Program-made: the position numbers and the translations under genes
Source: Geothrix sp.
GTDB lineage: Bacteria; Acidobacteriota; Holophagae; Holophagales; Holophagaceae
Direction of reading: 5' to 3'
NCBI RefSeq assembly: GCF_030219325.1
Contig: NZ_CP126625.1
Span: 3,026,857-3,090,856, forward strand
Length of the DNA stretch: 64,000 bases
The notes under the pieces: model-generated
What the model was told of the DNA's origin: nothing
The model's input: only the letters and a program-made list of their open reading frames with translations
Database searches by the model: none
Shown here: piece after piece, positions 1 through 64,000 of the stretch
How the letters are laid out: the number at the start of each line of letters is the position of its first letter
How positions within the stretch are numbered: the first letter of the stretch is position 1

Positions 1-710
1 AGAAGGCGGAGGCCTACGTCAGCGCCCGGCACCGTGGGGATGCGGCCTCGATCGCGGAGGCCAAGCACCAGCTATCGCAATCCCACGCCGAGAGCGAAGC
101 GATCCGGCGTGAGGGCATCGCCCTCATCGAGAAGGCCAACCCCGGCACCAACCCCAGCGACACGAACTACATCTTCCTGGCCTACGTGCTGAGCAGCCTC
201 CCCGTGGGCCTCGTGGGCCTGGTCATCGCCGCGGTGTTCTCCGGCTCCATGTCCTCCATGTCCGGCGAAATCAGCGCCCTGGGCGCCACCACCGTGGTGG
301 ACCTGTGGCGGCGCCTCATCGGCGGCAGCCAGGGCCAGCACGAGGGCCGGGGCGAGGTGTGGGTGGGCCGCCTCGCCACCTTCGCCTGGGGCTGCTTCGC
401 CATGGCCTTCGCCGAGTACGCCGCCCGCCTGGGCTCGCTCATCGAGGCCGTGAACATCCTGGGCTCGCTCTTCTACGGCACGATCCTCGGCATCTTCATC
501 ACGGCCTTCTACGTGAAGCGCGTCCGCGGCGGCACGGCCTTCTACGCGGCCCTGGTGGCGGAGGTCGGCGTGCTGGCCTGCTTCAAGTTCACCGCCATCT
601 CCTTCCTCTGGTACAACCTCATCGGCTGCGTGGCGGTGGTGGCGCTGGCCTGGGCCTTCAGCCTCTTCCAGCCACCCCAGCCCCTCCCTGAAGGCGAGCT
701 GGCCGGCTAG
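1..710 (+). CDS. Sodium:solute symporter (SSS family), C-terminal part
   Basis: Partial gene cut by the left edge; the reading frame begins at base 3 and leaves about 235 residues before the TAG stop. It is the C-terminal part of a membrane sodium/solute cotransporter. A hydrophilic loop of about 55 residues is followed by several hydrophobic helices. The helix containing AAVFSGSMSSMSGEISALG matches the conserved SSS-family segment (usually AAxxSTxxSxxNS-like) followed by a D/W-containing loop (VVDLWRRL). The substrate cannot be told from this fragment; the long insert is seen in transporters of sugars or organic acids. The stop overlaps the 3' end of the convergent tail-tube gene by 4 bases. 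Confidence 0.85.
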   Translation, partial: KAEAYVSARHRGDAASIAEAKHQLSQSHAESEAIRREGIALIEKANPGTNPSDTNYIFLAYVLSSLPVGLVGLVIAAVFSGSMSSMSGEISALGATTVVDLWRRLIGGSQGQHEGRGEVWVGRLATFAWGCFAMAFAEYAARLGSLIEAVNILGSLFYGTILGIFITAFYVKRVRGGTAFYAALVAEVGVLACFKFTAISFLWYNLIGCVAVVALAWAFSLFQPPQPLPEGELAG

Positions 711-1141
711 GTCGCCAGGATGTCCATCGCCTCGACGCTGAGGCGCAGGGTCTCGATGAGTACGCCGCTGCCCTGGGCATCCAGGGGCGACCACTCCAGG
801 CCCACCGGGAAGGTGTTGCGCAGGCGCCAGCTCAGGGTGGGCTGGTGCTGCTCGTCCAGCAGGCTCACCACGATGTCGCGCCGCTCGGCCTGGCCGAAGT
901 GGACGGTGTTCATCCACTGGAAGAACTCATGGTCGACGGGGATCACGCCCCGCTGCAGCACGCAGTCGCTGAGCCGGAGCAGGCCGGGCAGTTGGCGGAC
1001 CGAGTCCACGGGATCGGAACCCTCCCGGTAGCGGATCACGTCCCGCTCCATTCGAGGCAGCTGCACGTGGGTGAAGCCGATGCGGGAGAAGCCTGCCTCG
1101 ACCCGGAAGTGGAAGGACTGATGGGGATTGTTGGCGGGCAT
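707..1141 (-). CDS. Contractile-tail tube protein (T4 gp19 / TIGR02241-like)
   Basis: A 144-residue protein resembling the inner tube subunit of phage tails and extracellular contractile injection systems (Afp1/Pvc1-type, T4 gp19 superfamily). Family landmarks in order: FHFRVE near the start, IRYREGSDP, LPGLLRL, LQRGVIP, a Trp-containing segment, RRDIVVSLLDE, the Trp-Arg-Leu-Arg-Asn segment, and a C-terminal IETLRL strand. The ATG is chosen because GAAGGAGG lies 4-5 bases upstream; length is normal for the family. It follows the 131-residue hypothetical gene by 10 bases. No sheath, baseplate, spike or AAA+ ATPase gene is nearby, so it is an orphan in this window. Family assignment is from pattern memory, not a search. 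Confidence 0.72.
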   Translation of the reverse strand: MPANNPHQSFHFRVEAGFSRIGFTHVQLPRMERDVIRYREGSDPVDSVRQLPGLLRLSDCVLQRGVIPVDHEFFQWMNTVHFGQAERRDIVVSLLDEQHQPTLSWRLRNTFPVGLEWSPLDAQGSGVLIETLRLSVEAMDILAT

Positions 1142-1151
1142 GCTGCCTCCT

Positions 1152-1547
1152 TCAGAGGATTTCGCGCACCCCGGTCCAGGCCGCGAGATCGTGGTTGATG
1201 ACGCGGCGCAGGCGCCGGCCATCCTCGCTGCGCCATTCGAGCCGGGCCTCGAACTGCATGGGCTGCCTGCGTTGCTGGTAGCCCGCGAGGGAGTCGATCA
1301 GCAGGGGGATCCGGCGCCCGGCGGCCAGGAACGCCAGCTGGGTGTACAGGGGCTGCTCGTTCACCCGCTGCCCCGCCAGGTCGCGGATCACGCGGCTGAA
1401 GCGCACCCGCACGCCGTGGGCGTGGCCACCCTCGCAGGCAAGCACGAAGTGGAGCGCCCCCCGCTCGACCAGGACGTCGAGGATCACGTCGGCCTCGGGC
1501 GCGGCGCCGCGGGTCGTCGCCTGGCTGCGCGGGATCCCGGTCGGCAT
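1152..1547 (-). CDS. Hypothetical protein upstream of the tail-tube gene
   Basis: 131 residues, soluble, with no signal peptide or membrane segment. I do not recognise a family. The sequence has alternating beta-like stretches (VILDVLVERGALHFVLAC, LYTQLAFLAAG, FEARLEWRS) and Arg-rich segments. It starts at an ATG with GGAGGACCC directly upstream and ends 10 bases before the tail-tube start, so the two are probably one transcript. This suggests, but does not show, a structural or chaperone partner of the tube protein. Confidence 0.7.
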   Translation of the reverse strand: MPTGIPRSQATTRGAAPEADVILDVLVERGALHFVLACEGGHAHGVRVRFSRVIRDLAGQRVNEQPLYTQLAFLAAGRRIPLLIDSLAGYQQRRQPMQFEARLEWRSEDGRRLRRVINHDLAAWTGVREIL

Positions 1548-1583
1548 GGGTCCTCCGGAGTGGGTGGGGCTATGGGCGGAACT

Positions 1584-2177
1584 CTAACATGTTCCGACAG
1601 TCGTCAGTCCCGCCCAGGCGGCGCGCGGAGGCTGGCCGGCCGGCCGGGTCAGCCGCCACCAGCCCCAGGCCAGGGCCCCCGCCAGCAGCAGCCAGCCGAT
1701 GGGGGACCTCGCGGCGATCTTCAGATCCTGCGGCGATGGGATGGCCCCGAAGACCAGGTTGGCCAGCAGGAGCATCACCCCGGCCTCCTGCCAGCCGAAG
1801 CGGGGATTCCCGCCCAGCCGCCAGAGGAGGAGGCCGTAGGCCAGAGGCAACAGGAGCAGCGGCGCCAGGCCGATGAAGAAGGCGTTGTACCAGCGCAGGT
1901 TGCCCAGGGCCACGGAGCCCAGCACCCAGCCGCGGCCCTCACGCTTCGGCAGGATGGTGAAGCTCAGCGGGCGCCCCCCCAGCAGGTGCCCGAGGATCCA
2001 GTGGCAGAACTCATGGCAAAGAGTCCCCGGCAGCACCAGCAGCGAGAACAGCCAGAAGGAGCGCCGCGCCTGGTTCAGCAGCCAGAGCATGGCGGCAAAG
2101 CCCGCCAGGTAGGCCAGCTGCAGACCGTGGATGCCCGATGGGCCCGTACCGTGATCCATGCGACCAAGGTACCCCAT
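1584..2177 (-). CDS. Integral membrane protein with HExxH motif (M50-like)
   Basis: 197 residues with about five hydrophobic segments. A zinc-peptidase motif, His55-Glu56-x-x-His59 (HEFCH), sits at the end of a hydrophobic helix, as in site-2-protease/M50-type intramembrane metallopeptidases and the related M50B-like family. A helix-rich C-terminal half follows. I do not see a clear distal Asp ligand motif (NxxPxxxxDG), so it may be one of the reduced M50-like proteins or a non-peptidase. Start chosen at an ATG with GGAG six bases upstream; an internal ATG six codons later is the alternative. Confidence 0.65.
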   Translation of the reverse strand: MGYLGRMDHGTGPSGIHGLQLAYLAGFAAMLWLLNQARRSFWLFSLLVLPGTLCHEFCHWILGHLLGGRPLSFTILPKREGRGWVLGSVALGNLRWYNAFFIGLAPLLLLPLAYGLLLWRLGGNPRFGWQEAGVMLLLANLVFGAIPSPQDLKIAARSPIGWLLLAGALAWGWWRLTRPAGQPPRAAWAGLTTVGTC

Positions 2178-2283
2178 CGTGACTCCAAGCACAGACTCAC
2201 GCCCGGGCATCGGAACCACGATATTTTTACCAGTGGGTCCTTTAATGCCCGCCCCCCTCCACCTCCTCGTCCGGACCAGAACC

Positions 2284-3447
2284 ATGAGCGCCTTTCCATG
2301 GGACAAGAGCTTCCTGACCGGCCTCGACCAGGTGGACGAGCAGCACCACGCGCTGGTGGACCTCATCAACCGCTTCAGCGGCCTCCTGGAGGCGGGCGAC
2401 ATTGAGGACCCGAGGGCGCTAGCCAGGGTCTGCGAGGAGCTGACGCAGTACGCGAAGTACCACTTCAGCGAAGAGCAGATGTTCATGGACGAGCTGGGGG
2501 TAGATCCTCGGCACGTCGCCCACCATGTCCGGGAGCATGCGGACTTCTTCCTGGACCTGGCCCGGATGCGGGCGGAAGTGGCTTCGGGCCAGTCTGAGGC
2601 GCCCCGGCACTTGCTGGAGTTCCTCGTCCACTGGCTGGCCGCGCACATCCTGGGCTCGGATCAGGCCATGGCCCGCCAGATCGCCGTCATGAGTGCGGGC
2701 CGCAGCCCTGCCGAGGCCTTTGCGGCGGAGGAGCGCGCCCTGGACGGGGCCACGGGCATCCTGCTCCGCTCCCTCGGCGGGCTGATCATGCTGGTCTCAG
2801 AACGCAGCCGGCAGCTGGCGGAGCTGAACGACTCGCTGGAAAACCGGGTGTTCCGGCGGACCCAGGAGCTGTCCCTGGTCAATGAGCGGTTGTCCGGCAC
2901 CGTGAAGCGCCTGGAGGCCGAGCAGCAGGAGACCCGGCGGCTGAGCCAGGAACTGGAGGAGGCCAACCGGCAGCTGGAAGGCTACGCCATGATCGATCGG
3001 CTCACCGGCCTTCCCAACCTGCAGTACGCCATGAACCGCCTCACCTCCGAGATCGCCTCCGCCCGGCACTTCGGCCATCCCCTGAGCGTGGCGATCTTCG
3101 CGGCGGAGGGCTTCAAGGCCGTCAACGAGGACCACGGGCACGCCGCCGGCGACGAGATCATCATGTCCCTGGGCGTCCTGTTGCGCATGGCCTTCCGCCA
3201 CCATGACGTGGTCTGCCACGTCGGGGTGGAGGAGTTCCTCGTCATCTGCCCCCTGACCAGCCACGCGGAGGTGGTCAAGCTCCTCGATCGCGTCCGGGCC
3301 GCCCTGCCCGGACTGGAAGTGCGGGTCGGGGACAGCGTCTGGAAGGGGGCCGTCAGCGGGGGGGTCGCCGAGTTGGGGCCAGGGGTCGATACCGTCAAGA
3401 AGCTGATCCAGGCCGCGACCACCCGGCGCTGGCCCCTGGAACCCTAA
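2284..3447 (+). CDS. Bacteriohemerythrin fused to a degenerate GGDEF domain
   Basis: 387 residues. Residues about 1-135 are a bacteriohemerythrin: FPWDKSFLTG, DEQHH, HFSEEQMFMDE, HHVREH and HWLAAHIL supply the His/Glu/Asp di-iron ligands that bind O2 or NO. A Glu/Arg/Gln-rich coiled coil (about 175-235) leads into a diguanylate-cyclase-like domain starting at DRLTGLPN. The signature loop near residue 313 reads GVEEF instead of GG(D/E)EF, so the second Gly is Val and catalysis is doubtful. It may sense O2/NO or act as a GTP/c-di-GMP effector. The ATG matching the family start (MSxFPW) was chosen; an in-frame ATG 39 bases upstream is possible. Confidence 0.85.
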   Translation: MSAFPWDKSFLTGLDQVDEQHHALVDLINRFSGLLEAGDIEDPRALARVCEELTQYAKYHFSEEQMFMDELGVDPRHVAHHVREHADFFLDLARMRAEVASGQSEAPRHLLEFLVHWLAAHILGSDQAMARQIAVMSAGRSPAEAFAAEERALDGATGILLRSLGGLIMLVSERSRQLAELNDSLENRVFRRTQELSLVNERLSGTVKRLEAEQQETRRLSQELEEANRQLEGYAMIDRLTGLPNLQYAMNRLTSEIASARHFGHPLSVAIFAAEGFKAVNEDHGHAAGDEIIMSLGVLLRMAFRHHDVVCHVGVEEFLVICPLTSHAEVVKLLDRVRAALPGLEVRVGDSVWKGAVSGGVAELGPGVDTVKKLIQAATTRRWPLEP

Positions 3448-4214
3448 CCCCGCCGGGCCAGGATCACCAGGTCGGATGAGGTGGGACTCCAGGCCTCGCC
3501 GGTCATGGTGCCCAGCGTCTCGCTCACGGTGAACCCCGCCGCCCGAAGGAGGGCCTCGATCTCAGCCCGGCGCCAGCCCCGGAGCGCCACGTCGTGGGCG
3601 GCCACCAGCTCGAGGGGCGTGGCGGTCCCCGGCCGGTAGCGCAGGTGGGCCGGCGTGAAGGTGAGGCGGCCATTGCCATGGTGGGTCATGAGGCGCAGGA
3701 AGACGGTGTCCCCGCCCTCCCCCTCGCCGGGGCGCAGGACCACCGGGAAGGTGCGCTCACCGCGGGCGAGGATGCGGTCGTAGTTGAGCAGCTGGAGTAG
3801 GAGGGGCGCGCCGGGCGCGAGGCGGCCAGCCAGGCCCGAGAAGAAGGCCCGCACCTCGGCCTCCTCGCAGAGGTGGGGCAGCGTGTTGCCCACGCAGATC
3901 GCAGCGCCCTGGCTTGCCTGGAGGGCCTCCCCCAGTTCCGCGAGGCTGGCCTGGACATACCTGCCGCGGGGATCGGCCTCGCGGGCGGCCTCCAGCTGGG
4001 AGGCCGAGGCATCCACGCCGGTGACCTCGAAGCCGAGCGCGGTCAGGAGCCTGGTGTGCTCGCCACTGCCGCAGCCGAGGTCGAGGACCCGGGGCGAAGG
4101 CGCTCCCGCCAGCACCCGCTGGAGGAGGGGGGCTTCGCGCTGGAGGCGTTCGGGCCAGGCGATGAGACCGCGGTAGGCGAGGCGTCCGTAGGCGTCGGGC
4201 TCAGATCCACTCAT
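3444..4214 (-). CDS. Class I SAM-dependent methyltransferase
   Basis: 256 residues. The N-terminal third carries the SAM-binding motif I VLDLGCGSGEHT and acidic motif II (VTGVDAS) of class I Rossmann methyltransferases, followed by motif-IV-like GAAICVGNTLPHL. The arrangement resembles UbiE/Methyltransf_25-type small-molecule methyltransferases. The substrate is not predictable. The stop overlaps the convergent hemerythrin gene by 4 bases. No strong Shine-Dalgarno is seen before the ATG. Confidence 0.8.
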   Translation of the reverse strand: MSGSEPDAYGRLAYRGLIAWPERLQREAPLLQRVLAGAPSPRVLDLGCGSGEHTRLLTALGFEVTGVDASASQLEAAREADPRGRYVQASLAELGEALQASQGAAICVGNTLPHLCEEAEVRAFFSGLAGRLAPGAPLLLQLLNYDRILARGERTFPVVLRPGEGEGGDTVFLRLMTHHGNGRLTFTPAHLRYRPGTATPLELVAAHDVALRGWRRAEIEALLRAAGFTVSETLGTMTGEAWSPTSSDLVILARRG

Positions 4215-4236
4215 GGAGCGAGTGTAGCCCCCGGGC

Positions 4237-4803
4237 TCAGCGGGGCCACAGCCACCCGAAGATCCCCGCGCTGAGCAGGCCGTAGATCAGGGCATCCGCC
4301 AGGTCCTTGGCCACGCTGCTCCAGGGCTTGCCCATCCAGATGGCCATGGTGATGCTGCCGAAGCCGTAGGCCACGAAGGACACGGCGCCCACGACGCGGA
4401 ACACCTGCAGGTAGTGGGTGCCGAAGCCAAGGGTCCGGCCGGCCAGGTAGGCCGCCGTGACGGCCACCAGGACGGTGAAGGCGAACCACTTGCCCAGGGC
4501 CGCGCCCATGGCGGGGGCGCCATTGGGCATCACCACCAGCATGGCCACGGGGCCCTCCTGGTACTTCGCCAGCATCTCGGGCTTGCCCATGTCCTTGTGG
4601 TCCGAGCAGTGGGGCAGCACATACTGGCCGGGGGCGGGCGCCTCCTTGCGGATCGCGGCGCGCACGTCATCCTCGTTGGCCAGGGCCTTGTAGTCCGAGG
4701 CGTGCCACTTCAGCACCATGTGGACGAGGCTGCTGGCGACGAAAACGCAGACGGCCGACAGCAGGATGGGGATCCAGAGCTGGGCGAGGGAGACATGGGG
4801 CAT
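4237..4803 (-). CDS. Hypothetical membrane protein
   Basis: 188 residues. It has one N-terminal transmembrane helix, a loop of about 70 residues containing LPHCSDHKDM, and three further hydrophobic helices in the C-terminal half ending in GIFGWLWPR. I do not recognise the family. AGGAG lies six bases before the ATG. It ends 22 bases before the methyltransferase start on the same strand, so cotranscription is possible. Confidence 0.75.
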   Translation of the reverse strand: MPHVSLAQLWIPILLSAVCVFVASSLVHMVLKWHASDYKALANEDDVRAAIRKEAPAPGQYVLPHCSDHKDMGKPEMLAKYQEGPVAMLVVMPNGAPAMGAALGKWFAFTVLVAVTAAYLAGRTLGFGTHYLQVFRVVGAVSFVAYGFGSITMAIWMGKPWSSVAKDLADALIYGLLSAGIFGWLWPR

Positions 4804-4870
4804 GGCGGCTCCTGGTGTCAGAACGGCGGTTGGGGGGGCGTCCGTAGGGTGGACTCGCGGCCGGGGCCGG

Positions 4871-5398
4871 TCAAGGGTTTCGGCGGGGCTTCCTGGGTCC
4901 CGGCGCGGAGTGGGCGCCGGTGGCGGCGTCCACCGCGTCGATCCAGCCCGCCCGGGCCCCGGGGAAGGCGTCCGCGTAGGGCACGTAGGGCTTCAGATCC
5001 AGCACCGGCGTGCCGTCCAGCAGGTCCACGCCCCGCAGGCGCAGGGTCCGCCCCTCGACGCCCACCAGCTCCACCGCCGAGAGGCCGAGGGCGTTGGGCC
5101 GGTGGGGCGAGCGCGTGGCCAGCACGCCCCGCTTGCCCTTCGGCCCCCGAGGCGGCTGCACCAGGGGCGCCCAGCCCTCGCTGAGGTGGAAGGCGAAGAT
5201 GAGCCAGATGCGCTCGAAGCCCGCCAGGTCGCGCAGCACGGTCTCGGGCAGGGCGGCGTCGAGCTCGAGGGTGGCCTCGGCCGGGGCGCCCGATTCGGTG
5301 CCCTCCACCACCGTGGGCTGGTGGGGCGCGTCGATGCGCTTCGCGTAGGGCGTGCGCACGAAACCGATGGGGCGGTAGGTGAAGGCGGGGGCATCCAT
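4871..5398 (-). CDS. trmO: tRNA (N6-threonylcarbamoyl-A37)-N6-methyltransferase TrmO
   Basis: 175 residues of the TsaA/TrmO family, which adds a methyl group from SAM to t6A37 in some tRNAs. Visible signatures are the N-terminal YRPIGFVRTPYA, FERIWLIFAFHLSEGW, the conserved RPPRGPKGKRGVLATRSPHRPNALGLS segment in overlapping form (RSPHRPNALGLS is the hallmark), and LDLKPYVPYAD. It lacks the C-terminal extension of the E. coli protein, as many bacterial members do. The start is at MDAPAFTYRPIG; the Shine-Dalgarno is weak. Confidence 0.9.
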   Translation of the reverse strand: MDAPAFTYRPIGFVRTPYAKRIDAPHQPTVVEGTESGAPAEATLELDAALPETVLRDLAGFERIWLIFAFHLSEGWAPLVQPPRGPKGKRGVLATRSPHRPNALGLSAVELVGVEGRTLRLRGVDLLDGTPVLDLKPYVPYADAFPGARAGWIDAVDAATGAHSAPGPRKPRRNP

Positions 5399-5555
5399 GG
5401 GTGAAGCGTAGCGCCCCCGGGGGAGCCCGGGCCCATTGATCCTGGTGTCGCCATTGACTTGGGCTGGACGCGGAGGGCCATGGATAGGAGCATCACCAGG
5501 ACGGTGTACGAAGACCGCCCGCCCACTCCCGGATGATTCTCCTGACGGCCTGCCC

Positions 5556-6164
5556 ATGATCTATCGGATTGCCCACACCGGATCGCGCATCGTCGGCCGC
5601 CTCTTGTTCCGGCACCGCACCCTGCACCGCGAGCGGATTCCCGAATCCGGCGGAGCCCTCATCGTGGCCAACCACGTGAGCTACCTCGATCCGGTGGTGG
5701 TGGGGATCTCCTTCCGGAAGCCCATCTTCTACCTCGCCCGCAAGTCCCTCTTCAAGGGCTTTCTCGGCTGGCTGCTGCCCCGCATCCAGGTGCTGCCCGT
5801 GGATCGCGGCAAGGGCGACCTCGCCAGCATGAAGCGCATCCTGAGCCTGCTCAAGGAGGGCCACCGGGTGCTGATCTTCCCAGAAGGCACCCGGTCCACC
5901 GACGGGGAGATCCAGGCGGCGGAGGCCGGCATCGGCTTCATCATCGCCAAGTGCGACGTGCCCGTGGTCCCCGTGCGGATCTTCGGGGCCTTCGAGTGTT
6001 TCCCCCGGGGCTCCAGCTGGCCGCGGCCGGGCCGCATCACCATCGTCCCCGGCCCGCCGGTGGATTTCTCGGCCGTCCCACCGGAACTGGCGGGCCGGGA
6101 ACGCTACCAGGCCTGCGCCGACCAGGTCATGAAGGCCCTGGGCGAGCTCCGGCTGGACGCCTGA
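5556..6164 (+). CDS. plsC: 1-acyl-sn-glycerol-3-phosphate acyltransferase (PlsC-like)
   Basis: 202 residues of the LPLAT family, which acylates lysophosphatidic acid at the membrane during phospholipid synthesis. The catalytic NHVSYLD (H-x4-D) lies near residue 40 and the substrate-binding FPEGTRS near residue 110; VPVVPVRIFG follows. Length is typical of short bacterial PlsC proteins. A second family member lies at 38079-38825, so which one is the housekeeping enzyme is uncertain. Confidence 0.85.
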   Translation: MIYRIAHTGSRIVGRLLFRHRTLHRERIPESGGALIVANHVSYLDPVVVGISFRKPIFYLARKSLFKGFLGWLLPRIQVLPVDRGKGDLASMKRILSLLKEGHRVLIFPEGTRSTDGEIQAAEAGIGFIIAKCDVPVVPVRIFGAFECFPRGSSWPRPGRITIVPGPPVDFSAVPPELAGRERYQACADQVMKALGELRLDA

Positions 6165-6179
6165 GGCCGCGCGGGGCAC

Positions 6180-9100
6180 TCAGACGGACCAGTCCTCTCC
6201 AGGTTGCCGGATCGGCGGGGGCGGCGTTCCATGAACCATGTGCGGCCCGGTCCGGAGGGGGATCTCGACTCCAAAGGTGGCGCCGCGGCCGGGTTCGCTC
6301 TCGATCCAGACCCGGCCCCCGTGGAGTTCCACCATCTGCTTGACGATGGACAGGCCCAGGCCCGTGCTGTACTCGCCGCCCGTGGGCTTCGCGGAGAGCC
6401 GCTGGAAGAGCCCGAAGGCCTGGGCCTTGTCCTCGGGGGACAGGCCTGGTCCCTCGTCGCTCACCAGGATCTCGACCCGGGTCTGGCCCTCCACCACCCG
6501 CGGGGTGACCATCACGAGGACCTCCTTCCCGTGGGGCGAGTACTTGATGGCGTTGTTCACGAGGTTGTCCACGGCCCGCTTGAAGTGCACCTCGTCCACG
6601 AAGCCCCAGCATTCGCCGGCCAGCATCTCCCGGTAGGTGAGCCTGATGCTCTTGCTGGAGGCGTACTCGAGGTTGGCCGCCACCACCTGGTGGACCAGGC
6701 TGGGGATGTTGGACTCCACCAGACGCAGGGTCACGTCCCTGGCCTCCTGGGCGGCCGTATCCAGCAGGCCGTTGATGATCAGGAGCATCTTCTGGCCGAT
6801 GTCCTCCAGCTTCTGGGTCCGCGCTTCAATGGCCGGGTGCGACTCACCAGCCTCCTCCCGGATCATCTGGGCGTGCAGGAGGATCCCTGTGAGGGGATTC
6901 TTGAGGTCATGGGCGGTGGTGGCGAGGAAGCGGCTCTTGAGCTGGTTGGCCTGCGTCAGGTTCTCGTTGGTCTCGCGCAGGTCGTGGGTCCGGGCGGCGA
7001 CGGTCTCCTGCAGAAGGCGGTTCTGCCGGCGGAGGGAACGGTACCGGAGGAGGACCGCCCCATAGACCGCCCCAGAGGCGCCGAGCAGGAAGAGGAGCAT
7101 GGCCCACCAGGTCTCGAACCACCGGGGGAGCACCCGGAAGGCCAGGGTCCTGGCCGGTCCAGGAGGCGTCCCGTCGCGCCGGAGGCGGACCTCCAGGTGG
7201 TAGCTCCCCTCGGGGAGCGCGCCGTATCTCAGGTGGTTGCTGTCGAGCCGCACCCAGCCCCGGTCCACGCCGGACAGGCGCACTTCGAGATCCAGTGAGC
7301 TGGCCGAAAGCGAGGACGGGATGGCGAACCGCGCCTCCAGATCGGCCCCGGGTCCGAGGCGGGGTTCTGGATCACCGAGCCGGAGCGGCTTGCCGTGGAC
7401 GCTCCAGCCGAGCAGGAGCGGGAGCGGCAGGGGAGGCGCCGACGTCTCCTCGGCGGAGCGGTACCGCCCCAGCCCCGAGGAGGTGCTGAACCAGAGGTCC
7501 CCGTTCGGCTCCAGGAAGAGTCCCTGGGTGGTGGCGTCCGCGCCCGGGATGCCCTCGCCTGGGGCGAACCAGGCGTCCAGCCTGCGGGTGCCTGGATCCA
7601 GGCGACCCAGCCCCTGGCTGGTGCCCACCCAGAGCTGTCCCGAGGGCGTGGCCGCCAGGGAGAAGACCAGGAGCTGCACCTTGTCCTGGAAAGGCCACCA
7701 CTCATCCACCTGCTTCCAGGTCCCCCCCTCGCGGCGATGGCGGGTGAGGACCGGGCGATCCAGGTAGGCCACCCAGACCTCCCCGGTCGCGGTGCGCTGG
7801 GCGCCCAGGGGTGTGTAGGGCAGGGTCGCGCCCAGGGATTCCCAGGTCCCTCCGGACCTCAGGTACACGGTGGATCTCGCGGGCAGGTAGACGGCGCCGG
7901 TGCTGTCCTGCACCACTTCGAAGATCCCTTCCGGCGGCTTCCCATCCAGGGTTCCGGGCTCCCAGACCCAGACCCCGGACCGCTTCACCCCCCGCGCGAA
8001 GCGGTGCTGGTAGTCGGAGATCCAGACCGTGCCGTCCGCCTCCACCCCCAGCCCCCGGGAGACGGGGGAGGGCTCCATGCAGGCCGCCACGTGGCCCTGC
8101 ACCTTCAGGGAGCCCGGATCGATGGTGTAGAGGGTGCCGCCCGGACTGCCGACGGCGAGAAGGGTGCCGTCCGGGTGGAGACGCACCCGCGAGAACTGGC
8201 CCCTGGCCACCACCTTCCAGCCTGCCGGCCCGAGAACCGCGAGCCCCCCGTCCGTGGCGGCCCACAGGCGCCCCTGCCGGTCCCGGACGCTGGTCCAGAC
8301 CACGTTGCTGGGCAATCCCTCGTCCCCGTCGTGGACGGTCCAGAGGGCGCGACCGAGCACCTGGGTCACGCCCAGGGAAGCCACCCAGGGGGAGCCCTCC
8401 CCATCGAGCATGCCGGTCACGGGCACATAGCCCTTGGGGCCCGTGGCCACCGGGCGCGCCTCGGCACCCCGGCACCTCACCAGCCCCCGGGCCGTGTTGA
8501 TCCAGAGCCATCCGGCCCGGTCCCGGGCGATGCCGAAGTGGTCCGGGATCGGCTCGGAGAAGGGACTGCCGAGGCGTGCCCAGGGCCCCCGGCCCGGTGC
8601 CTTGCGCCAGAAGCTCGACCGGGTGCGCACCCAGGTGAAACCCGCGCCATCCCACCCGAAGGCCAGGGGCACGTCGCCCGCTGTCGACGGCATCCGTTCC
8701 AGGGCCCAGGTGCGCCGGGAAGGATCCAGGGTCCAGATCCCCTGCTTGCCGAGCACCTTCACACCGGACGCGGAGGGATCCGCGAAGACCTGGATGAGGT
8801 CTGGAGCGCCGGGGCGGGCCGGCGCCGGTGAGAATGCCCCCCCGGAATGCACGAGCAGCTGGGCCCCGGCGTGGATCCACAGATCGCCCCGGGCGTCGAA
8901 GCCAAGGTGGTGGATCCGCTGCGAGAGCGGGCCACCCTCCGCGTGGAAGGCCCAGGTGGCATCCAGCCATCCGAGGCCGTTCCGCGTACCCACCCAGAGC
9001 CGGCCGTCCGGCCCCGCCAGGAGGGTCGTGATGAACCGGTGGTCTGCGGGCAGGTCGAGGAGCTCGAATCGCCGTCCGTCGAAGCGGAAGAGCCCCCCTT

Positions 9101-9296
9101 CCGTTCCCGCGTAGATCAGGCCGTCTGTCCCCTGGACCAGGGCGATGACCGAGGTGTTGGTGAGCCCCTCCGGGAACCCGAAGGTCCGGCCCGGAAATCG
9201 CCCCGGTTCCTGCCCGCCGGCGGCGACCATGGGCATGAGCGCGCCGAGCAGCAGGCTCCGCAGGAGGCGAGGCAGGGGAAGGGTGGGCCAGGTCAT
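6180..9296 (-). CDS. Two-component propeller sensor histidine kinase
   Basis: 1038 residues. A signal peptide (to about residue 28) is followed by a large periplasmic region of repeated blades typical of two-component-regulator-propeller sensors (GRTFGFPEGLTNTSVIALVQ, WVGTRNGLGWLD, LWAATDGGLAVL, WVGTSQGLGRLD). A Y_Y_Y-like beta domain and one transmembrane helix come next, then a HisKA domain with AHDLKNPL (phospho-acceptor His near residue 794). The HATPase_c domain has the N box DNLVNNAIKYS, G1 DEGPGLS and G2 GLGLSIVKQM. There is no receiver domain and no adjacent response regulator, so the partner is unknown. Such kinases often sense polysaccharide breakdown products, but the ligand is not inferable here. 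Confidence 0.9.
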   Translation of the reverse strand: MTWPTLPLPRLLRSLLLGALMPMVAAGGQEPGRFPGRTFGFPEGLTNTSVIALVQGTDGLIYAGTEGGLFRFDGRRFELLDLPADHRFITTLLAGPDGRLWVGTRNGLGWLDATWAFHAEGGPLSQRIHHLGFDARGDLWIHAGAQLLVHSGGAFSPAPARPGAPDLIQVFADPSASGVKVLGKQGIWTLDPSRRTWALERMPSTAGDVPLAFGWDGAGFTWVRTRSSFWRKAPGRGPWARLGSPFSEPIPDHFGIARDRAGWLWINTARGLVRCRGAEARPVATGPKGYVPVTGMLDGEGSPWVASLGVTQVLGRALWTVHDGDEGLPSNVVWTSVRDRQGRLWAATDGGLAVLGPAGWKVVARGQFSRVRLHPDGTLLAVGSPGGTLYTIDPGSLKVQGHVAACMEPSPVSRGLGVEADGTVWISDYQHRFARGVKRSGVWVWEPGTLDGKPPEGIFEVVQDSTGAVYLPARSTVYLRSGGTWESLGATLPYTPLGAQRTATGEVWVAYLDRPVLTRHRREGGTWKQVDEWWPFQDKVQLLVFSLAATPSGQLWVGTSQGLGRLDPGTRRLDAWFAPGEGIPGADATTQGLFLEPNGDLWFSTSSGLGRYRSAEETSAPPLPLPLLLGWSVHGKPLRLGDPEPRLGPGADLEARFAIPSSLSASSLDLEVRLSGVDRGWVRLDSNHLRYGALPEGSYHLEVRLRRDGTPPGPARTLAFRVLPRWFETWWAMLLFLLGASGAVYGAVLLRYRSLRRQNRLLQETVAARTHDLRETNENLTQANQLKSRFLATTAHDLKNPLTGILLHAQMIREEAGESHPAIEARTQKLEDIGQKMLLIINGLLDTAAQEARDVTLRLVESNIPSLVHQVVAANLEYASSKSIRLTYREMLAGECWGFVDEVHFKRAVDNLVNNAIKYSPHGKEVLVMVTPRVVEGQTRVEILVSDEGPGLSPEDKAQAFGLFQRLSAKPTGGEYSTGLGLSIVKQMVELHGGRVWIESEPGRGATFGVEIPLRTGPHMVHGTPPPPIRQPGEDWSV

Positions 9297-9486
9297 GGGG
9301 TCCGGTGGAATCTGAAACGCTTGAGGTCGGTCTTGGGCGCGATCGAATGATCCCCGGTGGACCATCCCTACCGCCTGTTCGGGTTTTCCTCCGTGCCTGT
9401 TTAATCGGGGCCGGATGGCCCGGATCCAGGTCCGGACCGCGCACGCCAGATGCCACGCCGTGCCCGGGAGCCCCTACGATTCGGAT

Positions 9487-10521
9487 ATGTGTCCCGACGA
9501 TCCCCCCCGCACCCGCCGGCCCCGCTACAAGGGCACGCACCCCCGGCGCTTCGCGGAGAAGTACAAGGAGCTCTCCCCGGAGCAGCACGCAGCGGAGCTG
9601 GAGAAGGTCATGGCCCGGGGCCATACGCCGGCCGGCACCCACCGCTCGATCATGGTGGACGAGATCCTCGCAATGCTGGACCCGAAGCCGGGCGAGGTGG
9701 CCCTGGATGCCACCCTGGGCTACGGCGGCCACACGCGGGAGCTGCTGCCGCGCCTGCTGCCCGGGGGCCGGCTCTTCGGGGTGGACGTGGATCCCCTGGA
9801 GCTGCCCCGCACGGAAGCCCGGCTGCGGGACCTGGGCTTCGGCGAGGAGGTGTTCACAGTGCGCCGCATGAACTTCGCGGGGCTGCCGCGCCTCAGGGCC
9901 GAGTCCGGCGGCTTCGACCTGGTGCTGGCCGACCTCGGCGTCTCCTCCATGCAGATCGACAACCCGGCCCGGGGCTTCACCTGGAAGGCGGAAGGCCCCC
10001 TGGATCTGCGGCTGAATCCCCAGCGCGGCCGGTCCGCGGCCGAGCTGCTGGCCTCGCTGGACGAGCAGGCCCTGGCGGACCTGCTCGTGGAGAACTCGGA
10101 CGAGCCCCACGCCACGGCCATCGCCAGGGAGGTTCACGGCCAGACCATCCGCACCACCCGCGACCTCGCAGAGCATGTGCGCTCGGCGCTGCGCGCCGAG
10201 CGGCTGGACGACGATGACGTGAAGCGCGCCCTCCAGCGCACCTTCCAGGCCCTGCGCATCGCCGTGAACGACGAGCTCACGGTGCTGGACCAGTTCCTGT
10301 CCCTGCTGCCGGGCGTCCTGAACCCCGGCGGCCGCGTGGCCATCCTCACCTTCCACTCCGGCGAGGACCGCCGCGTGAAGAAGGCCTTCCAGCAGGGCCT
10401 GCGCGAGGGCCTCTACGCCGAGGTGGCCGCCGAGCCCCAGCGGGCCTCGGCGGAGGAGCGGCGGTCCAATCCCCGATCCACCAGCGCGAAGTTGCGCTGG
10501 GCGCGCCTTCCAAGGCCATGA
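9487..10521 (+). CDS. rsmH: 16S rRNA (cytosine(1402)-N(4))-methyltransferase RsmH
   Basis: 344 residues. RsmH (MraW) methylates N4 of C1402 in the 16S rRNA decoding centre. Signatures seen are HRSIMVDEIL, SAM-binding DATLGYGGHT, DLGVSSMQIDNPARGFTW, ALRIAVNDEL, and near the C-terminus FHSGEDRRVK, where the usual form is FHSLEDR. The start is placed at MCPDDPP; an in-frame ATG 72 bases upstream would add an Arg/His-rich tail. It is away from the dcw cluster (no mraZ, ftsL or mur genes next to it). Its stop overlaps a possible start of the next gene (ATGA), suggesting translational coupling. Confidence 0.88.
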   Translation: MCPDDPPRTRRPRYKGTHPRRFAEKYKELSPEQHAAELEKVMARGHTPAGTHRSIMVDEILAMLDPKPGEVALDATLGYGGHTRELLPRLLPGGRLFGVDVDPLELPRTEARLRDLGFGEEVFTVRRMNFAGLPRLRAESGGFDLVLADLGVSSMQIDNPARGFTWKAEGPLDLRLNPQRGRSAAELLASLDEQALADLLVENSDEPHATAIAREVHGQTIRTTRDLAEHVRSALRAERLDDDDVKRALQRTFQALRIAVNDELTVLDQFLSLLPGVLNPGGRVAILTFHSGEDRRVKKAFQQGLREGLYAEVAAEPQRASAEERRSNPRSTSAKLRWARLPRP

Positions 10522-10544
10522 GGCTTGCGATAGGGTGGTCGGAT

Positions 10545-11426
10545 ATGGTCACCGCTCCGTCCTCCCCGCTCCGCACGACGATCCTCTGGGTCCTGGCCGT
10601 GCTGCTCATGGCCGCCACGGTGGTCTACCAGCGCCGCACGGGCCCCACCCACCCGCTGCGCGGCACGGTGACGATTGGCGGGACGACCACCATCTACAAG
10701 CTCATCCGCAGCGAGGAGACGGTGCGCGATGCCCGCGTGGCCCTGCCGGATCCGGGCGTGCCCGGCACCCTGGTGTGGCGGCGCTTCCCCCTGCAGGAGG
10801 CCTGGTCGCGCCAGCCCATGCTCCGCGAGCAGAAGGACGGCCAGGTCGAGCTGGCCGGATACCTGCCGAAGCAGCCCCCGGCGGGCAAGCTGGAGTACAC
10901 CGTGGAGCTGGGCGAGGGCCCCGGCGCGGTGCGGCTGCCCCAGGGCGGTCCCGTGGTGCTGCGCTACAAGGGCCCGGTGGCGCTGGCGGTGCTGCTGCCC
11001 CATGTCTCCATGATGTTCATCGCCGTGCTGCTCGGCCTGCGGACGGGCCTGGGGGCGCTGTTCGGCGCCACCGCGCCCCGCCGCCTCCTGTGGATCACCC
11101 TGGGCTGCATGACCCTGGGTGGCCTGGTGCTCGGGCCCTTCGTGCAGAAGGCCGCCTTCGGCCACTACTGGACCGGCTTCCCCTGGGGCTACGACCTGAC
11201 GGACAACAAGACCCTGCTCATGTGGGGTGTGTGGGTGCTCGCGGCCATCGTCGCGGGGCCCCGGCCCCGCAGCCGCGAAGGCTGGAGCCGCGGGGCGGTG
11301 CTGGCCGCCACCGTGGCCATGGCCGCGGTCTACCTCATCCCCCACAGCATGCGGGGCAGCCAGCTGGACTACAGCAAAGTGAAGACCGGCGGTGACGCGA
11401 AGGACGCCGTGGTCACCGGGCGTTAG
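10545..11426 (+). CDS. Hypothetical integral membrane protein
   Basis: 293 residues. An N-terminal transmembrane helix (TTILWVLAVLLMAATVVY) is followed by a beta-rich extracytoplasmic domain of about 120 residues (RGTVTIGGTTTIYKL, ARVALPDPGVPGTLVWRRFPL, LEYTVELGEG) and then about four more helices. I do not recognise a named family. GGGTGG precedes this ATG; an alternative ATG at 10518 overlaps the rsmH stop as ATGA. Its 3' end overlaps the convergent M28 peptidase by 14 bases. Confidence 0.75.
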   Translation: MVTAPSSPLRTTILWVLAVLLMAATVVYQRRTGPTHPLRGTVTIGGTTTIYKLIRSEETVRDARVALPDPGVPGTLVWRRFPLQEAWSRQPMLREQKDGQVELAGYLPKQPPAGKLEYTVELGEGPGAVRLPQGGPVVLRYKGPVALAVLLPHVSMMFIAVLLGLRTGLGALFGATAPRRLLWITLGCMTLGGLVLGPFVQKAAFGHYWTGFPWGYDLTDNKTLLMWGVWVLAAIVAGPRPRSREGWSRGAVLAATVAMAAVYLIPHSMRGSQLDYSKVKTGGDAKDAVVTGR

Positions 11427-12960
11427 CCGCCAGTCGGCCCAGCTCCAGCGCGAAGCGCACCTGCTGCATGAGCCCCGCCAGATTCCAGGCGGGATCGTAG
11501 CGGTCCGTGGGCCGGTGGTAGTGGTTGAGGAAGTCCGCCGCCTTGGCCTGGGCCGCGGCCTTGTCGCCCAGGTAGTCCCAGCCGCCATCCAGCGAGAAGC
11601 CCGGTGACAGGGCCGGTACGCCCGCCTTCATGAAGGGGAAGTGGTCCGAGCGGAAACAGAGGCCCGCGGGATCCGCCTTGGCCGGCGTGATGACCAGGTC
11701 CGCCGCCGCCGCGGCCCGGGCGCAGAGGGCCCGCAGCTTCGGATCGTTCGAACCCAACAGGCCGATGTCCCGGGTGGGGCCGATCACGTTCAGGCTCTCG
11801 AGGTTGATGTTCAGCACCGTGCGGGCCAGGGGCCAGAGCGGGGCGGCCACGTAGGCCGAGGAACCCAGCAGACCCTGCTCCTCGGCGCAGGGGAAGAAGA
11901 CCATCACGCTGCGTTTCAGGGGCTGGTGCACCAGGGCCTGGGCCAGGGCCAGCACGGCGGCGCAACCGCTGGCATTGTCCACGGCCCCCGAGTAGATGGC
12001 GCCATCCGCGCCCTTGCCGAAGTGGTCCCAGTGGGCCGAGTAGATGACCAGTTCCTTCTTCAGCGCGGGGTCGGTGCCTGGCAGGATGCCCGCCACGTTC
12101 CACTGTTCCAGCCGCCGCACGGAGGTCGTCAGCCGGCCCCTGGCCTGGATGGGCAGCACCACCGGGCGGAAGGAGGCCGCATCCGCCCCGACAGCCAGCG
12201 CGCGGTAATCCTGACCCGCCAGGGCGAAGAGACGGGTGGCCATGGCCTCGGTGATCCAGCCCTGCATCGCGCCGGCCTGGCCGGAGCCCTCCCGCTGGAA
12301 GCGCTCCTGGACCCACCCGTTCCGTACCACGGCCCAGCCGTAGCCGGCGGAGGCGTCCGTGTGCACCAGCAGGACGCCCCCGGCCCCACGGCGACGGGCC
12401 TCCTCGAACTTGTACGTCCACCGGCCGTAGAGGTTCTCCGGCTCGCAGCAGAGGGGCATGGGCGGCCCGCCCTTGCGATCGCCCACCAGCATGACGAGGA
12501 TGCGGTTCCGGACATCCAGCCCCTTGTAGTCGTCCCGGCTGCCATCGGCGGCCGTGATGCCGTGCCCCACGAACACCAGGGGCGCATCCACGGCCAGGGT
12601 GGTTTCCGCGGCTGCCGCGCCCATCACCAGGTCCGCGCCCAGGGCCGGCGCCAGCGCCTCCTTCGGCCCCTCGAAACGAAGACTGCTGGCGGTCGCATCC
12701 AGCCGCAGGCCGGACAGCCGGACCGTCTGCCGGTAGCTGGTCCCATGGACGGGCTGGAGGCCCAGGACCTGCAGTTGGGTCTCCAGGTACCGCACGGCCA
12801 GTTCCCCGCCCCGCTGGCCCGTGCCGCGGCCTTCCAGCACGTCATCGGCCAGGAAGGCGAGGTGGGCCCTCAGGGCCGCTTCGTCCACCTTCGGTCCCTG
12901 GGCCACCAGGGAACCACAGGCCAGAGCAGCACACAGCATGAGTCGCACGGCGGCCTCCAT
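11413..12960 (-). CDS. Secreted M28-family zinc aminopeptidase
   Basis: 515 residues with an N-terminal signal peptide (cleavage likely after SLVAQ). The catalytic domain has the two-zinc ligands of peptidase family M28: HWDHFG, AVDNASG, PCAEEQGLLGS and the distal SDHFPFM. A PA-like insert lies between the N-terminal part and the core (about residues 115-225, including the repeated Gly/Val strands). The enzyme probably trims N-terminal residues from peptides in the periplasm or outside the cell. The ATG at 12960 has AAGGTGG upstream; a GTG three codons earlier is also open. Confidence 0.88.
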   Translation of the reverse strand: MEAAVRLMLCAALACGSLVAQGPKVDEAALRAHLAFLADDVLEGRGTGQRGGELAVRYLETQLQVLGLQPVHGTSYRQTVRLSGLRLDATASSLRFEGPKEALAPALGADLVMGAAAAETTLAVDAPLVFVGHGITAADGSRDDYKGLDVRNRILVMLVGDRKGGPPMPLCCEPENLYGRWTYKFEEARRRGAGGVLLVHTDASAGYGWAVVRNGWVQERFQREGSGQAGAMQGWITEAMATRLFALAGQDYRALAVGADAASFRPVVLPIQARGRLTTSVRRLEQWNVAGILPGTDPALKKELVIYSAHWDHFGKGADGAIYSGAVDNASGCAAVLALAQALVHQPLKRSVMVFFPCAEEQGLLGSSAYVAAPLWPLARTVLNINLESLNVIGPTRDIGLLGSNDPKLRALCARAAAAADLVITPAKADPAGLCFRSDHFPFMKAGVPALSPGFSLDGGWDYLGDKAAAQAKAADFLNHYHRPTDRYDPAWNLAGLMQQVRFALELGRLAANAR

Positions 12961-12970
12961 GGGTCCCACC

Positions 12971-13771
12971 TTACCGGGGCTGGCGGGGTTCGGCGAGCCA
13001 GGCGACGGCGACGGAGATGAAGTAGAGGCCGAGGAGCACGACGCTGAAGAAGATGGTGGTGACCACCACGTCGCCGGGCGTGAAGAAGGCGCTGAAGATC
13101 AGGATGACCATGGTGGCGTGGCGCCAGTACTTCAGCATCCACCGGGCGGTCACGATGCGGAACCGGGCCAGGAAGAAGAACAGCACCGGCAGCTCGAACA
13201 TGATGCCGGTGATGAGGGTGGTCGAGATGAACAGGTCGAGGTAGTCCGAGGCGTGCAGGTTCGCCCGCAGGCCTGCGGCGGCGGCTTCCTGGAAGAGGAT
13301 GTCGCCCAGGAACTTGAAGGCCTGGGTGTAGGCGAAGGCGGAGCCAAGGAGGAAACAGCCTGAAGTCACCACCACGAAGGGGATGACGAGGCGGCGTTCC
13401 TTGGGCAGCAGGCCGGGCCGGATGAAGGCCCATAGCTGGTAGAACAGGAAGGGTGCCGCAACGAAGGCGGCCGCCCACAGCGAGAGCCGCATCATGCTGA
13501 AGAACGGTTCGGTGAGATCCGTGAAGGCGAAGGGTTGCAGCTCCGAGATGGGCTTGTGGGTCTGGGCCGCCATGGCCTCCATGAAGGGCTTCTGGGCCCA
13601 GGCCCAGAGCTTGAAGCGGAGGGGGGGGATGTCCCGGTAGCCGAACGGGAAGCCGTACGTGAAGGCGAAGGCGCCCGCCACGATGAGCAGGGAGCGCACG
13701 ATGCGCACCCGCAGCTCCTGCAGGTGCTCCCAGAAGCTCATCTTCCCGGGGGGTGGAGGCGGTGTCGGCAT
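12971..13771 (-). CDS. tatC: Sec-independent protein translocase subunit TatC
   Basis: 266 residues. TatC is the multispanning receptor for twin-arginine signal peptides. Typical features are the N-terminal FWEHLQELRVRIVRS (the HLxELRxR motif), the ITxxFxxxF-like FTDLTEPFFSMMRLSLWAA, FVAAPFLFYQLWAFIRPGLLPKERR in overlapping parts, and the C-terminal FTPGDVVVTTI. Six hydrophobic helices are visible. It lies 87 bases downstream of tatA, with a GC-rich hairpin in between. No tatB is seen nearby, so the minimal TatA-TatC type is likely. Confidence 0.95.
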   Translation of the reverse strand: MPTPPPPPGKMSFWEHLQELRVRIVRSLLIVAGAFAFTYGFPFGYRDIPPLRFKLWAWAQKPFMEAMAAQTHKPISELQPFAFTDLTEPFFSMMRLSLWAAAFVAAPFLFYQLWAFIRPGLLPKERRLVIPFVVVTSGCFLLGSAFAYTQAFKFLGDILFQEAAAAGLRANLHASDYLDLFISTTLITGIMFELPVLFFFLARFRIVTARWMLKYWRHATMVILIFSAFFTPGDVVVTTIFFSVVLLGLYFISVAVAWLAEPRQPR

Positions 13772-13788
13772 GGCTGCATTCAGGAAAG

Positions 13789-13816
13789 CGCCCGGCCCCC
13801 CGAGGGAGGCCGGGCG
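13789..13816 (-). terminator. GC-rich hairpin between tatA and tatC
   Basis: A perfect 9-bp stem (CGCCCGGCC with GGCCGGGCG) around a 10-base loop lies in the tatA-tatC spacer, with only a weak T-run after it on the minus strand. It could partly terminate transcription or protect the tatA message so that TatA is made in excess over TatC. The effect is inferred; only the inverted repeat is seen. Confidence 0.4.
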
Positions 13817-13858
13817 GGGTGGTTCAATGGGAGACGCGCGGGCCGGACCGGCCCTGCC

Positions 13859-14017
13859 TCATTCCTTGACGGTATCGGTCAGTTCCTTGCTGGCCTTCTT
13901 GAACTCCTGAATGCTCTTCCCCAGGCTCTTGCCCAGTTCCGGCAGGCGCGAGGGGCCGAAGAAGATCAGCAAGGCGATGCCGATCAGCAGAATTTCCATC
14001 ATTCCCAGGTTGCCCAT
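13859..14017 (-). CDS. tatA: Sec-independent protein translocase subunit TatA
   Basis: 52 residues. One N-terminal transmembrane helix (MEILLIGIALLIFF) is followed by the FGPxxLPELGKSLGKSI hinge/amphipathic helix and a Lys-rich tail, the complete TatA/E plan. The start (MGNLGMMEIL) follows GGAG at good spacing. It is upstream of tatC on the same strand and directly downstream of the cytochrome c gene. This suggests that the translocase is expressed with the Tat-dependent flavoprotein of the same cluster. Confidence 0.93.
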   Translation of the reverse strand: MGNLGMMEILLIGIALLIFFGPSRLPELGKSLGKSIQEFKKASKELTDTVKE

Positions 14018-14074
14018 GGTGTGCTCCAGAGGTGCTTGCAAGTGGTTCGGTGGATCGATCAGGTGCGAGAGGAC

Positions 14075-14446
14075 TCAGGGCACCTTGAAGCCATAGGCAT
14101 GGCAGTGGTTGCACCAGTTCACGGTCTTCTCGTGCTGGCGGTGGCAGACGTTGCATTCCATCTGCGGCCCCCAGTGCGGGGCATCATGGGGATTCTCGGG
14201 CTTCACGTGGGCCGTCTTCTTGACCAGGTCGGCGGGAGATCCGTGGCAGCCCAGGCAGCGCTCGGCGGCCACGAAGGTCTTCTTCTTCGCCGTTCCGTGG
14301 CAGTCCACGCAGGTGACGCCCTTGGCCTTGTGCAGATCGGCGGTCATGGTGGGAGCCTGCGTGGCGGCTTGGCTGAGCGGGATCAGGGCCGCGAAGAGCA
14401 GCAGGCGGGCGGCGGTTGCGAGGCGCTTCAGGAAGGGGTTCGACAT
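14075..14446 (-). CDS. Periplasmic tetraheme cytochrome c (flavocytochrome electron-donor subunit)
   Basis: 123 residues with a Sec signal peptide of about 27 residues. The mature part has four CxxCH heme sites (CVDCH, CLGCH, CNVCH, CNHCH) and additional His residues for bis-His ligation. This resembles the tetraheme domain of Shewanella fumarate reductase Fcc3 and the small subunit of two-gene flavocytochromes. It follows the flavoprotein gene by 38 bases and should feed it electrons from the quinone pool. An upstream in-frame ATG at 14494 would overlap the flavoprotein stop and is less likely. Confidence 0.88.
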   Translation of the reverse strand: MSNPFLKRLATAARLLLFAALIPLSQAATQAPTMTADLHKAKGVTCVDCHGTAKKKTFVAAERCLGCHGSPADLVKKTAHVKPENPHDAPHWGPQMECNVCHRQHEKTVNWCNHCHAYGFKVP

Positions 14447-14484
14447 GGAGGAGATCCTCTCGTTCAGGTGGATGGGATGCATGG

Positions 14485-16023
14485 TCAACTCCACGCCTTC
14501 TCGCCACCGGCGTTCTTGCCGGCGATGCGCCCGTTGACCACGCAGTCGGCCATGGCCACGCTGCCCAGGCGGACCGCGCCATGGACGCCGCCGGTGATCT
14601 CGCCCGCGGCGTAGAGCCCCTTGATGGGCTTCATGTCGAAGCCGATGACCTGGGCCTCGGCGTTGACGACCAGGCCGCCCATGGTGTGGTGGACCCGCGG
14701 CCAGAGGCGCATGGCGTAGAAGGGCCCGGCGACCGTAGGCTTGGAGTCGGGGAAGAGCTTGCAGTCGAAGTCCTCGTCCTTCGCCTTCTCGACAAAGCCG
14801 TTCCAGCGGGCCACCTGATCGAGGAAGGGCTGCACCGGCATCTTGTACTCGGCCGCCAGCGCCTCAAGTGTGTTGAACGTCTTCACCACGCCCACTTCCA
14901 TGGCCTTGCCGAGCACCTTGGGCACCACCTGCTTCCCGATGGCGTAGCTGTCGCCCACGATGATGACCGGGTGGCCGATGGCGATGATGGCGTCGGCCCG
15001 CTCCTTGCGGTTGCCGGTCTCCTTGAAGAAGCGCTTCCCGTTGGCCGGGTCCACCATCAGGCCATAGCCGACGATCCGCTCACAGACCTGGGGCCCGTGG
15101 CCGAAGCCCGGCTCGTCGGGGCTGGTCCAGGGACCCAGCTGGATCCAGTCCATCTGGACGTCCATGGCGCCGGCACTGCAGGCCGCCAGGATCGCCTCCC
15201 CGGTGGCGCCGGGGTGGTTCGTGGATTCGAACTTCGGGGTGAGGCGGGGATCGTGGATCTGCCGCAGGGCCATGTTCTGGGAGAAGCCCCCCGCCGCCAG
15301 GACCACGCTCCGACGCGCCTTGATGAAGCTCGCCGTGCCCGAGGCCTCATCGGGCCACTTGTAGCCATGCCGCACTTCGAGCCCGACGATGCGGCCCTCT
15401 CTGCCGGCGATGAGCCGGGTCATCTTCGTGCGGAGCACCACCTTCACGCCCAGCGACTTGGCCTTGGCCAGCAGCGGGTTCACGAGCCCGGATCCCGACT
15501 GGTTGTAGGTCTGCACCGAGCGCTTCACCGAGTGGCCGCCATGGAAGTTGAGGCGGGTGAACTGGGCGCCGATGTAGGTCCGGCACCACTCGAGCGCCTC
15601 GTTGGACTTCTCCGCCACCAGGCGGGCCAGCGGGGGGTGGTTCAGGTACGAACCCGCCTTCATCATGTCCTTGAGCATCAGCTCTGCGGAATCCTGGACG
15701 CCGGCCTCCTTCTGGAAGCTGTTGCCCGCCGCGGCGAAATCGCCGCCGTTGATGATCGAGTTGCCGCCGTAGACGGGCATTTTCTCGACCACCAGGACGC
15801 TGGCCCCCGCGAGGCGGGCTTCGATCGCCGCGGAAAGCCCGGCGAAACCGGTGCCCACCACCACCACGTCATAGGTCTCATCCCACCGCTTGGGCAGGGT
15901 TCCGGGTCCTGCGGCTTCTTTGCCCTCGAGGGGAAGGGTGCCGAGCACCATGCCGCCCAGCAGGGCCGCGCCGCCGGCGCCGATGAACCCGCGCCGGCTC
16001 ATGTCTTTCGTTTCATCACTCAT
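14485..16023 (-). CDS. Tat-exported flavocytochrome c flavoprotein subunit (fumarate-reductase-like)
   Basis: 512 residues. A twin-arginine signal (SRRGFIGAGGAALLGG) starts at about residue 9. The FAD domain follows with VVVVGTGFAGLSAAIEARLAG and GGNSIINGGDFAA. Residues matching the Fcc3 active site are present: NHPGATG, the Arg of ETGNRKERAD, VHHTMGG, and GGVHGAVRLG near the end. The segment around WIQLGPWTSPDEPGFG differs from classical fumarate reductases, so the acceptor may be another alpha,beta-unsaturated acid (urocanate, methacrylate or cinnamate type). Subunits are split over two genes, unlike Shewanella Fcc3. GGGAG precedes the ATG. Periplasmic anaerobic respiration is the likely role. 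Confidence 0.88.
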   Translation of the reverse strand: MSDETKDMSRRGFIGAGGAALLGGMVLGTLPLEGKEAAGPGTLPKRWDETYDVVVVGTGFAGLSAAIEARLAGASVLVVEKMPVYGGNSIINGGDFAAAGNSFQKEAGVQDSAELMLKDMMKAGSYLNHPPLARLVAEKSNEALEWCRTYIGAQFTRLNFHGGHSVKRSVQTYNQSGSGLVNPLLAKAKSLGVKVVLRTKMTRLIAGREGRIVGLEVRHGYKWPDEASGTASFIKARRSVVLAAGGFSQNMALRQIHDPRLTPKFESTNHPGATGEAILAACSAGAMDVQMDWIQLGPWTSPDEPGFGHGPQVCERIVGYGLMVDPANGKRFFKETGNRKERADAIIAIGHPVIIVGDSYAIGKQVVPKVLGKAMEVGVVKTFNTLEALAAEYKMPVQPFLDQVARWNGFVEKAKDEDFDCKLFPDSKPTVAGPFYAMRLWPRVHHTMGGLVVNAEAQVIGFDMKPIKGLYAAGEITGGVHGAVRLGSVAMADCVVNGRIAGKNAGGEKAWS

Positions 16024-16045
16024 GTCGCGTCTCCCTGGGCCGGAA

Positions 16046-17308
16046 TCAGAAGGTGTAGAGGATGCCGAGGCCGAAGCCGGTGGTGGAGGCGCCGGGGGCG
16101 ACGCCGGTGCCCACGGGCGGGAACAGCGCGTAGCTGGCCGAGCGCTCGTTGGTCATCCCGTAGACCGAGGTGTAGAGGTCCGCCGTCTTCGTCAACCCGA
16201 AGCTGTAGCCGACGCTCCACTGCGCGCCGCCCAGCCCATTGGTCGTCGCCGGACCGCCGCCCACCACCGTGACCTTGCCCGCCGCCGCCTTGCCGTAGGA
16301 CCCGAACACCTGGTGCGCCCCCCAGCGCTGCTGCACCAGCAGGTACCAGGCATCGCGCTCGTAGTGGTTCACCTTCCCCACCACCGTGTCGTCCGTGTCG
16401 TAGGTCAGGCGCTCCACGATCGCCGATACCTTGGTGCCCGTGCTGAACGCGTAGGCCGCCACCAGCTCGTGGCCCAGGTCCTTGGAGGAGGCGTTCGTCG
16501 CCGTCGCCCCCGCGGAGCCGCCCAGCTGGGCCAGGCCGAAGTAGTCGCTGTGGCGCTCATGGCCGTAGCTGAGGTTGAAGGCCCCGGCCTTGTAGCTCAG
16601 CAGGAAGGACCAAAGCTCCGGGCTCACGGACGGCACCGTCGTGGTGGCCGTGGTCTTGCCCTCGTTGACGGAGTAGGCGATGCGGCCCGAGAAGCCGTTC
16701 ACCGTGGGGGTCCAGTACTGGATGCTGTTCCCCTGGCGCCGGTTGAAGGCCGCGTCGGCCTTGGTATTGGCCCGGCCGTTCTGGGTGGTGGTGCCCGGCA
16801 CGTTGAAGCCCGGATTGGCGGTCAGGGCATTGTCGAAGGGGTTGAGGCCCCGCATGGCCCCCACGAACAGCAGGGGATACTTGTAGGGCGTGTCCCAGTT
16901 CCCGTAGAACACCCGGCCCCAGCTGCCTTCGAGGCCCAGGCAGCTGTTGCGGCTGGTGAGGCTGTTGGGCGCGTCGCCGTCGGGGCTGATGGCGCTCTCG
17001 ATCTGCCAGATGATCTTCAGATCATCGTTCACCTTGTAGCTGCCCTTGAAGCCCAGGTTCGAGGTGCCCGAGGTGATGCGGTTGCGCGCCGGCAGGTTGC
17101 CCAGGTCGCCCGTGTAGGCCCCGAGCGGCACCTGCGTCGCCCCGCCATTGGCCGGGCTCAGGCCCGGCGCCGTCGCGCCGGAGGTCTTCACGTTGTCCAG
17201 GAAGGGCAGGAAGGTCCCGTAGATCTGGACTTCGCTCGCCTGCGCCGACAGGCCCATCGGCAGCGCGCACGCGCCGACCAGGGTGAAAAGAAGGGTTTTC
17301 GATTTCAC
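16046..17308 (-). CDS. Gram-negative general porin
   Basis: 420 residues with a Sec signal peptide (through SAQA) and a beta-strand-rich body with alternating aromatic residues, ending in LGILYTF with a C-terminal Phe, as needed for outer-membrane insertion. It is of the 16-strand porin type (SEVQIYGTFLPFLDNV, NLGFKGSYKVNDDLKIIWQIES, GRVFYGNWDTPYK). It is first in the cluster with the flavoprotein and cytochrome, so it may admit the acceptor to the periplasm. GGAGG lies 11 bases before the ATG, and a short inverted repeat sits just upstream. Confidence 0.88.
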   Translation of the reverse strand: MKSKTLLFTLVGACALPMGLSAQASEVQIYGTFLPFLDNVKTSGATAPGLSPANGGATQVPLGAYTGDLGNLPARNRITSGTSNLGFKGSYKVNDDLKIIWQIESAISPDGDAPNSLTSRNSCLGLEGSWGRVFYGNWDTPYKYPLLFVGAMRGLNPFDNALTANPGFNVPGTTTQNGRANTKADAAFNRRQGNSIQYWTPTVNGFSGRIAYSVNEGKTTATTTVPSVSPELWSFLLSYKAGAFNLSYGHERHSDYFGLAQLGGSAGATATNASSKDLGHELVAAYAFSTGTKVSAIVERLTYDTDDTVVGKVNHYERDAWYLLVQQRWGAHQVFGSYGKAAAGKVTVVGGGPATTNGLGGAQWSVGYSFGLTKTADLYTSVYGMTNERSASYALFPPVGTGVAPGASTTGFGLGILYTF

Positions 17309-17323
17309 GACAGACCTCCGCTG

Positions 17324-17341
17324 TGTTGCTTATTCGCAACA
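17324..17341 (-). promoter_or_regulatory. Small inverted repeat upstream of the porin
   Basis: TGTTGC-N6-GCAACA is a perfect 6-bp dyad located 16 bases before the porin start, next to its ribosome-binding site. It could be an operator or an mRNA hairpin that affects translation. The rest of the 197-base gap to the AraC gene is mostly unstructured; a weaker GGGT-N8-ACCC dyad lies at 17373-17388. Confidence 0.35.
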
Positions 17342-17505
17342 TTTCAATGGTTGGGATGAACTAATGACTCCTGGGTATTCAATAACCCGAGGCAAGGGCA
17401 AGCTTAGTCCCGACCCTTTGGGTTCTCCCGGTACGGGCCTGCCAATTTCTGGTGAATCCCGGATCCGGGTACCGGGGCCGGTTCAATCCACCCCTGGTCC
17501 CGGAC

Positions 17506-18348
17506 TCAGCCTGCGGCACCCGCAAGGGGCTGGATCAGCAGCCGCGCCTTCCGGAAACCCGAGGGCGTCTCCCCCGTGGCCTTCCGGAAGGCCTTGGTGA
17601 AGTTCGACTGGTCCTCGCAGCCGAGGTCGGCGGCGATCTGCTGGATGCTCAGGTCCGTGTGCAGCAGCAGCCGCTTGGCCTCGAGCATCCCGCGCTCCAT
17701 GATGAGGCTCTGCGGGGTCTTGCCCAGGATGAGCTTGCAGACCGCGCCCAGCCGGCGGGTCGTGCAGCGCAGCTTCCGCGCATAGAACTCCACCTCCCGT
17801 TCCTTGACGAAGCTCGCGTCCAGCTGGTGCAGGAAGGCCTGGAAGAGCTTGAAGTCCGAGGTGCGGTGCGCCTGGTTGTGCGAGGCCTGCTCACGGATCC
17901 TCGACTGGAGGAGGTGGAGGAAGGCCGACAGCAGGTGGCGCAGCACGGGCCGGGTCTCATCGGTCTTGAGCTTGCCGAGGTCCCACAGCAGCCGGGCCAT
18001 GGCGGTCGCCTGCTGGAAGAGTTCGTCCTTCGGGAGGGGCAGGTTCGGCGAAGCCAGGAAATCCGAGAATACCCAGGAGGCATCCGCGTCCAGAAAGTCC
18101 TCCCCGAAGTCGAACATCCAGCCCTCGGCCTGGATGTCCGGCAGGTAGAGGTGCTTCTTCCCCTTGGCCACCAGCATGACCCAGGGCCCGTGGATGCGGG
18201 TCTCCTCGCCATCCACCCAGTGGGTGCCCGTGCCCTCCGTGATGAAGAAGACCTGGTGGAAGGGGTGGCTGTGGAGCCCGGGTTCCCCCATGCGCCAGCT
18301 CAGATTGGTGCGCTCATCGAGGGGCCAGACCGTGAAGACGGTTTTCAT
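17506..18348 (-). CDS. AraC-family transcriptional regulator
   Basis: 280 residues. The N-terminal cupin-like ligand domain has HSHPFHQVFFITEGTGTHWVDG. The C-terminal pair of helix-turn-helices contains LSIQQIAADLGCEDQSNFTKAFRKATGETPSGFRK, the AraC/XylS signature in overlapping form (GxxxxxxFxxxFKxxxGxxPxxxR). The gene is 197 bases upstream of the porin on the same strand and is the likely regulator of the porin-flavocytochrome-Tat cluster. The start is uncertain: MKTVFTVWPL was chosen, and an in-frame ATG at 18387 is the longest option. No strong Shine-Dalgarno is seen at either. Confidence 0.85.
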   Translation of the reverse strand: MKTVFTVWPLDERTNLSWRMGEPGLHSHPFHQVFFITEGTGTHWVDGEETRIHGPWVMLVAKGKKHLYLPDIQAEGWMFDFGEDFLDADASWVFSDFLASPNLPLPKDELFQQATAMARLLWDLGKLKTDETRPVLRHLLSAFLHLLQSRIREQASHNQAHRTSDFKLFQAFLHQLDASFVKEREVEFYARKLRCTTRRLGAVCKLILGKTPQSLIMERGMLEAKRLLLHTDLSIQQIAADLGCEDQSNFTKAFRKATGETPSGFRKARLLIQPLAGAAG

Positions 18349-18470
18349 CACTGGGCTTTCTGAAGGCATAGATGCCATCGAGATCATTTTTGACCATGTG
18401 GTTGTCTAATGCAAGATCCCATTCGGACTCAACCAAAAGGAGGCCACCGGCGTAAGATCCCTGGACCCTT

Positions 18471-18742
18471 AGAGTGCCTAACCGAACCCCGACGAGGCCG
18501 CGATGAAGCCAGGCAGGATGCGCCGCAAGGAAGGGCCCGCAGGGCAACGTGGTTCGTTGTTCAAGGGACCTGACGCCGCGGGGCGCCTGCCTGGCTTCAT
18601 CCCTCCGGGCGAGGGCCGGCGGGCGTCGCGAAGCATCGTCACGCTCGTCGCGCGTAGTACCCGCTACGCTTTGACTCGCGTTCCTCGCCTCGCTCGCCCG
18701 GCGACCCTCGCGCGGCCCCGTGGGGGCTCGATTAGGCACTCT
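18471..18742 (+). repeat. 272-bp terminal-inverted-repeat element, copy 1
   Basis: Begins AGAGTGCCTAACCGAACCCC and ends with the inverted form (TTAGGCACTCT). By hand alignment it matches the copy at 36506-36777 in opposite orientation over the same 272 bases with about 18 differences (about 93 percent identity). Internally it contains long inverted stretches (GATGAAGCCAGGCAGG against CCTGCCTGGCTTCATC). It looks like a MITE-like non-autonomous element or a large structured intergenic repeat. I see no clear target-site duplication. It ends only 19 bases before the tricorn start codon and fills most of the 413-base AraC-tricorn gap. Short open frames inside are shared between the copies but are probably not genes. 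Confidence 0.85.
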
Positions 18743-18761
18743 TCATAGCCCGGAGCGTCGC

Positions 18762-21700
18762 ATGCGCCTTCTCCCCTTCGTTTCCGCCGCCCTCGTGGCG
18801 GCCACCGCCATCAGTGCCACCGCCCAGATCGACGCGCGCCTGATGCGCTATCCCGACGTGTCCGCCACGCAGATCGCGTTCACCTACGCCAACGACCTCT
18901 GGATCGTGCCCAAGACCGGCGGCGTGGCCCAGCGGCTGTCCACCCCCAAGGGCGAGGAGACCTTCGCGCGGTTCTCCCCCGATGGCAAGCAACTGGCCTT
19001 CACGGCGAACTACGATGGCAACCCCGACGTCTACGTGCTGCCCGTGACCGGCGGCGTGCCCACCCGCGTGACCCACCACCCCATGGCCGATCGGCTCGTG
19101 GACTGGACGCCAGACGGCAAGTCGCTGCTCTTCGCCTCCGGCATGGAATCGGGGAAGGACCGCTTCAACAAGCTCTTCCTGGTCCCCAAGGAAGGCGGCC
19201 TGCCCAAGGCGCTGCCCCTGCCCTACGCCGAGTTCGGCGCCCTCTCGCCGGACGGGAAGGTTCTCGCCTACCAGCCCATCAGCACGGACTTCCGCACCTG
19301 GAAGCGCTACCGCGGCGGCATGGCCTCGGAGATCTGGTTCTTCGACCTGGAGAAGAAGACCGCCAGCCGCCTGCCCAGCGCCGATGGCTCCAACGACTCC
19401 CAGCCCATGTGGTACGGCGGGAAGCTCTACTTCCTGTCGGATCGCGATGGGGCGAAGCGTGCCAACATCTGGTCCTACGATACGGCCACCAGGGCCTTCA
19501 AGCAGATCACCTTCTTCAAGGACCACGACGCCCACTTCCCCGCCATCGGTCCCGAGGACATCGTGGTCGAGGCCGGTGGCCGCCTGCACCGCATCGAGCT
19601 GCCCTCGGAGAAGGTGGTCGAGGTGAAGGTGGACGTGGTGACCGACCGCGCCACCCTGAAGCCCAGGAACGAGAACGCCAGCCGCCTGCTCCGGAATCCC
19701 ACCCTGTCCTCCCAGGGCAAGCGGGTGCTCTTCGAGGCCCGGGGCGAGCTGTTCTCGGTGCCCGCGGAAAAGGGCTACGTCATCAACCTCACCCGCACGC
19801 CAGGCGCCGCGGAGCGCTTCCCCGCCCTGTCGCCCGACGGCAGACAGGTGGCCTACTTCAGCGACCGCAGCGGCGAATACGAGCTGTGCGTGCGCGCCGC
19901 CGACGGCTCAGGGGACGAGCGCCAGGTCACCCACCTGGGTCCCGGCTTCCGCTACCACATCAGCTGGTCGCCGGACGGCAAGCGGGTGGTCTTCGCCGAC
20001 CAGACCATGGGCATCCAGCTCTGCGACCTGGACACCGGCAAGGTGCAGCAGGTGGACAAGGGGCTGTTCATGTTCGAGGATCCCCTCGATGGCTTCCGGG
20101 CCAGCTGGTCGCCGGACAGCCGCTGGTTCGCGTACCCCCGCGACACCGCCAACCAGAACAACGTGGTGGTCCTCTACGACACGAAGACCGGCACCCGGAA
20201 GGACGTGACCTCCCCCTTCTACAATGCCGGCGATCCCGTCTTCGATCCGGAAGGCAAGTATCTGTTCCTCAGCACGGGGCAGCAGTTCAGCCCCACCTAC
20301 AGCGACCTGGACGGCACCTGGATCTACGCCGCCACCACACGGCTCGCGGCCCTGCCTCTGCGCAAGGACGTGCCCTCGCCCCTGGCCCCCCGCAACGATG
20401 CGGACGCCGCCAAGGACGACAAGAAGGAGGAGAAGAAGGAGGGCGGGGACAAGAAGGACGCCCCCAAGCCCGTCGAAATCGACCTCGATGGATTGGAAGC
20501 CCGCATGGTCCTGCTCCCGCCCACGGCCGGCTACTACATGGACGTCGCCGCCGCCAAGGGGAAGCTCCTCTACCGCCGCGCCGCCCAGCTCAGCCAGGAG
20601 GGCCCCACCAAGGGCACGCTCTTCGTCTATGACCTGGAGGAGCGCGAGGAGAAGGCCGTGCTGGCGGACCTGGATGGCGCCCTCCTGAGCGGGGACGGCA
20701 GCAAGGTGCTCGTGAACCGGAAGCTGGAGTACGCGCTCATCGACCCCAAGCCCGACCAGAAGTTCGAGAAGAAGCTGCCCACCGGCGAGCTCATGATGAC
20801 CGTGGACCCCTCGGCCGAATGGCAGCAGATCTTCAACGACGCCTGGCGCTTCGAACGCGACATGTTCTATGACCCCGGCATGCACGGCGTGGACTGGAAG
20901 GCCATGCGCGCCCGCTACGGCAAGCTGCTCAAGGACTGCGTCACTCGCGAGGACGTGAACTTCGTCATCGGCGAGCTCATCTCCGAGCTGAACGCCTCCC
21001 ACACCTACCGGGGTGGCGGCGACGTCGAGCAGCCCCTCCGCCTGGGCACGGGCCTGCTGGGCGCCGACTTCAGCCTGGAGAACGGGGCCTACCGCATCAA
21101 GAAGATCCTCCGCGGCGCGGACTGGGATGCCCAGGTCCGGGGCCCGCTGGCCCAGCCCGGCCTGAAGGTGAAGGAGGGGGACTACCTCCTCGCCGTGAAC
21201 CGCATTCCACTCGACGTCGGCCAGGATCCCTGGGCCGCCTTCCAGGGCCTGGCCGGCAAGACCGTGCTGCTCAGCATCAACGACAAACCCTCCCTCGACG
21301 GAGCCCGGGAGGTCCTCGTCGACACCGTGGTGAATGACTACCAGCTCCGCTACTGGGACTGGATCGAGGCCAACCGCCGCTACGTCGAGAAGGCCTCCAA
21401 CGGCCGCATCGGCTACGTCTACGTGCCGGACACCGGCATCGGCGGCCAGAATGACCTGGTGCGCCAGTTCCGCGGCCAGTGGGACAAGGCCGGCCTCATC
21501 ATCGACGAGCGCTTCAACAGCGGCGGCCAGATCCCCGATCGCTTCGTGGAGATGCTGGGCCGGAAGACCCTCAACTACTACGGCGTGCGCGACGGCAAGG
21601 ACTGGCAGTGGCCCCCCATCGCCCACGATGGCCCCATGGCCATGCTCATCAACGGCTGGAGCGGCTCCGGCGGCGACTGCTTCCCCTTCCTCTTCAAGAA

Positions 21701-22007
21701 GGCGGGGCTCGGTCCCCTCATCGGGCGGCGCACCTGGGGCGGACTCATCGGCATCAGCGGTGCCCCGGCCCTCATCGACGGCGGCAACGTGACCGTGCCC
21801 ACCTTCGGGATCTTCTCGAAGGAAGGCCAGTGGATCGTGGAAGGCTACGGTGTGGATCCCGACATTGAGGTGATCGACGATCCCACCCTGCTCACCCAGG
21901 GCAGGGATCCGCAGCTGGACCGGGCCATCCAGGAAGTGGAGGCCTCCCTCAAGCGGAACCCGCCGGTGCCCACCCGGAAGCCGGTCTACCCGAACCGGGC
22001 CCACTAG
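18762..22007 (+). CDS. Tricorn-type S41 protease
   Basis: 1081 residues with a Sec signal peptide (through ISATAQ). Two beta-propeller regions of PD40/WD-like repeats (FARFSPDGKQLAFTANYDGNPDVY, FPALSPDGRQVAYFSDRSGEYEL, ISWSPDGKRVVFAD) are followed by a charged Lys/Asp/Glu linker near residues 545-575. A tricorn C1 domain comes next with ELNASHTYRGGGD, then a PDZ-like domain, and the S41 core with the nucleophile Ser in GWSGSGGDCF and RRTWGGLIG. It degrades peptides, probably in the periplasm. GGAG precedes the ATG. Its promoter region is largely occupied by the 272-bp repeat. Confidence 0.92.
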   Translation: MRLLPFVSAALVAATAISATAQIDARLMRYPDVSATQIAFTYANDLWIVPKTGGVAQRLSTPKGEETFARFSPDGKQLAFTANYDGNPDVYVLPVTGGVPTRVTHHPMADRLVDWTPDGKSLLFASGMESGKDRFNKLFLVPKEGGLPKALPLPYAEFGALSPDGKVLAYQPISTDFRTWKRYRGGMASEIWFFDLEKKTASRLPSADGSNDSQPMWYGGKLYFLSDRDGAKRANIWSYDTATRAFKQITFFKDHDAHFPAIGPEDIVVEAGGRLHRIELPSEKVVEVKVDVVTDRATLKPRNENASRLLRNPTLSSQGKRVLFEARGELFSVPAEKGYVINLTRTPGAAERFPALSPDGRQVAYFSDRSGEYELCVRAADGSGDERQVTHLGPGFRYHISWSPDGKRVVFADQTMGIQLCDLDTGKVQQVDKGLFMFEDPLDGFRASWSPDSRWFAYPRDTANQNNVVVLYDTKTGTRKDVTSPFYNAGDPVFDPEGKYLFLSTGQQFSPTYSDLDGTWIYAATTRLAALPLRKDVPSPLAPRNDADAAKDDKKEEKKEGGDKKDAPKPVEIDLDGLEARMVLLPPTAGYYMDVAAAKGKLLYRRAAQLSQEGPTKGTLFVYDLEEREEKAVLADLDGALLSGDGSKVLVNRKLEYALIDPKPDQKFEKKLPTGELMMTVDPSAEWQQIFNDAWRFERDMFYDPGMHGVDWKAMRARYGKLLKDCVTREDVNFVIGELISELNASHTYRGGGDVEQPLRLGTGLLGADFSLENGAYRIKKILRGADWDAQVRGPLAQPGLKVKEGDYLLAVNRIPLDVGQDPWAAFQGLAGKTVLLSINDKPSLDGAREVLVDTVVNDYQLRYWDWIEANRRYVEKASNGRIGYVYVPDTGIGGQNDLVRQFRGQWDKAGLIIDERFNSGGQIPDRFVEMLGRKTLNYYGVRDGKDWQWPPIAHDGPMAMLINGWSGSGGDCFPFLFKKAGLGPLIGRRTWGGLIGISGAPALIDGGNVTVPTFGIFSKEGQWIVEGYGVDPDIEVIDDPTLLTQGRDPQLDRAIQEVEASLKRNPPVPTRKPVYPNRAH

Positions 22008-22018
22008 GTTTTTCAATC

Positions 22019-22042
22019 TGCGCCCCGCGACCGCGGGGCGCA
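22019..22042. terminator. Perfect GC-rich hairpin between convergent genes
   Basis: TGCGCCCCGCG and CGCGGGGCGCA form an 11-bp perfect dyad with a 2-base centre, between the convergent tricorn and dienelactone hydrolase genes. TTTTT lies beside it on the upstream side for the plus strand, and no T-run follows in either direction. It is probably a bidirectional transcription-end or RNA-stabilising hairpin. Confidence 0.55.
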
Positions 22043-22053
22043 GCCATGTCCGT

Positions 22054-22812
22054 CTATAAGGCCTCGTGGAAGAAATCCTTCATGTGCTGCCAGCTGCGGC
22101 GGTGGGCGGCCTCGTTGTAGGCGGCGCCCTTGCTGTTGTCGCTGCCGGCCTCCTTCTGCGTGAAGGCGTGCACGGCGCCGGCATAGGCCACGAACACGTA
22201 GTCCGCCTTGGCCTGCCGCATCTCGTCCTGGAAGGCGGCCACGTCCTTGGCGGGCACCCAGGGATCATCGGCCCCGTGGCAGACCAGCACCTTGGCGGAC
22301 ATGGGGCCGGGCGCGTAGCCCGCAGGCACGTCCAGCCCGCCATGGAAGGAGACCACCGCCTTCACCGGCAAGCCGCCCCGGGCCGCTTCGATGGCCCCCG
22401 TGCCGCCGAAGCAGAAGCCGATGACGGCGATGCGGCTGCCGTCCACGCCCTTCTGGGCCTTGAGGGTCTCGATGGCGGCGGCGATGCGGCGGCGGTACAG
22501 CGCGCGGTCGCCCTTGAAGGAGCCCGCCAGCTTGCCCGCCTCCCCGGTGTTCGCCGGGCGCACGCCCTCGCCGTAGATGTCCGCCGCCAGGGCCGCATAG
22601 CCCAGCTTGGCCAGGTCGTCGGAGACCTTGCGCTCATGGTCCGTGAGCCCCATCCACTGGTGGATCACCACCACGCCAGGCACCTTGCCCTTGGCGTCGG
22701 CCGGGTGGGACAGGTAGCCCGCGAGTTTGGTGGCCCCGTCCGCATAGCTCAGCGGCTGGCCGGCGAGGACGGGAAGGGCGGCGAGGGAGAGGGCGAGGGC
22801 GGCGGATCGCAT
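22054..22812 (-). CDS. Dienelactone hydrolase family protein (secreted)
   Basis: 252 residues: a short signal peptide, then an alpha/beta-hydrolase fold. The catalytic triad fits dienelactone hydrolase: nucleophile Cys in GFCFGG, Asp in GADDPW, His in GAVHAFT. A VIHQWMGL oxyanion segment lies near residue 50. The natural substrate is unknown; family members open lactones or cleave esters. AGGAGG lies upstream of the ATG. Confidence 0.85.
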   Translation of the reverse strand: MRSAALALSLAALPVLAGQPLSYADGATKLAGYLSHPADAKGKVPGVVVIHQWMGLTDHERKVSDDLAKLGYAALAADIYGEGVRPANTGEAGKLAGSFKGDRALYRRRIAAAIETLKAQKGVDGSRIAVIGFCFGGTGAIEAARGGLPVKAVVSFHGGLDVPAGYAPGPMSAKVLVCHGADDPWVPAKDVAAFQDEMRQAKADYVFVAYAGAVHAFTQKEAGSDNSKGAAYNEAAHRRSWQHMKDFFHEAL

Positions 22813-22875
22813 GGGAGCCTCCTGGGATGGGAGACCGATCGTATAGCTGTTTGAACGGCTATTCCAGGGAAACTC

Positions 22876-23331
22876 TTACCGCCCCGTGCTGCCATAGCCG
22901 CCTTCGCCGCGCTCCGTGTCACCCAGGGCCTCGACCGTGGGTTCGGGGATCCAGGTCCAGCTGGCCACCGGGGCGATCAGGAGCTGGGCGATGCGCTCGC
23001 CGCGGCGGAGCTCGAAGGGGGCCTCGCCATGGTTCACCAGCAGCACCTGCACCTCGCCGCGGTAGTCCGCATCGATGGTGCCCGGCGCGTTGAGTACCGT
23101 GAGCCCGTGGCGCAGGGCCAGGCCCGAGCGGGGCCGCACCTGCCCCTCGAAATCCCGTGGGATGGCCAGCACCAGGCCCGTGGGCACGAGGCGTCGCTGG
23201 CCCGGCGCGATGGCCCAGGTCTCGCCTTCCGGAATCGCCGCCCGCAGGTCCATGCCCGCCGCGTGGGGCGTGGCCGCCGCCGGAAGGTCAAGGCCGAGGC
23301 CGTGGGGGAGCTGATGGACCGGAATGCGCAT
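22876..23331 (-). CDS. dut: Deoxyuridine 5'-triphosphate nucleotidohydrolase
   Basis: 151 residues, the usual dUTPase length. The enzyme hydrolyses dUTP to dUMP and PPi. All five trimeric-dUTPase motifs are visible: [39 protein letters not shown] and the C-terminal [10 protein letters not shown]. No Shine-Dalgarno is evident before the ATG. It lies 47 bases downstream of rlmN on the same strand, with a small dispersed-looking repeat between. Confidence 0.95.
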
Positions 23332-23340
23332 TCAAAAAGA

Positions 23341-23374
23341 TTCAACGCAAAGGCGCGAAGGCGCAAAGGGAAAA
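23341..23374. repeat. Low-complexity intergenic repeat between rlmN and dut
   Basis: The motif CGCAAAGGCGCGAAGGCGCA contains tandem GC(A/G)AAGGCG units. Similar A/G/C-rich units are scattered between genes in several bacterial phyla (recalled, not searched). It lies wholly in the 47-base gap between rlmN and dut and encodes nothing convincing. Confidence 0.45.
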
Positions 23375-23378
23375 CCGC

Positions 23379-24437
23379 TTACTCCCCCTTCACCAGCTGC
23401 CCGCAGGCCCCCTGCACGTCCCGCCCCCTGCTGCGGCGCACGGTGACGAAGCAACCCCGGGCTTTCAGCCACCGGGCGAACTGCTGGACGCGGTCCTCGC
23501 TGGGCTGATGGAAGGCGCTGGCGGCGTGCTCGTTCATGGGGATGAGGTTCAGGTTGTGGGCGCCGCGGAGGTCTCCCAGCCAGTCCGCCAGCCGCTGCGC
23601 GTCGGCCTCGGTGTCGTTCTCACCCGCCAGCAGCACGTACTCGAAGCAGAACTTCTCGCCGCGCTTCAGGCCCCAGTCATCCAGCGCACGGCGCAGGCGG
23701 GCCAGGTTCCACACACGATTCACGGGCATGGTGCGGCCCCGGGCCTCGTCCGTGGTGGCGTTGAGGCTGAGGGCCAGGAGGGGCCGGGGTTCCAGCTTCG
23801 ACAGCTTGTCGATGCCGCTCACCAGCCCCGAGGTGCTCACGGTGATGCGGTTCTTCCCCAGCCCCAGACCGGCGGGATGGCACATGAGGCGGATGGCCCG
23901 ATGCAGGTGCTCCAGGTTGTGCAGGGGCTCGCCCATGCCCATGAACACCAGGGTCAGCTCGTGGCCGCGGTCGGGGCCCAACTCCGCCATGAGGGCCAGC
24001 ACCTGGCCCAGGATCTCGCCGGCCTGCAGGTTGCGCAGGATGCCCATGCTGCCCGTGGCGCAGAAGGTGCAGCCCATGGCACAGCCCACCTGGCTGGAGA
24101 TGCAGTAGGTCACCCGGGGATTGCGCACCCGGCGCGGCATGTGGACCGCCTCGATGCGCTTCCCGTCCGCCAGTTCCAGAGCCAGCTTGGTGGAGCCGTC
24201 ATCGGAGGGCTGGCGCTCCACGAGGGCTGGCATACGGAGGTCCGCCACAGCCTCCAGCCAGGCCCGGATGCCAGTGCCCAGGTTCGGCACGCCCCCCTTC
24301 CAGGTCCAGGGGCGGTGCAGACGCTTGAAGGTTTCCAGGGCGCTGCCCGGGCAACCCAAGGCCGCCAGATCCTCGGGAAAGAGCGACCAGGCGGAGGGCA
24401 GTCCCTCCCGCTCAGGGGCGGGGTGATCCCAGGGCAT
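23379..24437 (-). CDS. rlmN: 23S rRNA/tRNA adenine-C2 methyltransferase RlmN
   Basis: 352 residues. A radical-SAM enzyme that methylates A2503 of 23S rRNA and A37 of some tRNAs. The 4Fe-4S motif is CAMGCTFC (CxxxCxxC). GMGEPLHN, ISLNATTDE-like LALSLNATTD and the C-terminal QGACGQL with the methyl-carrying Cys are present. The HNLNLIPMNE segment is typical. Start chosen at MPWDHPA, with AGGATCC close upstream; an ATG six codons earlier is possible. Confidence 0.95.
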   Translation of the reverse strand: MPWDHPAPEREGLPSAWSLFPEDLAALGCPGSALETFKRLHRPWTWKGGVPNLGTGIRAWLEAVADLRMPALVERQPSDDGSTKLALELADGKRIEAVHMPRRVRNPRVTYCISSQVGCAMGCTFCATGSMGILRNLQAGEILGQVLALMAELGPDRGHELTLVFMGMGEPLHNLEHLHRAIRLMCHPAGLGLGKNRITVSTSGLVSGIDKLSKLEPRPLLALSLNATTDEARGRTMPVNRVWNLARLRRALDDWGLKRGEKFCFEYVLLAGENDTEADAQRLADWLGDLRGAHNLNLIPMNEHAASAFHQPSEDRVQQFARWLKARGCFVTVRRSRGRDVQGACGQLVKGE

Positions 24438-24546
24438 GGATCCTGAACCGGACATAGAGGGCAGTGTACCGGCTGGCCGTGGATCCATTTCAGAATCGAG
24501 ACCGTTTCGATATGCTGATCAGATCATCCATTAAGGAAGCTCACCC

Positions 24547-26592
24547 ATGTCTGCTGCCGCCCCGCTGCGTCTAATCCTGGCCATGCTCGGTCTCGTCAAC
24601 CTGGGCTTCGCGGCCGATGGCCCCACGCCCGTGTCTCTCCTCAAGCAGGTCGCCACCTACAGTGAGCAGCCCAATCTGGGTGAAGCGTTCACCGTCAAGG
24701 ACTGGACCCTCCCCATGGGACGGATGACCTTCACCATGACCTCGGGCACCGTGGCACCCATGGTCTCCGCGGGGCGGACGCTCGGATTCCACTTCAAGGG
24801 GAAGGGTTCCTTCCGCTACCGCTCAGACGAACCCCTCGAGCGGGCGGCGCTGGCTTCGAACTACAAGAAGAACATCGGAGGTATCAATACCAAGGCCATC
24901 CTCTCCGAGGAGAAGGGCCAGCAGGTCCTGACGGTGGAACTCAAAAGTTTCACCCTCTGGCAGGAAGGTCTGATCCTGGCCCTCCCGAGCGGGACGCCTG
25001 CCGAGACCCCCAGCGACTCCTTCACCAAGGACTCGGCCTTTTTCAAGCGGGACGGCCTGGGAGACCGGAGTCATGACTTTGCCGCCCACCTGGCCAACAC
25101 ACCCAGTCGCGGCCTGGCGCGGGCGGAAATCACCGGAGTGGACAGCCCCTTCATCTATACCCTGGACCAGGGCGGTTCCCAGCGCGAACAACTCTGGTCC
25201 GTCGCGGGCCCGTACCGGCCGGCGGTCTATGACGGGCTCCGCAGGGTGCTGCTCTCGGATCAGCCCATCGGCTGGACCTGGAAGGCCCCCCTATCGCCAT
25301 TGCTGAACCTGACGGCCGTGGATATCGACATGAAGGCAAGCCTGGGTGGCGCAGACCTGAAGGTCACGGAGACCCTGGTTGCTGGAGACGAGGGCCTGGC
25401 CGTCATATCTCTGAACCTCTACAACATCGTGGATCCCACCTACAAACTGGGCATCTACAAAGTCTCCAAGGTCGTGGATGAAGAAGGGCACAGCCTCCCC
25501 TTCCACCATCGGCATGACACGATCCTGGTCCAGTTGGATCGGCCCCACCCGGCGGGTGAGCCTTTCAAGCTCACTTTCGAGTACGGTGGCGCCATCCTGC
25601 TCCGCCCCGGTGGTGACAGCTACTGGGAACTGGGGGTGGAGCCCTGGTTCCCCCAGCCCGACATGGACGGCCAGGCCTACACGGTCCATGCCGTCATCCA
25701 GACGCCCAGAGAAGACGTGCCCGTAGCACCCGGCAAGACGATCCGCCGAAGCCAGAGCGACTCAGGAAACCTCCTCGAAGTCCGCATCGACAAACCCGTT
25801 CAGTTCTTCTCCATGTTCGCGGGGGCCTACACCTTCACCGAGGAAGTGAAGGATGGCCTCACCATCCGAGTGGCTGCCTACGGCAACCAGGGCGGCGGCA
25901 TGCAGCAGCGGCTCATAGGCATTGCCCAGCAGACCATTGGATTCTACGAGGACCTGTTCGAGAAGTTTCCCTTTGAGGAGTTCAACATCATCCAGGTCAA
26001 TTCCTTCGGCTTCGGACAGGCCCCTCCCGGGATGATGATCATCACCAACGAGGCCTTCAACGGGAAGATGGACGAGCTCAGCAGTCTCTTCACCAAGGGT
26101 ATCAACCAGCGCTTCGCTCACGAGATCGCCCATCAGTATTGGGGGCATCTGGTCAAGATGGCGACGCCGGAAGAGCAGTGGATTACGGAATCCTTCGCGA
26201 ACTATGCCTCCGCCCTGGCCATGCGGAGCATGAAGAACCAGGGGAGCAGCGCCTATGAGGGCATGTTGAGCCGCTGGCGGAACCAGGCCAGCGCCTACGC
26301 CGGTTCTGGCACCATCCCCTTCGCCAATCGGCTTCAGTGGATCGAGGACCCCCGTGGTTCCTTCCTTGCCCGGACCTCCCTGCTCTATGAGAAGGGCGCG
26401 CTCCTGCTCGCAGCCCTGCACAAGGACATGGGTGACAAGGCCTTCGCCCTCTTCATGAAATCCATCATCGCCAACTTCCGGTGGAAGGCCGCCAATACCC
26501 CCTCCATCGAGCAGATCGCCAGCATGGCCGGGCGCAAGGACTTTGGTCCACTGTTCCGGGATTGCTACTGGGGAACCCAGATGCCCAAGTGA
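24547..26592 (+). CDS. Secreted M1-family metallopeptidase
   Basis: 681 residues with a signal peptide (through GFAA). The C-terminal half holds the gluzincin site HEIAHQYWG and, 18 residues on, the Glu of TESFANYAS: the HExxH-x18-E pattern of peptidase family M1. The typical GAMEN exopeptidase motif is replaced by a segment around GFGQAPPGMMIITNEAF, so aminopeptidase activity is not certain. AAGGA lies seven bases upstream of the ATG. Codon usage looks slightly less GC-extreme than in neighbouring genes. Confidence 0.85.
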   Translation: MSAAAPLRLILAMLGLVNLGFAADGPTPVSLLKQVATYSEQPNLGEAFTVKDWTLPMGRMTFTMTSGTVAPMVSAGRTLGFHFKGKGSFRYRSDEPLERAALASNYKKNIGGINTKAILSEEKGQQVLTVELKSFTLWQEGLILALPSGTPAETPSDSFTKDSAFFKRDGLGDRSHDFAAHLANTPSRGLARAEITGVDSPFIYTLDQGGSQREQLWSVAGPYRPAVYDGLRRVLLSDQPIGWTWKAPLSPLLNLTAVDIDMKASLGGADLKVTETLVAGDEGLAVISLNLYNIVDPTYKLGIYKVSKVVDEEGHSLPFHHRHDTILVQLDRPHPAGEPFKLTFEYGGAILLRPGGDSYWELGVEPWFPQPDMDGQAYTVHAVIQTPREDVPVAPGKTIRRSQSDSGNLLEVRIDKPVQFFSMFAGAYTFTEEVKDGLTIRVAAYGNQGGGMQQRLIGIAQQTIGFYEDLFEKFPFEEFNIIQVNSFGFGQAPPGMMIITNEAFNGKMDELSSLFTKGINQRFAHEIAHQYWGHLVKMATPEEQWITESFANYASALAMRSMKNQGSSAYEGMLSRWRNQASAYAGSGTIPFANRLQWIEDPRGSFLARTSLLYEKGALLLAALHKDMGDKAFALFMKSIIANFRWKAANTPSIEQIASMAGRKDFGPLFRDCYWGTQMPK

Positions 26593-26605
26593 CGACCAGG
26601 GGCCC

Positions 26606-27877
26606 TCAGGCCACCAGGTCCTGCGCCCGGATGTCACAGCCCCGCCGGGTGCCGAGGGCGCTGACGCCCAGCTGGGCTGGATCGAGCAGGTTCTGGGCGA
26701 CGCGCAGCAGGTCGTCCAGAGTCACGGCCTCGATCTCGGCCATCTGCTGATCGAGGCTGCGCAGCTCGCCCAGGTGGATGGCCTGATGGGCCAGGCTGAA
26801 CATGCGGCTGCTGCTGCTCTCCTGGCTGAACACCAGCCCCGTGCGGGCCTGCAGCTTGGCCCGGACCAGCTCGTCGGCCTCCACGCCTTTTTCGCGGATG
26901 CGGGCGCACTCGGCCATGGTCCGCTGCACCAGCTCCCGCAGCTGGGCCGGGGCGCAGCTGGCGCTGATCTGCAGGGCGCCCGTATCCGCGTAGGGACTGA
27001 GGTAGCTGCCTACCTGGTAGCAGAGGCCTCGGCGCTCGCGCAGCTCCATGAAGAGGCGCGAGGCCATGCCCCCGCCCAGCACGTGGCTGAGCAGGTGTGC
27101 CGCGGCCCGGTCCGGCGAGTGGTGATCCGGCGCCGGGAAGCCCATGACCAGGTTGGCCTGCTGGAGATCCTTGCGGGGCACGTTCAGCAGGAAGGGCCGG
27201 GTCCGCGCCCCGGCGATGGCGGCGTGCGCCGTCCCCGCCGGCAGGCGGTCCAGGATGGGCTTCAGCAGGTCGAGGAAGGGCGCCGCCTCGATGGCGCCGG
27301 CGGCGGCCACCACCAGGTTCGGCGCCCGGTAGGTGTGGTCGAAGAAGGCGCGGGCCTCAGCGGGCCCATAGCTCGAAACCTGGTCCCGGCGGCCCAGGAT
27401 GGGGTGAGCCAGAGGCGTGCCCTCCCAGAAGCCCCCGTAGAACAGCTCGCTCACCCAGTCGTCGGGCTGATCCTCGCTCTGGGCGATCTCCTCCAGGATG
27501 ACGCCGCGCTCGCGGATCAGCTCGTCGGTCTCGAAGCGGGGCGCGGTCACCAACTCTCCCAGCAGGTGCACCAGCTCCGGCAGCTGGTCGGCCAGCACCT
27601 TCCCGTAGAAACAGGCCACTTCCTTGCCGGTGAAGGCGTCCACGTGCCCGCCTAGGCGGTCCGTGGCCGCCGCCAGCTCGTCGGGCGTGGGGTAGGCGGC
27701 GGTGCCCTTGAAGACCGTGTGCTCCAGGAAGTGGGCCAGGCCCTCTTCCGCAGAGCCTTCGTGACGGGACCCCCGACGCACCCAGAACCCCACGGCGCAG
27801 CTCCGCACATGGGGCAGCGGCTCGATCAGGATCTCGGTGCCCTCGGGCGTGACGGTGCGGTGCGGAGCATTCGGCAT
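26606..27877 (-). CDS. M16-family zinc peptidase (processing-peptidase-like)
   Basis: 423 residues. The inverted zinc motif HFLEH (HxxEH) lies near residue 50, with the downstream Glu in the following helix (FTGKEVACFYGKVL, then ILEEIAQSED). The second domain contains the R/Y pair region SRLFMELRERRGLCYQVGSY. It resembles the single-domain M16B proteins of bacteria (PqqL/YmxG type), acting on small peptides in the cytoplasm or periplasm; no signal peptide is seen. It ends the minus-strand ABC transporter run, 25 bases after the permease. Confidence 0.88.
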   Translation of the reverse strand: MPNAPHRTVTPEGTEILIEPLPHVRSCAVGFWVRRGSRHEGSAEEGLAHFLEHTVFKGTAAYPTPDELAAATDRLGGHVDAFTGKEVACFYGKVLADQLPELVHLLGELVTAPRFETDELIRERGVILEEIAQSEDQPDDWVSELFYGGFWEGTPLAHPILGRRDQVSSYGPAEARAFFDHTYRAPNLVVAAAGAIEAAPFLDLLKPILDRLPAGTAHAAIAGARTRPFLLNVPRKDLQQANLVMGFPAPDHHSPDRAAAHLLSHVLGGGMASRLFMELRERRGLCYQVGSYLSPYADTGALQISASCAPAQLRELVQRTMAECARIREKGVEADELVRAKLQARTGLVFSQESSSSRMFSLAHQAIHLGELRSLDQQMAEIEAVTLDDLLRVAQNLLDPAQLGVSALGTRRGCDIRAQDLVA

Positions 27878-27902
27878 TCCACCAGTCTACCGCCCGGGGC
27901 TC

Positions 27903-28700
27903 CTACCCCTCCGCCTCGCTTCCAGCCAGGCCCACGGGCATGCGGTGCAGCTTCCAGCCGGCCAGGGCCCAGCAGAGCAGGCCGAAAGCGAGGAGGGCCA
28001 AGCAGGCCAGGACCGGATGGGTGGTCACCTGCTCCTGGGCCAGCAGCTGGTTGGTCTGGATTTCCGCCGCGCGGCTGCCGGCGAGGCTCTCGATGTGGTG
28101 GGTGAAGGTGAGCCGCTGGAGGAAGGGTGGGAAGATGCGGACCCAGGGCTCCCACAGGAAGAAGTACAGGGCGCCCCAGAGGGTACCGCGCTTGAAGAGG
28201 AGCCCGATGAGCGTCATCAGGGCCAGTTCGCCCCACCAGGCGCTGACCAGGGCCGCCAGGCGCCCCGGGAGCAGGGACGGATCCCCGCCGATGACCTGGA
28301 GGCCGAGGGTGCCGAGGATGAGCCAGGCGGCGCCCCAGGCGAACCAGGGCAGGCCCTTGCCCAGGGGCAGCGCCCAGGCGGGGGCGGGCCGCACCAACAG
28401 CAGGGGGAGGGTGCGCTGCTCCAGGTCCTCCCGGATGCCAGCCGGCGCCGCCACCAGGGCCATGATGGGCAGCATCATCTTCACCAGCACTTCGTGGAAG
28501 ATCTTGAGGGCCTCGCCGGGCCGGGGACCGCCTTCCCCACCCTTGATCTGGGCCACGGTGTAGATGAGGAGGCTGAGGGCCACGGGCACCATGACCAGCG
28601 AGGCCAGCACCCAGCCCCGGCCCTGGAACACGCGGGGCAGGTAGCCCCGCGCCGTGGCGCGGATCGTCGCCAGGGGAGAAGGTGGGGCGAGGACAGTCAT
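27903..28700 (-). CDS. ABC transporter permease (ABC-2 type)
   Basis: 265 residues with about six hydrophobic helices and no signal peptide, in the layout of ABC-2-type export permeases (helix after WVLASLVMVPVALSLLIYTV; loop with REDLEQRTLPLLLVRPAPAW). It lies downstream of an ATP-binding subunit gene, with a 121-base gap containing two hairpins. GGGGGA precedes the ATG. The transported substrate is unknown. Confidence 0.82.
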   Translation of the reverse strand: MTVLAPPSPLATIRATARGYLPRVFQGRGWVLASLVMVPVALSLLIYTVAQIKGGEGGPRPGEALKIFHEVLVKMMLPIMALVAAPAGIREDLEQRTLPLLLVRPAPAWALPLGKGLPWFAWGAAWLILGTLGLQVIGGDPSLLPGRLAALVSAWWGELALMTLIGLLFKRGTLWGALYFFLWEPWVRIFPPFLQRLTFTHHIESLAGSRAAEIQTNQLLAQEQVTTHPVLACLALLAFGLLCWALAGWKLHRMPVGLAGSEAEG

Positions 28701-28746
28701 GATTTCCCCCAGGTGAGTTCAGAAAGGTCATGCACTGGACCAGCAA

Positions 28747-28815
28747 GCCCGGGACGGGCTCTGCCCGCTCCGGGCGCAGGGGCCCGGGGATGTTCGCGCA
28801 GCGAGGAATCCCCGG
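28747..28815 (-). terminator. Two hairpins between ABC ATPase and permease genes
   Basis: 28747-28775 forms a stem GCCCGG/CCGGGC with an inner CGGGC/GCCCG stem. 28784-28815 has CCGGGGAT and ATCCCCGG arms. Both are in the only long gap of this ABC run. No U-run follows, so they may be processing or attenuation structures rather than a full terminator. Confidence 0.4.
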
Positions 28816-28821
28816 ACAGCA

Positions 28822-29742
28822 TTAGGCGTGATCCTTGGTCAGATACTGGAAGACGGCATCGAGGTTGAGGTCCAGGGGATCCAGCGCACGCAGGGGGATG
28901 CCCCCTTCCGCCGCGGCCTTCTGCAGGCGGGGCAGGATGTCCCGGGGCGAGCGGACGGACAGCACCACGGCCCCTTCTTCGATGCGGAGGGCCGCCAGCT
29001 CCGGCTGTTCCACGGCCCAGCGGGCCAGCACCTGGGCCTCGCCCGTCAGACGCAGCTCCACCGGATGGCGGTCCAGCAGCTGCCGGATCTCGGTGACCGT
29101 GCCCTCGGCCAGCAGTCGGCCCCGGAACAGCAGCAGGATGCGGTCCGTCAGCTGGGCGATCTCGCCGAGGATGTGGCTGGAGACCAGGATGCGCGTGCCC
29201 CCTTCCGCGAGGCCGCGCAGCAGGGCCATGAGGGTGAGCCGGGCCTCCGGGTCCAACCCATTGAACGGTTCGTCCAGGATGAGCAGCTCCGGCTCGTGCA
29301 TGAGGGCCTGGGCGAGGCGGATGCGCTGGCGCATGCCCTTGGACATGCGCGCGAAGGTGAGGTGGGCGCGGTCCGCCATGCCCACGGTCGTGAGGGCCTT
29401 GGCCACGGCGGCGTTCAGACCTTCGCCCGACAGGCCGGAGAGCTCCCCCATCATGCGGAGCCAGCGGTCGGCGCGGAGGCCCGTGGGCAGGCGGTCTCCC
29501 TCGGGCACCAGCCCCAGGCGGGCGAGCACCGCGGGATTGCGGAAGGGGGCCTCGCCGAAGACGCGGACGTCGCCGCCGGAGGGTGGCAGGAGGCCCGAGA
29601 GCAGTTGCAGCAGCGAGGACTTCCCGGCGCCGTTGGGGCCCAGCAGGCCCGTGATGCCGCCGCCGTCGGGCAGCTCGAAGGTGGTGGGGCTGAGGCCCAG
29701 GATGGGGCCGTAGCGGAGGGAGGCGCGGTCCAGCGAAATCAT
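28822..29742 (-). CDS. ABC transporter ATP-binding protein
   Basis: 306 residues. Walker A GPNGAGKSS (near residue 38), the signature region SKGMRQRIRLAQAL, Walker B LLILDEP and the switch His in LVSSHIL mark a complete ABC ATPase of the CcmA/export type. A C-terminal domain of about 85 residues follows. The start overlaps the preceding permease stop by one base (TGATG), indicating translational coupling. Confidence 0.92.
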   Translation of the reverse strand: MISLDRASLRYGPILGLSPTTFELPDGGGITGLLGPNGAGKSSLLQLLSGLLPPSGGDVRVFGEAPFRNPAVLARLGLVPEGDRLPTGLRADRWLRMMGELSGLSGEGLNAAVAKALTTVGMADRAHLTFARMSKGMRQRIRLAQALMHEPELLILDEPFNGLDPEARLTLMALLRGLAEGGTRILVSSHILGEIAQLTDRILLLFRGRLLAEGTVTEIRQLLDRHPVELRLTGEAQVLARWAVEQPELAALRIEEGAVVLSVRSPRDILPRLQKAAAEGGIPLRALDPLDLNLDAVFQYLTKDHA

Positions 29743-30602
29743 CAGATCACCGCCTCGGAGGGTCGTGTGCGCCGCGAGGCCACGAAGGTCCAGAGACCGA
29801 TGTGGAAGGCCGTGCCCAGGAGCGCCGGAAGCCACGCCACCATTGGATGGTCCACGCCGACGAGGAGCTGGGGCCACGCCTCGGCCAGCATGATGGGGTT
29901 CAGGGCATCCACGGCCCTGATCCCGGTGAGGCCGTGGATCATGGAGGCCAGGGTGCCGGCCCCCAGCACGAGACCAAGCACCCAGCCGATGCCGGCCCGC
30001 GGTGTGGCAGCCATGCTGGAGGCGCCCACCGCCAGGGAGCCCATCAGGACCGAGCTGATGGCCATGGCCGGCAGCAGGCGCAGCGGCGCCGTCGCCCACA
30101 CCGGCCCCTGGAGCCCCGCCAGGAGCAGGGACATGGCCCAGGGCAGCAGGGCGAAGGGCAGCAGGATGACGAAGGGCAGCGCCGAGGCGAAGCCGAGCTT
30201 GGCGAGCAAGTAGTCCTTCGGGGCCACGGGATGCGCGTACATCAGGGGACGCACGCGGTAGAGGGTGTCCCGCGCCACGAGGCCGCCCCCCACCAGGGCC
30301 ACCAGGAACCAGAGCAGGTACATCGTGGGGTTCAGCAGCCCGGCCTGGAACTCGGCCCCCTGGGTGAAGATGTTCTTCCCGAACTCATTCAAGGGCTTGA
30401 AGGCCTGGTTGGTCTGCATCAGGTATTTGGCATAGATCCACCCGGTCTGGAAGAGCAGGATCATCAGGAAGATGAAGCTGAAGAAGCGGCCGATCTTCTG
30501 GCGCCAGAGCCGCGTCAGGTCGAAGCGCATGAGCACCAGGACGGGCGGATGGCCCTGGTGCAGGTCCGGCGCGGGCGGCAGGGTCGGAGCGTAGATGGGC
30601 AT
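29742..30602 (-). CDS. ABC transporter permease (ABC-2 type)
   Basis: 286 residues with six or seven hydrophobic helices and an N-terminal cytoplasmic stretch, typical of ABC-2 exporter membrane subunits. It starts three bases after the stop of one ATP-binding gene and its stop overlaps the start of the next, so the run ATPase-permease-ATPase-permease is one unit. The substrate is unknown; the downstream M16 peptidase might suggest a peptide, but this is only context. Confidence 0.85.
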   Translation of the reverse strand: MPIYAPTLPPAPDLHQGHPPVLVLMRFDLTRLWRQKIGRFFSFIFLMILLFQTGWIYAKYLMQTNQAFKPLNEFGKNIFTQGAEFQAGLLNPTMYLLWFLVALVGGGLVARDTLYRVRPLMYAHPVAPKDYLLAKLGFASALPFVILLPFALLPWAMSLLLAGLQGPVWATAPLRLLPAMAISSVLMGSLAVGASSMAATPRAGIGWVLGLVLGAGTLASMIHGLTGIRAVDALNPIMLAEAWPQLLVGVDHPMVAWLPALLGTAFHIGLWTFVASRRTRPSEAVI

Positions 30603-30605
30603 GGA

Positions 30606-31529
30606 CTAGGCTCCCGTCTGAGGATGGAGGGCCCGGAGCAGCACTTCGTCCAGCCGGTCGTGGCGTGGCGTGACCTGCACCAGGGTGGCGCCCCTGCTTT
30701 CGGCCCAGCGGAAGGCGCCGACCGGATCGGCTTCCATCAGTTCCAGGTCGTAGAGCCCGTTGCGCGCCTCCAGCACGGTTCCAAGCTCCGCCAGTGCTGC
30801 CTCCTGCGCCGCATCCAGGGGATCCAGGAAGCGCAGCTCCACCCGTTTCGCGAGGGCCTTGCGGAGGCCCGCCATGGAGCCGGCCGCCTTGATCTCCCCC
30901 TGGTCGAGGATCACCAGCTGGTCCGCCACGCGCTCCACGTCGCCCAGCAGGTGAGAGGCCAGGATGACGCCCGTGCCCAGCTCCGCGTGCACGCGCAGCA
31001 CCAGGTCCAGCATGCGGCGCCGGCCATCGGGATCGAGGCCATTGGTGGGCTCGTCCAGGAAGATCAGCTCGGGGCTGTGCACCAGGGCCTGGGCCAGCTT
31101 CACGCGCTGGCGCATGCCCGTGGAATAGCCGCTCACGGGCCGGTACCGGGACTCATCCAGCCCCACGAAGTACAGCACCTCGTGCGCGCGGTCCCGCGAG
31201 GCCTCCGGCGCCAGGCCGCTCAGCTCACCCCAGAAGGCCACCTGCTCGTAGGCCGAAGCATCCTCGATGAGGGCGTCGTACTCCGGCATGTAGCCGATGC
31301 GGGAGCGCAGCCGGGCCGCTTCGGGCGCGCCCAGGGCCACCCCCAGCACCGAGCCGCTGCCACCCGAAGGGGTCAGCAGACCCAGCAGGGCCTTCAGCAG
31401 GGTGGACTTGCCTGCGCCGTTGGGCCCCAGCAGGCCCACGATCCCGCGCTCGAGCGAAAGGCTCAGGCCCTTCAGGGCTGGCGCCGCGGTCGCGGCGTAG
31501 CGCACTTCCAGGTTTTCGAAGGCGATCAA
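30606..31529 (-). CDS. ABC transporter ATP-binding protein (TTG start)
   Basis: 307 residues. Walker A GPNGAGKST, signature YSTGMRQRVKLAQAL, Walker B LIFLDEPTNGLDPDG and the H-loop LASHLL are intact. The first codon is taken as TTG because GGAG lies seven bases upstream, the sequence then opens IAFENLEVRYAA as ABC ATPases usually do, and no ATG fits. The open frame continues far upstream antisense to dnaE, but that is not coding. It is the first gene of the ABC operon. Confidence 0.9.
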   Translation of the reverse strand: MIAFENLEVRYAATAAPALKGLSLSLERGIVGLLGPNGAGKSTLLKALLGLLTPSGGSGSVLGVALGAPEAARLRSRIGYMPEYDALIEDASAYEQVAFWGELSGLAPEASRDRAHEVLYFVGLDESRYRPVSGYSTGMRQRVKLAQALVHSPELIFLDEPTNGLDPDGRRRMLDLVLRVHAELGTGVILASHLLGDVERVADQLVILDQGEIKAAGSMAGLRKALAKRVELRFLDPLDAAQEAALAELGTVLEARNGLYDLELMEADPVGAFRWAESRGATLVQVTPRHDRLDEVLLRALHPQTGA

Positions 31530-31616
31530 GAGGGACTCCAGGTTGAAGGCGGCTACGAAGCGGGCTCCGAAATGGATTAGGCTGTACCCATCCTCCCACC
31601 GCCCGGACGCCTCTGC

Positions 31617-32831
31617 ATGCAACTCCTGGAATGGCCCATTCTCGATGCCCTGCAGGCCGGTGCCCTGCTCGCCCTCTTCATCAGCTTCGGCACGGACGCG
31701 CTGTCCCGCCGGGACCGGATGATGGGCTGGCTTTCGCTCACGTGCCTGCTGGTGGCCCTGCGCCACAGCGTCCTGGTGCTCGGCACCCTCCCCTCCCTGA
31801 ACCCCGACCTGGTGGATCGCGCCCAGAGCCTGCTGGTGGCCTTCGGCTTCATCGCCCTCTGCACCGCCCTCACGAACCTCTTCCCGCGCCACATCCCCCG
31901 CCGTTTCCCCTTCTGGATCGCCCTGGGCATGATCCCCAGCTACATCCGCAACCTCCTGCTGCCCCACCCGGGCTCCTGGGACACCTGGATGCACCACGCG
32001 TCGAACGTCACCTATCTGGCGGGTTGCGGCTTCATCGTCTACTGGACGCTGCGGGCCCGGCAGGACGAGGACCCCATGGGCCGCCGGCTGTTCCTGGGGC
32101 TCCTGGGATTGACGCTGCCGGTGGTGGTGGAGATCGCGGCCCTCAGCCTCTTCGACATGAAGGTCCGCCTCTCCGGCTTCAGCCTCGTGTTCCTGGCCAT
32201 GGGCGTCGGAACCTCCTGGCAGTGGCTCATGGTCAGCGGCATGGAGTCCCGCATCCACCGGGCCGAGGCCGAGGTGGAGGTCTGGCGCAGCCTGGTCCCG
32301 GGGCAGGCCTTCCGCACCGATCGTCCCTCGCCCATGATGGAGAAGACCTTCGGGGCCTCCTGGCCGGAGCGGCTGAAGGCCACGCCGGATGTGCCGCTGG
32401 TCGCCCTGGATGGCACCACCTACCGGGTGCGGAGCCGGGTCCTCCACCATCAGGAACGGCTTGGCTGGTACGAGCGGGACGAAGAGACCCAGCCCGGCCA
32501 GCAGGGATTCCTGTCCGGCTGGGTGGTGGGCCTGGGCATGGAAGAGGGCGCTGAGCAGAACCGGATCCAGGCGCTGCTGCGCGCCTGGGGGGCCGAAGTG
32601 CAGGCCTGGGGCACGGTGCCCCCGCGCGAGGGCCCCTATCCGAGCGTGCTGCTCTGGGCCCGGGAGCCCAGCATCCTCTCGGTCTGGCGGGAGGACGACC
32701 TGGTCCGGAGGCGCCCCCGCTGGGTCCAGATCGGCGGGCCCACCACCGAAGGACCGCACGCCCGCCTGGAGCCTGGGGTCCCGGAAGACGTCCTGCGGGG
32801 TACCCTCGAACGCCTCCTCTCCCGGCACTGA
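31617..32831 (+). CDS. Hypothetical protein with seven-helix membrane N-terminus
   Basis: 404 residues. The N-terminal 200 residues are about seven hydrophobic helices, resembling 7TM sensory regions. The C-terminal half is soluble, with no kinase, GGDEF or HTH motif that I can recognise (segments VPLVALDGTTYRVRSRVLHH and GFLSGWVVGLGMEEGAEQNRIQ). It may be a receptor with an unfamiliar output domain. It is divergent from the ABC operon and upstream of dnaE. Confidence 0.75.
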   Translation: MQLLEWPILDALQAGALLALFISFGTDALSRRDRMMGWLSLTCLLVALRHSVLVLGTLPSLNPDLVDRAQSLLVAFGFIALCTALTNLFPRHIPRRFPFWIALGMIPSYIRNLLLPHPGSWDTWMHHASNVTYLAGCGFIVYWTLRARQDEDPMGRRLFLGLLGLTLPVVVEIAALSLFDMKVRLSGFSLVFLAMGVGTSWQWLMVSGMESRIHRAEAEVEVWRSLVPGQAFRTDRPSPMMEKTFGASWPERLKATPDVPLVALDGTTYRVRSRVLHHQERLGWYERDEETQPGQQGFLSGWVVGLGMEEGAEQNRIQALLRAWGAEVQAWGTVPPREGPYPSVLLWAREPSILSVWREDDLVRRRPRWVQIGGPTTEGPHARLEPGVPEDVLRGTLERLLSRH

Positions 32832-32834
32832 ACC

Positions 32835-32850
32835 TGGGGCACTTGCCCCA
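32835..32850 (+). terminator. Short hairpin upstream of dnaE
   Basis: TGGGGC-ACTT-GCCCCA forms a 6-bp stem with a 4-base loop in the 48-base gap before dnaE. No T-run follows, so termination is doubtful. Confidence 0.3.
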
Positions 32851-32879
32851 AGCCGCGGCATCCATCGGAGAATGGGCGA

Positions 32880-35800
32880 ATGAGCTTCGCCCATCTCCAT
32901 CTGCACACCGAACATTCCCTCCTCGATGGCCTCACGCGCATTCCGGATCTCGTGAAGAAGTGCCGGGCCTCGGGCATGCCCGCCGTGGCCGTCACCGACC
33001 ACGGGAACATGTTCGGGATGATGAAGCTCTTCGACGCCTGCGAGAAGACGAAGGACGCCGATGGCAACTGGGCCGTGAAGCCCATCCTGGGCTGCGAGGT
33101 CTACGTCGCGCCCAAGACCCGCTTCGACAAGAAACTCGAAGCCAAGAACGCGACGGGCGAGGAGGGCCTCGAGGACTGCGTGGATCCCAGCGGCTCCCGC
33201 GACGCGGGCTACCACCTGGTGCTGCTGGCGAAGAATCCCGTGGGCTTCGCCAACCTTTCGAAACTCGTATCCGCGGGCTTCACTGAGGGCTTCTACTACA
33301 AGCCCCGCGTCGACAAGGATCTCCTCCGGCAGCACAGCGAGGGTCTCATCGCGCTGTCCGCCTGCCTGGGCGGCGAAGTGCAGGCCCGCATCCTGCAGAA
33401 CCGCCTGGACCAGGCGGAGCGGGTATCGCGGGACTTCCGCGACATCTTCGGCGAGGACTTCTACCTGGAAATCCAGGACCAGGGTTTCGACAAGGAGAAG
33501 GAGATCATCCCCTTCCAGATGGAGCTGGCCCAGAAGCTCGGCATCCCCCTGGTGGCCACCAACGACGCCCACTACCTCAACCACGCCGACGCCGACCTGC
33601 ACGACACCCTGCTCTGCATCGGCACCAAGACCACCAAGGCGAAAGAGAAGCGCATGCGCTTCTCCACGGACCAGTTCTTCGTGAAGACGCCGGAGGAGAT
33701 GCGCTCCGTCTTCCCCGATCACCCGGAATACCTGGAGCGCACCCTGGAGATCGCCGCCAAGGTGGACCTCTTCCCCATCACGCGCAAGCCCGTGACACCG
33801 CGCTTCCCCGTGCCCGAGGGCTACGACCTCGATTCCTACTTCGTGCACATCGCGAAGGAGACCTTCGAGCAGCGCCTGGCCGGCTGCCGCCCCCTCTGGC
33901 AGGCGGGCACCCTCAAGCACAGCGAGGAGAAATACCGCGAGCGGCTCGCCTTCGAGCTGGACATGATCCTGAAGATGGGCTTCCCCGGCTACTTCCTGCT
34001 GGTCTGGGACTTCATCCGCAAGGCCCGGGAGATGGGCGTGCCCGTGGGCCCCGGCCGCGGCTCGGCGGCAGGCAGCATCGTGGCCTGGTCCATGATGATC
34101 ACCGACATCGACCCGATGCAGTACGACCTGCTCTTCGAGCGCTTCCTCAACCCCGAGCGCGTGTCCATGCCCGACGTGGACATCGATTTCTGCCGGGACG
34201 GCCGCCAGCGCGTCATCGACTACGTCACGGAGAAGTACGGCCAGGACAAGGTGAGCAGCATCATCACCATCAACCAGCTCAAGACCAAGGCCGTGATCAA
34301 GGACGTGGCGCGGGTCTTCGAGAAGGACTTCGCCTTCGCCAACAACCTGACGAAGCTGGTGCCCCAGGAACCCGGCAAGCCCATGACCATCGGCGAGGCC
34401 CTGGAGAAGAGCGACAAGCTGCGCGAGCTGTACGAGTCCGACCCCGAGGTGAAGAACATCCTCGACATCTCCGCCCGGCTTGAGGGCCTGTCCCGCAACA
34501 CCGGCGTCCACGCGGCCGGCGTCATCATCGCGCCGGACGAGCTCACGCAGTTCGCGCCGCTGAGCGTGGATAAGGACAAGAAGGTGATGGTGCAGTACAC
34601 CATGGTGGAGGCCGAGCGCGCGGGCCTGCTGAAGATGGACTTCCTGGGCCTGGAGACGCTCACGCAGATCGCGAAGACGCAGGAAGTGATCGCCCGGCGC
34701 CACGGCCAGCCCAAGGACATGACCACCATCCGCGCCTTCGACGACCGGAAGACCTTCGAGCTCTTTGCTGCCGGAGACACGGACGGCGTGTTCCAGTTCG
34801 AGTCCGGCGGCATGAAGCAGCTGCTGCGCCAGCTGGGCCCGGACCGCTTCGACGACCTCATCGCCCTGAACGCCCTCTTCCGCCCGGGCCCCCTGGGTGC
34901 GGGCATGGGCACCACGTACGTGGAGCGCCGCCACGGCCGTGAGGCCGTGACCTACATGTTCCCCGACCTGGAGCCGATCCTGGCGCCCACCTACGGCGTG
35001 ATTCTCTACCAGGAGCAGGTCATGCAGATCGCCAGCCTCATCGCCGGGTACTCCCTGGGCGAGGCCGACATGCTGCGCCGGGCCATGGGCAAGAAGGACA
35101 AGGAAAAGATGGCCAAGGAGAAGACCAAGTTCATCGAACAGGGCGCGGCGAGGAAATACGACAAGACCAAGGTCGCCGAGCTCTTCGACCTCATCGAGTT
35201 CTTCGCCGGCTACGGCTTCAACAAGAGCCACAGCGCCGCCTACGCCATGGTGGCCTACGAGACCGCCTACCTGAAGGCCAACTACCCCGTGGAGTTCATG
35301 GCGGGCCTGCTCTCCACCAAGTCGGGCCGCACGGACGACGTGGCCAAGTACGTGCAGAACTGCCGGGAGCGGGGCATCGAGGTGCTGGGCCCCGACATCA
35401 ATGAATCCACCCTGGATTTCACGGCCACGGGGGATCTGCAGATCCGGTTCGGATTTGCCGCGGTGAAGGGCTTGGGAGACGCCGCGTTGCAGGCCATTCT
35501 GGAGGCACGGAAGACCGAGGGCCGCTTCAAGGACTTGTTCCATGCGCTGAAGAGCACCGACCTGCAGAAGGCCAACCGCAAGGTGTGGGAGTCGCTCATC
35601 AAGGCGGGGGCCTTCGACAGCCTGGAGCCCAACCGCGCCGCCCTGCTGCAGGGCCTGCCGGACGCGGTGTCCGCCGCCTCCCGCGGCACCGGCGACACGG
35701 GCATGACCAGCCTCTTCGACGATGCCGAGATGGCCACGCTGAGCGAGGACTGGCGCGTGCCCGAGAACATCGAGCCCTGGGACCGCAAGGTCCGGCTGGC

Positions 35801-36506
35801 CGCCGAGCGCGAAGTGCTGGGCCTCTTCGTCAGCGGCCATCCGCTGGAGGAATTCGCCGACGCCATCCAGGTGCATACCCACGGCACCCTGGCCAAGATC
35901 GTGGAGGATGCCACTTCGGGCCGCCTGCGGGACCGCCACGAGGTGACCCTCGGCGCCATGGTCTCCACCGTGGCCTTCAAGACCAACCAGAAGGGGGAGC
36001 CCTGGGCCATCCTCCAGGTGGAGGACACGACGGGGAAGATGGAAGTCCTCCTCATGGCCAGCAAGTGGGATCCCCTCACCAAGAAGTCCTCCCTGCGGCC
36101 CTTCGAGCGGTACCGCCACTTCGCCGTGCCCGAGGCCATGCTGCGCATCACGGGTGAGCTGCGGGTGGAGACCATCCAGGGCAATGGCAACGGCCCGGAT
36201 GGCGAGGAGGACGAGGAGCAGACCGTGGTGAAGGTCTTCGCCACCCTGCTGGAGCCCCTGGAGGGCTTCCAGGGCCTGGGCTTCACCGGCGCCCTGGTGC
36301 GGCTGCCCCCGGGTGAGTGCCCGCCCCGCCTGGCGACGATCTTCGGCGACCACAAGGGCGAGCTGCCCGTGACCTTCGAGTACCGCTCCAAGGAGGGCCT
36401 CGTGGCCCGGGTCCGGGCCGGCCACGGCCTGCGCCTGAAGTACGACGAGGCCCTGAAGGAGAAGGTGGCCAAGGAAACGGGCTGTGCCTTGACCTGGACG
36501 TACTGA
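32880..36506 (+). CDS. dnaE: DNA polymerase III subunit alpha (DnaE1)
   Basis: 1208 residues, normal for DnaE1, the replicative polymerase. An N-terminal PHP domain retains HLHLHTEHS and TDHGN metal-ligand motifs. The palm has GPGRGSAAGS and the catalytic Asp pair PDVDIDFCRDGR. Then come the fingers (NTGVHAAGVIIAPDEL), the YQEQVMQIA segment, the FNKSHSAAYA segment, helix-hairpin-helix and OB-fold regions near the C-terminus. An intact PHP site raises the possibility of polymerase-linked 3'-5' exonuclease activity. GGAG lies nine bases before the ATG. The final base of the stop codon is also the first base of repeat copy 2. Confidence 0.97.
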   Translation: MSFAHLHLHTEHSLLDGLTRIPDLVKKCRASGMPAVAVTDHGNMFGMMKLFDACEKTKDADGNWAVKPILGCEVYVAPKTRFDKKLEAKNATGEEGLEDCVDPSGSRDAGYHLVLLAKNPVGFANLSKLVSAGFTEGFYYKPRVDKDLLRQHSEGLIALSACLGGEVQARILQNRLDQAERVSRDFRDIFGEDFYLEIQDQGFDKEKEIIPFQMELAQKLGIPLVATNDAHYLNHADADLHDTLLCIGTKTTKAKEKRMRFSTDQFFVKTPEEMRSVFPDHPEYLERTLEIAAKVDLFPITRKPVTPRFPVPEGYDLDSYFVHIAKETFEQRLAGCRPLWQAGTLKHSEEKYRERLAFELDMILKMGFPGYFLLVWDFIRKAREMGVPVGPGRGSAAGSIVAWSMMITDIDPMQYDLLFERFLNPERVSMPDVDIDFCRDGRQRVIDYVTEKYGQDKVSSIITINQLKTKAVIKDVARVFEKDFAFANNLTKLVPQEPGKPMTIGEALEKSDKLRELYESDPEVKNILDISARLEGLSRNTGVHAAGVIIAPDELTQFAPLSVDKDKKVMVQYTMVEAERAGLLKMDFLGLETLTQIAKTQEVIARRHGQPKDMTTIRAFDDRKTFELFAAGDTDGVFQFESGGMKQLLRQLGPDRFDDLIALNALFRPGPLGAGMGTTYVERRHGREAVTYMFPDLEPILAPTYGVILYQEQVMQIASLIAGYSLGEADMLRRAMGKKDKEKMAKEKTKFIEQGAARKYDKTKVAELFDLIEFFAGYGFNKSHSAAYAMVAYETAYLKANYPVEFMAGLLSTKSGRTDDVAKYVQNCRERGIEVLGPDINESTLDFTATGDLQIRFGFAAVKGLGDAALQAILEARKTEGRFKDLFHALKSTDLQKANRKVWESLIKAGAFDSLEPNRAALLQGLPDAVSAASRGTGDTGMTSLFDDAEMATLSEDWRVPENIEPWDRKVRLAAEREVLGLFVSGHPLEEFADAIQVHTHGTLAKIVEDATSGRLRDRHEVTLGAMVSTVAFKTNQKGEPWAILQVEDTTGKMEVLLMASKWDPLTKKSSLRPFERYRHFAVPEAMLRITGELRVETIQGNGNGPDGEEDEEQTVVKVFATLLEPLEGFQGLGFTGALVRLPPGECPPRLATIFGDHKGELPVTFEYRSKEGLVARVRAGHGLRLKYDEALKEKVAKETGCALTWTY

Positions 36507-36777
36507 GAGTGCCTAACAGAACCCCCACGGGGTCGCGCGAGGGTCGCCGGGCGAGCGAGGCAAGGAAGGCGAGGAGACGCGTAGCGGGTACTACGCGCGA
36601 CGAGCGTGACGCGGCATCGCGACGCCCGCCGGCCCTCGCCCGGAGGGATGAAGCCAGGCAGGCGCCCCGCGGCGTCAGGCCCCTTGAACAACGAACCACG
36701 TTGCCCTGCGGGCCCTTCCTTGCGGTGCATCCTGCCTGACTTCATCGCGGCCTCGTCGGGGTTTTGTTAGGCACTCT
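36506..36777 (-). repeat. 272-bp terminal-inverted-repeat element, copy 2
   Basis: Same length and about 93 percent identical (hand alignment) to 18471-18742, in inverted orientation. Ends carry AGAGTGCCTAAC(A/C)(G/A)AACCCC and its inverse. It starts within the dnaE stop codon and ends 23 bases before cysE, so it is the entire dnaE-cysE spacer. It can fold into long hairpins, and a shared role in transcription ending or as a MITE is possible. With copy 1 it brackets 17.8 kb in inverted orientation. Confidence 0.85.
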
Positions 36778-36800
36778 AAACCCGGAGTATCCTCATTCGC

Positions 36801-37697
36801 ATGAAGAAACCCCCCGCCGCGCCCAAGCCCGATCTCCACGCCGTGGTCGAAGCCCTGGCCGAAGCCTCCACGGCCCTCACCGAGATGCCCCTGGGCCGCC
36901 GGGAGTTCCCCTCCCGCACGGCCGTGGCAGCCCTGGTGGAGGACCTGCGGGCGCTGCTCTTCCCGGGCTACTTCGGCGCCTCCGAGCTCACGGCCGAGAC
37001 CCTCCGCTACCACCTGGGTGCCCGCATGGACCGCGTGCTGCACGGTCTGTCGGACCAGATCCAGCGGGGCCTCATGGCCTCGGATCCAGCCTGCACCGAG
37101 TGCCGGGGCCGCTCCGTGGAGCTGGCCCAGGCCTTCCTCGCCCGGCTACCCCAGGTGCGCCACCTGCTGGCCACGGACATCCAGGCGGGCTTCGAGGGCG
37201 ATCCCGCGGCCACCAGCCCCGAGGAGGTGCTCTTCTCCTACCCCGGCCTGCTGGCAGTGGCCAGCCAGCGCCTGGCCCACGAGCTGCTGAAGCTGGGCGT
37301 GCCCCTGCTACCCCGCATGATCACCGAGCACGCCCACAGCCTCACCGGCATCGACATCCACCCCGGCGCCCAGATCGGCGAGCGCTTCTTCATCGACCAC
37401 GGCACGGGCGTGGTCATCGGCGAGACCTGCGTCATCGGCCGCAACGTGCGCATCTACCAGGGCGTGACCCTGGGCGCCAAGAGCTTCCCCCTGGATGCCG
37501 AGGGCCACCCCGTCAAGGGCGTCCCGCGCCACCCGGTGGTGGAGGACGACGTCATCGTCTACTCCAATGCCACCGTGCTGGGCCGCATCACCCTCGGCAA
37601 GGGTTCGGCCATCGGCGGCAACGTGTGGCTCACGCGCAGCGTGCCCCCCGGTAGCGTCATCACCCAGGCCAACGAAAAGGACGGGATGCCGTCATGA
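36801..37697 (+). CDS. cysE: Serine O-acetyltransferase
   Basis: 298 residues. It transfers acetyl from acetyl-CoA to serine, the first step of cysteine synthesis. An alpha-helical N-terminal region of about 190 residues is followed by left-handed beta-helix hexapeptide repeats (GIDIHPGAQIGERFFIDHGTGVVIGET in overlapping parts) with the catalytic His in IDHGTG and the closing GNVWLTRSVPPGSV. It is of the longer EpsC/plant-like form. It sits directly after repeat copy 2 and overlaps the next start by four bases (ATGA). Confidence 0.93.
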   Translation: MKKPPAAPKPDLHAVVEALAEASTALTEMPLGRREFPSRTAVAALVEDLRALLFPGYFGASELTAETLRYHLGARMDRVLHGLSDQIQRGLMASDPACTECRGRSVELAQAFLARLPQVRHLLATDIQAGFEGDPAATSPEEVLFSYPGLLAVASQRLAHELLKLGVPLLPRMITEHAHSLTGIDIHPGAQIGERFFIDHGTGVVIGETCVIGRNVRIYQGVTLGAKSFPLDAEGHPVKGVPRHPVVEDDVIVYSNATVLGRITLGKGSAIGGNVWLTRSVPPGSVITQANEKDGMPS

Positions 37698-38095
37698 GCG
37701 TGCTGCTGCGCTTCGTCTTCTCGGCCATCGGCCTGCTGGTGGCCTGTTCCGTCGTCAAGGGCCTGGGCCATGGCTCCTTCCTCGACCTGCTCATCGTGGC
37801 CGTGATCCTGGCGGCCCTGAACACCACGGTGGGCAGCTTCCTGAAGCTCATCGCCCTGGTGCCCATGGCCTGCTCCTTCGGCTGCTTCAGCCTCGTCATC
37901 AACGGCCTGGTCTTCTGGCTGGCCGGGGCACTGTCTGCGAAGCTGGGCCTGACCTTCACCGTGAGTGGCTTCTGGGCGGGCTTCTTCGGCGCCCTGGTGT
38001 CCAGTGTCGTCGCCTCCGTCCTCGGCGCCATCTTCATCCCCAAGGACCGGCAGCGCCCCCAGGGGCCAGCGCCTTCCATCAAGGTCGTGAACTGA
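37694..38095 (+). CDS. Phage-holin-IV-like membrane protein (PF04020 type)
   Basis: 133 residues with four hydrophobic helices and the small-residue-rich pattern of the PF04020 family (annotated as phage holin family 4, superfamily IV), found in many bacteria without any phage context. The function is unknown. ATGA overlap with cysE implies translational coupling. Its 3' end overlaps the convergent acyltransferase by 17 bases. Confidence 0.75.
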   Translation: MSVLLRFVFSAIGLLVACSVVKGLGHGSFLDLLIVAVILAALNTTVGSFLKLIALVPMACSFGCFSLVINGLVFWLAGALSAKLGLTFTVSGFWAGFFGALVSSVVASVLGAIFIPKDRQRPQGPAPSIKVVN

Positions 38096-38825
38096 CCCTG
38101 GCCTCCCCCAGAAGCTCGCGCACCGCGGTTTCCGTGGCCTGCAGGAGCGCCTCGGGGCTGGGAAAGCCCTGCGGCTGCAGGGGCTGGCCCACCCTGATCC
38201 GGTAGGTGCCGGCCCGCACGCGCCAGGAGCCCTTGGGCAGGATGTCCACGCCGCCCCGGATGGCGAAGGGGACCACGGGCACCCCCGTCTCACAAGCCAG
38301 TGCGAAGACCCCCTTCTTGAAAGGCAGCAGGCACCCATCGGGACTGCGCGTGCCTTCGGGGAAGGCGGCGATGGACTGGCCGCCGCGGATGCGCCGGGCC
38401 GCGGTCCGCAGGCTCTCCACGGCCGTCTCCCGGCGGCTGCGGTCGATGAAGATGAAGTCCGCCAGCCAGATCACCCAGCCCAGGAAGGGCACCCGGGCCA
38501 GCTCCCGCTTGGCGATGAAGAGGGGCCTTCCGGGCAGCGTGGAGATGACCAGGGGCGGGTCGAGGAGCGAGGCATGGTTGCCCGCGAAGATGACCGGTTG
38601 CGCCCCCTCCCGGATCGCCGCCGGCAGATCCTCCCAGCCTTCCAGCTCCCGGCGGATGCCGAAGGCCCAGGCCGTGGCCCGGATGTACCGCGGGGCCACC
38701 GCCCAGAACGCGCCCGCCCCCCCCAGGAGGGGTGCCAGCAGGAAACAGAGCACCACCGCGAGCGCCAAAGCCAGGGAACCGGCGGCCCAGACGAGCAGGG
38801 GGCGCAAGATGGGACGGCCGGTCAT
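38079..38825 (-). CDS. Lysophospholipid acyltransferase family protein
   Basis: 248 residues. An N-terminal transmembrane helix is followed by a PlsC-type acyltransferase domain: catalytic NHASLLDPP (H-x4-D), FIAKRELARVPFLGW, FIDRSRR and FPEGTRS, then VPVVPFAIRG. It probably acylates a lysophospholipid at the cytoplasmic membrane. This is the second PlsC-like gene in the window. It begins four bases after the cyclophilin stop, likely cotranscribed. Confidence 0.88.
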   Translation of the reverse strand: MTGRPILRPLLVWAAGSLALALAVVLCFLLAPLLGGAGAFWAVAPRYIRATAWAFGIRRELEGWEDLPAAIREGAQPVIFAGNHASLLDPPLVISTLPGRPLFIAKRELARVPFLGWVIWLADFIFIDRSRRETAVESLRTAARRIRGGQSIAAFPEGTRSPDGCLLPFKKGVFALACETGVPVVPFAIRGGVDILPKGSWRVRAGTYRIRVGQPLQPQGFPSPEALLQATETAVRELLGEARVSSRP

Positions 38826-38829
38826 GATC

Positions 38830-39465
38830 CTACTGCGGCGGCAGCAGGACCGCGTCCTTGAGATACACCGGGAACTGCGGGATGTCGCCCATGCCCCGGC
38901 GCCACTCGGTGCGCACCTTGGCGATCTTGTCCACGGCCTCCATGCCGGATACCACGCGGCCGAAGGCACAGTAGCCGAAGCCCTCCTCGCTGAAGCCGTG
39001 GGGGTCCAGGCTGGGGTTGTCCACGAGGTTGATGTAGAACTGGGACGAGGCGCTGTGGGGGTTCGCCGTGCGGGCCATGGCGATGGTGCCCCGGCTGTTC
39101 TTCAGACCGGCCTTGAAGGTCGAGCCCACCTCGTTGAGGATCGGGTCCCGGGTGGGCTTCTCCTGGAGCGTGTCCAGCATGCCGCCGCCCTGGATCATGA
39201 AGCCGTCGATGACGCGGTGGAAGATGGTGCCCTTGTAGAAGCCATCCTGCACGTACTGCAGGAAGTTCGCCACGGTCTTCGGAGCCAGCTCCGGTTCCAG
39301 CTCCACCACGATGGGGCCATAGCTGGTGAGCAGCTGCACCCGGGGCTTGGCCGCAGGGGCGGGCGCAGGGGCCGGGGTGGACTGGGGGGCGGGGGCCTGG
39401 GCGGCCAGCGGCAGGGCCAGACTGATGAGGGGCAGGGCCAAGGCGACGAGGGCGGATCGGATCAC
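38830..39465 (-). CDS. Exported cyclophilin-type peptidyl-prolyl isomerase
   Basis: 211 residues. A signal peptide followed by a Pro/Ala-rich spacer leads to a cyclophilin domain with [14 protein letters not shown] (catalytic Arg), AMARTANPHSASSQFYINL and FGRVVSGMEAVDKI. It should accelerate proline isomerisation of exported proteins. The start is taken as GTG because AGGAG lies immediately upstream; another GTG seven codons earlier lacks a good ribosome site. Confidence 0.9.
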   Translation of the reverse strand: MIRSALVALALPLISLALPLAAQAPAPQSTPAPAPAPAAKPRVQLLTSYGPIVVELEPELAPKTVANFLQYVQDGFYKGTIFHRVIDGFMIQGGGMLDTLQEKPTRDPILNEVGSTFKAGLKNSRGTIAMARTANPHSASSQFYINLVDNPSLDPHGFSEEGFGYCAFGRVVSGMEAVDKIAKVRTEWRRGMGDIPQFPVYLKDAVLLPPQ

Positions 39466-39532
39466 GGGGACTCCTGGAGAGGACACTTCATTCTGCCGCG
39501 AATCGCCGGGAAGTCCCCGCTATCGTGGACGC

Positions 39533-40462
39533 ATGTCCTTCATCGACCTCCCGCCCTGGCTGCTCTCCCTGCTGCTGGCCCCCTTCGGCCTGGTGCTGGG
39601 CTCCTTCGGCAACGTGCTGATCCACCGCCTGCCCCAGGAGGAGCCCGCCGACCGGAACGTGGTCACCAAGGCCAGCCACTGCCCCGGCTGCAAGGCCAAG
39701 ATCAAGCCCTGGCACAACGTGCCCCTCCTCGGCTGGCTGTGGCTGCGCGGCAAGTGCGCCGCCTGCGGCTGGAAGATCCCCGTGCGCTACCCGCTGGTGG
39801 AGCTGCTGGCCGGGTTGCTGTTCGCCGCCTCGCCCTGGCTCTTCCCTTTCGGCACGCTGATCTGGTTCAAGGGCCTCGTCTGCGGCTTCGCGCTGATCGT
39901 CCTGTTCTTCACGGACTTCACCGAGATGATGCTGCCGGACGTGCTGCAGTTCCCGCTCATGGCCCTGGGCGTGCTCCTCACCCTGCCCCAGGTCCTGCGG
40001 CCCGAGGCCCTCGTGAAGATCTGGACGGGCAGCGGGAACCTCATCCAGGCCCTGGCCTTCCACAACGGCCTGCAGCCGGCTCCCGCCTGGTCTGGCTTCG
40101 AGCCGGCGGTCACCTGGCAGGCCAGCCTCATCGGCCTGGCCGTGGGCTACGGCGTCCCTGCCCTCATGAACCAGCTCTACAAGTGGATCCGCAAGACCGA
40201 CGGCCTGGGCATGGGCGACTTCAAGATGCTGGCCTGGCTGGGCGCCTTCTGGGGCTGGGCCCCCATGCTGGGCATCCTTTTCCTCGGCGCAGGCCTGGGC
40301 GCCGCCGTGGGCCTGCCCCTCATGCTCCTGCGCCGCAACTCCGACCAGGCCGTCTCGGGCCAAACCATGCTGCCCTTCGGCTGCTTCCTGGCCCTGGCCA
40401 CGCCCATCGTGGTGTTCTTCGGGCGGGCGCTGTGGCTGGGGTATCTGGGATGGGTGGGCTGA
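39533..40462 (+). CDS. pilD: Prepilin peptidase / N-methyltransferase (PilD-like)
   Basis: 309 residues. A bifunctional inner-membrane enzyme that cleaves and N-methylates type IV prepilins or pseudopilins. The N-terminal domain has GSFGNVLIHRLP and the two zinc pairs HCPGCK and CAACGW. The membrane domain contains the two catalytic aspartates in TDFTEMMLPD and GMGDFKM (usual GxGDxK). Several helices are evident. No pilin genes are nearby. Start at MSFIDLPPW. Confidence 0.93.
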   Translation: MSFIDLPPWLLSLLLAPFGLVLGSFGNVLIHRLPQEEPADRNVVTKASHCPGCKAKIKPWHNVPLLGWLWLRGKCAACGWKIPVRYPLVELLAGLLFAASPWLFPFGTLIWFKGLVCGFALIVLFFTDFTEMMLPDVLQFPLMALGVLLTLPQVLRPEALVKIWTGSGNLIQALAFHNGLQPAPAWSGFEPAVTWQASLIGLAVGYGVPALMNQLYKWIRKTDGLGMGDFKMLAWLGAFWGWAPMLGILFLGAGLGAAVGLPLMLLRRNSDQAVSGQTMLPFGCFLALATPIVVFFGRALWLGYLGWVG

Positions 40463-40558
40463 CGGAGCAGTGAGAGGTACCAACCGGACTGGTGGCGCGA
40501 AAACCAGCAGTCTCCACTCCAACTCAATGGCAGGCCCCCAACCTGTTGACCGTGATCT

Positions 40559-40822
40559 TCAGGGGTTCTTTTTGGCCTTCTCCGCCTTGGCTTTCTCTGT
40601 CCGCTCCTTTGCCTCGGCCTTGGATTTCTCTTTCAGTTCCTTGGTCTTGTTCTGGATGTTCTCCATTTTTTCTTTGTCGCCAGGGGCCTCGCCTCCGGTC
40701 TTTTTATCCGTTCCGATGGTCTTGGTTTCTTTGGGCTTCTCTTCCTTCTTTTGAGCGGGTGATCCAAACGCGGGAATGGTCAAACCCGCGACGACCAGCA
40801 GGACGATGGCTTTGCCTCTCAT
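40559..40822 (-). CDS. Small secreted Lys/Glu-rich protein
   Basis: 87 residues. A signal peptide (MRGKAIVLLVVAGLTIPAFG) is followed by a highly charged mature part made almost wholly of Lys, Glu, Ala and Thr, likely a single long helix or disordered. No family is recognised. AAGGAG six bases before the ATG supports it being real. The base composition is clearly less GC-rich than its surroundings. The stretches 40463-40558 and 40823-40910 hold nothing I can identify. Confidence 0.75.
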   Translation of the reverse strand: MRGKAIVLLVVAGLTIPAFGSPAQKKEEKPKETKTIGTDKKTGGEAPGDKEKMENIQNKTKELKEKSKAEAKERTEKAKAEKAKKNP

Positions 40823-40910
40823 GTTCGACTCCTTGGGTTTGGGGTTGCTGGTGAGATGGTCTGGCAGATCCAATCCGTGTCAAACAAACCTCGGGTCGTG
40901 AGGCAATCCT

Positions 40911-41315
40911 TCAGCCCCCCTGACTCAGCTCCATCAGCACCCCGCCGGTTTCGGCCGGGTGGATGAAGGCCACGCGGCAGCCGTGGGCACCGTTCCGGGG
41001 GGACTGGTCGATCATGCGCACGCCCTTGGCCAGCAACTGGGCCACGGCGGCGTCGATGTCATCCACCTCGAAGCAGACGTGGTGGATGCCAGGGCCGCGC
41101 TTCGCCAGGAACTTGCCGATGGGGCCTTCGGGGTCGGTGCTCTCCAGGTACTCCAGGGTGCTCTGCCCCACGGGGAAGAAGGCCGTCTTCACCTTCTGCT
41201 CGACCACTTCCTCGGTGTGGTCCGCCGCCATGTCGAAGAGCCGCGCCATGCGCGCCATGGCCTCGTCCAGGCCCGCGGCCGCGATGCCCAGGTGGTTGAT
41301 GCGGAGCAGCTGCAT
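40911..41315 (-). CDS. mce: Methylmalonyl-CoA epimerase (VOC family)
   Basis: 134 residues of the glyoxalase/VOC fold. Features of methylmalonyl-CoA epimerase include the N-terminal INHLGIAA, VKTAFFPVG, LEYLEST, the metal-ligand segment GIHHVCFEVDDI and IHPAETGGVLMELSQ. It interconverts (S)- and (R)-methylmalonyl-CoA in propionate metabolism. GGGAGG precedes the chosen ATG. No mutase genes are in the window. Confidence 0.9.
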   Translation of the reverse strand: MQLLRINHLGIAAAGLDEAMARMARLFDMAADHTEEVVEQKVKTAFFPVGQSTLEYLESTDPEGPIGKFLAKRGPGIHHVCFEVDDIDAAVAQLLAKGVRMIDQSPRNGAHGCRVAFIHPAETGGVLMELSQGG

Positions 41316-41370
41316 GGAGCCTCCCAGGAGCATTGTATTCAGGCCGGACTCCGGACGATCAACCTCCGCC

Positions 41371-42576
41371 CTACAGCGTCGTGTGCTTGCCGCTGCGAGG
41401 GAAGACTTCCTTCGCGCAATCGGGGCAGATGCCGTGGGTGAACTCGGCCTCGGTGTGCTCGTTCAGGTAGGCCTCGATCTGGTTCCAGTAGCCCTTGTCG
41501 TCCCTGATCTTCTTGCAGTGGCTGCAGATGGGGAGCATGCCGCCGAGGGTCTTCACCTCCGCGAGCAGGCGCTCCAGGCGCTCCTGGGCCGCCTGCTGGC
41601 GCAGCCAGGTTCGGCGCAGCAACAGGAAGACCACCAGGGTCAGGCAGAGGAACAGCGCCACTTCGCCGAATTCCTGGTAGACCTCGCGCCACCAGCCCTT
41701 CAGGTAGTCCTGCTCGGCCAGCCCCACCACCAGGTAGTAGGGCCAGCCCTGAACCTTGCGCACGGAGAACGTTCGCTGGACATGGTCGAAGGGCGTAAGC
41801 GCCCGGAAGGTCCCGGCCTGGCTGCCGGACTGGGTGAAGGCACGGAACTCCTGGGAGACGACTTGCGAACCCACGGCGGTTCCCGCAGGCACAGGCTCGG
41901 GATGCCGGGCCACCAGGCCGAGCTCCAGGTCGCGAAGGGCCACGGAGCCGCGGGGTCCCACGTCCAGGGCCGAGAAGGCCTTCTGGAGATCTCCCAGGGC
42001 GATCACCCCGATGGCCATCCCGGCAAAACGATGGTCCGGGTGCTCCAGGCGGCGGGCGACGATGACGACCCAGCTCCCCGTGAGCCTGCCCACCAGGGGT
42101 TTCGAGACCACCACCCCCGCGGCAGGATCGTCCCGAAGCCTGATGAAATGCTCCCGGTCCGCCGAACTGACCCGGGTCTTCGCCTCCTGGCCGCTGCCGT
42201 GATCGATCACGCCTTCGGCGTTGGCGGCGCGGAGGGCCAGCAGGCTCGGCACCCGTGCATGCTGGCGCTGGATGAAGGCGTCCAGGTCCGGGGTGTTGGC
42301 CTTCGGGTCGGCCAGGCGGCGCTCGACCTCGTCCTTCACCGCCGACACGGCCAGGTCCGCCTTGCCGAGGGTGTCGGCCACATAGTGGTCCAGCACCAGG
42401 CTCAGGTTCTGGGCCGTGGCGATGGCGCGGTCCTGGTGGTTCCGCAGGCTGTTGCGAGCGGAGACCGCCGCCATGATCACGACGAACAGGTTCAGGGCCA
42501 GGAACCCCGCGCCCAGCCGGATCATGCGGGGCCTGGATGCGTGGCTTGCGCGCTGGGAGTCGGAGTCGGTGGTCAT
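41371..42576 (-). CDS. Cache-type membrane sensor with C-terminal Cys motif and no output domain
   Basis: 401 residues. A transmembrane helix near residue 20-40, a periplasmic dCache-like domain (about 45-310; DREHFIRLRDDPAAGVVVSKP, WVVIVARRLEHPDHRFAGMAIGVI), and a second helix (VALFLCLTLVVFLLLRR) are followed by a short coiled coil. The tail has LPICSHCKKIRDDKGYWNQIE and GICPDCAKE. That Cys-rich tail is often found at the ends of sensory or response-regulator proteins, but here no kinase, GGDEF or chemotaxis domain is attached. AGGGA precedes the ATG. Confidence 0.8.
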   Translation of the reverse strand: MTTDSDSQRASHASRPRMIRLGAGFLALNLFVVIMAAVSARNSLRNHQDRAIATAQNLSLVLDHYVADTLGKADLAVSAVKDEVERRLADPKANTPDLDAFIQRQHARVPSLLALRAANAEGVIDHGSGQEAKTRVSSADREHFIRLRDDPAAGVVVSKPLVGRLTGSWVVIVARRLEHPDHRFAGMAIGVIALGDLQKAFSALDVGPRGSVALRDLELGLVARHPEPVPAGTAVGSQVVSQEFRAFTQSGSQAGTFRALTPFDHVQRTFSVRKVQGWPYYLVVGLAEQDYLKGWWREVYQEFGEVALFLCLTLVVFLLLRRTWLRQQAAQERLERLLAEVKTLGGMLPICSHCKKIRDDKGYWNQIEAYLNEHTEAEFTHGICPDCAKEVFPRSGKHTTL

Positions 42577-42658
42577 GGGTCCCTGGTGGGGAGTCCTGGA
42601 GATCCTATCCCATCCTTCCAGAATGGCCCTTGCCGCCGTCCTGAATGGAAGGCCCAAC

Positions 42659-42901
42659 TCAGTGCTGGCAGGCGGGTGCCATGCCCAGGCTCACGCGGCC
42701 TCCGGCCACCTGGATCTTGCCCTTGCTGCCCAGGAAGGCGATGACGCCGTCGAAGTCGAAGCTGTCGCCGTGGCAGTTGCAGTAGATGGCGGCCTTGCCG
42801 TGGACCGCTTCGGAGGCGGCACGGAGGTCCTCCAGCGGGCAGGTCCCGCCCTTCTCCACCAGCAGGCTCAGCAGGTCGTGGCCGTAGAGGGGTTCGGACA
42901 T
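42659..42901 (-). CDS. YecH-family metal-binding protein (DUF2492-like)
   Basis: 80 residues. It resembles the small YecH/DUF2492 proteins: YGHDLLSLLVE at the start, FDFDGVIAFLGSKGKIQV at the end, and Cys residues in YCNCHG and PACQH that could bind a metal. The role is unknown in this family; a maturation role has been suggested. GGGAG lies before the ATG. Confidence 0.7.
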   Translation of the reverse strand: MSEPLYGHDLLSLLVEKGGTCPLEDLRAASEAVHGKAAIYCNCHGDSFDFDGVIAFLGSKGKIQVAGGRVSLGMAPACQH

Positions 42902-42965
42902 GGGCTCTCCCGTTCAGGAGTCGAGGCTCCTAAACCCATTCTAGCGTCCGGGCCGGTGATCCCGG

Positions 42966-43976
42966 TCACGACACCAGAGCGAGCGCCACTTCCCGGATCA
43001 GCGGCTCGGGGCTGAGGTTCCGGGGCAGGTGGCGCAGGGCCTGGAGGGCGGCCTCCTGGGGCGCCTTCAGGTTCCGTTCGGGCGTCGCCAGGGCTGCCAG
43101 CTCCTCCCGCCAGGGCGCCAGGGCCGGGGTCTCCCCGGCGCGGATCCGGGCCAGGTCGGCCAGCAGGCGCAGCAGCAGCTCCAGGGGCTGGCGCAGCTGC
43201 TCGCCCTGGGCCAGGGCGGATTCCTTCTCCGGCAACAGGGACTCGGACGCCTCGCCGAAGGAGCGACCGGCCATCAGGGCGAGCCAGGCCTCCACCTGGG
43301 CCTCGGCGCGACGGAAGGCCGCCTCGTCCAGGTGCCTCAGGCTGCCCTCCCCCAGGGCCAGCCAGCGGTCGTGGTCCGCCTCCAGCCAGCCGTTCCGCTG
43401 GGCCACCGCCCAGGCCTCCCGGGGGGCCAGGGGCGCGAAAGGGATGCGCTCGCAGCGGCTGCGGATGGTCTGCAGGAGCGCCTCGGGACGGTGGGTGACC
43501 AGGATGAAGTGGGTGTCCTGGGGCGGTTCCTCCAGGGTCTTGAGCAGGATGTTGCCGCTGGACTCGTTGAGGCGGTGCGCCTCCTCCACCAGGATCCAGC
43601 GGTGGCAGCCCATGGCCGGGGCCAGGGCGGCCCACTCGATGACCCCGCGGCTGAACCGGGGCTGGTTGTTGGAATCCAGGCCCTCGCGGATCTGGTCGAT
43701 GCGGATGACGCCCGCCTTGCCCTCCGGCACGATGCGCAGCAGGTTCGGCAGCTCGAAGGGCAGGTCGTCCCCCTGGAACATCCTGCATCCCTCGCATTGC
43801 CCACAGGCGCTGCGCCGGAGGCAGAGCTCGCGCTGGGCCAGCTCCAGCGCCACGCGGCGCTTGCCGATGCCCTCGGGGCCCGTGAAGAGCAGCGAGCCGC
43901 GAATGCGCCCTCCCTGCAGCCGCTGGAGCAGGCGCTCGCGAATGGCCTGGTGGCCGGCGATGTCGGGCGAGTACAT
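42966..43976 (-). CDS. holB: DNA polymerase III subunit delta' (clamp loader)
   Basis: 336 residues. A clamp-loader AAA+ protein: GHQAIRERL, P-loop variant FTGPEGIGKRRVA, four Cys in the zinc module (CLRRSACGQCEGC), IDQIR, WILVEEAHRLNESSGNILLKTLEEPP and SRCERIPF. It fits delta' (HolB) rather than DnaX by length and lack of a tau extension. Its ATG overlaps the tmk stop (TGATG), the common tmk-holB pairing. Confidence 0.9.
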   Translation of the reverse strand: MYSPDIAGHQAIRERLLQRLQGGRIRGSLLFTGPEGIGKRRVALELAQRELCLRRSACGQCEGCRMFQGDDLPFELPNLLRIVPEGKAGVIRIDQIREGLDSNNQPRFSRGVIEWAALAPAMGCHRWILVEEAHRLNESSGNILLKTLEEPPQDTHFILVTHRPEALLQTIRSRCERIPFAPLAPREAWAVAQRNGWLEADHDRWLALGEGSLRHLDEAAFRRAEAQVEAWLALMAGRSFGEASESLLPEKESALAQGEQLRQPLELLLRLLADLARIRAGETPALAPWREELAALATPERNLKAPQEAALQALRHLPRNLSPEPLIREVALALVS

Positions 43977-44641
43977 CAATCGACTCCGAAACCGGCGTTG
44001 CGCAGCAGGGGGGCCACCCGCAGCCAGATGGCGGCCTCCACCTGATCCACCGGATCCCGCGCCGGGATCAGGGCCACGCGGTTGGGATGGTTCTGGGCGA
44101 TGGCGAGGAACCGGTTCCGCACGCGCCGGTGGAAGTCCAGCTCGGCCTCGTCGAAGCGCGTCTCGGCGAACTCGGCCCCCAGCGACAGGTTGCGGACCTC
44201 GACCCGCTGCAGGGACGTCTCGGGATCCATGTCCAGCATCACGGTGAGGTGGGGCTTGAGCCCCCGCAGCACCAGCTCGTTGAGCCGGTCCAGGGATGAC
44301 TCCGCCACGCCGCTGGCCCCCTGGTAGGCGCGGGTGGAATCCTCGAAACGGTCCACCAGGACGACCTTCCCGGCCGCCAGCGCGGGGCGGATCACGGTCT
44401 CCAGGTGCTGGGCCCGGTCCGCGTAGAACAGCAACAGCTCGGCCTCCGCGCACCAGGTCTCCCCGCTGCCGTGGCGCTCGAGCAGGAGGCGCCGGATCTC
44501 CCGGCCCAGGGCCGTGCCACCGGGCTCCTTCGTCACCACCAGGGGCAGGCCCAGACGGCGCAGGCGCTCCGACAGGTGGAGCAGCTGGGTGGACTTGCCG
44601 GCCCCCTCCACGCCCTCGATGGTGATGAACACGCCCTGCAC
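43976..44641 (-). CDS. tmk: Thymidylate kinase
   Basis: 221 residues. It phosphorylates dTMP to dTDP. P-loop IEGVEGAGKST, TKEPGGTALG, the DR(F/Y) motif VDRFEDSTRAYQGA and a LID with VEVRNLSLGAEFAETR. The start is GTG, supported by GGAGG five bases upstream and by the position of the P-loop. It is coupled to holB downstream. Confidence 0.95.
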   Translation of the reverse strand: MQGVFITIEGVEGAGKSTQLLHLSERLRRLGLPLVVTKEPGGTALGREIRRLLLERHGSGETWCAEAELLLFYADRAQHLETVIRPALAAGKVVLVDRFEDSTRAYQGASGVAESSLDRLNELVLRGLKPHLTVMLDMDPETSLQRVEVRNLSLGAEFAETRFDEAELDFHRRVRNRFLAIAQNHPNRVALIPARDPVDQVEAAIWLRVAPLLRNAGFGVD

Positions 44642-44729
44642 GATGCCTCCGTGGTTCGAGGATACCCGGCCCGGCTGGACGCCAAACCCTGGCTCGGTGC
44701 TATCCTGCTCGAAACGCCAGGAGTGACCG

Positions 44730-45806
44730 GTGGCCGAAGCGATCCATTGCCCGAGCTGCACCACCCGCTACCGCCTTCGCCCCGAGCGGCTGAAGCCGGT
44801 CATCCGCCGGGCAAAATGCCTCTCCTGCGGCGGCGTGTTCCCCGTGGGGGACGTGGTCCAGCGGCTGCTGGCCCTTCCCGTCGAGCCGGTCGCGGCCGAG
44901 CCCATGCCCGAAGTCATCGAGTCGGTCCACCTGGACGAACCGCCGCCCGCCGAGGCACTGCCCCCCTCCCTCACCCTCGGCGACCTGGACGTGGCGGACG
45001 AGGAGATCCTGGAGAAGACGCTGGTGGCAGTGCCTGAATCGCTGCCCGAGGCCAAGGCCGAACCCGCCTCCACCTTCCCGCCCGAGATCACCGAGACCAC
45101 CCTGTCCGGCTACACCTCCGCCCGGGATGCCATCGAGAAGCTGTTCGGCAACGCCCCCACCGCCAGCAGCCTGAAGGTGGGCCAGGATCCCCACGCCATG
45201 GACATGGAAGCCGCCCTGTCCGCCCTGGACACCACGCTCGGCCCCACACCCGCCAACCCGCCTTCCGCGGGCACGGAAACCCTCGGCGACAGCCCCACCG
45301 CCGCAGGACTGACGGAAGAGGACCTGGCCGGTCCGTCCAGCTCGACCATGCGTCTGAGCCAGGAGGACATGCAGGCCATCATCGCCGCCGCCTCGGCGCC
45401 GGCGGAATCCACGGTGGCGCTGCGCGCCTCGGACCTGGCCACGACGCCGGCACCGTACCGGGACCCCGCCGCCACGGCGCCCGTGCCGCGCTCCTTCGCC
45501 CCCCTCCCTGAATCCCCCGACACGGGCGCCGAGCTGCTGCGCCTGAAGATCGGCGAGGACATCTATGGCGGGCTCACCATGCCCCAGCTGATGGCCTGGG
45601 TGGAGGAGGGCCGCATCCTCGAGAACCACCTCGTGGCCCGGCAGCACAGCGAGAACTGGCTGGAGGCCCACAAGGTGCCGGGCCTGCGGCCGGTCTTCGA
45701 GCGCCTCCGCCGCGAACGGAGCAGCGGCGCCCCCAGCCTGGATTCCGGCATCGGGGATTCCTCCTCCAAGAAGAGCCTCTTCGGCGGCCTGTTCGGAAAG
45801 AGCTGA
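44730..45806 (+). CDS. Zinc-ribbon protein with C-terminal GYF_2-like domain
   Basis: 358 residues, starting at GTG after AGGAG. The N-terminus is an MJ0042-type zinc ribbon (CPSCTTRY with KCLSCGG). A long acidic, Pro/Ala/Ser-rich linker follows, probably disordered. The last 90 residues (LKIGEDIYGGLTMPQLMAWVEEGRI in part, NWLEAHKVPGL) resemble GYF_2/DUF4339-like domains. Such proteins are common in Deltaproteobacteria and Acidobacteria, often linked to gliding or regulation, but the function here is unknown. The next gene starts one base after its stop. Confidence 0.75.
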   Translation: MAEAIHCPSCTTRYRLRPERLKPVIRRAKCLSCGGVFPVGDVVQRLLALPVEPVAAEPMPEVIESVHLDEPPPAEALPPSLTLGDLDVADEEILEKTLVAVPESLPEAKAEPASTFPPEITETTLSGYTSARDAIEKLFGNAPTASSLKVGQDPHAMDMEAALSALDTTLGPTPANPPSAGTETLGDSPTAAGLTEEDLAGPSSSTMRLSQEDMQAIIAAASAPAESTVALRASDLATTPAPYRDPAATAPVPRSFAPLPESPDTGAELLRLKIGEDIYGGLTMPQLMAWVEEGRILENHLVARQHSENWLEAHKVPGLRPVFERLRRERSSGAPSLDSGIGDSSSKKSLFGGLFGKS

Positions 45807-45807
45807 C

Positions 45808-46377
45808 ATGCAGATGCTGTGCCTCATCGTCGCCCTGGGCCTGGCCCAGGAGCCCCCGCTCCAGATCCCGCCTCCGGCCGCGGAAGCTCCGGCCCAGGCT
45901 CCTGCCCCCGCACCTCCGCCCCCAGCCCCGGCCCCGGCACCGGCACCCAAGACCACACAGGCGGCGCCGGCCGCCACCGCCTCCGCGGCCCCGCTGTCCT
46001 TCTATGCCGAGACCTTCCCCTTCGCCTGGGATCGCATCATCCCCCTGACGGTCAACCTGGACGGGCTGAAGGTCAGCAGCATCTTCTTCAACAAGCGCGT
46101 CATGCAGCCCGGGTTCTTCAGCCTCCTGAAGGGTGCGGAGTTCGGCACGCGGGCCCAGGTCGAGGTCACGAACACCGGGAAGTACCCGAAGGTGCCGGGC
46201 TTCGCCGTGGCCGTGCTGGACAAGGAGGGCCGCCTGATCGGCGTGGCCTCCGGCGGCACCAAGGTCGGCACCATCAAGCCCGGCGAGACCGAGACCTTCG
46301 ACCTGAACTTCACCCAGGTGAAGGAACGCCTGGCCTCCGGCGACAAGTTCTTCCTGGCCATCGAACTGCGGAATTAG
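45808..46377 (+). CDS. Exported protein with Pro/Ala-rich spacer and FxLYD-like domain
   Basis: 189 residues. A short signal peptide is followed by a Pro/Ala-rich segment (about 20-60) and a beta-sandwich-like domain (VEVTNTGKYPKVPGFAVAVLDKEGRLIGV in parts, IKPGETETFDLNF) that resembles FxLYD/DUF3426-type domains. It starts one base after the preceding stop, so it is cotranscribed. It overlaps the convergent kinase gene by four bases. Confidence 0.75.
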   Translation: MQMLCLIVALGLAQEPPLQIPPPAAEAPAQAPAPAPPPPAPAPAPAPKTTQAAPAATASAAPLSFYAETFPFAWDRIIPLTVNLDGLKVSSIFFNKRVMQPGFFSLLKGAEFGTRAQVEVTNTGKYPKVPGFAVAVLDKEGRLIGVASGGTKVGTIKPGETETFDLNFTQVKERLASGDKFFLAIELRN

Positions 46378-47378
46378 TTCGCTTCCTGCTCGTGGTAGTG
46401 GCCGAGGAGCTCGCTCGGCGTGACGGTGGCGGTGCCCACCTTGGCCACCACCACGCCGGCGGCGGCGTTGGCGAGCATGGCGGCTTCGCGCCAATCGGCG
46501 CCGGCGGCGATGGCGGCGCTGAAGGCAGCGATGACCGTGTCGCCGGCCCCGCTCACGTCGAAGACCTCGCGGGCCTCCGTGGGGATCATCCAGGGCGCCG
46601 CATGCTCCGCATCGGGTGCGAACAGGGCCATGCCCCGCTCGCTGCGGGTCACCAGCAGGCCCTTCAGGTCCAGCTCGGCCATGAGGGCCCGGCCCGCGAT
46701 GGTCACCTCCATGTCCGACCTCGCATCGCGCGCGGTCAGCTCCGAGGTTTCCTTGGTGTTGGGCGTCATCAGGGTCGCGCCCCGGTAGAGGGCCTTGTGG
46801 GCCGGCTTGGGATCCACGATCCAGGGGATGTCGCGCGCGGCGCACTGGGCCCGGACCACGTCCATCACCGGTTCGTTGATGGTGCCCTTGGCGTAGTCAG
46901 AGACGATCAGCGCCGACGCCGAACCCAGCGCCCGCTCCAGGCGGTCCTTCAGCCCCAGGAGCACCGCGGCGTCGGGCAGGCCCGGATCCTCCCGGTCGAT
47001 GCGGAGCATCTGCTGCTGCTGCCCGATGACCCGGGTCTTGATGATGGTGGGACGGGAGGTATCCAGCACCAGCCCCGAGATGGACACGCCCAGGCCCGTC
47101 AGCAGGCCCAGCACCCGGTCCCCCGCCCCGTCCTTCTGCAGCGTCCCGATGAGCAGCGGTTCCGTCCCGAGGGCCTTGAGGTTGGCGGCCACGTTGGCCG
47201 CGCCGCCCAGCACCGCCCGCTCCCGCAGCACCCGCACCACGGGCACCGGCGCCTCGGGCGAGATGCGGTTCACCTCCCCGAACAGGTACTCGTCCAGCAT
47301 CACGTCGCCCAGCACGGCCACCTTGCGGCCCTCCATGCGCTGGAGCAGGGACTCGGCCTGGGCGCGGTCCAGTCTCAC
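46374..47378 (-). CDS. hldE: D-glycero-beta-D-manno-heptose-7-phosphate kinase (RfaE1/HldE1-type)
   Basis: 334 residues. A PfkB-family kinase with the RfaE N-terminal signature GDVMLDEYLFGEVNRISPEAPVPVV, GGAANVAANL, and the DVSGAGDTVIAAF anion hole and base. It makes heptose-1,7-bisphosphate for LPS core synthesis. Only the kinase domain is present; the nucleotidyltransferase domain must be separate. GTG start; its first bases overlap the stop of the Trm112-like gene (GTGA). Confidence 0.87.
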   Translation of the reverse strand: MRLDRAQAESLLQRMEGRKVAVLGDVMLDEYLFGEVNRISPEAPVPVVRVLRERAVLGGAANVAANLKALGTEPLLIGTLQKDGAGDRVLGLLTGLGVSISGLVLDTSRPTIIKTRVIGQQQQMLRIDREDPGLPDAAVLLGLKDRLERALGSASALIVSDYAKGTINEPVMDVVRAQCAARDIPWIVDPKPAHKALYRGATLMTPNTKETSELTARDARSDMEVTIAGRALMAELDLKGLLVTRSERGMALFAPDAEHAAPWMIPTEAREVFDVSGAGDTVIAAFSAAIAAGADWREAAMLANAAAGVVVAKVGTATVTPSELLGHYHEQEAN

Positions 47379-47542
47379 TTGCCCACCTTCTTCGCCGCAT
47401 CGACCAGCATCACGGGGATGCCGTCCTCGATGGGATAGAGCAGCCCGCACGCCTGGCAGTGCAGGCCATCCGCCACTTCCGCCAGGTCGCCATGACAGGC
47501 CGGGCAGCAGAGGATCTCGAGGAGGCGGGGATCGACGGGCAT
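47375..47542 (-). CDS. Trm112-family small zinc protein (YcaR-like)
   Basis: 55 residues. LLEILCCPACHGDL and LHCQACGLLYPIEDGIPVML give the two CxxC zinc pairs and the conserved P-I-x-D-G-I-P end of the Trm112/UPF0434 (YcaR) family. In bacteria these are found beside LPS genes, and homologues activate methyltransferases. Its stop overlaps the GTG of the heptose kinase (GTGA), so the two are translationally coupled. No strong Shine-Dalgarno is seen. Confidence 0.85.
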   Translation of the reverse strand: MPVDPRLLEILCCPACHGDLAEVADGLHCQACGLLYPIEDGIPVMLVDAAKKVGK

Positions 47543-47656
47543 GGGGCTAGCTTAGCGGAATCGATCCAGGGGAGTGAGCGGCACCCGGGAAGGGCAGTAT
47601 GCTGGGCGCCTGCTCCCACGCGATGTGACGAACCGATCCCGGAAAGGAGGCCAGTC

Positions 47657-48346
47657 ATGCCCGCCACCCCCCTCCTTCAGGACATCTCGGCCTGCGTCTT
47701 CGACGCCTACGGCACCCTGTTCGACGTCGGCAGCGTGGCCCGCGGTGCGCAGGAGGAACTGGGCGACCGCTGGCAGGCCCTCTCGGACCTCTGGCGCGGC
47801 AAGCAGCTCCAGTACACCTGGCTGAGAGGCCTGTCGGGCCAGCACGCCGACTTCTGGCAGGTCACCGGGGAGGCCCTGTCCTTTGCCATGGCCAGCCTGG
47901 GTCTGGCCGACCCGGGGCTGCACCAGCGCCTCATGGACCTCTACCTTCGCATCTCCGCCTACTCAGAGGTGCCCGCCACGCTGGCAGGCCTCCAGGCCAA
48001 GGGTGTGCGCCTCGCCATCCTCTCCAACGGGACGCCGGCGATGCTCGCCGCAGCGGTGGCGAATGCCGGCCTCGGATCCCGGTTCGAGGCCCTTCTCTCG
48101 GTGGAGGAAGTCGGCGTGTTCAAGCCGCATCCGCGCGTGTACCACCTCGCCTCACAGCGGCTGAACCTGCCGATGGGGCAGCTCTGCTTCCTCTCTGCCA
48201 ACGGCTGGGATGCCTGGTCCGCCAAGGCCTGCGGCATGAAGGTCCTCTGGTGCAACCGCACCGGCCAGATGCCGGAACGCCTTCCCGCAGCCCCGGACGG
48301 CGAACTGCGGGACCTTTCCGGGTTGCCCGGGGCGATTGGGTACTGA
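47657..48346 (+). CDS. Haloacid dehalogenase, type II (HAD superfamily)
   Basis: 229 residues. HAD motif I FDAYGTLFDV (nucleophile Asp), motif II LSNGT, motif III K in FKPHPRVY and motif IV-like SANGWDAWSAKACGM, which matches L-2-haloacid dehalogenases (S-x-N-x-W-D). The enzyme may hydrolyse 2-haloacids; the true substrate is uncertain. GGAAAGGAGG precedes the ATG, a very strong ribosome site. Confidence 0.87.
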   Translation: MPATPLLQDISACVFDAYGTLFDVGSVARGAQEELGDRWQALSDLWRGKQLQYTWLRGLSGQHADFWQVTGEALSFAMASLGLADPGLHQRLMDLYLRISAYSEVPATLAGLQAKGVRLAILSNGTPAMLAAAVANAGLGSRFEALLSVEEVGVFKPHPRVYHLASQRLNLPMGQLCFLSANGWDAWSAKACGMKVLWCNRTGQMPERLPAAPDGELRDLSGLPGAIGY

Positions 48347-48435
48347 ACGGGGCGAACCCCCCGGGGAGACACTGGCAAGGGCCATTGCCACCCTGGAGGG
48401 CGCCCGCGGAGCTGACAACCCCAGCTGGCCGGGCC

Positions 48436-48789
48436 TCAGGGCCCGATGGCCGCACCCCCGGTTTCGCCCGTGCGGACCCGGTAGCAGTCCTCCAGGTTCA
48501 GGACGAAGACCTTGCCATCGCCCAGGTGGCTGGGCTCGGACTTGGCGGCCGACATGATGGCCTCCACCGCGGGCTTGACGAACTCCTCGTTGACCGCGAT
48601 CTCGAGCTTGACCTTGGGGAGCAGCCGGACGAGCCCGATCTTGTTGCCCCGGAACTGTTCCGCGTAGCCCTTCTGGGTGCCGCAGCCGCGGACGTCGGAC
48701 ACGGTCATCAGGTAGATGTCCTTGGCCACCAGGGCGGCCTGCACCGCTTCGAACTTGTCCGGGCGGATGATGGCGATGATCATTTTCAT
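48436..48789 (-). CDS. glnK: P-II family nitrogen regulator with altered T-loop
   Basis: 117 residues. A PII signal-transduction protein, last gene of the Amt operon and therefore GlnK-like. Conserved parts are IIRPDKFEAV, QKG (Gln39-Lys40-Gly41), LPKVKLEI, GDGKVFV and the C-terminal RVRTGETG. The T-loop lacks Tyr51 (Ile at that position), has Phe46 for Tyr, Thr38 for Arg and one extra residue before LPK, so GlnD-type uridylylation at Tyr51 is not possible. It should still bind ATP/2-oxoglutarate and regulate Amt. Confidence 0.9.
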   Translation of the reverse strand: MKMIIAIIRPDKFEAVQAALVAKDIYLMTVSDVRGCGTQKGYAEQFRGNKIGLVRLLPKVKLEIAVNEEFVKPAVEAIMSAAKSEPSHLGDGKVFVLNLEDCYRVRTGETGGAAIGP

Positions 48790-48827
48790 GGGTGACTCCT
48801 ATGACGACGTGACATGGGGGAGGCCGC

Positions 48828-50504
48828 TCACTTCTTCCCGGAGACCGGGACCCTCAGGGGCGCGCCCGCGGGAGAGGCCAGGGCCGAGATCACGTACTCG
48901 GGATAGGCCGAGATGCCGTGCTCGTGGATGTCCAGGCCATCGTGCTCGCCTTCCTCCGACAGCCGGAGCCGTCCCATGGCGTCCAGGGCATAGAACACCG
49001 CGAAGGACACCGCCAGGGTGGCGGCCAGCGTGATGCCGCTGCCGATGGCCTGGGCGATCAGGACCTTGGAGCCGCCGCCGTAGAAGAGGCCCGTGAGCTT
49101 GCTGGACAGGTCGGGGGCGACGGGATCGCTGCCGGCGGCGGCGAACTCACCGCTGGCGAAGAGGCCAAGGGAGAGGGTGCCCCAGATGCCGTTGATCATG
49201 TGCACCGGCACGGCGCCGATGGGGTCGTCGATGCGGAGGTATTCCAGCAGGTCGACGCCCAGGATGACGATGACGCCGGCGATGGCCCCGATCATGACCG
49301 AGCCGAAGGGGCTCACCCAGTAGCAGGGGCAGGTGATCGCCACCAGGCCCGCCAGGAACCCGTTGGTGATGGAACCCGGGTCCCACTTGCCGGTGCGGGC
49401 ATAGATGTAGAACACGGCGGTCAGGCCCGCGGCACAGGCCGCAAGGGTGGTATTGGCGGAGACCCGGCCGATGCCTTCGAAGTCCATGGCCGACAAGGTG
49501 CTGCCAGGGTTGAAGCCGTACCAGCCGAACCAGAGCAGGAGGCCGCCGCACACCGCGATGGTGAGGTCATGGGGCGTCATGGGGCCGCCGCCATCCCTCT
49601 TGAACTTGCGGCCGAGCCGGGGGCCCAGGACCACGGCGCCGGCCAGGGCCACGGCGCCACCGATGGTGTGCACCACGGTCGAGCCCGCGAAATCATGGAA
49701 GTTCATGCCCAGGGAGGGCAGGAACTTGCCCGCCGCGCCCATGGTGGCCAGGAAGCCATCGGGGCCCCAGGCCCAGTGGCCGATGATGGGATAGATGAAG
49801 CCGGAAACGGCGAAGCTGTAGAGGATGTCACCGATGAAATCGGTGCGGCCGATCATGGCGCCGGAGGTGATGGTCGAGCAGGTGTCGGCAAACGCGAACT
49901 GGAAGATCCAGTGGGCCAGGATGGCCACGCCGGTGGTGCCGAAGGTGGCCGGGGCGCCCTTGAGGAAGAACCAGTGGTAGCCGATGAAGCCGTTGCCCTC
50001 GCTGAACATGAAGGCGTAGCCGATGGCCCAGAAGAGGATGCCGCAGAGGCAGGTGTCGAAGACGCACTCCACCAGCACGTTCACCGTCTCCCGCGAGCGG
50101 CAGAAGCCGGCCTCGAGCATGACGAAACCCACCTGCATGGCGAAGACGAGGAAGGCCGCGAGCAGCGTCCAGACCGTGTTCAGCGGGTTGACGATGTCCT
50201 TGGCGGCCACCACGGGCGGAGCCGGGGCGGGAGCGGGGGCCGGCACCGCGGCGGGCGGAGCCGGAGCCGCTTCCGGGGTGGCCTGGATGAGGACCGCCAT
50301 CGGCGTGTCCACCCTGGTGGCATGCCCGCCCGTCAGGGCCGGAAGGAGGACCATGATCCCCAGGACCACGGCAAGTCCAAGGACCTTGCCGAAGGCCAGC
50401 GTGAAGCCGTAGCGGCGCCACTCGGGATCCTGCATGCGGACCGCGAGTCTGGCGAGCTTGTCCTTCAGGGGGAGGGACTCCTCCCTGTGCCTGATCCGTG
50501 CCAT
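48828..50504 (-). CDS. amt: Ammonium transporter (Amt) with N-terminal extension
   Basis: 558 residues. The Amt core starts near residue 105 (NPLNTVWTLLAAFLVFAMQVGFVMLEAG in parts) and includes FADTCSTITSGAM with the recruiting Asp, and the two pore histidines in STVVHTIGG and VPVHMINGIWG. Before it lie about 100 extra residues with an additional hydrophobic helix and an Ala/Pro-rich linker. A C-terminal tail follows for PII contact. AGGAG precedes the ATG. It sits 38 bases upstream of the P-II gene and 87 bases downstream of the porin gene. Confidence 0.95.
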   Translation of the reverse strand: MARIRHREESLPLKDKLARLAVRMQDPEWRRYGFTLAFGKVLGLAVVLGIMVLLPALTGGHATRVDTPMAVLIQATPEAAPAPPAAVPAPAPAPAPPVVAAKDIVNPLNTVWTLLAAFLVFAMQVGFVMLEAGFCRSRETVNVLVECVFDTCLCGILFWAIGYAFMFSEGNGFIGYHWFFLKGAPATFGTTGVAILAHWIFQFAFADTCSTITSGAMIGRTDFIGDILYSFAVSGFIYPIIGHWAWGPDGFLATMGAAGKFLPSLGMNFHDFAGSTVVHTIGGAVALAGAVVLGPRLGRKFKRDGGGPMTPHDLTIAVCGGLLLWFGWYGFNPGSTLSAMDFEGIGRVSANTTLAACAAGLTAVFYIYARTGKWDPGSITNGFLAGLVAITCPCYWVSPFGSVMIGAIAGVIVILGVDLLEYLRIDDPIGAVPVHMINGIWGTLSLGLFASGEFAAAGSDPVAPDLSSKLTGLFYGGGSKVLIAQAIGSGITLAATLAVSFAVFYALDAMGRLRLSEEGEHDGLDIHEHGISAYPEYVISALASPAGAPLRVPVSGKK

Positions 50505-50591
50505 GGGGTGCTCCTTGGAAAATGGGTCGCTGTTCGGGTACTAAGGTTCTGCACTCCGCCAACGGGAAGGCGGCGTGCGTGGGTACCAGGT

Positions 50592-51449
50592 CTAGAAGGC
50601 CTTGGCGATGGTGAAGGTCACCCGCCCCTTGCCGATGTTCCGGCCCATGGCGTTGTCGTAGAGGGGCGTCTGGTTGTCCGAGGCCAGGCCCTTGGTGTCC
50701 GCGTTAGTGCCGGCCAGGGTGAAGGTGTAGCCCTTGAGTTCCTTCGCGATGCCCAGCTTGTAGTCGGTGTAGTCCAGCGGGGAGTTGTCGGCGCCGTTCT
50801 TCGAAGCGAAGGTGGTCTTGCCTCCATGGGCCAGGATGGTCCAGCCGCTCTCCCCCAGGGGGTAGGCCAGGGTCAGGTCCACATAGGTGGTGCCTTCGGC
50901 GCCGGCGACGCCGAAATCGGCGCCGCTGATCACCCGGGAATACTTAAGGCTGGCCCAGCTGTAGCTCACGCCCAGGTAGGCCTCCGTCGTGGCCGGATTC
51001 TTGTAGACCACGAGGCTGTCGTAGGTGCCGGGATAGAGGTAGCGGTAGAGGCCGACATCCAGAGCCCAGTCCTTGGCGAAGCCCCACTTGTAGCCACCGA
51101 AGAGGTCCACCTCGACACTGGCCGAGGCCACGGACCCCACCATCACGGGAGCGCTGGCCGTGTTCAGGTTCTGGTCCGTGAACCAGGAGATGTTGCTGAG
51201 GCTGGTGCTCAGGTAGAAGCCCGAGGGATGCACCAGGTCGAGCTCTGCCTGGACCGTGGGCTTGCCATCCGTCTGGGTGAGCCCCCGGAAGATGTACTGG
51301 GAACCGATCGTGGTCGATCCGCTCACCGCGAAGCCCAGGAGGGTGGGCGGCGCCGGAGGCGCGGGCGCGGCGGGCGGTGGCGCAGGGCTCTGGGCGGCCA
51401 GGCCGGCGGACAGGGCCGCGGAGAGTGCGAGGTGGATCCGGAACCGCAT
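50592..51449 (-). CDS. TorF-family putative porin (gcw_chp type)
   Basis: 285 residues. A signal peptide and a short Pro/Ala-rich stretch are followed by a beta-barrel-like body: VSGSTTIGSQYIFRGLTQTDGKPTVQ in parts, matching the TIGR02001 (gcw_chp)/TorF pattern with FRG near the start, and ending in VTFTIAKAF with a terminal Phe. These porins are often in nitrogen operons with Amt and P-II, as here. It probably lets ammonium or small nitrogen compounds through the outer membrane. Confidence 0.87.
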   Translation of the reverse strand: MRFRIHLALSAALSAGLAAQSPAPPPAAPAPPAPPTLLGFAVSGSTTIGSQYIFRGLTQTDGKPTVQAELDLVHPSGFYLSTSLSNISWFTDQNLNTASAPVMVGSVASASVEVDLFGGYKWGFAKDWALDVGLYRYLYPGTYDSLVVYKNPATTEAYLGVSYSWASLKYSRVISGADFGVAGAEGTTYVDLTLAYPLGESGWTILAHGGKTTFASKNGADNSPLDYTDYKLGIAKELKGYTFTLAGTNADTKGLASDNQTPLYDNAMGRNIGKGRVTFTIAKAF

Positions 51450-51539
51450 GGATGACTCCCGAAAATGGGTCTTCTAGGTAGGGCTGCGCCAGGGTCGGAA
51501 CCCCGGACGAGTGGAATGGGTTGGCGGTGCGGAGGTCCT

Positions 51540-51755
51540 TCAGTCCGTCTGCGGATCGGCCCCCTGAAGCTGCGGGTTTCCCCGCGGGCTGTCGGCATCG
51601 GCCTCAGCGAAGAGCGGCGTGATGGCCGCAAGGGCCACGACTACGGCGAGCGCCCGGTACAGGGTTCGCCTGCTCAGGGAAAAGCGCCCCGGCGTCGTGC
51701 TGGGAATGGGCACGACGAGGGTCCAGGGCAGGCTCTGGGCGCTCCCGGTAGTCAT
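51540..51755 (-). CDS. Small single-pass membrane protein leading the Amt operon
   Basis: 71 residues with one hydrophobic helix (ALAVVVALAAITPLFA) in the middle, preceded by SLSRRTLYR and followed by an acidic/Gln tail. No family is recognised. GGAGGGG lies immediately before the ATG, and a sigma-54-type promoter lies about 50 bases upstream. It is the first gene of the small protein-TorF-Amt-PII unit, so a nitrogen-related role is likely but unproven. Confidence 0.65.
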   Translation of the reverse strand: MTTGSAQSLPWTLVVPIPSTTPGRFSLSRRTLYRALAVVVALAAITPLFAEADADSPRGNPQLQGADPQTD

Positions 51756-51816
51756 GGTCCCCTCCGCATGGTTGGATTCCAGGGGACCGGCCATCGGCCC
51801 CCCTGCCTGATTCCAT

Positions 51817-51833
51817 TGGCAGGGACTGTGCCG
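51817..51833 (-). promoter_or_regulatory. Sigma-54-type promoter of the Amt operon
   Basis: On the minus strand CGGCACAGTCCCTGCC has GG and GC separated by ten bases and matches GGCAC at -24 and TGC at -12 (consensus TGGCAC-N5-TTGC). It places the transcript start about 50 bases before the 71-residue gene. The adjacent regulator is a sigma-54 enhancer-binding protein, which supports it. Confidence 0.65.
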
Positions 51834-51852
51834 ATACAGATTCACTCAGCAG

Positions 51853-51889
51853 AATTGTTTATAAATATTGATATTTAATTGTTTATAAA
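51853..51889. repeat. Direct repeat AATTGTTTATAAA, two copies 24 bp apart
   Basis: AATTGTTTATAAA occurs at 51853-51865 and 51877-51889 in a strongly AT-rich stretch between the sigma-54 promoter and the upstream dyads. It could be bending DNA or a second activator site; no protein is assigned. Confidence 0.5.
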
Positions 51890-51922
51890 AAATAAAATCG
51901 AACAACAATGCCATCATGGAAT

Positions 51923-51964
51923 GACAAAAATGTATTATCACTGTAAATGACTTACATTTTTGTA
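51923..51964. promoter_or_regulatory. Paired TACA-N4-TGTA dyads (putative enhancer, upstream activator sequence)
   Basis: GACA-AAAA-TGTA (51923-51934) and TACA-TTTT-TGTA (51953-51964) form two 12-bp dyads with centres 30 bp apart, and together form an 11-bp inverted repeat. They lie about 120-155 bases upstream of the predicted sigma-54 transcript start, the usual place for an enhancer-binding-protein site. The same arrangement occurs at the regulator gene itself. The region directly follows the regulator stop codon, so a role as its transcript end is an alternative. Confidence 0.65.
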
Positions 51965-51968
51965 ATTT

Positions 51969-53510
51969 CTATAGGTTTCGGAAGCGCTCCGGCTCCAATC
52001 CGTACTTCTGAACCTTGTAGTTCAGGATGCGCTCCGTGGTCTGCAGCAGCCGGGCGGCACGGGAGCGGTTGCCCCGGGCGGACTTCAGGGCGTCCTGCAG
52101 CAGGTCCCGCTCGAAGGCGGCCACAGCCTCCCCCAGACCCGTGCCCGGCAGGGTCCCGGAGACCTCCGCTGTCTGCAGGGAGGGGGGCAGATGGTGGGCG
52201 TGGATCACGCCGCCTTCGCAGACGAGGACGGCCCGCTCGATGGCGTTCTCCAGTTCGCGCACGTTGCCGGGCCAGTGGTAGGCCGCCAGCATGTCGATGG
52301 CCGAGGTGGAGATGCGGCGCACGTCCTTGCCCTGGGCCGCCGCGACCTTCTCCACGAAGTGGTCCGCCAGCAGCAGGATGTCCGCCTGGCGCTCCCGGAG
52401 CGGCGGCATGAACACCTCGAAGACCTGCAGGCGGTAGTAGAGATCCTCGCGGAAGGTCCCGGCCTTCACGGCGGCTTCCAGGTCCCGGTGCGTGGCGGCG
52501 AGGAGCCGCACGTCCACCTTCACGGGGCTCACCCCGCCCAGCCGCTCGAACTCCCGCTCCTGCAGCACCCGCAGCAGCTTCACCTGGGTGGCCGGGGACA
52601 GCTCCCCCACCTCGTCCAGGAACAGCGTGCCGCCATGGGCCAGCTCGAAGCGGCCCTTCTTCTGGTGCCTCGCGTCCGTGAAGGCGCCGGGCTCGTAGCC
52701 GAAGAGCTCCGACTCGATGAGGTTCTCCGGCAGGGCCCCGCAGCTCACCTTGATGAAGGGTTTCTCAGCCCGGGGCGAGTTGTAGTGCAGGGCATGGGCC
52801 ACCAGCTCCTTGCCCGTGCCGGACTCGCCCCGGATGAGCACCGTGGTGCTGCTGGGCGCGGCCTGGGCCACGGCCTCGTAGACCCGCTGCATGGCGTGGC
52901 TGTGCCCGATGAGGTGGCGCAGGTCGTAGCGCTCACGCAGCTCCAGGCGCAGCTGCTGGTTCTCCTCCACCAGCCGCTGCCGGTCGGCGGCCACCAGCCG
53001 GGCCACCTTCATGGCCAGGCCCACCATGGAGGCGGCGATCTGCAGCAGCTTGGTGTCCCGGTCGAAGTCGCGGTGCCGGTCGTAGGGCACCGTGAGGCAG
53101 AGGGTCCCCGCCGTCTTCTGGTCCAGGAAGATGGGCACGCAGAAGAAGGAGAGCTCGGTCTTCTTGCGCTTCTGCTCCCGGAGCACGCCCGTGCGGTCCA
53201 GAAACAGGGGCTCCTGGCTGGCCTGGGGCAGCACCACGGCCTTGCCGCTCACCAGCACCCGCCCGTTGATGCCCTCCCCCGCCTTGTAGTGGGCTCGCTC
53301 TGCCGCCTGCCTGGACAGGCCCCGGGCCGCCTCGATGCGCAGCCCCCGGCCCTCCTCGTCCGCCAGGAGGATGGCCCCGTTCAGGGCCCCGAAGGCCTCC
53401 GACAGGATCTCCAGGGCCCGGGGCAGCGCCGAGCGAATGTCCGAGGCGGCCAGGGCGTGGCTGAGCTCCAGCAGGGGCGAAAGAAGAAGGGCGTCCTCCG
53501 AGGGGTTCAT
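51969..53510 (-). CDS. Sigma-54-dependent transcriptional regulator, NifA-like (GAF-AAA+-Fis)
   Basis: 513 residues. An N-terminal GAF-like sensory domain (about 15-170; [17 protein letters not shown]) is followed by the AAA+ domain with Walker A GESGTGKE, the sigma-54 loop GAFTDA (usual GAFTGA) and Walker [11 protein letters not shown]-terminal Fis-type HTH closes the protein ([26 protein letters not shown] in parts). The layout matches NifA and related activators. It probably activates the downstream small protein-porin-Amt-PII operon. Its own promoter contains the paired dyads. Confidence 0.9.
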
Positions 53511-53531
53511 GGGGGCTCCGGGGGCATCTTT

Positions 53532-53573
53532 TACAAAATTGTATCAAATAAATATTGCTTCGACAATTTTGTA
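53532..53573. promoter_or_regulatory. Paired TACA-N4-TGTA dyads overlapping the regulator promoter
   Basis: TACA-AAAT-TGTA (53532-53543) and GACA-ATTT-TGTA (53562-53573) are two dyads with centres 30 bp apart, the same spacing as the pair at 51923-51964. On the minus strand TTGTCG and TACAAT, 17 bases apart, form a sigma-70-like promoter whose -35 and -10 lie inside the two dyads, 22 bases before the start codon. Binding would block it, suggesting autorepression. The divergent aroF leader begins 57 bases away. Confidence 0.65.
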
Positions 53574-53629
53574 TGATGGTTGAAATCCATCTCGCCTTGC
53601 TTCAGGATGAGTCACCCCCTGGAAGCCCC

Positions 53630-53704
53630 ATGTCCCACCGGTTTACCTATCCCTATTGGAGCCCCCGCGCGGATCGCGCGTGGCGCGGCCAGGGTCCTTC
53701 CTAA
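53630..53704 (+). CDS. Aromatic amino-acid leader peptide of the DAHP synthase gene
   Basis: A 24-codon frame, ATG to TAA, opening MSHRFTYPYW and with a second Trp at position 18: Phe5, Tyr7, Tyr9, Trp10 and Trp18. GGAAG lies five bases before the ATG. It is followed 23 bases later by an intrinsic terminator and then the DAHP synthase gene. Five aromatic codons in so short a peptide are not expected by chance in GC-rich DNA. Attenuation by ribosome stalling at Phe/Tyr/Trp codons is inferred. Confidence 0.75.
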   Translation: MSHRFTYPYWSPRADRAWRGQGPS

Positions 53705-53757
53705 ACTCCGGAATCCCCCACCGACCACCCCGATCCTCCCAAGGGATCGGGGTTTTT
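53671..53757 (+). promoter_or_regulatory. Attenuator: antiterminator candidate and intrinsic terminator
   Basis: The terminator is CCCCGATCC (53728-53736), a 7-base loop, GGATCGGGG (53744-53752) and TTTTT (53753-53757). The leader carries GGATCG at 53671-53676, just after the aromatic codons, which can pair with CGATCC of the 5' arm and so prevent the terminator. GCGCG-GAT-CGCGC at 53667-53679 could act as a pause hairpin. This fits the leader-peptide model; pairing energies were not computed. Confidence 0.7.
53728..53757 (+). terminator. Intrinsic terminator in the aroF leader
   Basis: Nine-base-pair perfect stem, 7-base loop and five Ts. It lies 24 bases before the DAHP synthase ATG, so it precedes rather than follows a gene, which points to attenuation. 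Confidence 0.85.
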
Positions 53758-53780
53758 CGTTTCCTAGGAAAGCCGCGACC

Positions 53781-54848
53781 ATGACCCACCAGGCCCTCGA
53801 AAACCTCAACATCGACGCCTTCGACCGGATGCCCTCGCCGGGCGAGGTCCACGCGGCTCTGCCCGTGCCGGATGCCGTCGCCGAGACCGTGGCCATCGGC
53901 CGACGCGACCTCCAGCGCATCCTGGCCCGGGAGGACCCCCGCCTCATGGTGGTGGTGGGCCCCTGCAGCATCCACGATCCCTTGGCCGGGCTGGACTACG
54001 CCCGGCGGCTGAAGGTCCTGGCCGACGAGGTCGCGGATACCCTGCTGCTGGTCATGCGGGTCTATTTCGAGAAGCCCCGCACCTCCACGGGCTGGAAGGG
54101 CTTCGTCAACGACCCCCGCATGGACGATTCCTTCCACATCGAGGAGGGGGTCCGGAAAGCCCGGGAGTTCCTGCTCCGCATCGGCGAGCTGGGCCTGCCC
54201 GCCGGCACCGAGGCCCTCGACCCCATCACGCCCCAGTACCTGGGCGACCTCATTGCCTGGACCGCCATCGGGGCCCGGACTTCCGAGTCCCAGACCCACC
54301 GGGAGATGTCCAGCGGCCTCTCCACCCCCGTGGGTTTCAAGAACGCCACGGACGGCGACCTGGGCGCGGCCGTGAACGGCATCCTTTCCGCTTCCCATCC
54401 CCACAGCTTCCTGGGCATCAACGACCAGGGCCAGGCCGCCATCGTGCGCACCCGGGGCAATGCCCTGGGCCATCTGGTGCTGCGGGGCGGCAGCGGACGC
54501 CCCAACTACGACACCGTGAGCGTCTCGCTGGCCGAGGCCGCCCTGCGCAAGGCGGGCCTGGCCGAGAACATCGTGGTGGATTGCTCCCACGCCAACAGCC
54601 TTAAGAATCCGCGCCTGCAGCCCCTGGTGCTGCATGACTGCGCCCACCAGATCCGCCGGGGCAACCGTTCCATCATCGGCGTCATGGTCGAAAGCTTCAT
54701 CGAAGAAGGGAACCAACCCATCCCGGCGGACCTTTCCACCCTCAAGTACGGCTGCTCCGTCACCGACGCCTGCCTGGGCTGGGACGACACCGTGGCCATG
54801 TTGCGCGACACGCGGAACCTGCTGAAGGAGGTCCTGCCGAATCGCTGA
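53781..54848 (+). CDS. aroF: 3-deoxy-7-phosphoheptulonate synthase (DAHP synthase, class I)
   Basis: 355 residues. The first enzyme of the shikimate pathway, condensing PEP and erythrose-4-phosphate. Typical class I alpha (AroF/G/H) motifs: VVVGPCSIHD, MRVYFEKPRTSTGWKG, PAGTEALDPITPQY, ESQTHREMSSGLS, GFKNATDG, VDCSHANS and GVMVESFIEEGNQ. The Asn/Cys/His metal ligands are present. The isozyme (Phe, Tyr or Trp sensitive) is not told by sequence alone. The upstream leader peptide and terminator suggest it is controlled by aromatic amino-acid supply. Confidence 0.96.
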   Translation: MTHQALENLNIDAFDRMPSPGEVHAALPVPDAVAETVAIGRRDLQRILAREDPRLMVVVGPCSIHDPLAGLDYARRLKVLADEVADTLLLVMRVYFEKPRTSTGWKGFVNDPRMDDSFHIEEGVRKAREFLLRIGELGLPAGTEALDPITPQYLGDLIAWTAIGARTSESQTHREMSSGLSTPVGFKNATDGDLGAAVNGILSASHPHSFLGINDQGQAAIVRTRGNALGHLVLRGGSGRPNYDTVSVSLAEAALRKAGLAENIVVDCSHANSLKNPRLQPLVLHDCAHQIRRGNRSIIGVMVESFIEEGNQPIPADLSTLKYGCSVTDACLGWDDTVAMLRDTRNLLKEVLPNR

Positions 54849-54861
54849 ACCCCAAGGAGCC

Positions 54862-55251
54862 TCAGCTCACCGGGCCGTAGAACTGCACGATATGGGCCTC
54901 CACCCGGTCCGCCGCTGCCTGGGGCTGGCCCTGGCGGATCGCCTCGTAGATGCCGTGGTGGTCGGCGCGCAGCCGGGTCGTGACGGCAGGCAGGTCCAGC
55001 ACCGCCCGGAGCGAGGCTAACAACCGGGGGCGCTGGGCCTCGCGCAAGGCGATGGTGAGCTCGGCCGCCAGCAGGTTGCCGGTGGCGCGGGCGATGGCCC
55101 CATGGAAGGCCGAGTCGAGTTCGTTGAAGGTACTGGCGTCCGGGCCCGACCATGTCGATCCGGAAAGGTGCCAGCCCAGCCCGACCTCACCCACACCATC
55201 CTGGCCGGGGCGACTGGAGAGCACCCTGGTGGATGGGATGGCCATGAACAA
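54862..55251 (-). pseudogene. Truncated GntR-type regulator (FCD domain only)
   Basis: 129 codons. The C-terminal part (FNELDSAFHGAIARATGN, HHGIYEAIRQGQPQAAADRVEAHI) matches the FCD ligand domain of FadR-subfamily GntR regulators, including its metal-ligand Asp and His residues. The N-terminal winged helix is missing; the first 40 residues match nothing I know. It lies 12 bases downstream of the PPIase-TRAP fusion. It looks like a remnant of a deleted regulator, possibly of a TRAP transport locus. Confidence 0.6.
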
Positions 55252-55263
55252 CGCTGGCCATAG

Positions 55264-56871
55264 TCAGCGGCTGTTGCTGGACTTTCCCCAGGAGCTATTG
55301 CGGGACTTCTCCCAGGATTCGTAGATCTTCTTGAACTCCGGGTTTTTCGCCGCCTCCTCGGCATAGAGCCTTTGTGCGGCGGCACGGGCGCCATCCATCA
55401 CATCAGCTGGGTACGTCCTAATATTGGTTTCTGGTACTGCCAGTCGTTTGAATCCGGCCGGGTCGAGGCGGTCGCCCTGGGCCGCGGGAGTGGCGTCAAC
55501 CTCGGCACAGGCCTTTTCGAAGGCTGCCCGATAGGTCTCGGAGAGTGATTCCCAGGCCCTGAGGTTCACGTAGAAGGTGAGGTACGTACTCGATTCCATC
55601 CAGCCCTGGTGGTAGTAGTACTTCGCCACTTTGGCCAGCCCTCGCGGGTCTCCATCCGCGCCGGAGCCGGGCCACTCGGCGGCATCCAGGGTCCCGCGTT
55701 CCAGCGCCGCTACCACCTCGTTGGGTGGGAAGCTCTGGGGGGCTGCCCCCAAGGCCGCGAACACCTGGGCGCCAAGCCCCTGGATGTTGACCCGCAGGCC
55801 CTTGAGGTCCTTCAGTGAATGGATTTCTTTGCGGGACCAGATCCCCTTCCGGGGCCCGGCGCTGCCGCCTGGGAAGCTGATGAGCCCATAAGGGCGATAG
55901 AACTCCCGCATGAGGCCAAGACCGCCTCCGCCCCTCATCCAGGCCTTGTGTCGTCGCTCGCTCAGGCCAAAGGGCAGGGCCGAATCGAAGGCAAAGGCGG
56001 CATTCCTGCTGACGAAGAGGTCGGCGACCACGTGTCCCGCCTCGACCCCCTTCTCCCGGCCCACCTCGTCAACCAGCCTCCGGGCTGGGAACAGGCTGCC
56101 GCCATCGAGGGCTGAGATCTGGAATCCCCCATCCGTCAACTCACCCACCCGCTTGCAGAGTTGTTCGGTCAGCTGGAACGATCCATGGGGGGTCTTCAGG
56201 AAACTCGACACCAGCCGCCACCTGACGCGCACCGGCCCGGTTCCTGCGCGTTCGCTGGGCCTCGGTACCGCCACAGGGGTGGCCGTTCCTGGAGTGAGCA
56301 ACTCCGCCCGTTCGATCATGACCGGCGAGAGGGGCACGTCCGAATGCGGGCCGACCCTGCCCGTGGGAACGGTCCGGATGGCATCGACGACCTCCATCCC
56401 ATCGATGACGCGGCCGAATACCGCGTAGCCGCCATTGCGTCCGGGGGGATCCAGCATCGGGTTGTCCCGCACGTTGATGAAGAACTGTGCCGTGGCCGAA
56501 TCGGGATCATTGGTCCGGGCCATGGCCAGAGTGCCGCGGCGATTGGAGAGCCCATTCCCAGATTCGTTTCGAATGGGCGGCCCGGTCGGTTTTTCCTTCA
56601 TCTGCTCGGAAAAGCCGCCGCCCTGGATCATGAATCCTGGCATCACGCGATGGAACTGGGTGCCGTCATAGTGGCCGGACCGGACATAGCCAAGAAAGTT
56701 GGCGGTGGAGAGGGGGGCCTTCTGGGCATCGAGCTCGACGACGATGACACCCATGGAGGTCGAGAGCCTGACCCTCGGCTGCTGCGGATCGCCCTCGGCT
56801 CCGACGCCCCCCAGGCACCCGGCGCAGGCGAAAGCGCCAAGCAGGAACCATCGAAGCGCGCGTCTCAGCAT
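55264..56871 (-). CDS. Cyclophilin PPIase fused to a TRAP-type DctP substrate-binding domain
   Basis: 535 residues. A lipoprotein-like signal ends at ACAGC. A cyclophilin domain follows (about 30-195: [46 protein letters not shown]). After a short linker comes a DctP-like TRAP binding domain (about 215-520) with [54 protein letters not shown] and the KYYYHQGW segment typical of the family. No dctQ or dctM permease gene is nearby. The fusion is unexpected. It may be a binding protein tethered to a chaperone, or the result of a rearrangement. Confidence 0.82.
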
Positions 56872-57005
56872 GGGGACCGCCTTTCACCGCCGTTGGGACC
56901 GGATTCACTGTGCCTTGCCTGGTGCGTCCACAAGATCGGGAGCCCAGTTGGACGAATTTCCTCGTGGTTGTCGGAACACCCGAGATTGGCCACCACCATG
57001 CGCCA

Positions 57006-57043
57006 GGGCCAGGCTCGGGTCAAGGTCGACCCGAGCCTGGCCC
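57006..57043 (-). terminator. 15-bp perfect hairpin downstream of the EMO-like gene
   Basis: GGGCCAGGCTCGGGT and ACCCGAGCCTGGCCC form a 15-bp perfect stem with an 8-base loop, 20 bases after the stop of the Fe-S oxidoreductase gene. It is strong but has no T-run. It is probably an RNA-end hairpin. The rest of the 191-base gap (56872-57062) holds nothing recognised. Confidence 0.6.
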
Positions 57044-57062
57044 CACGTGAATCGGCTTCGTC

Positions 57063-59099
57063 CTACTTCAGAGCCTTCGCCGCCAGCTCCAGCACGTCCG
57101 TCGTGGCCACGCCCTCGTGGTTGGTCTCGCCCGCCGCGTTATTCAGCATGACGTTGCAGAAGGGGCAGCCCACGGCGATGGTGGTGGCCTTGGTCTCCAG
57201 GGCCTGTTCGAAGCGCTCGTGGTTCACGCGCTTGCCCAGGTGCTCCTCCAGCCAGAAGCGTCCGCCACCCGCGCCGCAGCACATGGTGGCTTCGCCGTGC
57301 TTCTCCATCTCCGTGAGCTTCACGCCGGGGATGGCGTCGAGAATGGCGCGGGGCGCCTCCACCTGGCCGTTGATGCGGCTGAGGTAGCAGGGATCGTGGT
57401 AGGTGAGGTCCACATCCACGGTTTGTTCCATCTTCAGCTTGCCTTCGCCGATGAGCTTGGCCACCAGTTCGGTGCCGTGCACCACCTCGAAGTCACCGCC
57501 AAAGGCCGGGTACTCGTTCTTCAGAGTGTTGAGGCAGTGGGGACAGTTGGTGATGACCTTCTTGACGCCGTGACCCTTGAGCAGCTCCACGTTGGTTTCC
57601 GTGGCGGTCTGGAAGAGGTACTCGTTCCCCAGGCGCCGGGCGGATTCGCAGGTGCAGCTCTCCTCGGTGCCCAGGATGGCGAAGGAGACCTTGGCCGCCT
57701 TCAGCAGCTTCACCAGAGCCTGGGAGACCTTCTGCCCGGCGGCATCGTACGAACCCGCACAGCCCACCCAGAACAGATACTCGGCTTCGGGGTTGTCGGC
57801 GATGGTGGGCACTTCCAGTCCCTCGGCCCACTTGGCGCGGTCGGCCTGGGCCAGGTTCCAGGGGTTGCCCTGGCGCTCCATGCCCTTGAAAGCGACCTGG
57901 GCCTCCGCGGGGAAGTTGCTTTCTTCGAGGGTGAGGTAGCGGCGCATGCCGATGATCTTGTCCACGAAGCTGATCTGCAGGGGGCAGGCCCACTCGCAGT
58001 AGCCGCAGCTGGTGCAGGCCCAGATGGTGTCCTGGCTGATCCAGCCCTCCAGCTGCTCCTTGCTCCAGGGGGCCGCTTCCTCGTCGCGCTTCCAGTACGA
58101 GCCCTCAGGCACTGGGCCGCCGATGAGCAGGCGATCTTCGGGAACCGACTTGTCCTGGCCCATCTGGTCGAGGGGCGTGGCCTTCAGGTAGTCGCGCAGG
58201 TCGGTGCCAAAATCCTTCGGACGAAGGGGCTTGCCGGTGAGCGTCGTGGGGCAGTTCTCGAGGCAGCGGCCGCACTCCACGCAGGTGTAGAAGTCGAGCA
58301 TCTGCTTCCAGGTGAAGTCCTGGATCTTGTTGATGCCGAAGTGCTCGGCCTCCATGTCCATGGGCTTGAGGTTCTTGTTGGGCTCCAGCTCGCGGAAGTA
58401 GATGTTGAACAGCGACGTGAACACGTGGAAGTGCTTGGAGTAGGGCAGGAAGTTGGCGAAGAAGTAGAGGATCGCCAGGTGCAGCCACCACATGCTCTTG
58501 TAGAGCACCAGCAGGCCCGTGCCGCCCAGGGGCCGCAGCAGGTTGGCGATGAAGAGGCTCGCGGGCGCCCAGGTCTTCCAGGCGGGGTTGTGCAGCCAGA
58601 TGTAGGCGCCATCCGCCAGCAGGTCGGTGATCATCAGGCTGCCGATGAGGCTCAGGGTGGCCCAGGCGTCCCAGGAGTTCTCCAGGCGCCAGGGCTTCAC
58701 CACCAGGCGGCGCCAGGCGGCCAGGCCCAGGCCCAGGAGCACCAGCACCTCGAAGATGTCCTTCGTGAACTGGTACCCATACCCGAAGCGACCCAGGGCC
58801 TCGGTCATGTGGAAGGCCGGGAAGAGGCCCTCCACCACCAGGCCGATGGAGCGCAGGGCCAGGACGCAGAAGCCCCAGAAGATGAGGATGTGGTAGAAGC
58901 CCGCGTACTTGTCGCGCACCATGCGCTTCTGCATGATGGCCAGCGTGAACACGCCCTTCAGGCGCACCCAGGGCTGGTCGAAGCGGTTATCCGGCAGGCC
59001 CGCCTTCAGCGTGGCCAGCCGCTGGCGGATGGTCCAGGCGAAGAAACCGGCGGCACCCAGGGTCATGAGCCAGAACAGAGCGATTTCCAGGGCCTTCAT
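57063..59099 (-). CDS. Membrane Fe-S oxidoreductase, ETF:menaquinone oxidoreductase-like (CCG/NarI)
   Basis: 678 residues. An N-terminal NarI-like cytochrome b domain with about six helices and His residues (HILIFWGFCVLALRS, LHLAILYFFANFLPYSKHFHV in parts) is followed by two 4Fe-4S sites, CVECGRCLENCP and CTSCGYCEWACP. Two CCG domains come next (NCPHCLN, CYLSRINGQVE, MCCGAGGGRFW). This is the plan of the DUF224/EMO proteins that pass electrons from acyl-CoA dehydrogenases via ETF to menaquinone in anaerobes such as Geobacter. No etf genes are in the window. The function is inferred from architecture. Confidence 0.87.
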   Translation of the reverse strand: MKALEIALFWLMTLGAAGFFAWTIRQRLATLKAGLPDNRFDQPWVRLKGVFTLAIMQKRMVRDKYAGFYHILIFWGFCVLALRSIGLVVEGLFPAFHMTEALGRFGYGYQFTKDIFEVLVLLGLGLAAWRRLVVKPWRLENSWDAWATLSLIGSLMITDLLADGAYIWLHNPAWKTWAPASLFIANLLRPLGGTGLLVLYKSMWWLHLAILYFFANFLPYSKHFHVFTSLFNIYFRELEPNKNLKPMDMEAEHFGINKIQDFTWKQMLDFYTCVECGRCLENCPTTLTGKPLRPKDFGTDLRDYLKATPLDQMGQDKSVPEDRLLIGGPVPEGSYWKRDEEAAPWSKEQLEGWISQDTIWACTSCGYCEWACPLQISFVDKIIGMRRYLTLEESNFPAEAQVAFKGMERQGNPWNLAQADRAKWAEGLEVPTIADNPEAEYLFWVGCAGSYDAAGQKVSQALVKLLKAAKVSFAILGTEESCTCESARRLGNEYLFQTATETNVELLKGHGVKKVITNCPHCLNTLKNEYPAFGGDFEVVHGTELVAKLIGEGKLKMEQTVDVDLTYHDPCYLSRINGQVEAPRAILDAIPGVKLTEMEKHGEATMCCGAGGGRFWLEEHLGKRVNHERFEQALETKATTIAVGCPFCNVMLNNAAGETNHEGVATTDVLELAAKALK

Positions 59100-59132
59100 G
59101 GGCGACTCCTTGCGATGAGCGGTCTGTGCGGG

Positions 59133-59149
59133 CCCCGGCGTGGCCGGGG
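59133..59149. terminator. Small hairpin upstream of the EMO-like gene
   Basis: CCCCGGC-GTG-GCCGGGG gives a 7-bp stem with a 3-base loop, 34 bases before the EMO start codon on the minus strand. It may be in the 5' untranslated leader. Confidence 0.35.
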
Positions 59150-59164
59150 TCCTTCCATTGTCCC

Positions 59165-59243
59165 ACCTGGTTATCAGGTATGTGGTCGAAGGCCCAGTGT
59201 ACCGGTGGCCATGCGAAACTGAAGGCCCGACCTGGAGTCAGGT
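59165..59243. promoter_or_regulatory. Two ACCTG-N4/5-CAGGT dyads between divergent genes
   Basis: ACCTG-GTTAT-CAGGT (59165-59179) and ACCTG-GAGT-CAGGT (59230-59243) share identical arms, about 65 bp apart, in the 157-base region between the EMO-like gene and the TTG of the next gene. They are a plausible operator pair for a fatty-acid or redox regulator; no binding protein is known. Confidence 0.45.
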
Positions 59244-59256
59244 CCTGGAGCCCGAG

Positions 59257-59610
59257 TTGACCACGCCCCCCCCCCTTCATTTTGAAGCCGCGGTGACCCG
59301 CCCGCTGTCGGTGGTGTTCCGATCCGGCGAGGCCTGGGAGGGCCATGACTACACGGTGGAGGTGGTGACCGCGCGGCAGGGCCTGGACGGCTTCGACGTG
59401 GTGGTGGACTTCCGCGACCTGGAGGCGGCCCTGGACCGCAGCCTGGCCCCCCTGCAGGGACGGCTGCTCTCGGACCTGGGCCTGGATGGCCCCCTGGCCC
59501 TGGCCCGGCGCCTGCTGGCCGAACTCGCCCCCTTTGTCCCGGCCCCGGCCCGCCTCCGGGAGGTCGCGCTGACGGACGGGACGGGACGGCGGCTGGCGGT
59601 AAGGGCCTAG
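59257..59610 (+). CDS. Degenerate 6-pyruvoyl-tetrahydropterin-synthase/QueD-like protein
   Basis: 117 residues from a TTG with GGAG six bases upstream. It resembles QueD-type enzymes by FEAAVTRP, GHDYTVEVVTA and FDVVVDFRDLEAALD. The zinc histidines are mostly gone: FSAAH reads FEAAV and HGHNY reads EGHDY, so catalysis is doubtful. A run of ten C (59266-59275) lies within the first codons and could cause frame slippage or mis-sequencing. A later start (GTG near 59296) would avoid the tract. Confidence 0.55.
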   Translation: MTTPPPLHFEAAVTRPLSVVFRSGEAWEGHDYTVEVVTARQGLDGFDVVVDFRDLEAALDRSLAPLQGRLLSDLGLDGPLALARRLLAELAPFVPAPARLREVALTDGTGRRLAVRA

Positions 59611-59616
59611 ACCCCC

Positions 59617-60048
59617 ATGCGCCCCTGGATCCCCCTGGCCGCGGTGGTCCTTGCCGTATCGCCGCTGGCTGTCGTGCATCCGGTTCGCGTGGCGGGGCGG
59701 AGCATGGAACCGGCGCTGAGGGATGACGACCTGCGCTGGGCGCTGAGGGCCTGGATCAGCCATGCCCCGAGACGCGGCGAAGTGTGGATCGTGGCGGGTC
59801 CAACGGGTTCGTCCGCGAAGCGCGTCATCGGTCTGCCGGGCGAAGCGGTCACCTGGCGGGGTCCCGATGTCTGGATCGACGGCCAGCGCCTCGACGAACC
59901 CTGGGTGACCCATCCCGAGCGCTCCGGCCAGGGCACCCTGACCTGTGGAGCGGGCTTCCTGGTTCTCGGCGACAACCGGCCCGAGAGCCAGGATGGACGG
60001 CGCTGGGGCCCACTCCCGCCCACGGCGATGCAGGGGCGGATCCTCTAA
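59617..60048 (+). CDS. Short signal peptidase I-like protein (S26 family)
   Basis: 143 residues. An N-terminal hydrophobic helix is followed by GRSMEPAL with the catalytic Ser, KRVIGLPGE with the catalytic Lys, and LGDNRPESQDGR, the conserved SPase I box. It is shorter than E. coli LepB (324 residues) but within the range of small S26 peptidases. It is only six bases after the preceding stop, so likely cotranscribed. The substrate may be general Sec preproteins or a special set. Confidence 0.85.
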   Translation: MRPWIPLAAVVLAVSPLAVVHPVRVAGRSMEPALRDDDLRWALRAWISHAPRRGEVWIVAGPTGSSAKRVIGLPGEAVTWRGPDVWIDGQRLDEPWVTHPERSGQGTLTCGAGFLVLGDNRPESQDGRRWGPLPPTAMQGRIL

Positions 60049-60101
60049 GAGCGTCCTCCCTCCAAGAGTCTTGAAATGAAAAAACAGCTATTTCGTGAGA
60101 A

Positions 60102-60130
60102 TTGAATTAATTTTTCTCGGCTGTGATACG
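60102..60130 (+). promoter_or_regulatory. Putative sigma-70 promoter upstream of the DUF1579 gene
   Basis: TTGAAT (60102-60107), 17-base spacer, GATACG (60125-60130) with TGT just before it (extended -10). It lies in an AT-rich patch in the gap before the gene. Moderate match only. Confidence 0.35.
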
Positions 60131-60173
60131 GTATTCCTCCGCTCGTTCCCGAGCATCTTGTAGGAGGCCGATC

Positions 60174-60785
60174 ATGTCCCTGCAACGACTCTTCACGCGC
60201 ACCATGGCCGCCGCCAGCCTGGCCGTGGCCCTGCCACTCCCGGCCCAGGAGGCGAAGCCGAAAGCCCCCACGGCCGATCAGCAGGCGATGATGGACGCTT
60301 GGCAGAAGGCCGCCGCACCGGGCCCGAACCACAAGCTCCTCGCCTCGCTCGCCGGCCAGTGGAACTTCGCCACCAAGATGTGGATGCAGCCCGGAGCTCC
60401 ACCCGAGACGTCCACCGGCACCGCCGTCTACACGTCCTTGATGGACGGACGCTTCATCCAGGGGGAGTACAAGGGCACGTTCGGCGGCATGGCCTTCCAG
60501 GGTCTCGGACTCACGGGCTATGACAACGTGGCCAAGCACTTCACGGCCACCTGGGCCGACAACATGGGCACCTCCATCATGCTCATGACGGGAAAGTACG
60601 ACCCCGCCGCCAAGACCTTCACCTACAAGGGCGACATGGTCAACGTGATGAAGCCGGGCACGATGGTGAAGGTCCGGCAGACCGTGAAGATCGCGGATGA
60701 CGATTCCCACGTCATGGAGTGGTACGAAATCCGGGGCGGGAAAGAGGTCAAGACCATGGAGATCGCCTACACGCGCCAGAAGTAG
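60174..60785 (+). CDS. DUF1579-family secreted protein
   Basis: 203 residues with a Sec signal peptide (through LPAQ). The mature part matches DUF1579: HKLLASLAGQWNFATKMWM, DGRFIQGEYKGTFGGMAFQGLGLTGYDNV in parts, and the C-terminal YEIRGGKEVKTMEIAYTR. The function of this family is unknown; a lipocalin-like fold is often assumed. TAGGAGG precedes the ATG. Confidence 0.83.
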   Translation: MSLQRLFTRTMAAASLAVALPLPAQEAKPKAPTADQQAMMDAWQKAAAPGPNHKLLASLAGQWNFATKMWMQPGAPPETSTGTAVYTSLMDGRFIQGEYKGTFGGMAFQGLGLTGYDNVAKHFTATWADNMGTSIMLMTGKYDPAAKTFTYKGDMVNVMKPGTMVKVRQTVKIADDDSHVMEWYEIRGGKEVKTMEIAYTRQK

Positions 60786-60866
60786 GGGGGTTCCCCGGCG
60801 CGATGAGGCCCCAGCTTCCAGGCGGGCACCGGCCAGGTTGGGCTACGCTGGAAGGCTGGAGTTTCG

Positions 60867-62168
60867 ATGGACCGACTGGTGATCCAAGGTGGACATCCCC
60901 TGCGGGGGCGCATCCGGGTGTCGGGTGCCAAGAACGCGGCGTTGCCGTGTCTGGCGGCGACGCTGCTGACCGCGGAACCGGTGGTCCTGTCCAACCTGCC
61001 CGCCGTGGCGGACATCCGCACCATGGTGAAGGTACTCCAGGCCCTGGGTACCGAGGCCTCCCTGGAGGCCCATCCCGATGGTTTCGAGCTCACGGCGAAG
61101 CTGGCCTGCGCCGGTTCGGAGGATCCGAAGGCCCCGTACGACCTGGTGAAGACCATGCGCGCCTCCATCCTGGTGCTGGGGCCCCTCCTCGCCCGGTTCG
61201 GCAAAGCCACGGTGAGCCTACCCGGCGGCTGCGCCATCGGCGCCCGCCCCGTGAACCTCCACCTGGAGGCCCTGGAGCGCATGGGCGCCCGCATCGAGAT
61301 CAGCCACGGCTACATCCACGCCTCCGTGAAGGGGCGCCTGAAGGCCATCGACCACACCTTCGAGAAAGTGAGCGTGGGGGCCACGGAAAACATCCTCACC
61401 GCCGCCACCCTGGCCGAGGGCACCACGGTCCTGCGCAACGCCGCCCTGGAGCCCGAGATCGGCGACCTGGCCCGACTGCTGGTGGAGATGGGCGCCCAGA
61501 TCGAGGGCATCGGCACGGGCACCCTCACCATCACGGGCGTGTCGGAGCTGCACGGCTGTGAGCACGCCGTCATCGCCGACCGCATCGAGGCCGGCACCTA
61601 CCTCTGCGCCGTGGCCGCCGCCTGCGGCGACGTGGTGCTGGACCGCTGCGAACCGGAGCACCTGCGCTCGCTGCTGGACCTGCTGGAGCGTTCGGGCTGC
61701 GTCATCACGGAGCGCGAGGGCCAGGATGGCCGCCAGCTGCGCGTCCAGCGCGAACCGGGCCAGAAACTGCGCTCCAAGGATGTCACCACCCTGCCCTTCC
61801 CCGGTTTCCCCACGGACCTGCAGGCCCAGGTGATGGCCGTCATGACCCAGGCCTGCGGCATCAGCGTCATCAATGAGGGCATCTTCGAGAACCGCTTCCA
61901 GCACGCCATGGAGCTGGAGCGCCTGGGTGCCAACCTGCGCACGGACGGCCACACGGCCATCGTGGCGGGCCCCGCGGACCTGACGGGCTGCACCGTGATG
62001 GCCACGGACCTGCGCGCCAGCGCCGCCCTGGTGATCGCCGGCCTCGTGGCCCAGGGCGAGACCATCGTGGACCGCATCTACCACCTGGACCGCGGCTACT
62101 CGGGCCTGGAGAAGAAGCTCCAGGGCGTGGGTGCCCGCATCGAGCGGGTGGGCGGCGGCAAGGTCTAG
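60867..62168 (+). CDS. murA: UDP-N-acetylglucosamine 1-carboxyvinyltransferase
   Basis: 433 residues. The first committed step of peptidoglycan synthesis, adding enolpyruvate from PEP to UDP-GlcNAc. Motifs: IQGGHPLRGRIRVSGAKNAALP in parts, the active-site Cys in LPGGCAIGARPV (fosfomycin target), ATENILTAA, PFPGFPTDLQAQ, and DLRASAALVIAGL with RGY near the end. GGAG precedes the ATG. The Cys keeps fosfomycin sensitivity likely. Confidence 0.96.
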   Translation: MDRLVIQGGHPLRGRIRVSGAKNAALPCLAATLLTAEPVVLSNLPAVADIRTMVKVLQALGTEASLEAHPDGFELTAKLACAGSEDPKAPYDLVKTMRASILVLGPLLARFGKATVSLPGGCAIGARPVNLHLEALERMGARIEISHGYIHASVKGRLKAIDHTFEKVSVGATENILTAATLAEGTTVLRNAALEPEIGDLARLLVEMGAQIEGIGTGTLTITGVSELHGCEHAVIADRIEAGTYLCAVAAACGDVVLDRCEPEHLRSLLDLLERSGCVITEREGQDGRQLRVQREPGQKLRSKDVTTLPFPGFPTDLQAQVMAVMTQACGISVINEGIFENRFQHAMELERLGANLRTDGHTAIVAGPADLTGCTVMATDLRASAALVIAGLVAQGETIVDRIYHLDRGYSGLEKKLQGVGARIERVGGGKV

Positions 62169-62184
62169 GTTTCCGGGCCCCGCC

Positions 62185-62877
62185 ATGCGTCGCGCCGATC
62201 GGCTCTTCCAGATCGTGCAGCTGCTGCGGCGGGATCGCGTGAGCACGGCCGCCCGCCTGGCCCGCGAACTGGGCATCAGCGAGCGCACCCTGTACCGGGA
62301 CGTCGCGGACCTCATGGCCTCCGGCGTTCCCATCGAGAGCGAGGCGGGCGTGGGCTACCGCCTGCCCCGGCATTTCGATCTCCCGCCCTTCATGTTCAAC
62401 GCGGAGGAAGGCGAGGCGCTGCTCCTGGGTGCGCGCATCGTGGCGGCCTGGGGGGATCCCTCGCTCCGGGAGGCCGCAGAGAGCCTCCTCCGGAAGGTGG
62501 AGGCGGTCCTACCGGCGGGACGCCGGAAGTCCCTGTCGGACCTCCCGTTCCTGGTTCCGGATTTCCATGTGCCGCCGGAGACCGCGCGCTTCCTCGGCGT
62601 GCTCCGCCAGGGACTGCGGGAGCAACGCCGCGTGCGGATCGCCTACGCCCGGGCGGATGGGACCAGCTCGGACCGGGTGGTGCAGCCGCTGGGTCTGATC
62701 TTCTGGGGCTACCGCTGGCACCTCGCGGCCTGGTGCGAGCTGCGCGAAGCCCTGCGCACCTTCCGCGTGGACCGGATCCAGGCTGGCGAGCTCATGGACG
62801 CCTTCCAGCCCACGCGCGGCCAGGATCTGGAGAGCTACCTCGGGCGCATGCGGGCCGAGAATCCGGCTGGGGCCTGA
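62185..62877 (+). CDS. YafY-type HTH/WYL transcriptional regulator
   Basis: 230 residues. An N-terminal winged helix (RRADRLFQIVQLLRRDRVSTAARLARELGISERTLYRDV in parts) is followed by a WYL-like domain (RIAYARADGTSSDRVVQPLGLIFWGYRWHLAAW in parts). WYL proteins bind nucleic acids or ligands and act as repressors or activators. A DinB-family gene starts 66 bases downstream on the same strand, a frequent pairing. Confidence 0.87.
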   Translation: MRRADRLFQIVQLLRRDRVSTAARLARELGISERTLYRDVADLMASGVPIESEAGVGYRLPRHFDLPPFMFNAEEGEALLLGARIVAAWGDPSLREAAESLLRKVEAVLPAGRRKSLSDLPFLVPDFHVPPETARFLGVLRQGLREQRRVRIAYARADGTSSDRVVQPLGLIFWGYRWHLAAWCELREALRTFRVDRIQAGELMDAFQPTRGQDLESYLGRMRAENPAGA

Positions 62878-62942
62878 TCTCTCCTGCCACCAGGCTGTCA
62901 GGAGCCCTGCGCCATGCTCAGGCCTCAACCCAAGGAGCCCCC

Positions 62943-63446
62943 ATGTCCATCTCCCAATCCCTTCTTCCCGAGTTCGGGCACGAAATGGCCGGCCTCCGCC
63001 GGGTGATCGAGCGCATCCCCGCGGACCGCATGGACTTCCGTCCCCACCCCAAGTCCTTCAGCCTCCACGATCTGGCCAACCACCTGGTCACGGTGCCGGG
63101 CTGGGCCCACACCACGATGACGGAGACGGAGCTGGATTTCGGACTCCCCGAGACCCGGGCCAGGCAGCCCAAGCCCAGCGATACGGTGGAAGGCCTGCTC
63201 CGAACCCTCGATGCGGGTGTGGAAAAAGCGCTGGAGGCGCTCTCCAGTGCAAGTGATGAGGACTTTCAGGTGATCTGGACCCTGAAGAATGAAGGCCAGG
63301 TGATCCTCGCCATGCCGCGCATCGCCGTCTACCGCGGCTTCGTCATGAACCATCTCGTCCACCACCGGGCCCAGCTCAGCGTCTACCTGCGCCTGCTGGA
63401 CGTGCCGGTGCCGTCCCTGTACGGACCCAGCGCCGACGAGGGTTGA
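62943..63446 (+). CDS. DinB-family protein
   Basis: 167 residues. A four-helix-bundle DinB/YfiT-type protein with the three expected His ligands in NHLVTVPGW and MNHLVHHRAQL. These often bind a metal and may act as thiol transferases. AAGGAG precedes the ATG. It probably shares regulation with the WYL gene before it. Confidence 0.82.
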   Translation: MSISQSLLPEFGHEMAGLRRVIERIPADRMDFRPHPKSFSLHDLANHLVTVPGWAHTTMTETELDFGLPETRARQPKPSDTVEGLLRTLDAGVEKALEALSSASDEDFQVIWTLKNEGQVILAMPRIAVYRGFVMNHLVHHRAQLSVYLRLLDVPVPSLYGPSADEG

Positions 63447-63545
63447 GGGGAGAGGGGCAACTCCCCACCTCCGGCCGATTCCCCATTCCCTGTGACGACT
63501 GCCACCCGGTCGCTGGGTTACACTGAATTTACGATCGGGGGATCC

Positions 63546-64000
63546 ATGTTCGGCGAGATGAAGGTCTTTTCCGGGAGCAGCCACCCGGAGCTGGCGAGGG
63601 GCATCGCGACCCACATGGGCATGCCCCTGGGCCGCCTCAAGGTGACCCGGTTCTCGAACGAGAACATCAAGGTGAAGATCGAGGAGAACGTCCGCGAGGC
63701 GGATGTCTTCGTGATCCAGTCCTCCTGCCCCCCCGTCAGCGACAACCTGATGGAGATGCTGATCCTCATCGACGCGCTGAAGTTCGCGTCCGCCGCCCGC
63801 ATCACCGCCGTCCTGCCCTACTTCCCCTACGCCCGCAGCGACAAGAAGGACGAGGCGCGCATTTCCATCACGGCCCGCCTGGTGGCCGACCTGCTGGAAA
63901 CCGCCGGCGCGGACCGGGTGCTCACCATGACCCTGCATGCCCCCCAAATCCTCGGTTTCTTCCGCAAGCCCGCCGACCAGCTGCTGGCCACGCCCATCCT
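63546..64000 (+). CDS. prs: Ribose-phosphate pyrophosphokinase, N-terminal part
   Basis: Cut by the right edge after about 151 codons. It makes PRPP from ribose-5-phosphate and ATP. Signatures are [26 protein letters not shown] (usual RFSDGE), [10 protein letters not shown] and [11 protein letters not shown]. The last differs from the common MDLHAxQIQGFF: Thr for Asp and Leu for Gln. The family is clear. Whether the altered motif affects activity cannot be told from this fragment. Confidence 0.9.

Follow-up and report, generated by a model that had tools for sequence, protein, structure and literature searches.

We analysed a stretch of 64 kb (hereafter the window) from a Geothrix genome, which comprises 3.73 Mb in one contig. 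The gene at 53781–54848 on the plus strand starts with the ATG at 53781 and encodes a type I DAHP synthase of the AroFGH type with 355 aa (aroF; Pfam DAHP_synth_1 with E 5e-78, NCBIfam aroFGH equivalog and PRK12755 subfamily above cut-off). Two further DAHP synthase family matches are present in the genome, L112 and L113; L112 is a DAHP synthase of a different subtype with a ferredoxin-like domain, and inspection by eye revealed no leader at this second DAHP synthase. Ahead of aroF and on the same strand we found a probable sigma-70-type promoter at 53580–53608 (TTGAAA at 53580–53585, 17 bases, CAGGAT at 53603–53608), which is weak by consensus and was missed by a 9-of-12 consensus scan, followed by the ribosome site GGAAG (53621–53625), read in the sequence ahead of an ATG, and a frame of 24 codons plus stop (53630–53704) that translates to MSHRFTYPYWSPRADRAWRGQGPS. 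As given in a preliminary description of this DNA, the frame contains Phe5, Tyr7, Tyr9, Trp10 and Trp18. The intrinsic terminator which that description had placed before aroF is likewise present with its T run at 53727–53757, although its hairpin (53727–53753, −19.8 kcal/mol) has 11 pairs rather than the nine claimed. The upstream neighbouring gene (51969–53510) is located on the minus strand, opposite to aroF, and we take it to resemble a sigma-54-type activator. The word ACAAAATTGTA, presumably operator-like, has four matches in the window with at most one mismatch (0.02 expected); these form two inverted pairs at 53533–53572 and 51924–51963, which flank the regulator gene and have an identical spacing of 29 bases.

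Regarding conservation, a protein search of 60 genomes, our own included, gave an AroF match in 27. An AroF clade with 86–100% identity is found in 17 genomes, and in 13 of these the whole arrangement of leader, terminator and aroF is intact. Together with L031 from an uncultured Holophagaceae bacterium (Acidobacteriota), which was found via the protein (AroF 90% identical) and carries a leader of the same kind, and with L120, L124 and L145, which were found via a leader model and are thus not usable as a test of leader presence, this makes 17 intact aroF leaders; L147 (G424) was excluded as it lies on the same contig as L031. Masked folding, the covariance model and the aroF-only pairing counts given below are based on 14 of these 17. 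Four clade loci lack an intact leader and were kept outside the leader alignments, yet counted as losses: L016 has decayed, both leader and terminator are absent from L013 and L014, and in L007 (1350–1480) the terminator is intact while the leader is decayed, with loss of the frame and the sensor codons, so that aroF may be poorly expressed there or under other control.

The terminator is present in all 17 intact leaders of the alignment, and the frame is kept in every one of them, with 24 codons in 16 cases and 25 in G249 (L124). Because it is kept while its stop codon drifts (TGA 8, TAG 5, TAA 4), we regard it as a translated frame. GGAA or GGAC precedes the frame at comparable distance in 14 aroF leaders, and a promoter of the same type recurs, with TTGACN or TTGAAA at a spacing of 17–18 from CAGGAT (14 of 17) or CAGCAT/CACGAT (2 of 17); the script used for this comparison kept the best of three spacings and chose another hexamer in L006. 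The preliminary description had proposed that aromatic codons should be conserved in related leaders despite drift elsewhere, and this is what we observed for Tyr9, Trp10 and Phe5, whose neighbours vary. Tyr9 is present in 17/17 leaders and always encoded by TAT, Trp10 in 16/17, the exception being G249, which reads His-His-His-Tyr-Tyr-Arg and has no Trp, and Phe5 in 15/17 (TTC 9, TTT 6), with G249 and L005 lacking Phe at that register. Trp18 is kept in 16/17. Tyr7, which had also been counted among the sensor codons, is found in just three of the 17 and is not retained as one. The sensor codons are rare synonyms in six genes of the window, TAT accounting for 16 of the 81 codons for Tyr and TTT for 8 of the 135 for Phe.

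These data bear on whether the terminator is an ordinary end-of-gene or constitutive element beside a small frame that arose by chance. Short frames are common in this GC-rich DNA (90 frames of at least 20 aa in 8 kb), and L007 keeps the terminator without the leader. However, the neighbouring gene 51969–53510 runs the other way, so that the terminator at 53727–53753 has no upstream transcript to end, and the 17 intact leaders retain the frame, the place of the stop and the sensor codons even though the stop codon itself drifts; leaders with Asn codons at the same register, described below, also precede a second gene. We therefore consider a chance frame beside an unrelated terminator extremely improbable. 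By a strict terminator definition the hairpin at 53727–53753 is the only terminator in the window on either strand, and the arrangement of leader, terminator and gene is a single case, while a looser scan gave three terminator-like sites in 3 kb (1.4 expected).

The part of the frame behind the sensor codons can pair with the terminator region. GGATCG at 53671–53676 is, as the preliminary description had recognised, the exact complement of CGATCC at 53731–53736, and we found four additional pairs between GTGG (53680–53683) and CCAC (53725–53728). Region 2, the 5’ side of this antiterminator (GGATCG, CGC, GTGG; 53671–53683), is located within the coding frame, whereas region 3, its 3’ side (CCAC, CC, CGATCC; 53725–53736), overlaps the 5’ arm of the terminator. 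For the duplex formed by the leader with spacer plus 5’ arm, the energy has a z of −2.74, and 2 of 500 shuffles were as good. Nine of the ten antiterminator pairs are invariant in 14 aroF leaders and the tenth differs in one leader, hence within these 14 alone no covariation of the antiterminator was found. In all 17 aroF leaders codons 14, 15 and 17 show no variation at the third base, while the third base of codon 16, between the antiterminator blocks, varies freely (C 8, T 8, G 1).

We then noted a second copy of the leader in the same genome. A covariance model built from 14 aroF leaders, without any asnB input, was applied to 47 genomes from the genus and to 396 from the phylum, with E-values that are rough by the tool’s own statement. 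At 1943576–1943727 it matched a leader in front of asnB with 78 bits and E 4e-18, which reads MTLSHQRFNRNTNRLPRADRAWAGKGLS and is coded for Asn (attenuator L157:3087–3228). In the genus an asnB-type leader is present in 38 of the 47 genomes and an aroF leader in 17, all of which carry both. The next frame behind the 38 asnB leaders begins as AsnB in 35 and lies inside AsnB in L175, while in L211 and L214 the longest-frame rule returned another frame over the apparent asnB start. Two sister genera contribute three genomes with the leader before asnB (L192–L194). In a third sister genus (L191, G160) an Asn-rich leader of the same type, counted separately from the asnB leaders, precedes a gene that resembles asparagine synthetase A (NCBIfam E 8e-28, below cut-off; no Pfam match) and is unrelated to AsnB by family searches. 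Beyond Holophagaceae, matches in the even sample of 396 phylum genomes (strict filters, eight candidates scored per genome) start only at E 0.009, and the best of them covers the terminator only.

With the antiterminator’s D/N codon as the reference point in 17 aroF and 41 asnB leaders, the amino acids at the presumed stalling positions are exchanged in accordance with the gene downstream. Position D−6 is Asn in 41/41 asnB leaders (AAT in 37) and Tyr in 17/17 aroF leaders; D−5 is Arg in 34/41 asnB leaders (CGG in 31; Pro in the others) and Trp in 16/17 aroF leaders; D−10 is Asn in 35/41 and Phe in 15/17, respectively. Between D−12 and D−4 the asnB leaders contain two to four Asn codons, the aroF leaders none or one. 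The change from AAT CGG to TAT TGG requires two base changes. At D+3, in contrast, Trp is found in 41/41 asnB leaders as well as in 16/17 aroF leaders. For this reason Trp18, which the preliminary description had included in the sensor, has to be set apart from the other aromatic codons: it belongs to the structure, its TGG being part of the antiterminator.

With the asnB leaders included, the antiterminator does covary. In 59 leaders (17 aroF, 41 asnB and L191) 589 of 590 antiterminator cells are paired. The second pair is G-C in 21 (17 aroF, three asnB and L191), and among the other asnB leaders G-U in 23 and A-U in 15; A never stands opposite C (Fisher p 4.5e-4, a statistic that ignores descent). 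Both the paired fraction of 99.8% and the covariation score of 0.088 were matched by 0 of 500 shuffles; slid controls pair at 58% or less, while one of them reaches a covariation score of 0.085. No pair shows a double-sided change by the definition of the tool, which counts from the commonest type, G-U. As the covarying U mostly faces G in the terminator, the change from G to A should strengthen the antiterminator only. The leader RNA could also be a ligand-binding riboswitch, a T-box or a protein-bound attenuator with an incidental peptide, as terminators with alternative folds are common to these classes. Against this, neither the window nor seven related loci (asnB, pheA, trpE, proB, proC and L191 leaders) gave an Rfam match above threshold, the best local match having E 1.3, far below threshold, and the aroF and asnB leaders share antiterminator and terminator yet differ in the codons for the cognate amino acids. 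We judge such a reading very improbable and favor control through translation of the leader.

Further leaders of this design occur in the same genome. The Phe-rich leader of pheA (MLISRRFFAFSFRTSGARPGGV, L217:1079–1215; duplex z −3.24, 2/500 shuffles as good) and the trpE leader with Trp-Trp-Trp (MLLSFPIPCQGLSSEAWWWRTGSDGSLCEA, L218:1279–1423; z −1.76, 25/500) each precede a terminator, and in both cases a leader segment is complementary to the 5’ side of that terminator. A Pro-rich leader with a terminator lies before proB (MKSTQNLIPRPGHPIPAAGGLQV), where the antiterminator duplex is not significant (z −0.25, 183/500). Based on these sequences the genome appears to carry Phe and Trp leaders and perhaps a Pro leader. 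Of the weak matches to the covariance model 14 were inspected (L177–L190), with seven before proB, four before proC, one before pheA and two (L186, L190) before unrelated genes. A Pro-rich leader with terminator is found before proB at seven loci (L177:253–384, L178, L179, L181, L182, L185 and L187), and a terminator before proC at five (L180, L184, L188, L189 and L196), with a leader frame in the first three; the proC leaders belong to other species. Applied to seven loci of other species, the duplex test was passed by L178 (proB, z −3.02) and L183 (pheA, z −2.62), was weak in L185 (−1.41) and L181 (−1.46), and failed in L182, L180 and L184.

Since the pheA, trpE and proB leaders have the same design without clear sequence likeness, the resemblance between the aroF and asnB leaders might be ascribed to convergence on one terminator design. 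Against this, the aroF-leader model gives only 15–29 bits for the pheA, proB and proC matches, compared to 78 for asnB, and in this genome the aroF leader has an identical run of 18 bases in common with the asnB leader, the alignment of the two extending through the second half of the leader, the stop codon, the spacer and the terminator, with a pairwise score of 93 versus at most 24 in 300 shuffles. Convergence is thus a very improbable account, and we treat the aroF leader as homologous to the Holophagaceae asnB leader, including antiterminator and terminator.

The aroF leader combines a short frame of the translated type, end-product codons in place, a terminator before the gene and an antiterminator that excludes it, which are features of leader-peptide attenuators. 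We consider it highly probable that a ribosome-mediated transcription attenuator controls aroF. The ribosome-stalling attenuation of DAHP synthase put forward in the preliminary description is supported by the conserved translated leader, the fixed aromatic codons and the conserved antiterminator, which covaries once the asnB leaders are included. Leader and RNA switch would probably turn on aroF, which encodes the entry step of aromatic amino acid synthesis, in response to a shortage of tyrosine, tryptophan and perhaps phenylalanine. In the mechanism we propose, scarcity of charged Tyr- or Trp-tRNA would cause the ribosome to stall at the codons TAT TGG of Tyr9-Trp10 (53654–53659), the presumed main sensor. 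Its leading edge, 13–17 bases from the stalled codon, would then lie just before GGATCG and leave region 2 free to pair with CCAC..CGATCC once this is transcribed; the terminator would be blocked and aroF read. With plentiful charged tRNA the ribosome would cover region 2, the terminator would form and transcription would stop.

Folding for alternative structures, also suggested in the preliminary description, yielded a hairpin of regions 1 and 2 (53661–53689) as the minimum free energy structure of 53661–53760. On its own this 1:2 hairpin has −17.6 kcal/mol, and it may act as a protector or pause hairpin. When its register was tested in 14 aroF leaders, one pair was GC in seven, AU in three, GU in three and other in one, and another pair was unpaired in 5/14. 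With a ribosome masked so that Trp10 occupies the A site, the predicted antiterminator probability is 0.70–1.00 in all 14 leaders; placing Tyr9 there instead gives 1.00 for 13 of the 14 and 0.01 for L031, which reaches 0.70 with Trp10. Without a ribosome and before the terminator 3’ arm is transcribed, the antiterminator exceeds 0.5 at equilibrium in 9/14 leaders, so that equilibrium thermodynamics does not predict transcription to terminate when the leader is untranslated; in these models the result speaks against a strong protector hairpin. An RNAalifold consensus of the 14 aroF leaders prefers pairing of CCAUG with CGUGG (53628–53632 with 53679–53683) over the 1:2 hairpin, and this predicted pairing of the leader start with region 2 could possibly mask the start codon.

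The proposal of a response to all three aromatic amino acids holds insofar as each has a conserved codon (Phe5, Tyr9 and Trp10), while for Phe a response is the least certain, as Phe5 (TTT, 53642–53644) is located 12 bases upstream of Tyr9. Attenuation could be real with Tyr-Trp as the only sensor: just Tyr9 and Trp10 sit 13–17 bases from region 2, a stall at Phe5 would leave the 1:2 hairpin free with the terminator following, and Phe is missing at this register in two leaders. On the other hand, Phe is kept in 15/17 leaders by both of its synonymous codons at the register of the conserved Asn of the asnB leaders, as expected for a sensor position, and masked folding with Phe5 in the A site predicts the antiterminator at 0.67–1.00 in 11 of 14 leaders and at 0.00–0.31 in three. 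A sensor limited to Tyr and Trp therefore is a serious possibility, which we place slightly below its alternative, and we retain Phe5 as a possible third sensor codon.

For the origin of the aroF attenuator we examined a phylogeny built from 110 AroF proteins, comprising the 80 best database matches (of 589) less one and the copies from the genomes searched. The 17 leader-bearing AroF group with the four without intact leader in a single clade (support 1.0). Its sister is a protein without leader from a metagenome-assembled genome labelled Betaproteobacteria (L032; support 0.917, 76% identity), and another Holophagaceae AroF clade with 71–74% identity, in which no such leader was seen, is placed apart; deeper nodes are weakly supported (0.48–0.83). 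One leader gain and about three losses would be the simplest account. The asnB leaders are found family-wide and the aroF leaders in one clade of one genus, which argues for a copy from asnB to aroF. Most likely, judged from these sequences, the aroF attenuator is a copy of the asparagine attenuator of asnB, placed before a horizontally acquired aroF, with Asn codons rewritten as codons for Phe, Tyr and Trp. The Asn that occupies position 7 of four of the 17 aroF leaders could be a relic of the old codons, and Tyr-Tyr-Arg in G249 a possible intermediate. Outside Holophagaceae, 77 regions upstream of aroF from the best 80 of 589 matches (mostly Beta- and Gammaproteobacteria by title) included 22 with a short frame of at least four aromatics and eight with a terminator-like hairpin. 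The only one with both in order, L059, was rejected, as its frame has a TTG start and is open upstream like the end of a longer protein.

The trp and pheA attenuators of Escherichia coli are based on leader codons and on mutually exclusive antiterminator and terminator, and each senses a single amino acid. The aroF leader resembles them in its codons, its exclusive folds and the distance from control codon to region 2; it differs in sequence, having no match to an Rfam leader, and in the position of region 2 within the coding frame. Both E. coli systems are named in PMC11802643, which together with PMC4046766 also describes the aroR leader (Phe-Tyr-Phe) before aroF in Corynebacterium glutamicum (Neshat et al. 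2014), where stalling raises transcription. As described there, aroR likewise is a leader peptide with aromatic codons ahead of a DAHP synthase gene, yet it belongs to Actinobacteria and has no Trp codon, a distinction drawn from the descriptions rather than from a comparison of sequences; the leader reported here has Phe5, Tyr9 and Trp10, is from Acidobacteriota and is homologous to an asparagine leader. By screening for premature terminators Naville and Gautheret (2010, PMC2965389) predicted attenuators in the leaders of Acidobacteria, the same phylum, almost none with an associated function; their paper also carries the suggestion that short leader frames arise repeatedly out of random sequence, and the terms aroF, aromatic and DAHP do not occur in the main text. 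The text of the Actinobacteria survey PMC1262725, as far as it was available, does not contain asparagine, proline, aroF or aroG. Among the matches listed for the open-licence literature, judged by title or start of abstract, there was no earlier report of an asparagine-sensing leader, nor a case of attenuators in Acidobacteria or Geothrix, of duplicated attenuators or of proline leaders.

We regard the finding as real and the mechanism as very likely, and its added interest stems from the apparent descent from an asparagine attenuator: the locus looks like one attenuator evolving into another through duplication and a few codon changes. It is likely, on the evidence at hand, that a leader-peptide attenuator can move as a cassette and be re-specified by point mutations of the stall codons, here from Asn and Asn-Arg in asnB to Phe and Tyr-Trp in aroF, giving one leader that senses three aromatics, and that the family runs its Asn, Trp, Phe, Pro and aromatic-entry pathways by such leaders. 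The evolutionary path is testable, as two base changes should shift the Tyr-Trp sensor back towards Asn. The leaders described here suggest likely functions for attenuators in a phylum in which, as of 2010, hardly any attenuator had been assigned a function, and they would represent a natural modular design for amino-acid sensors.
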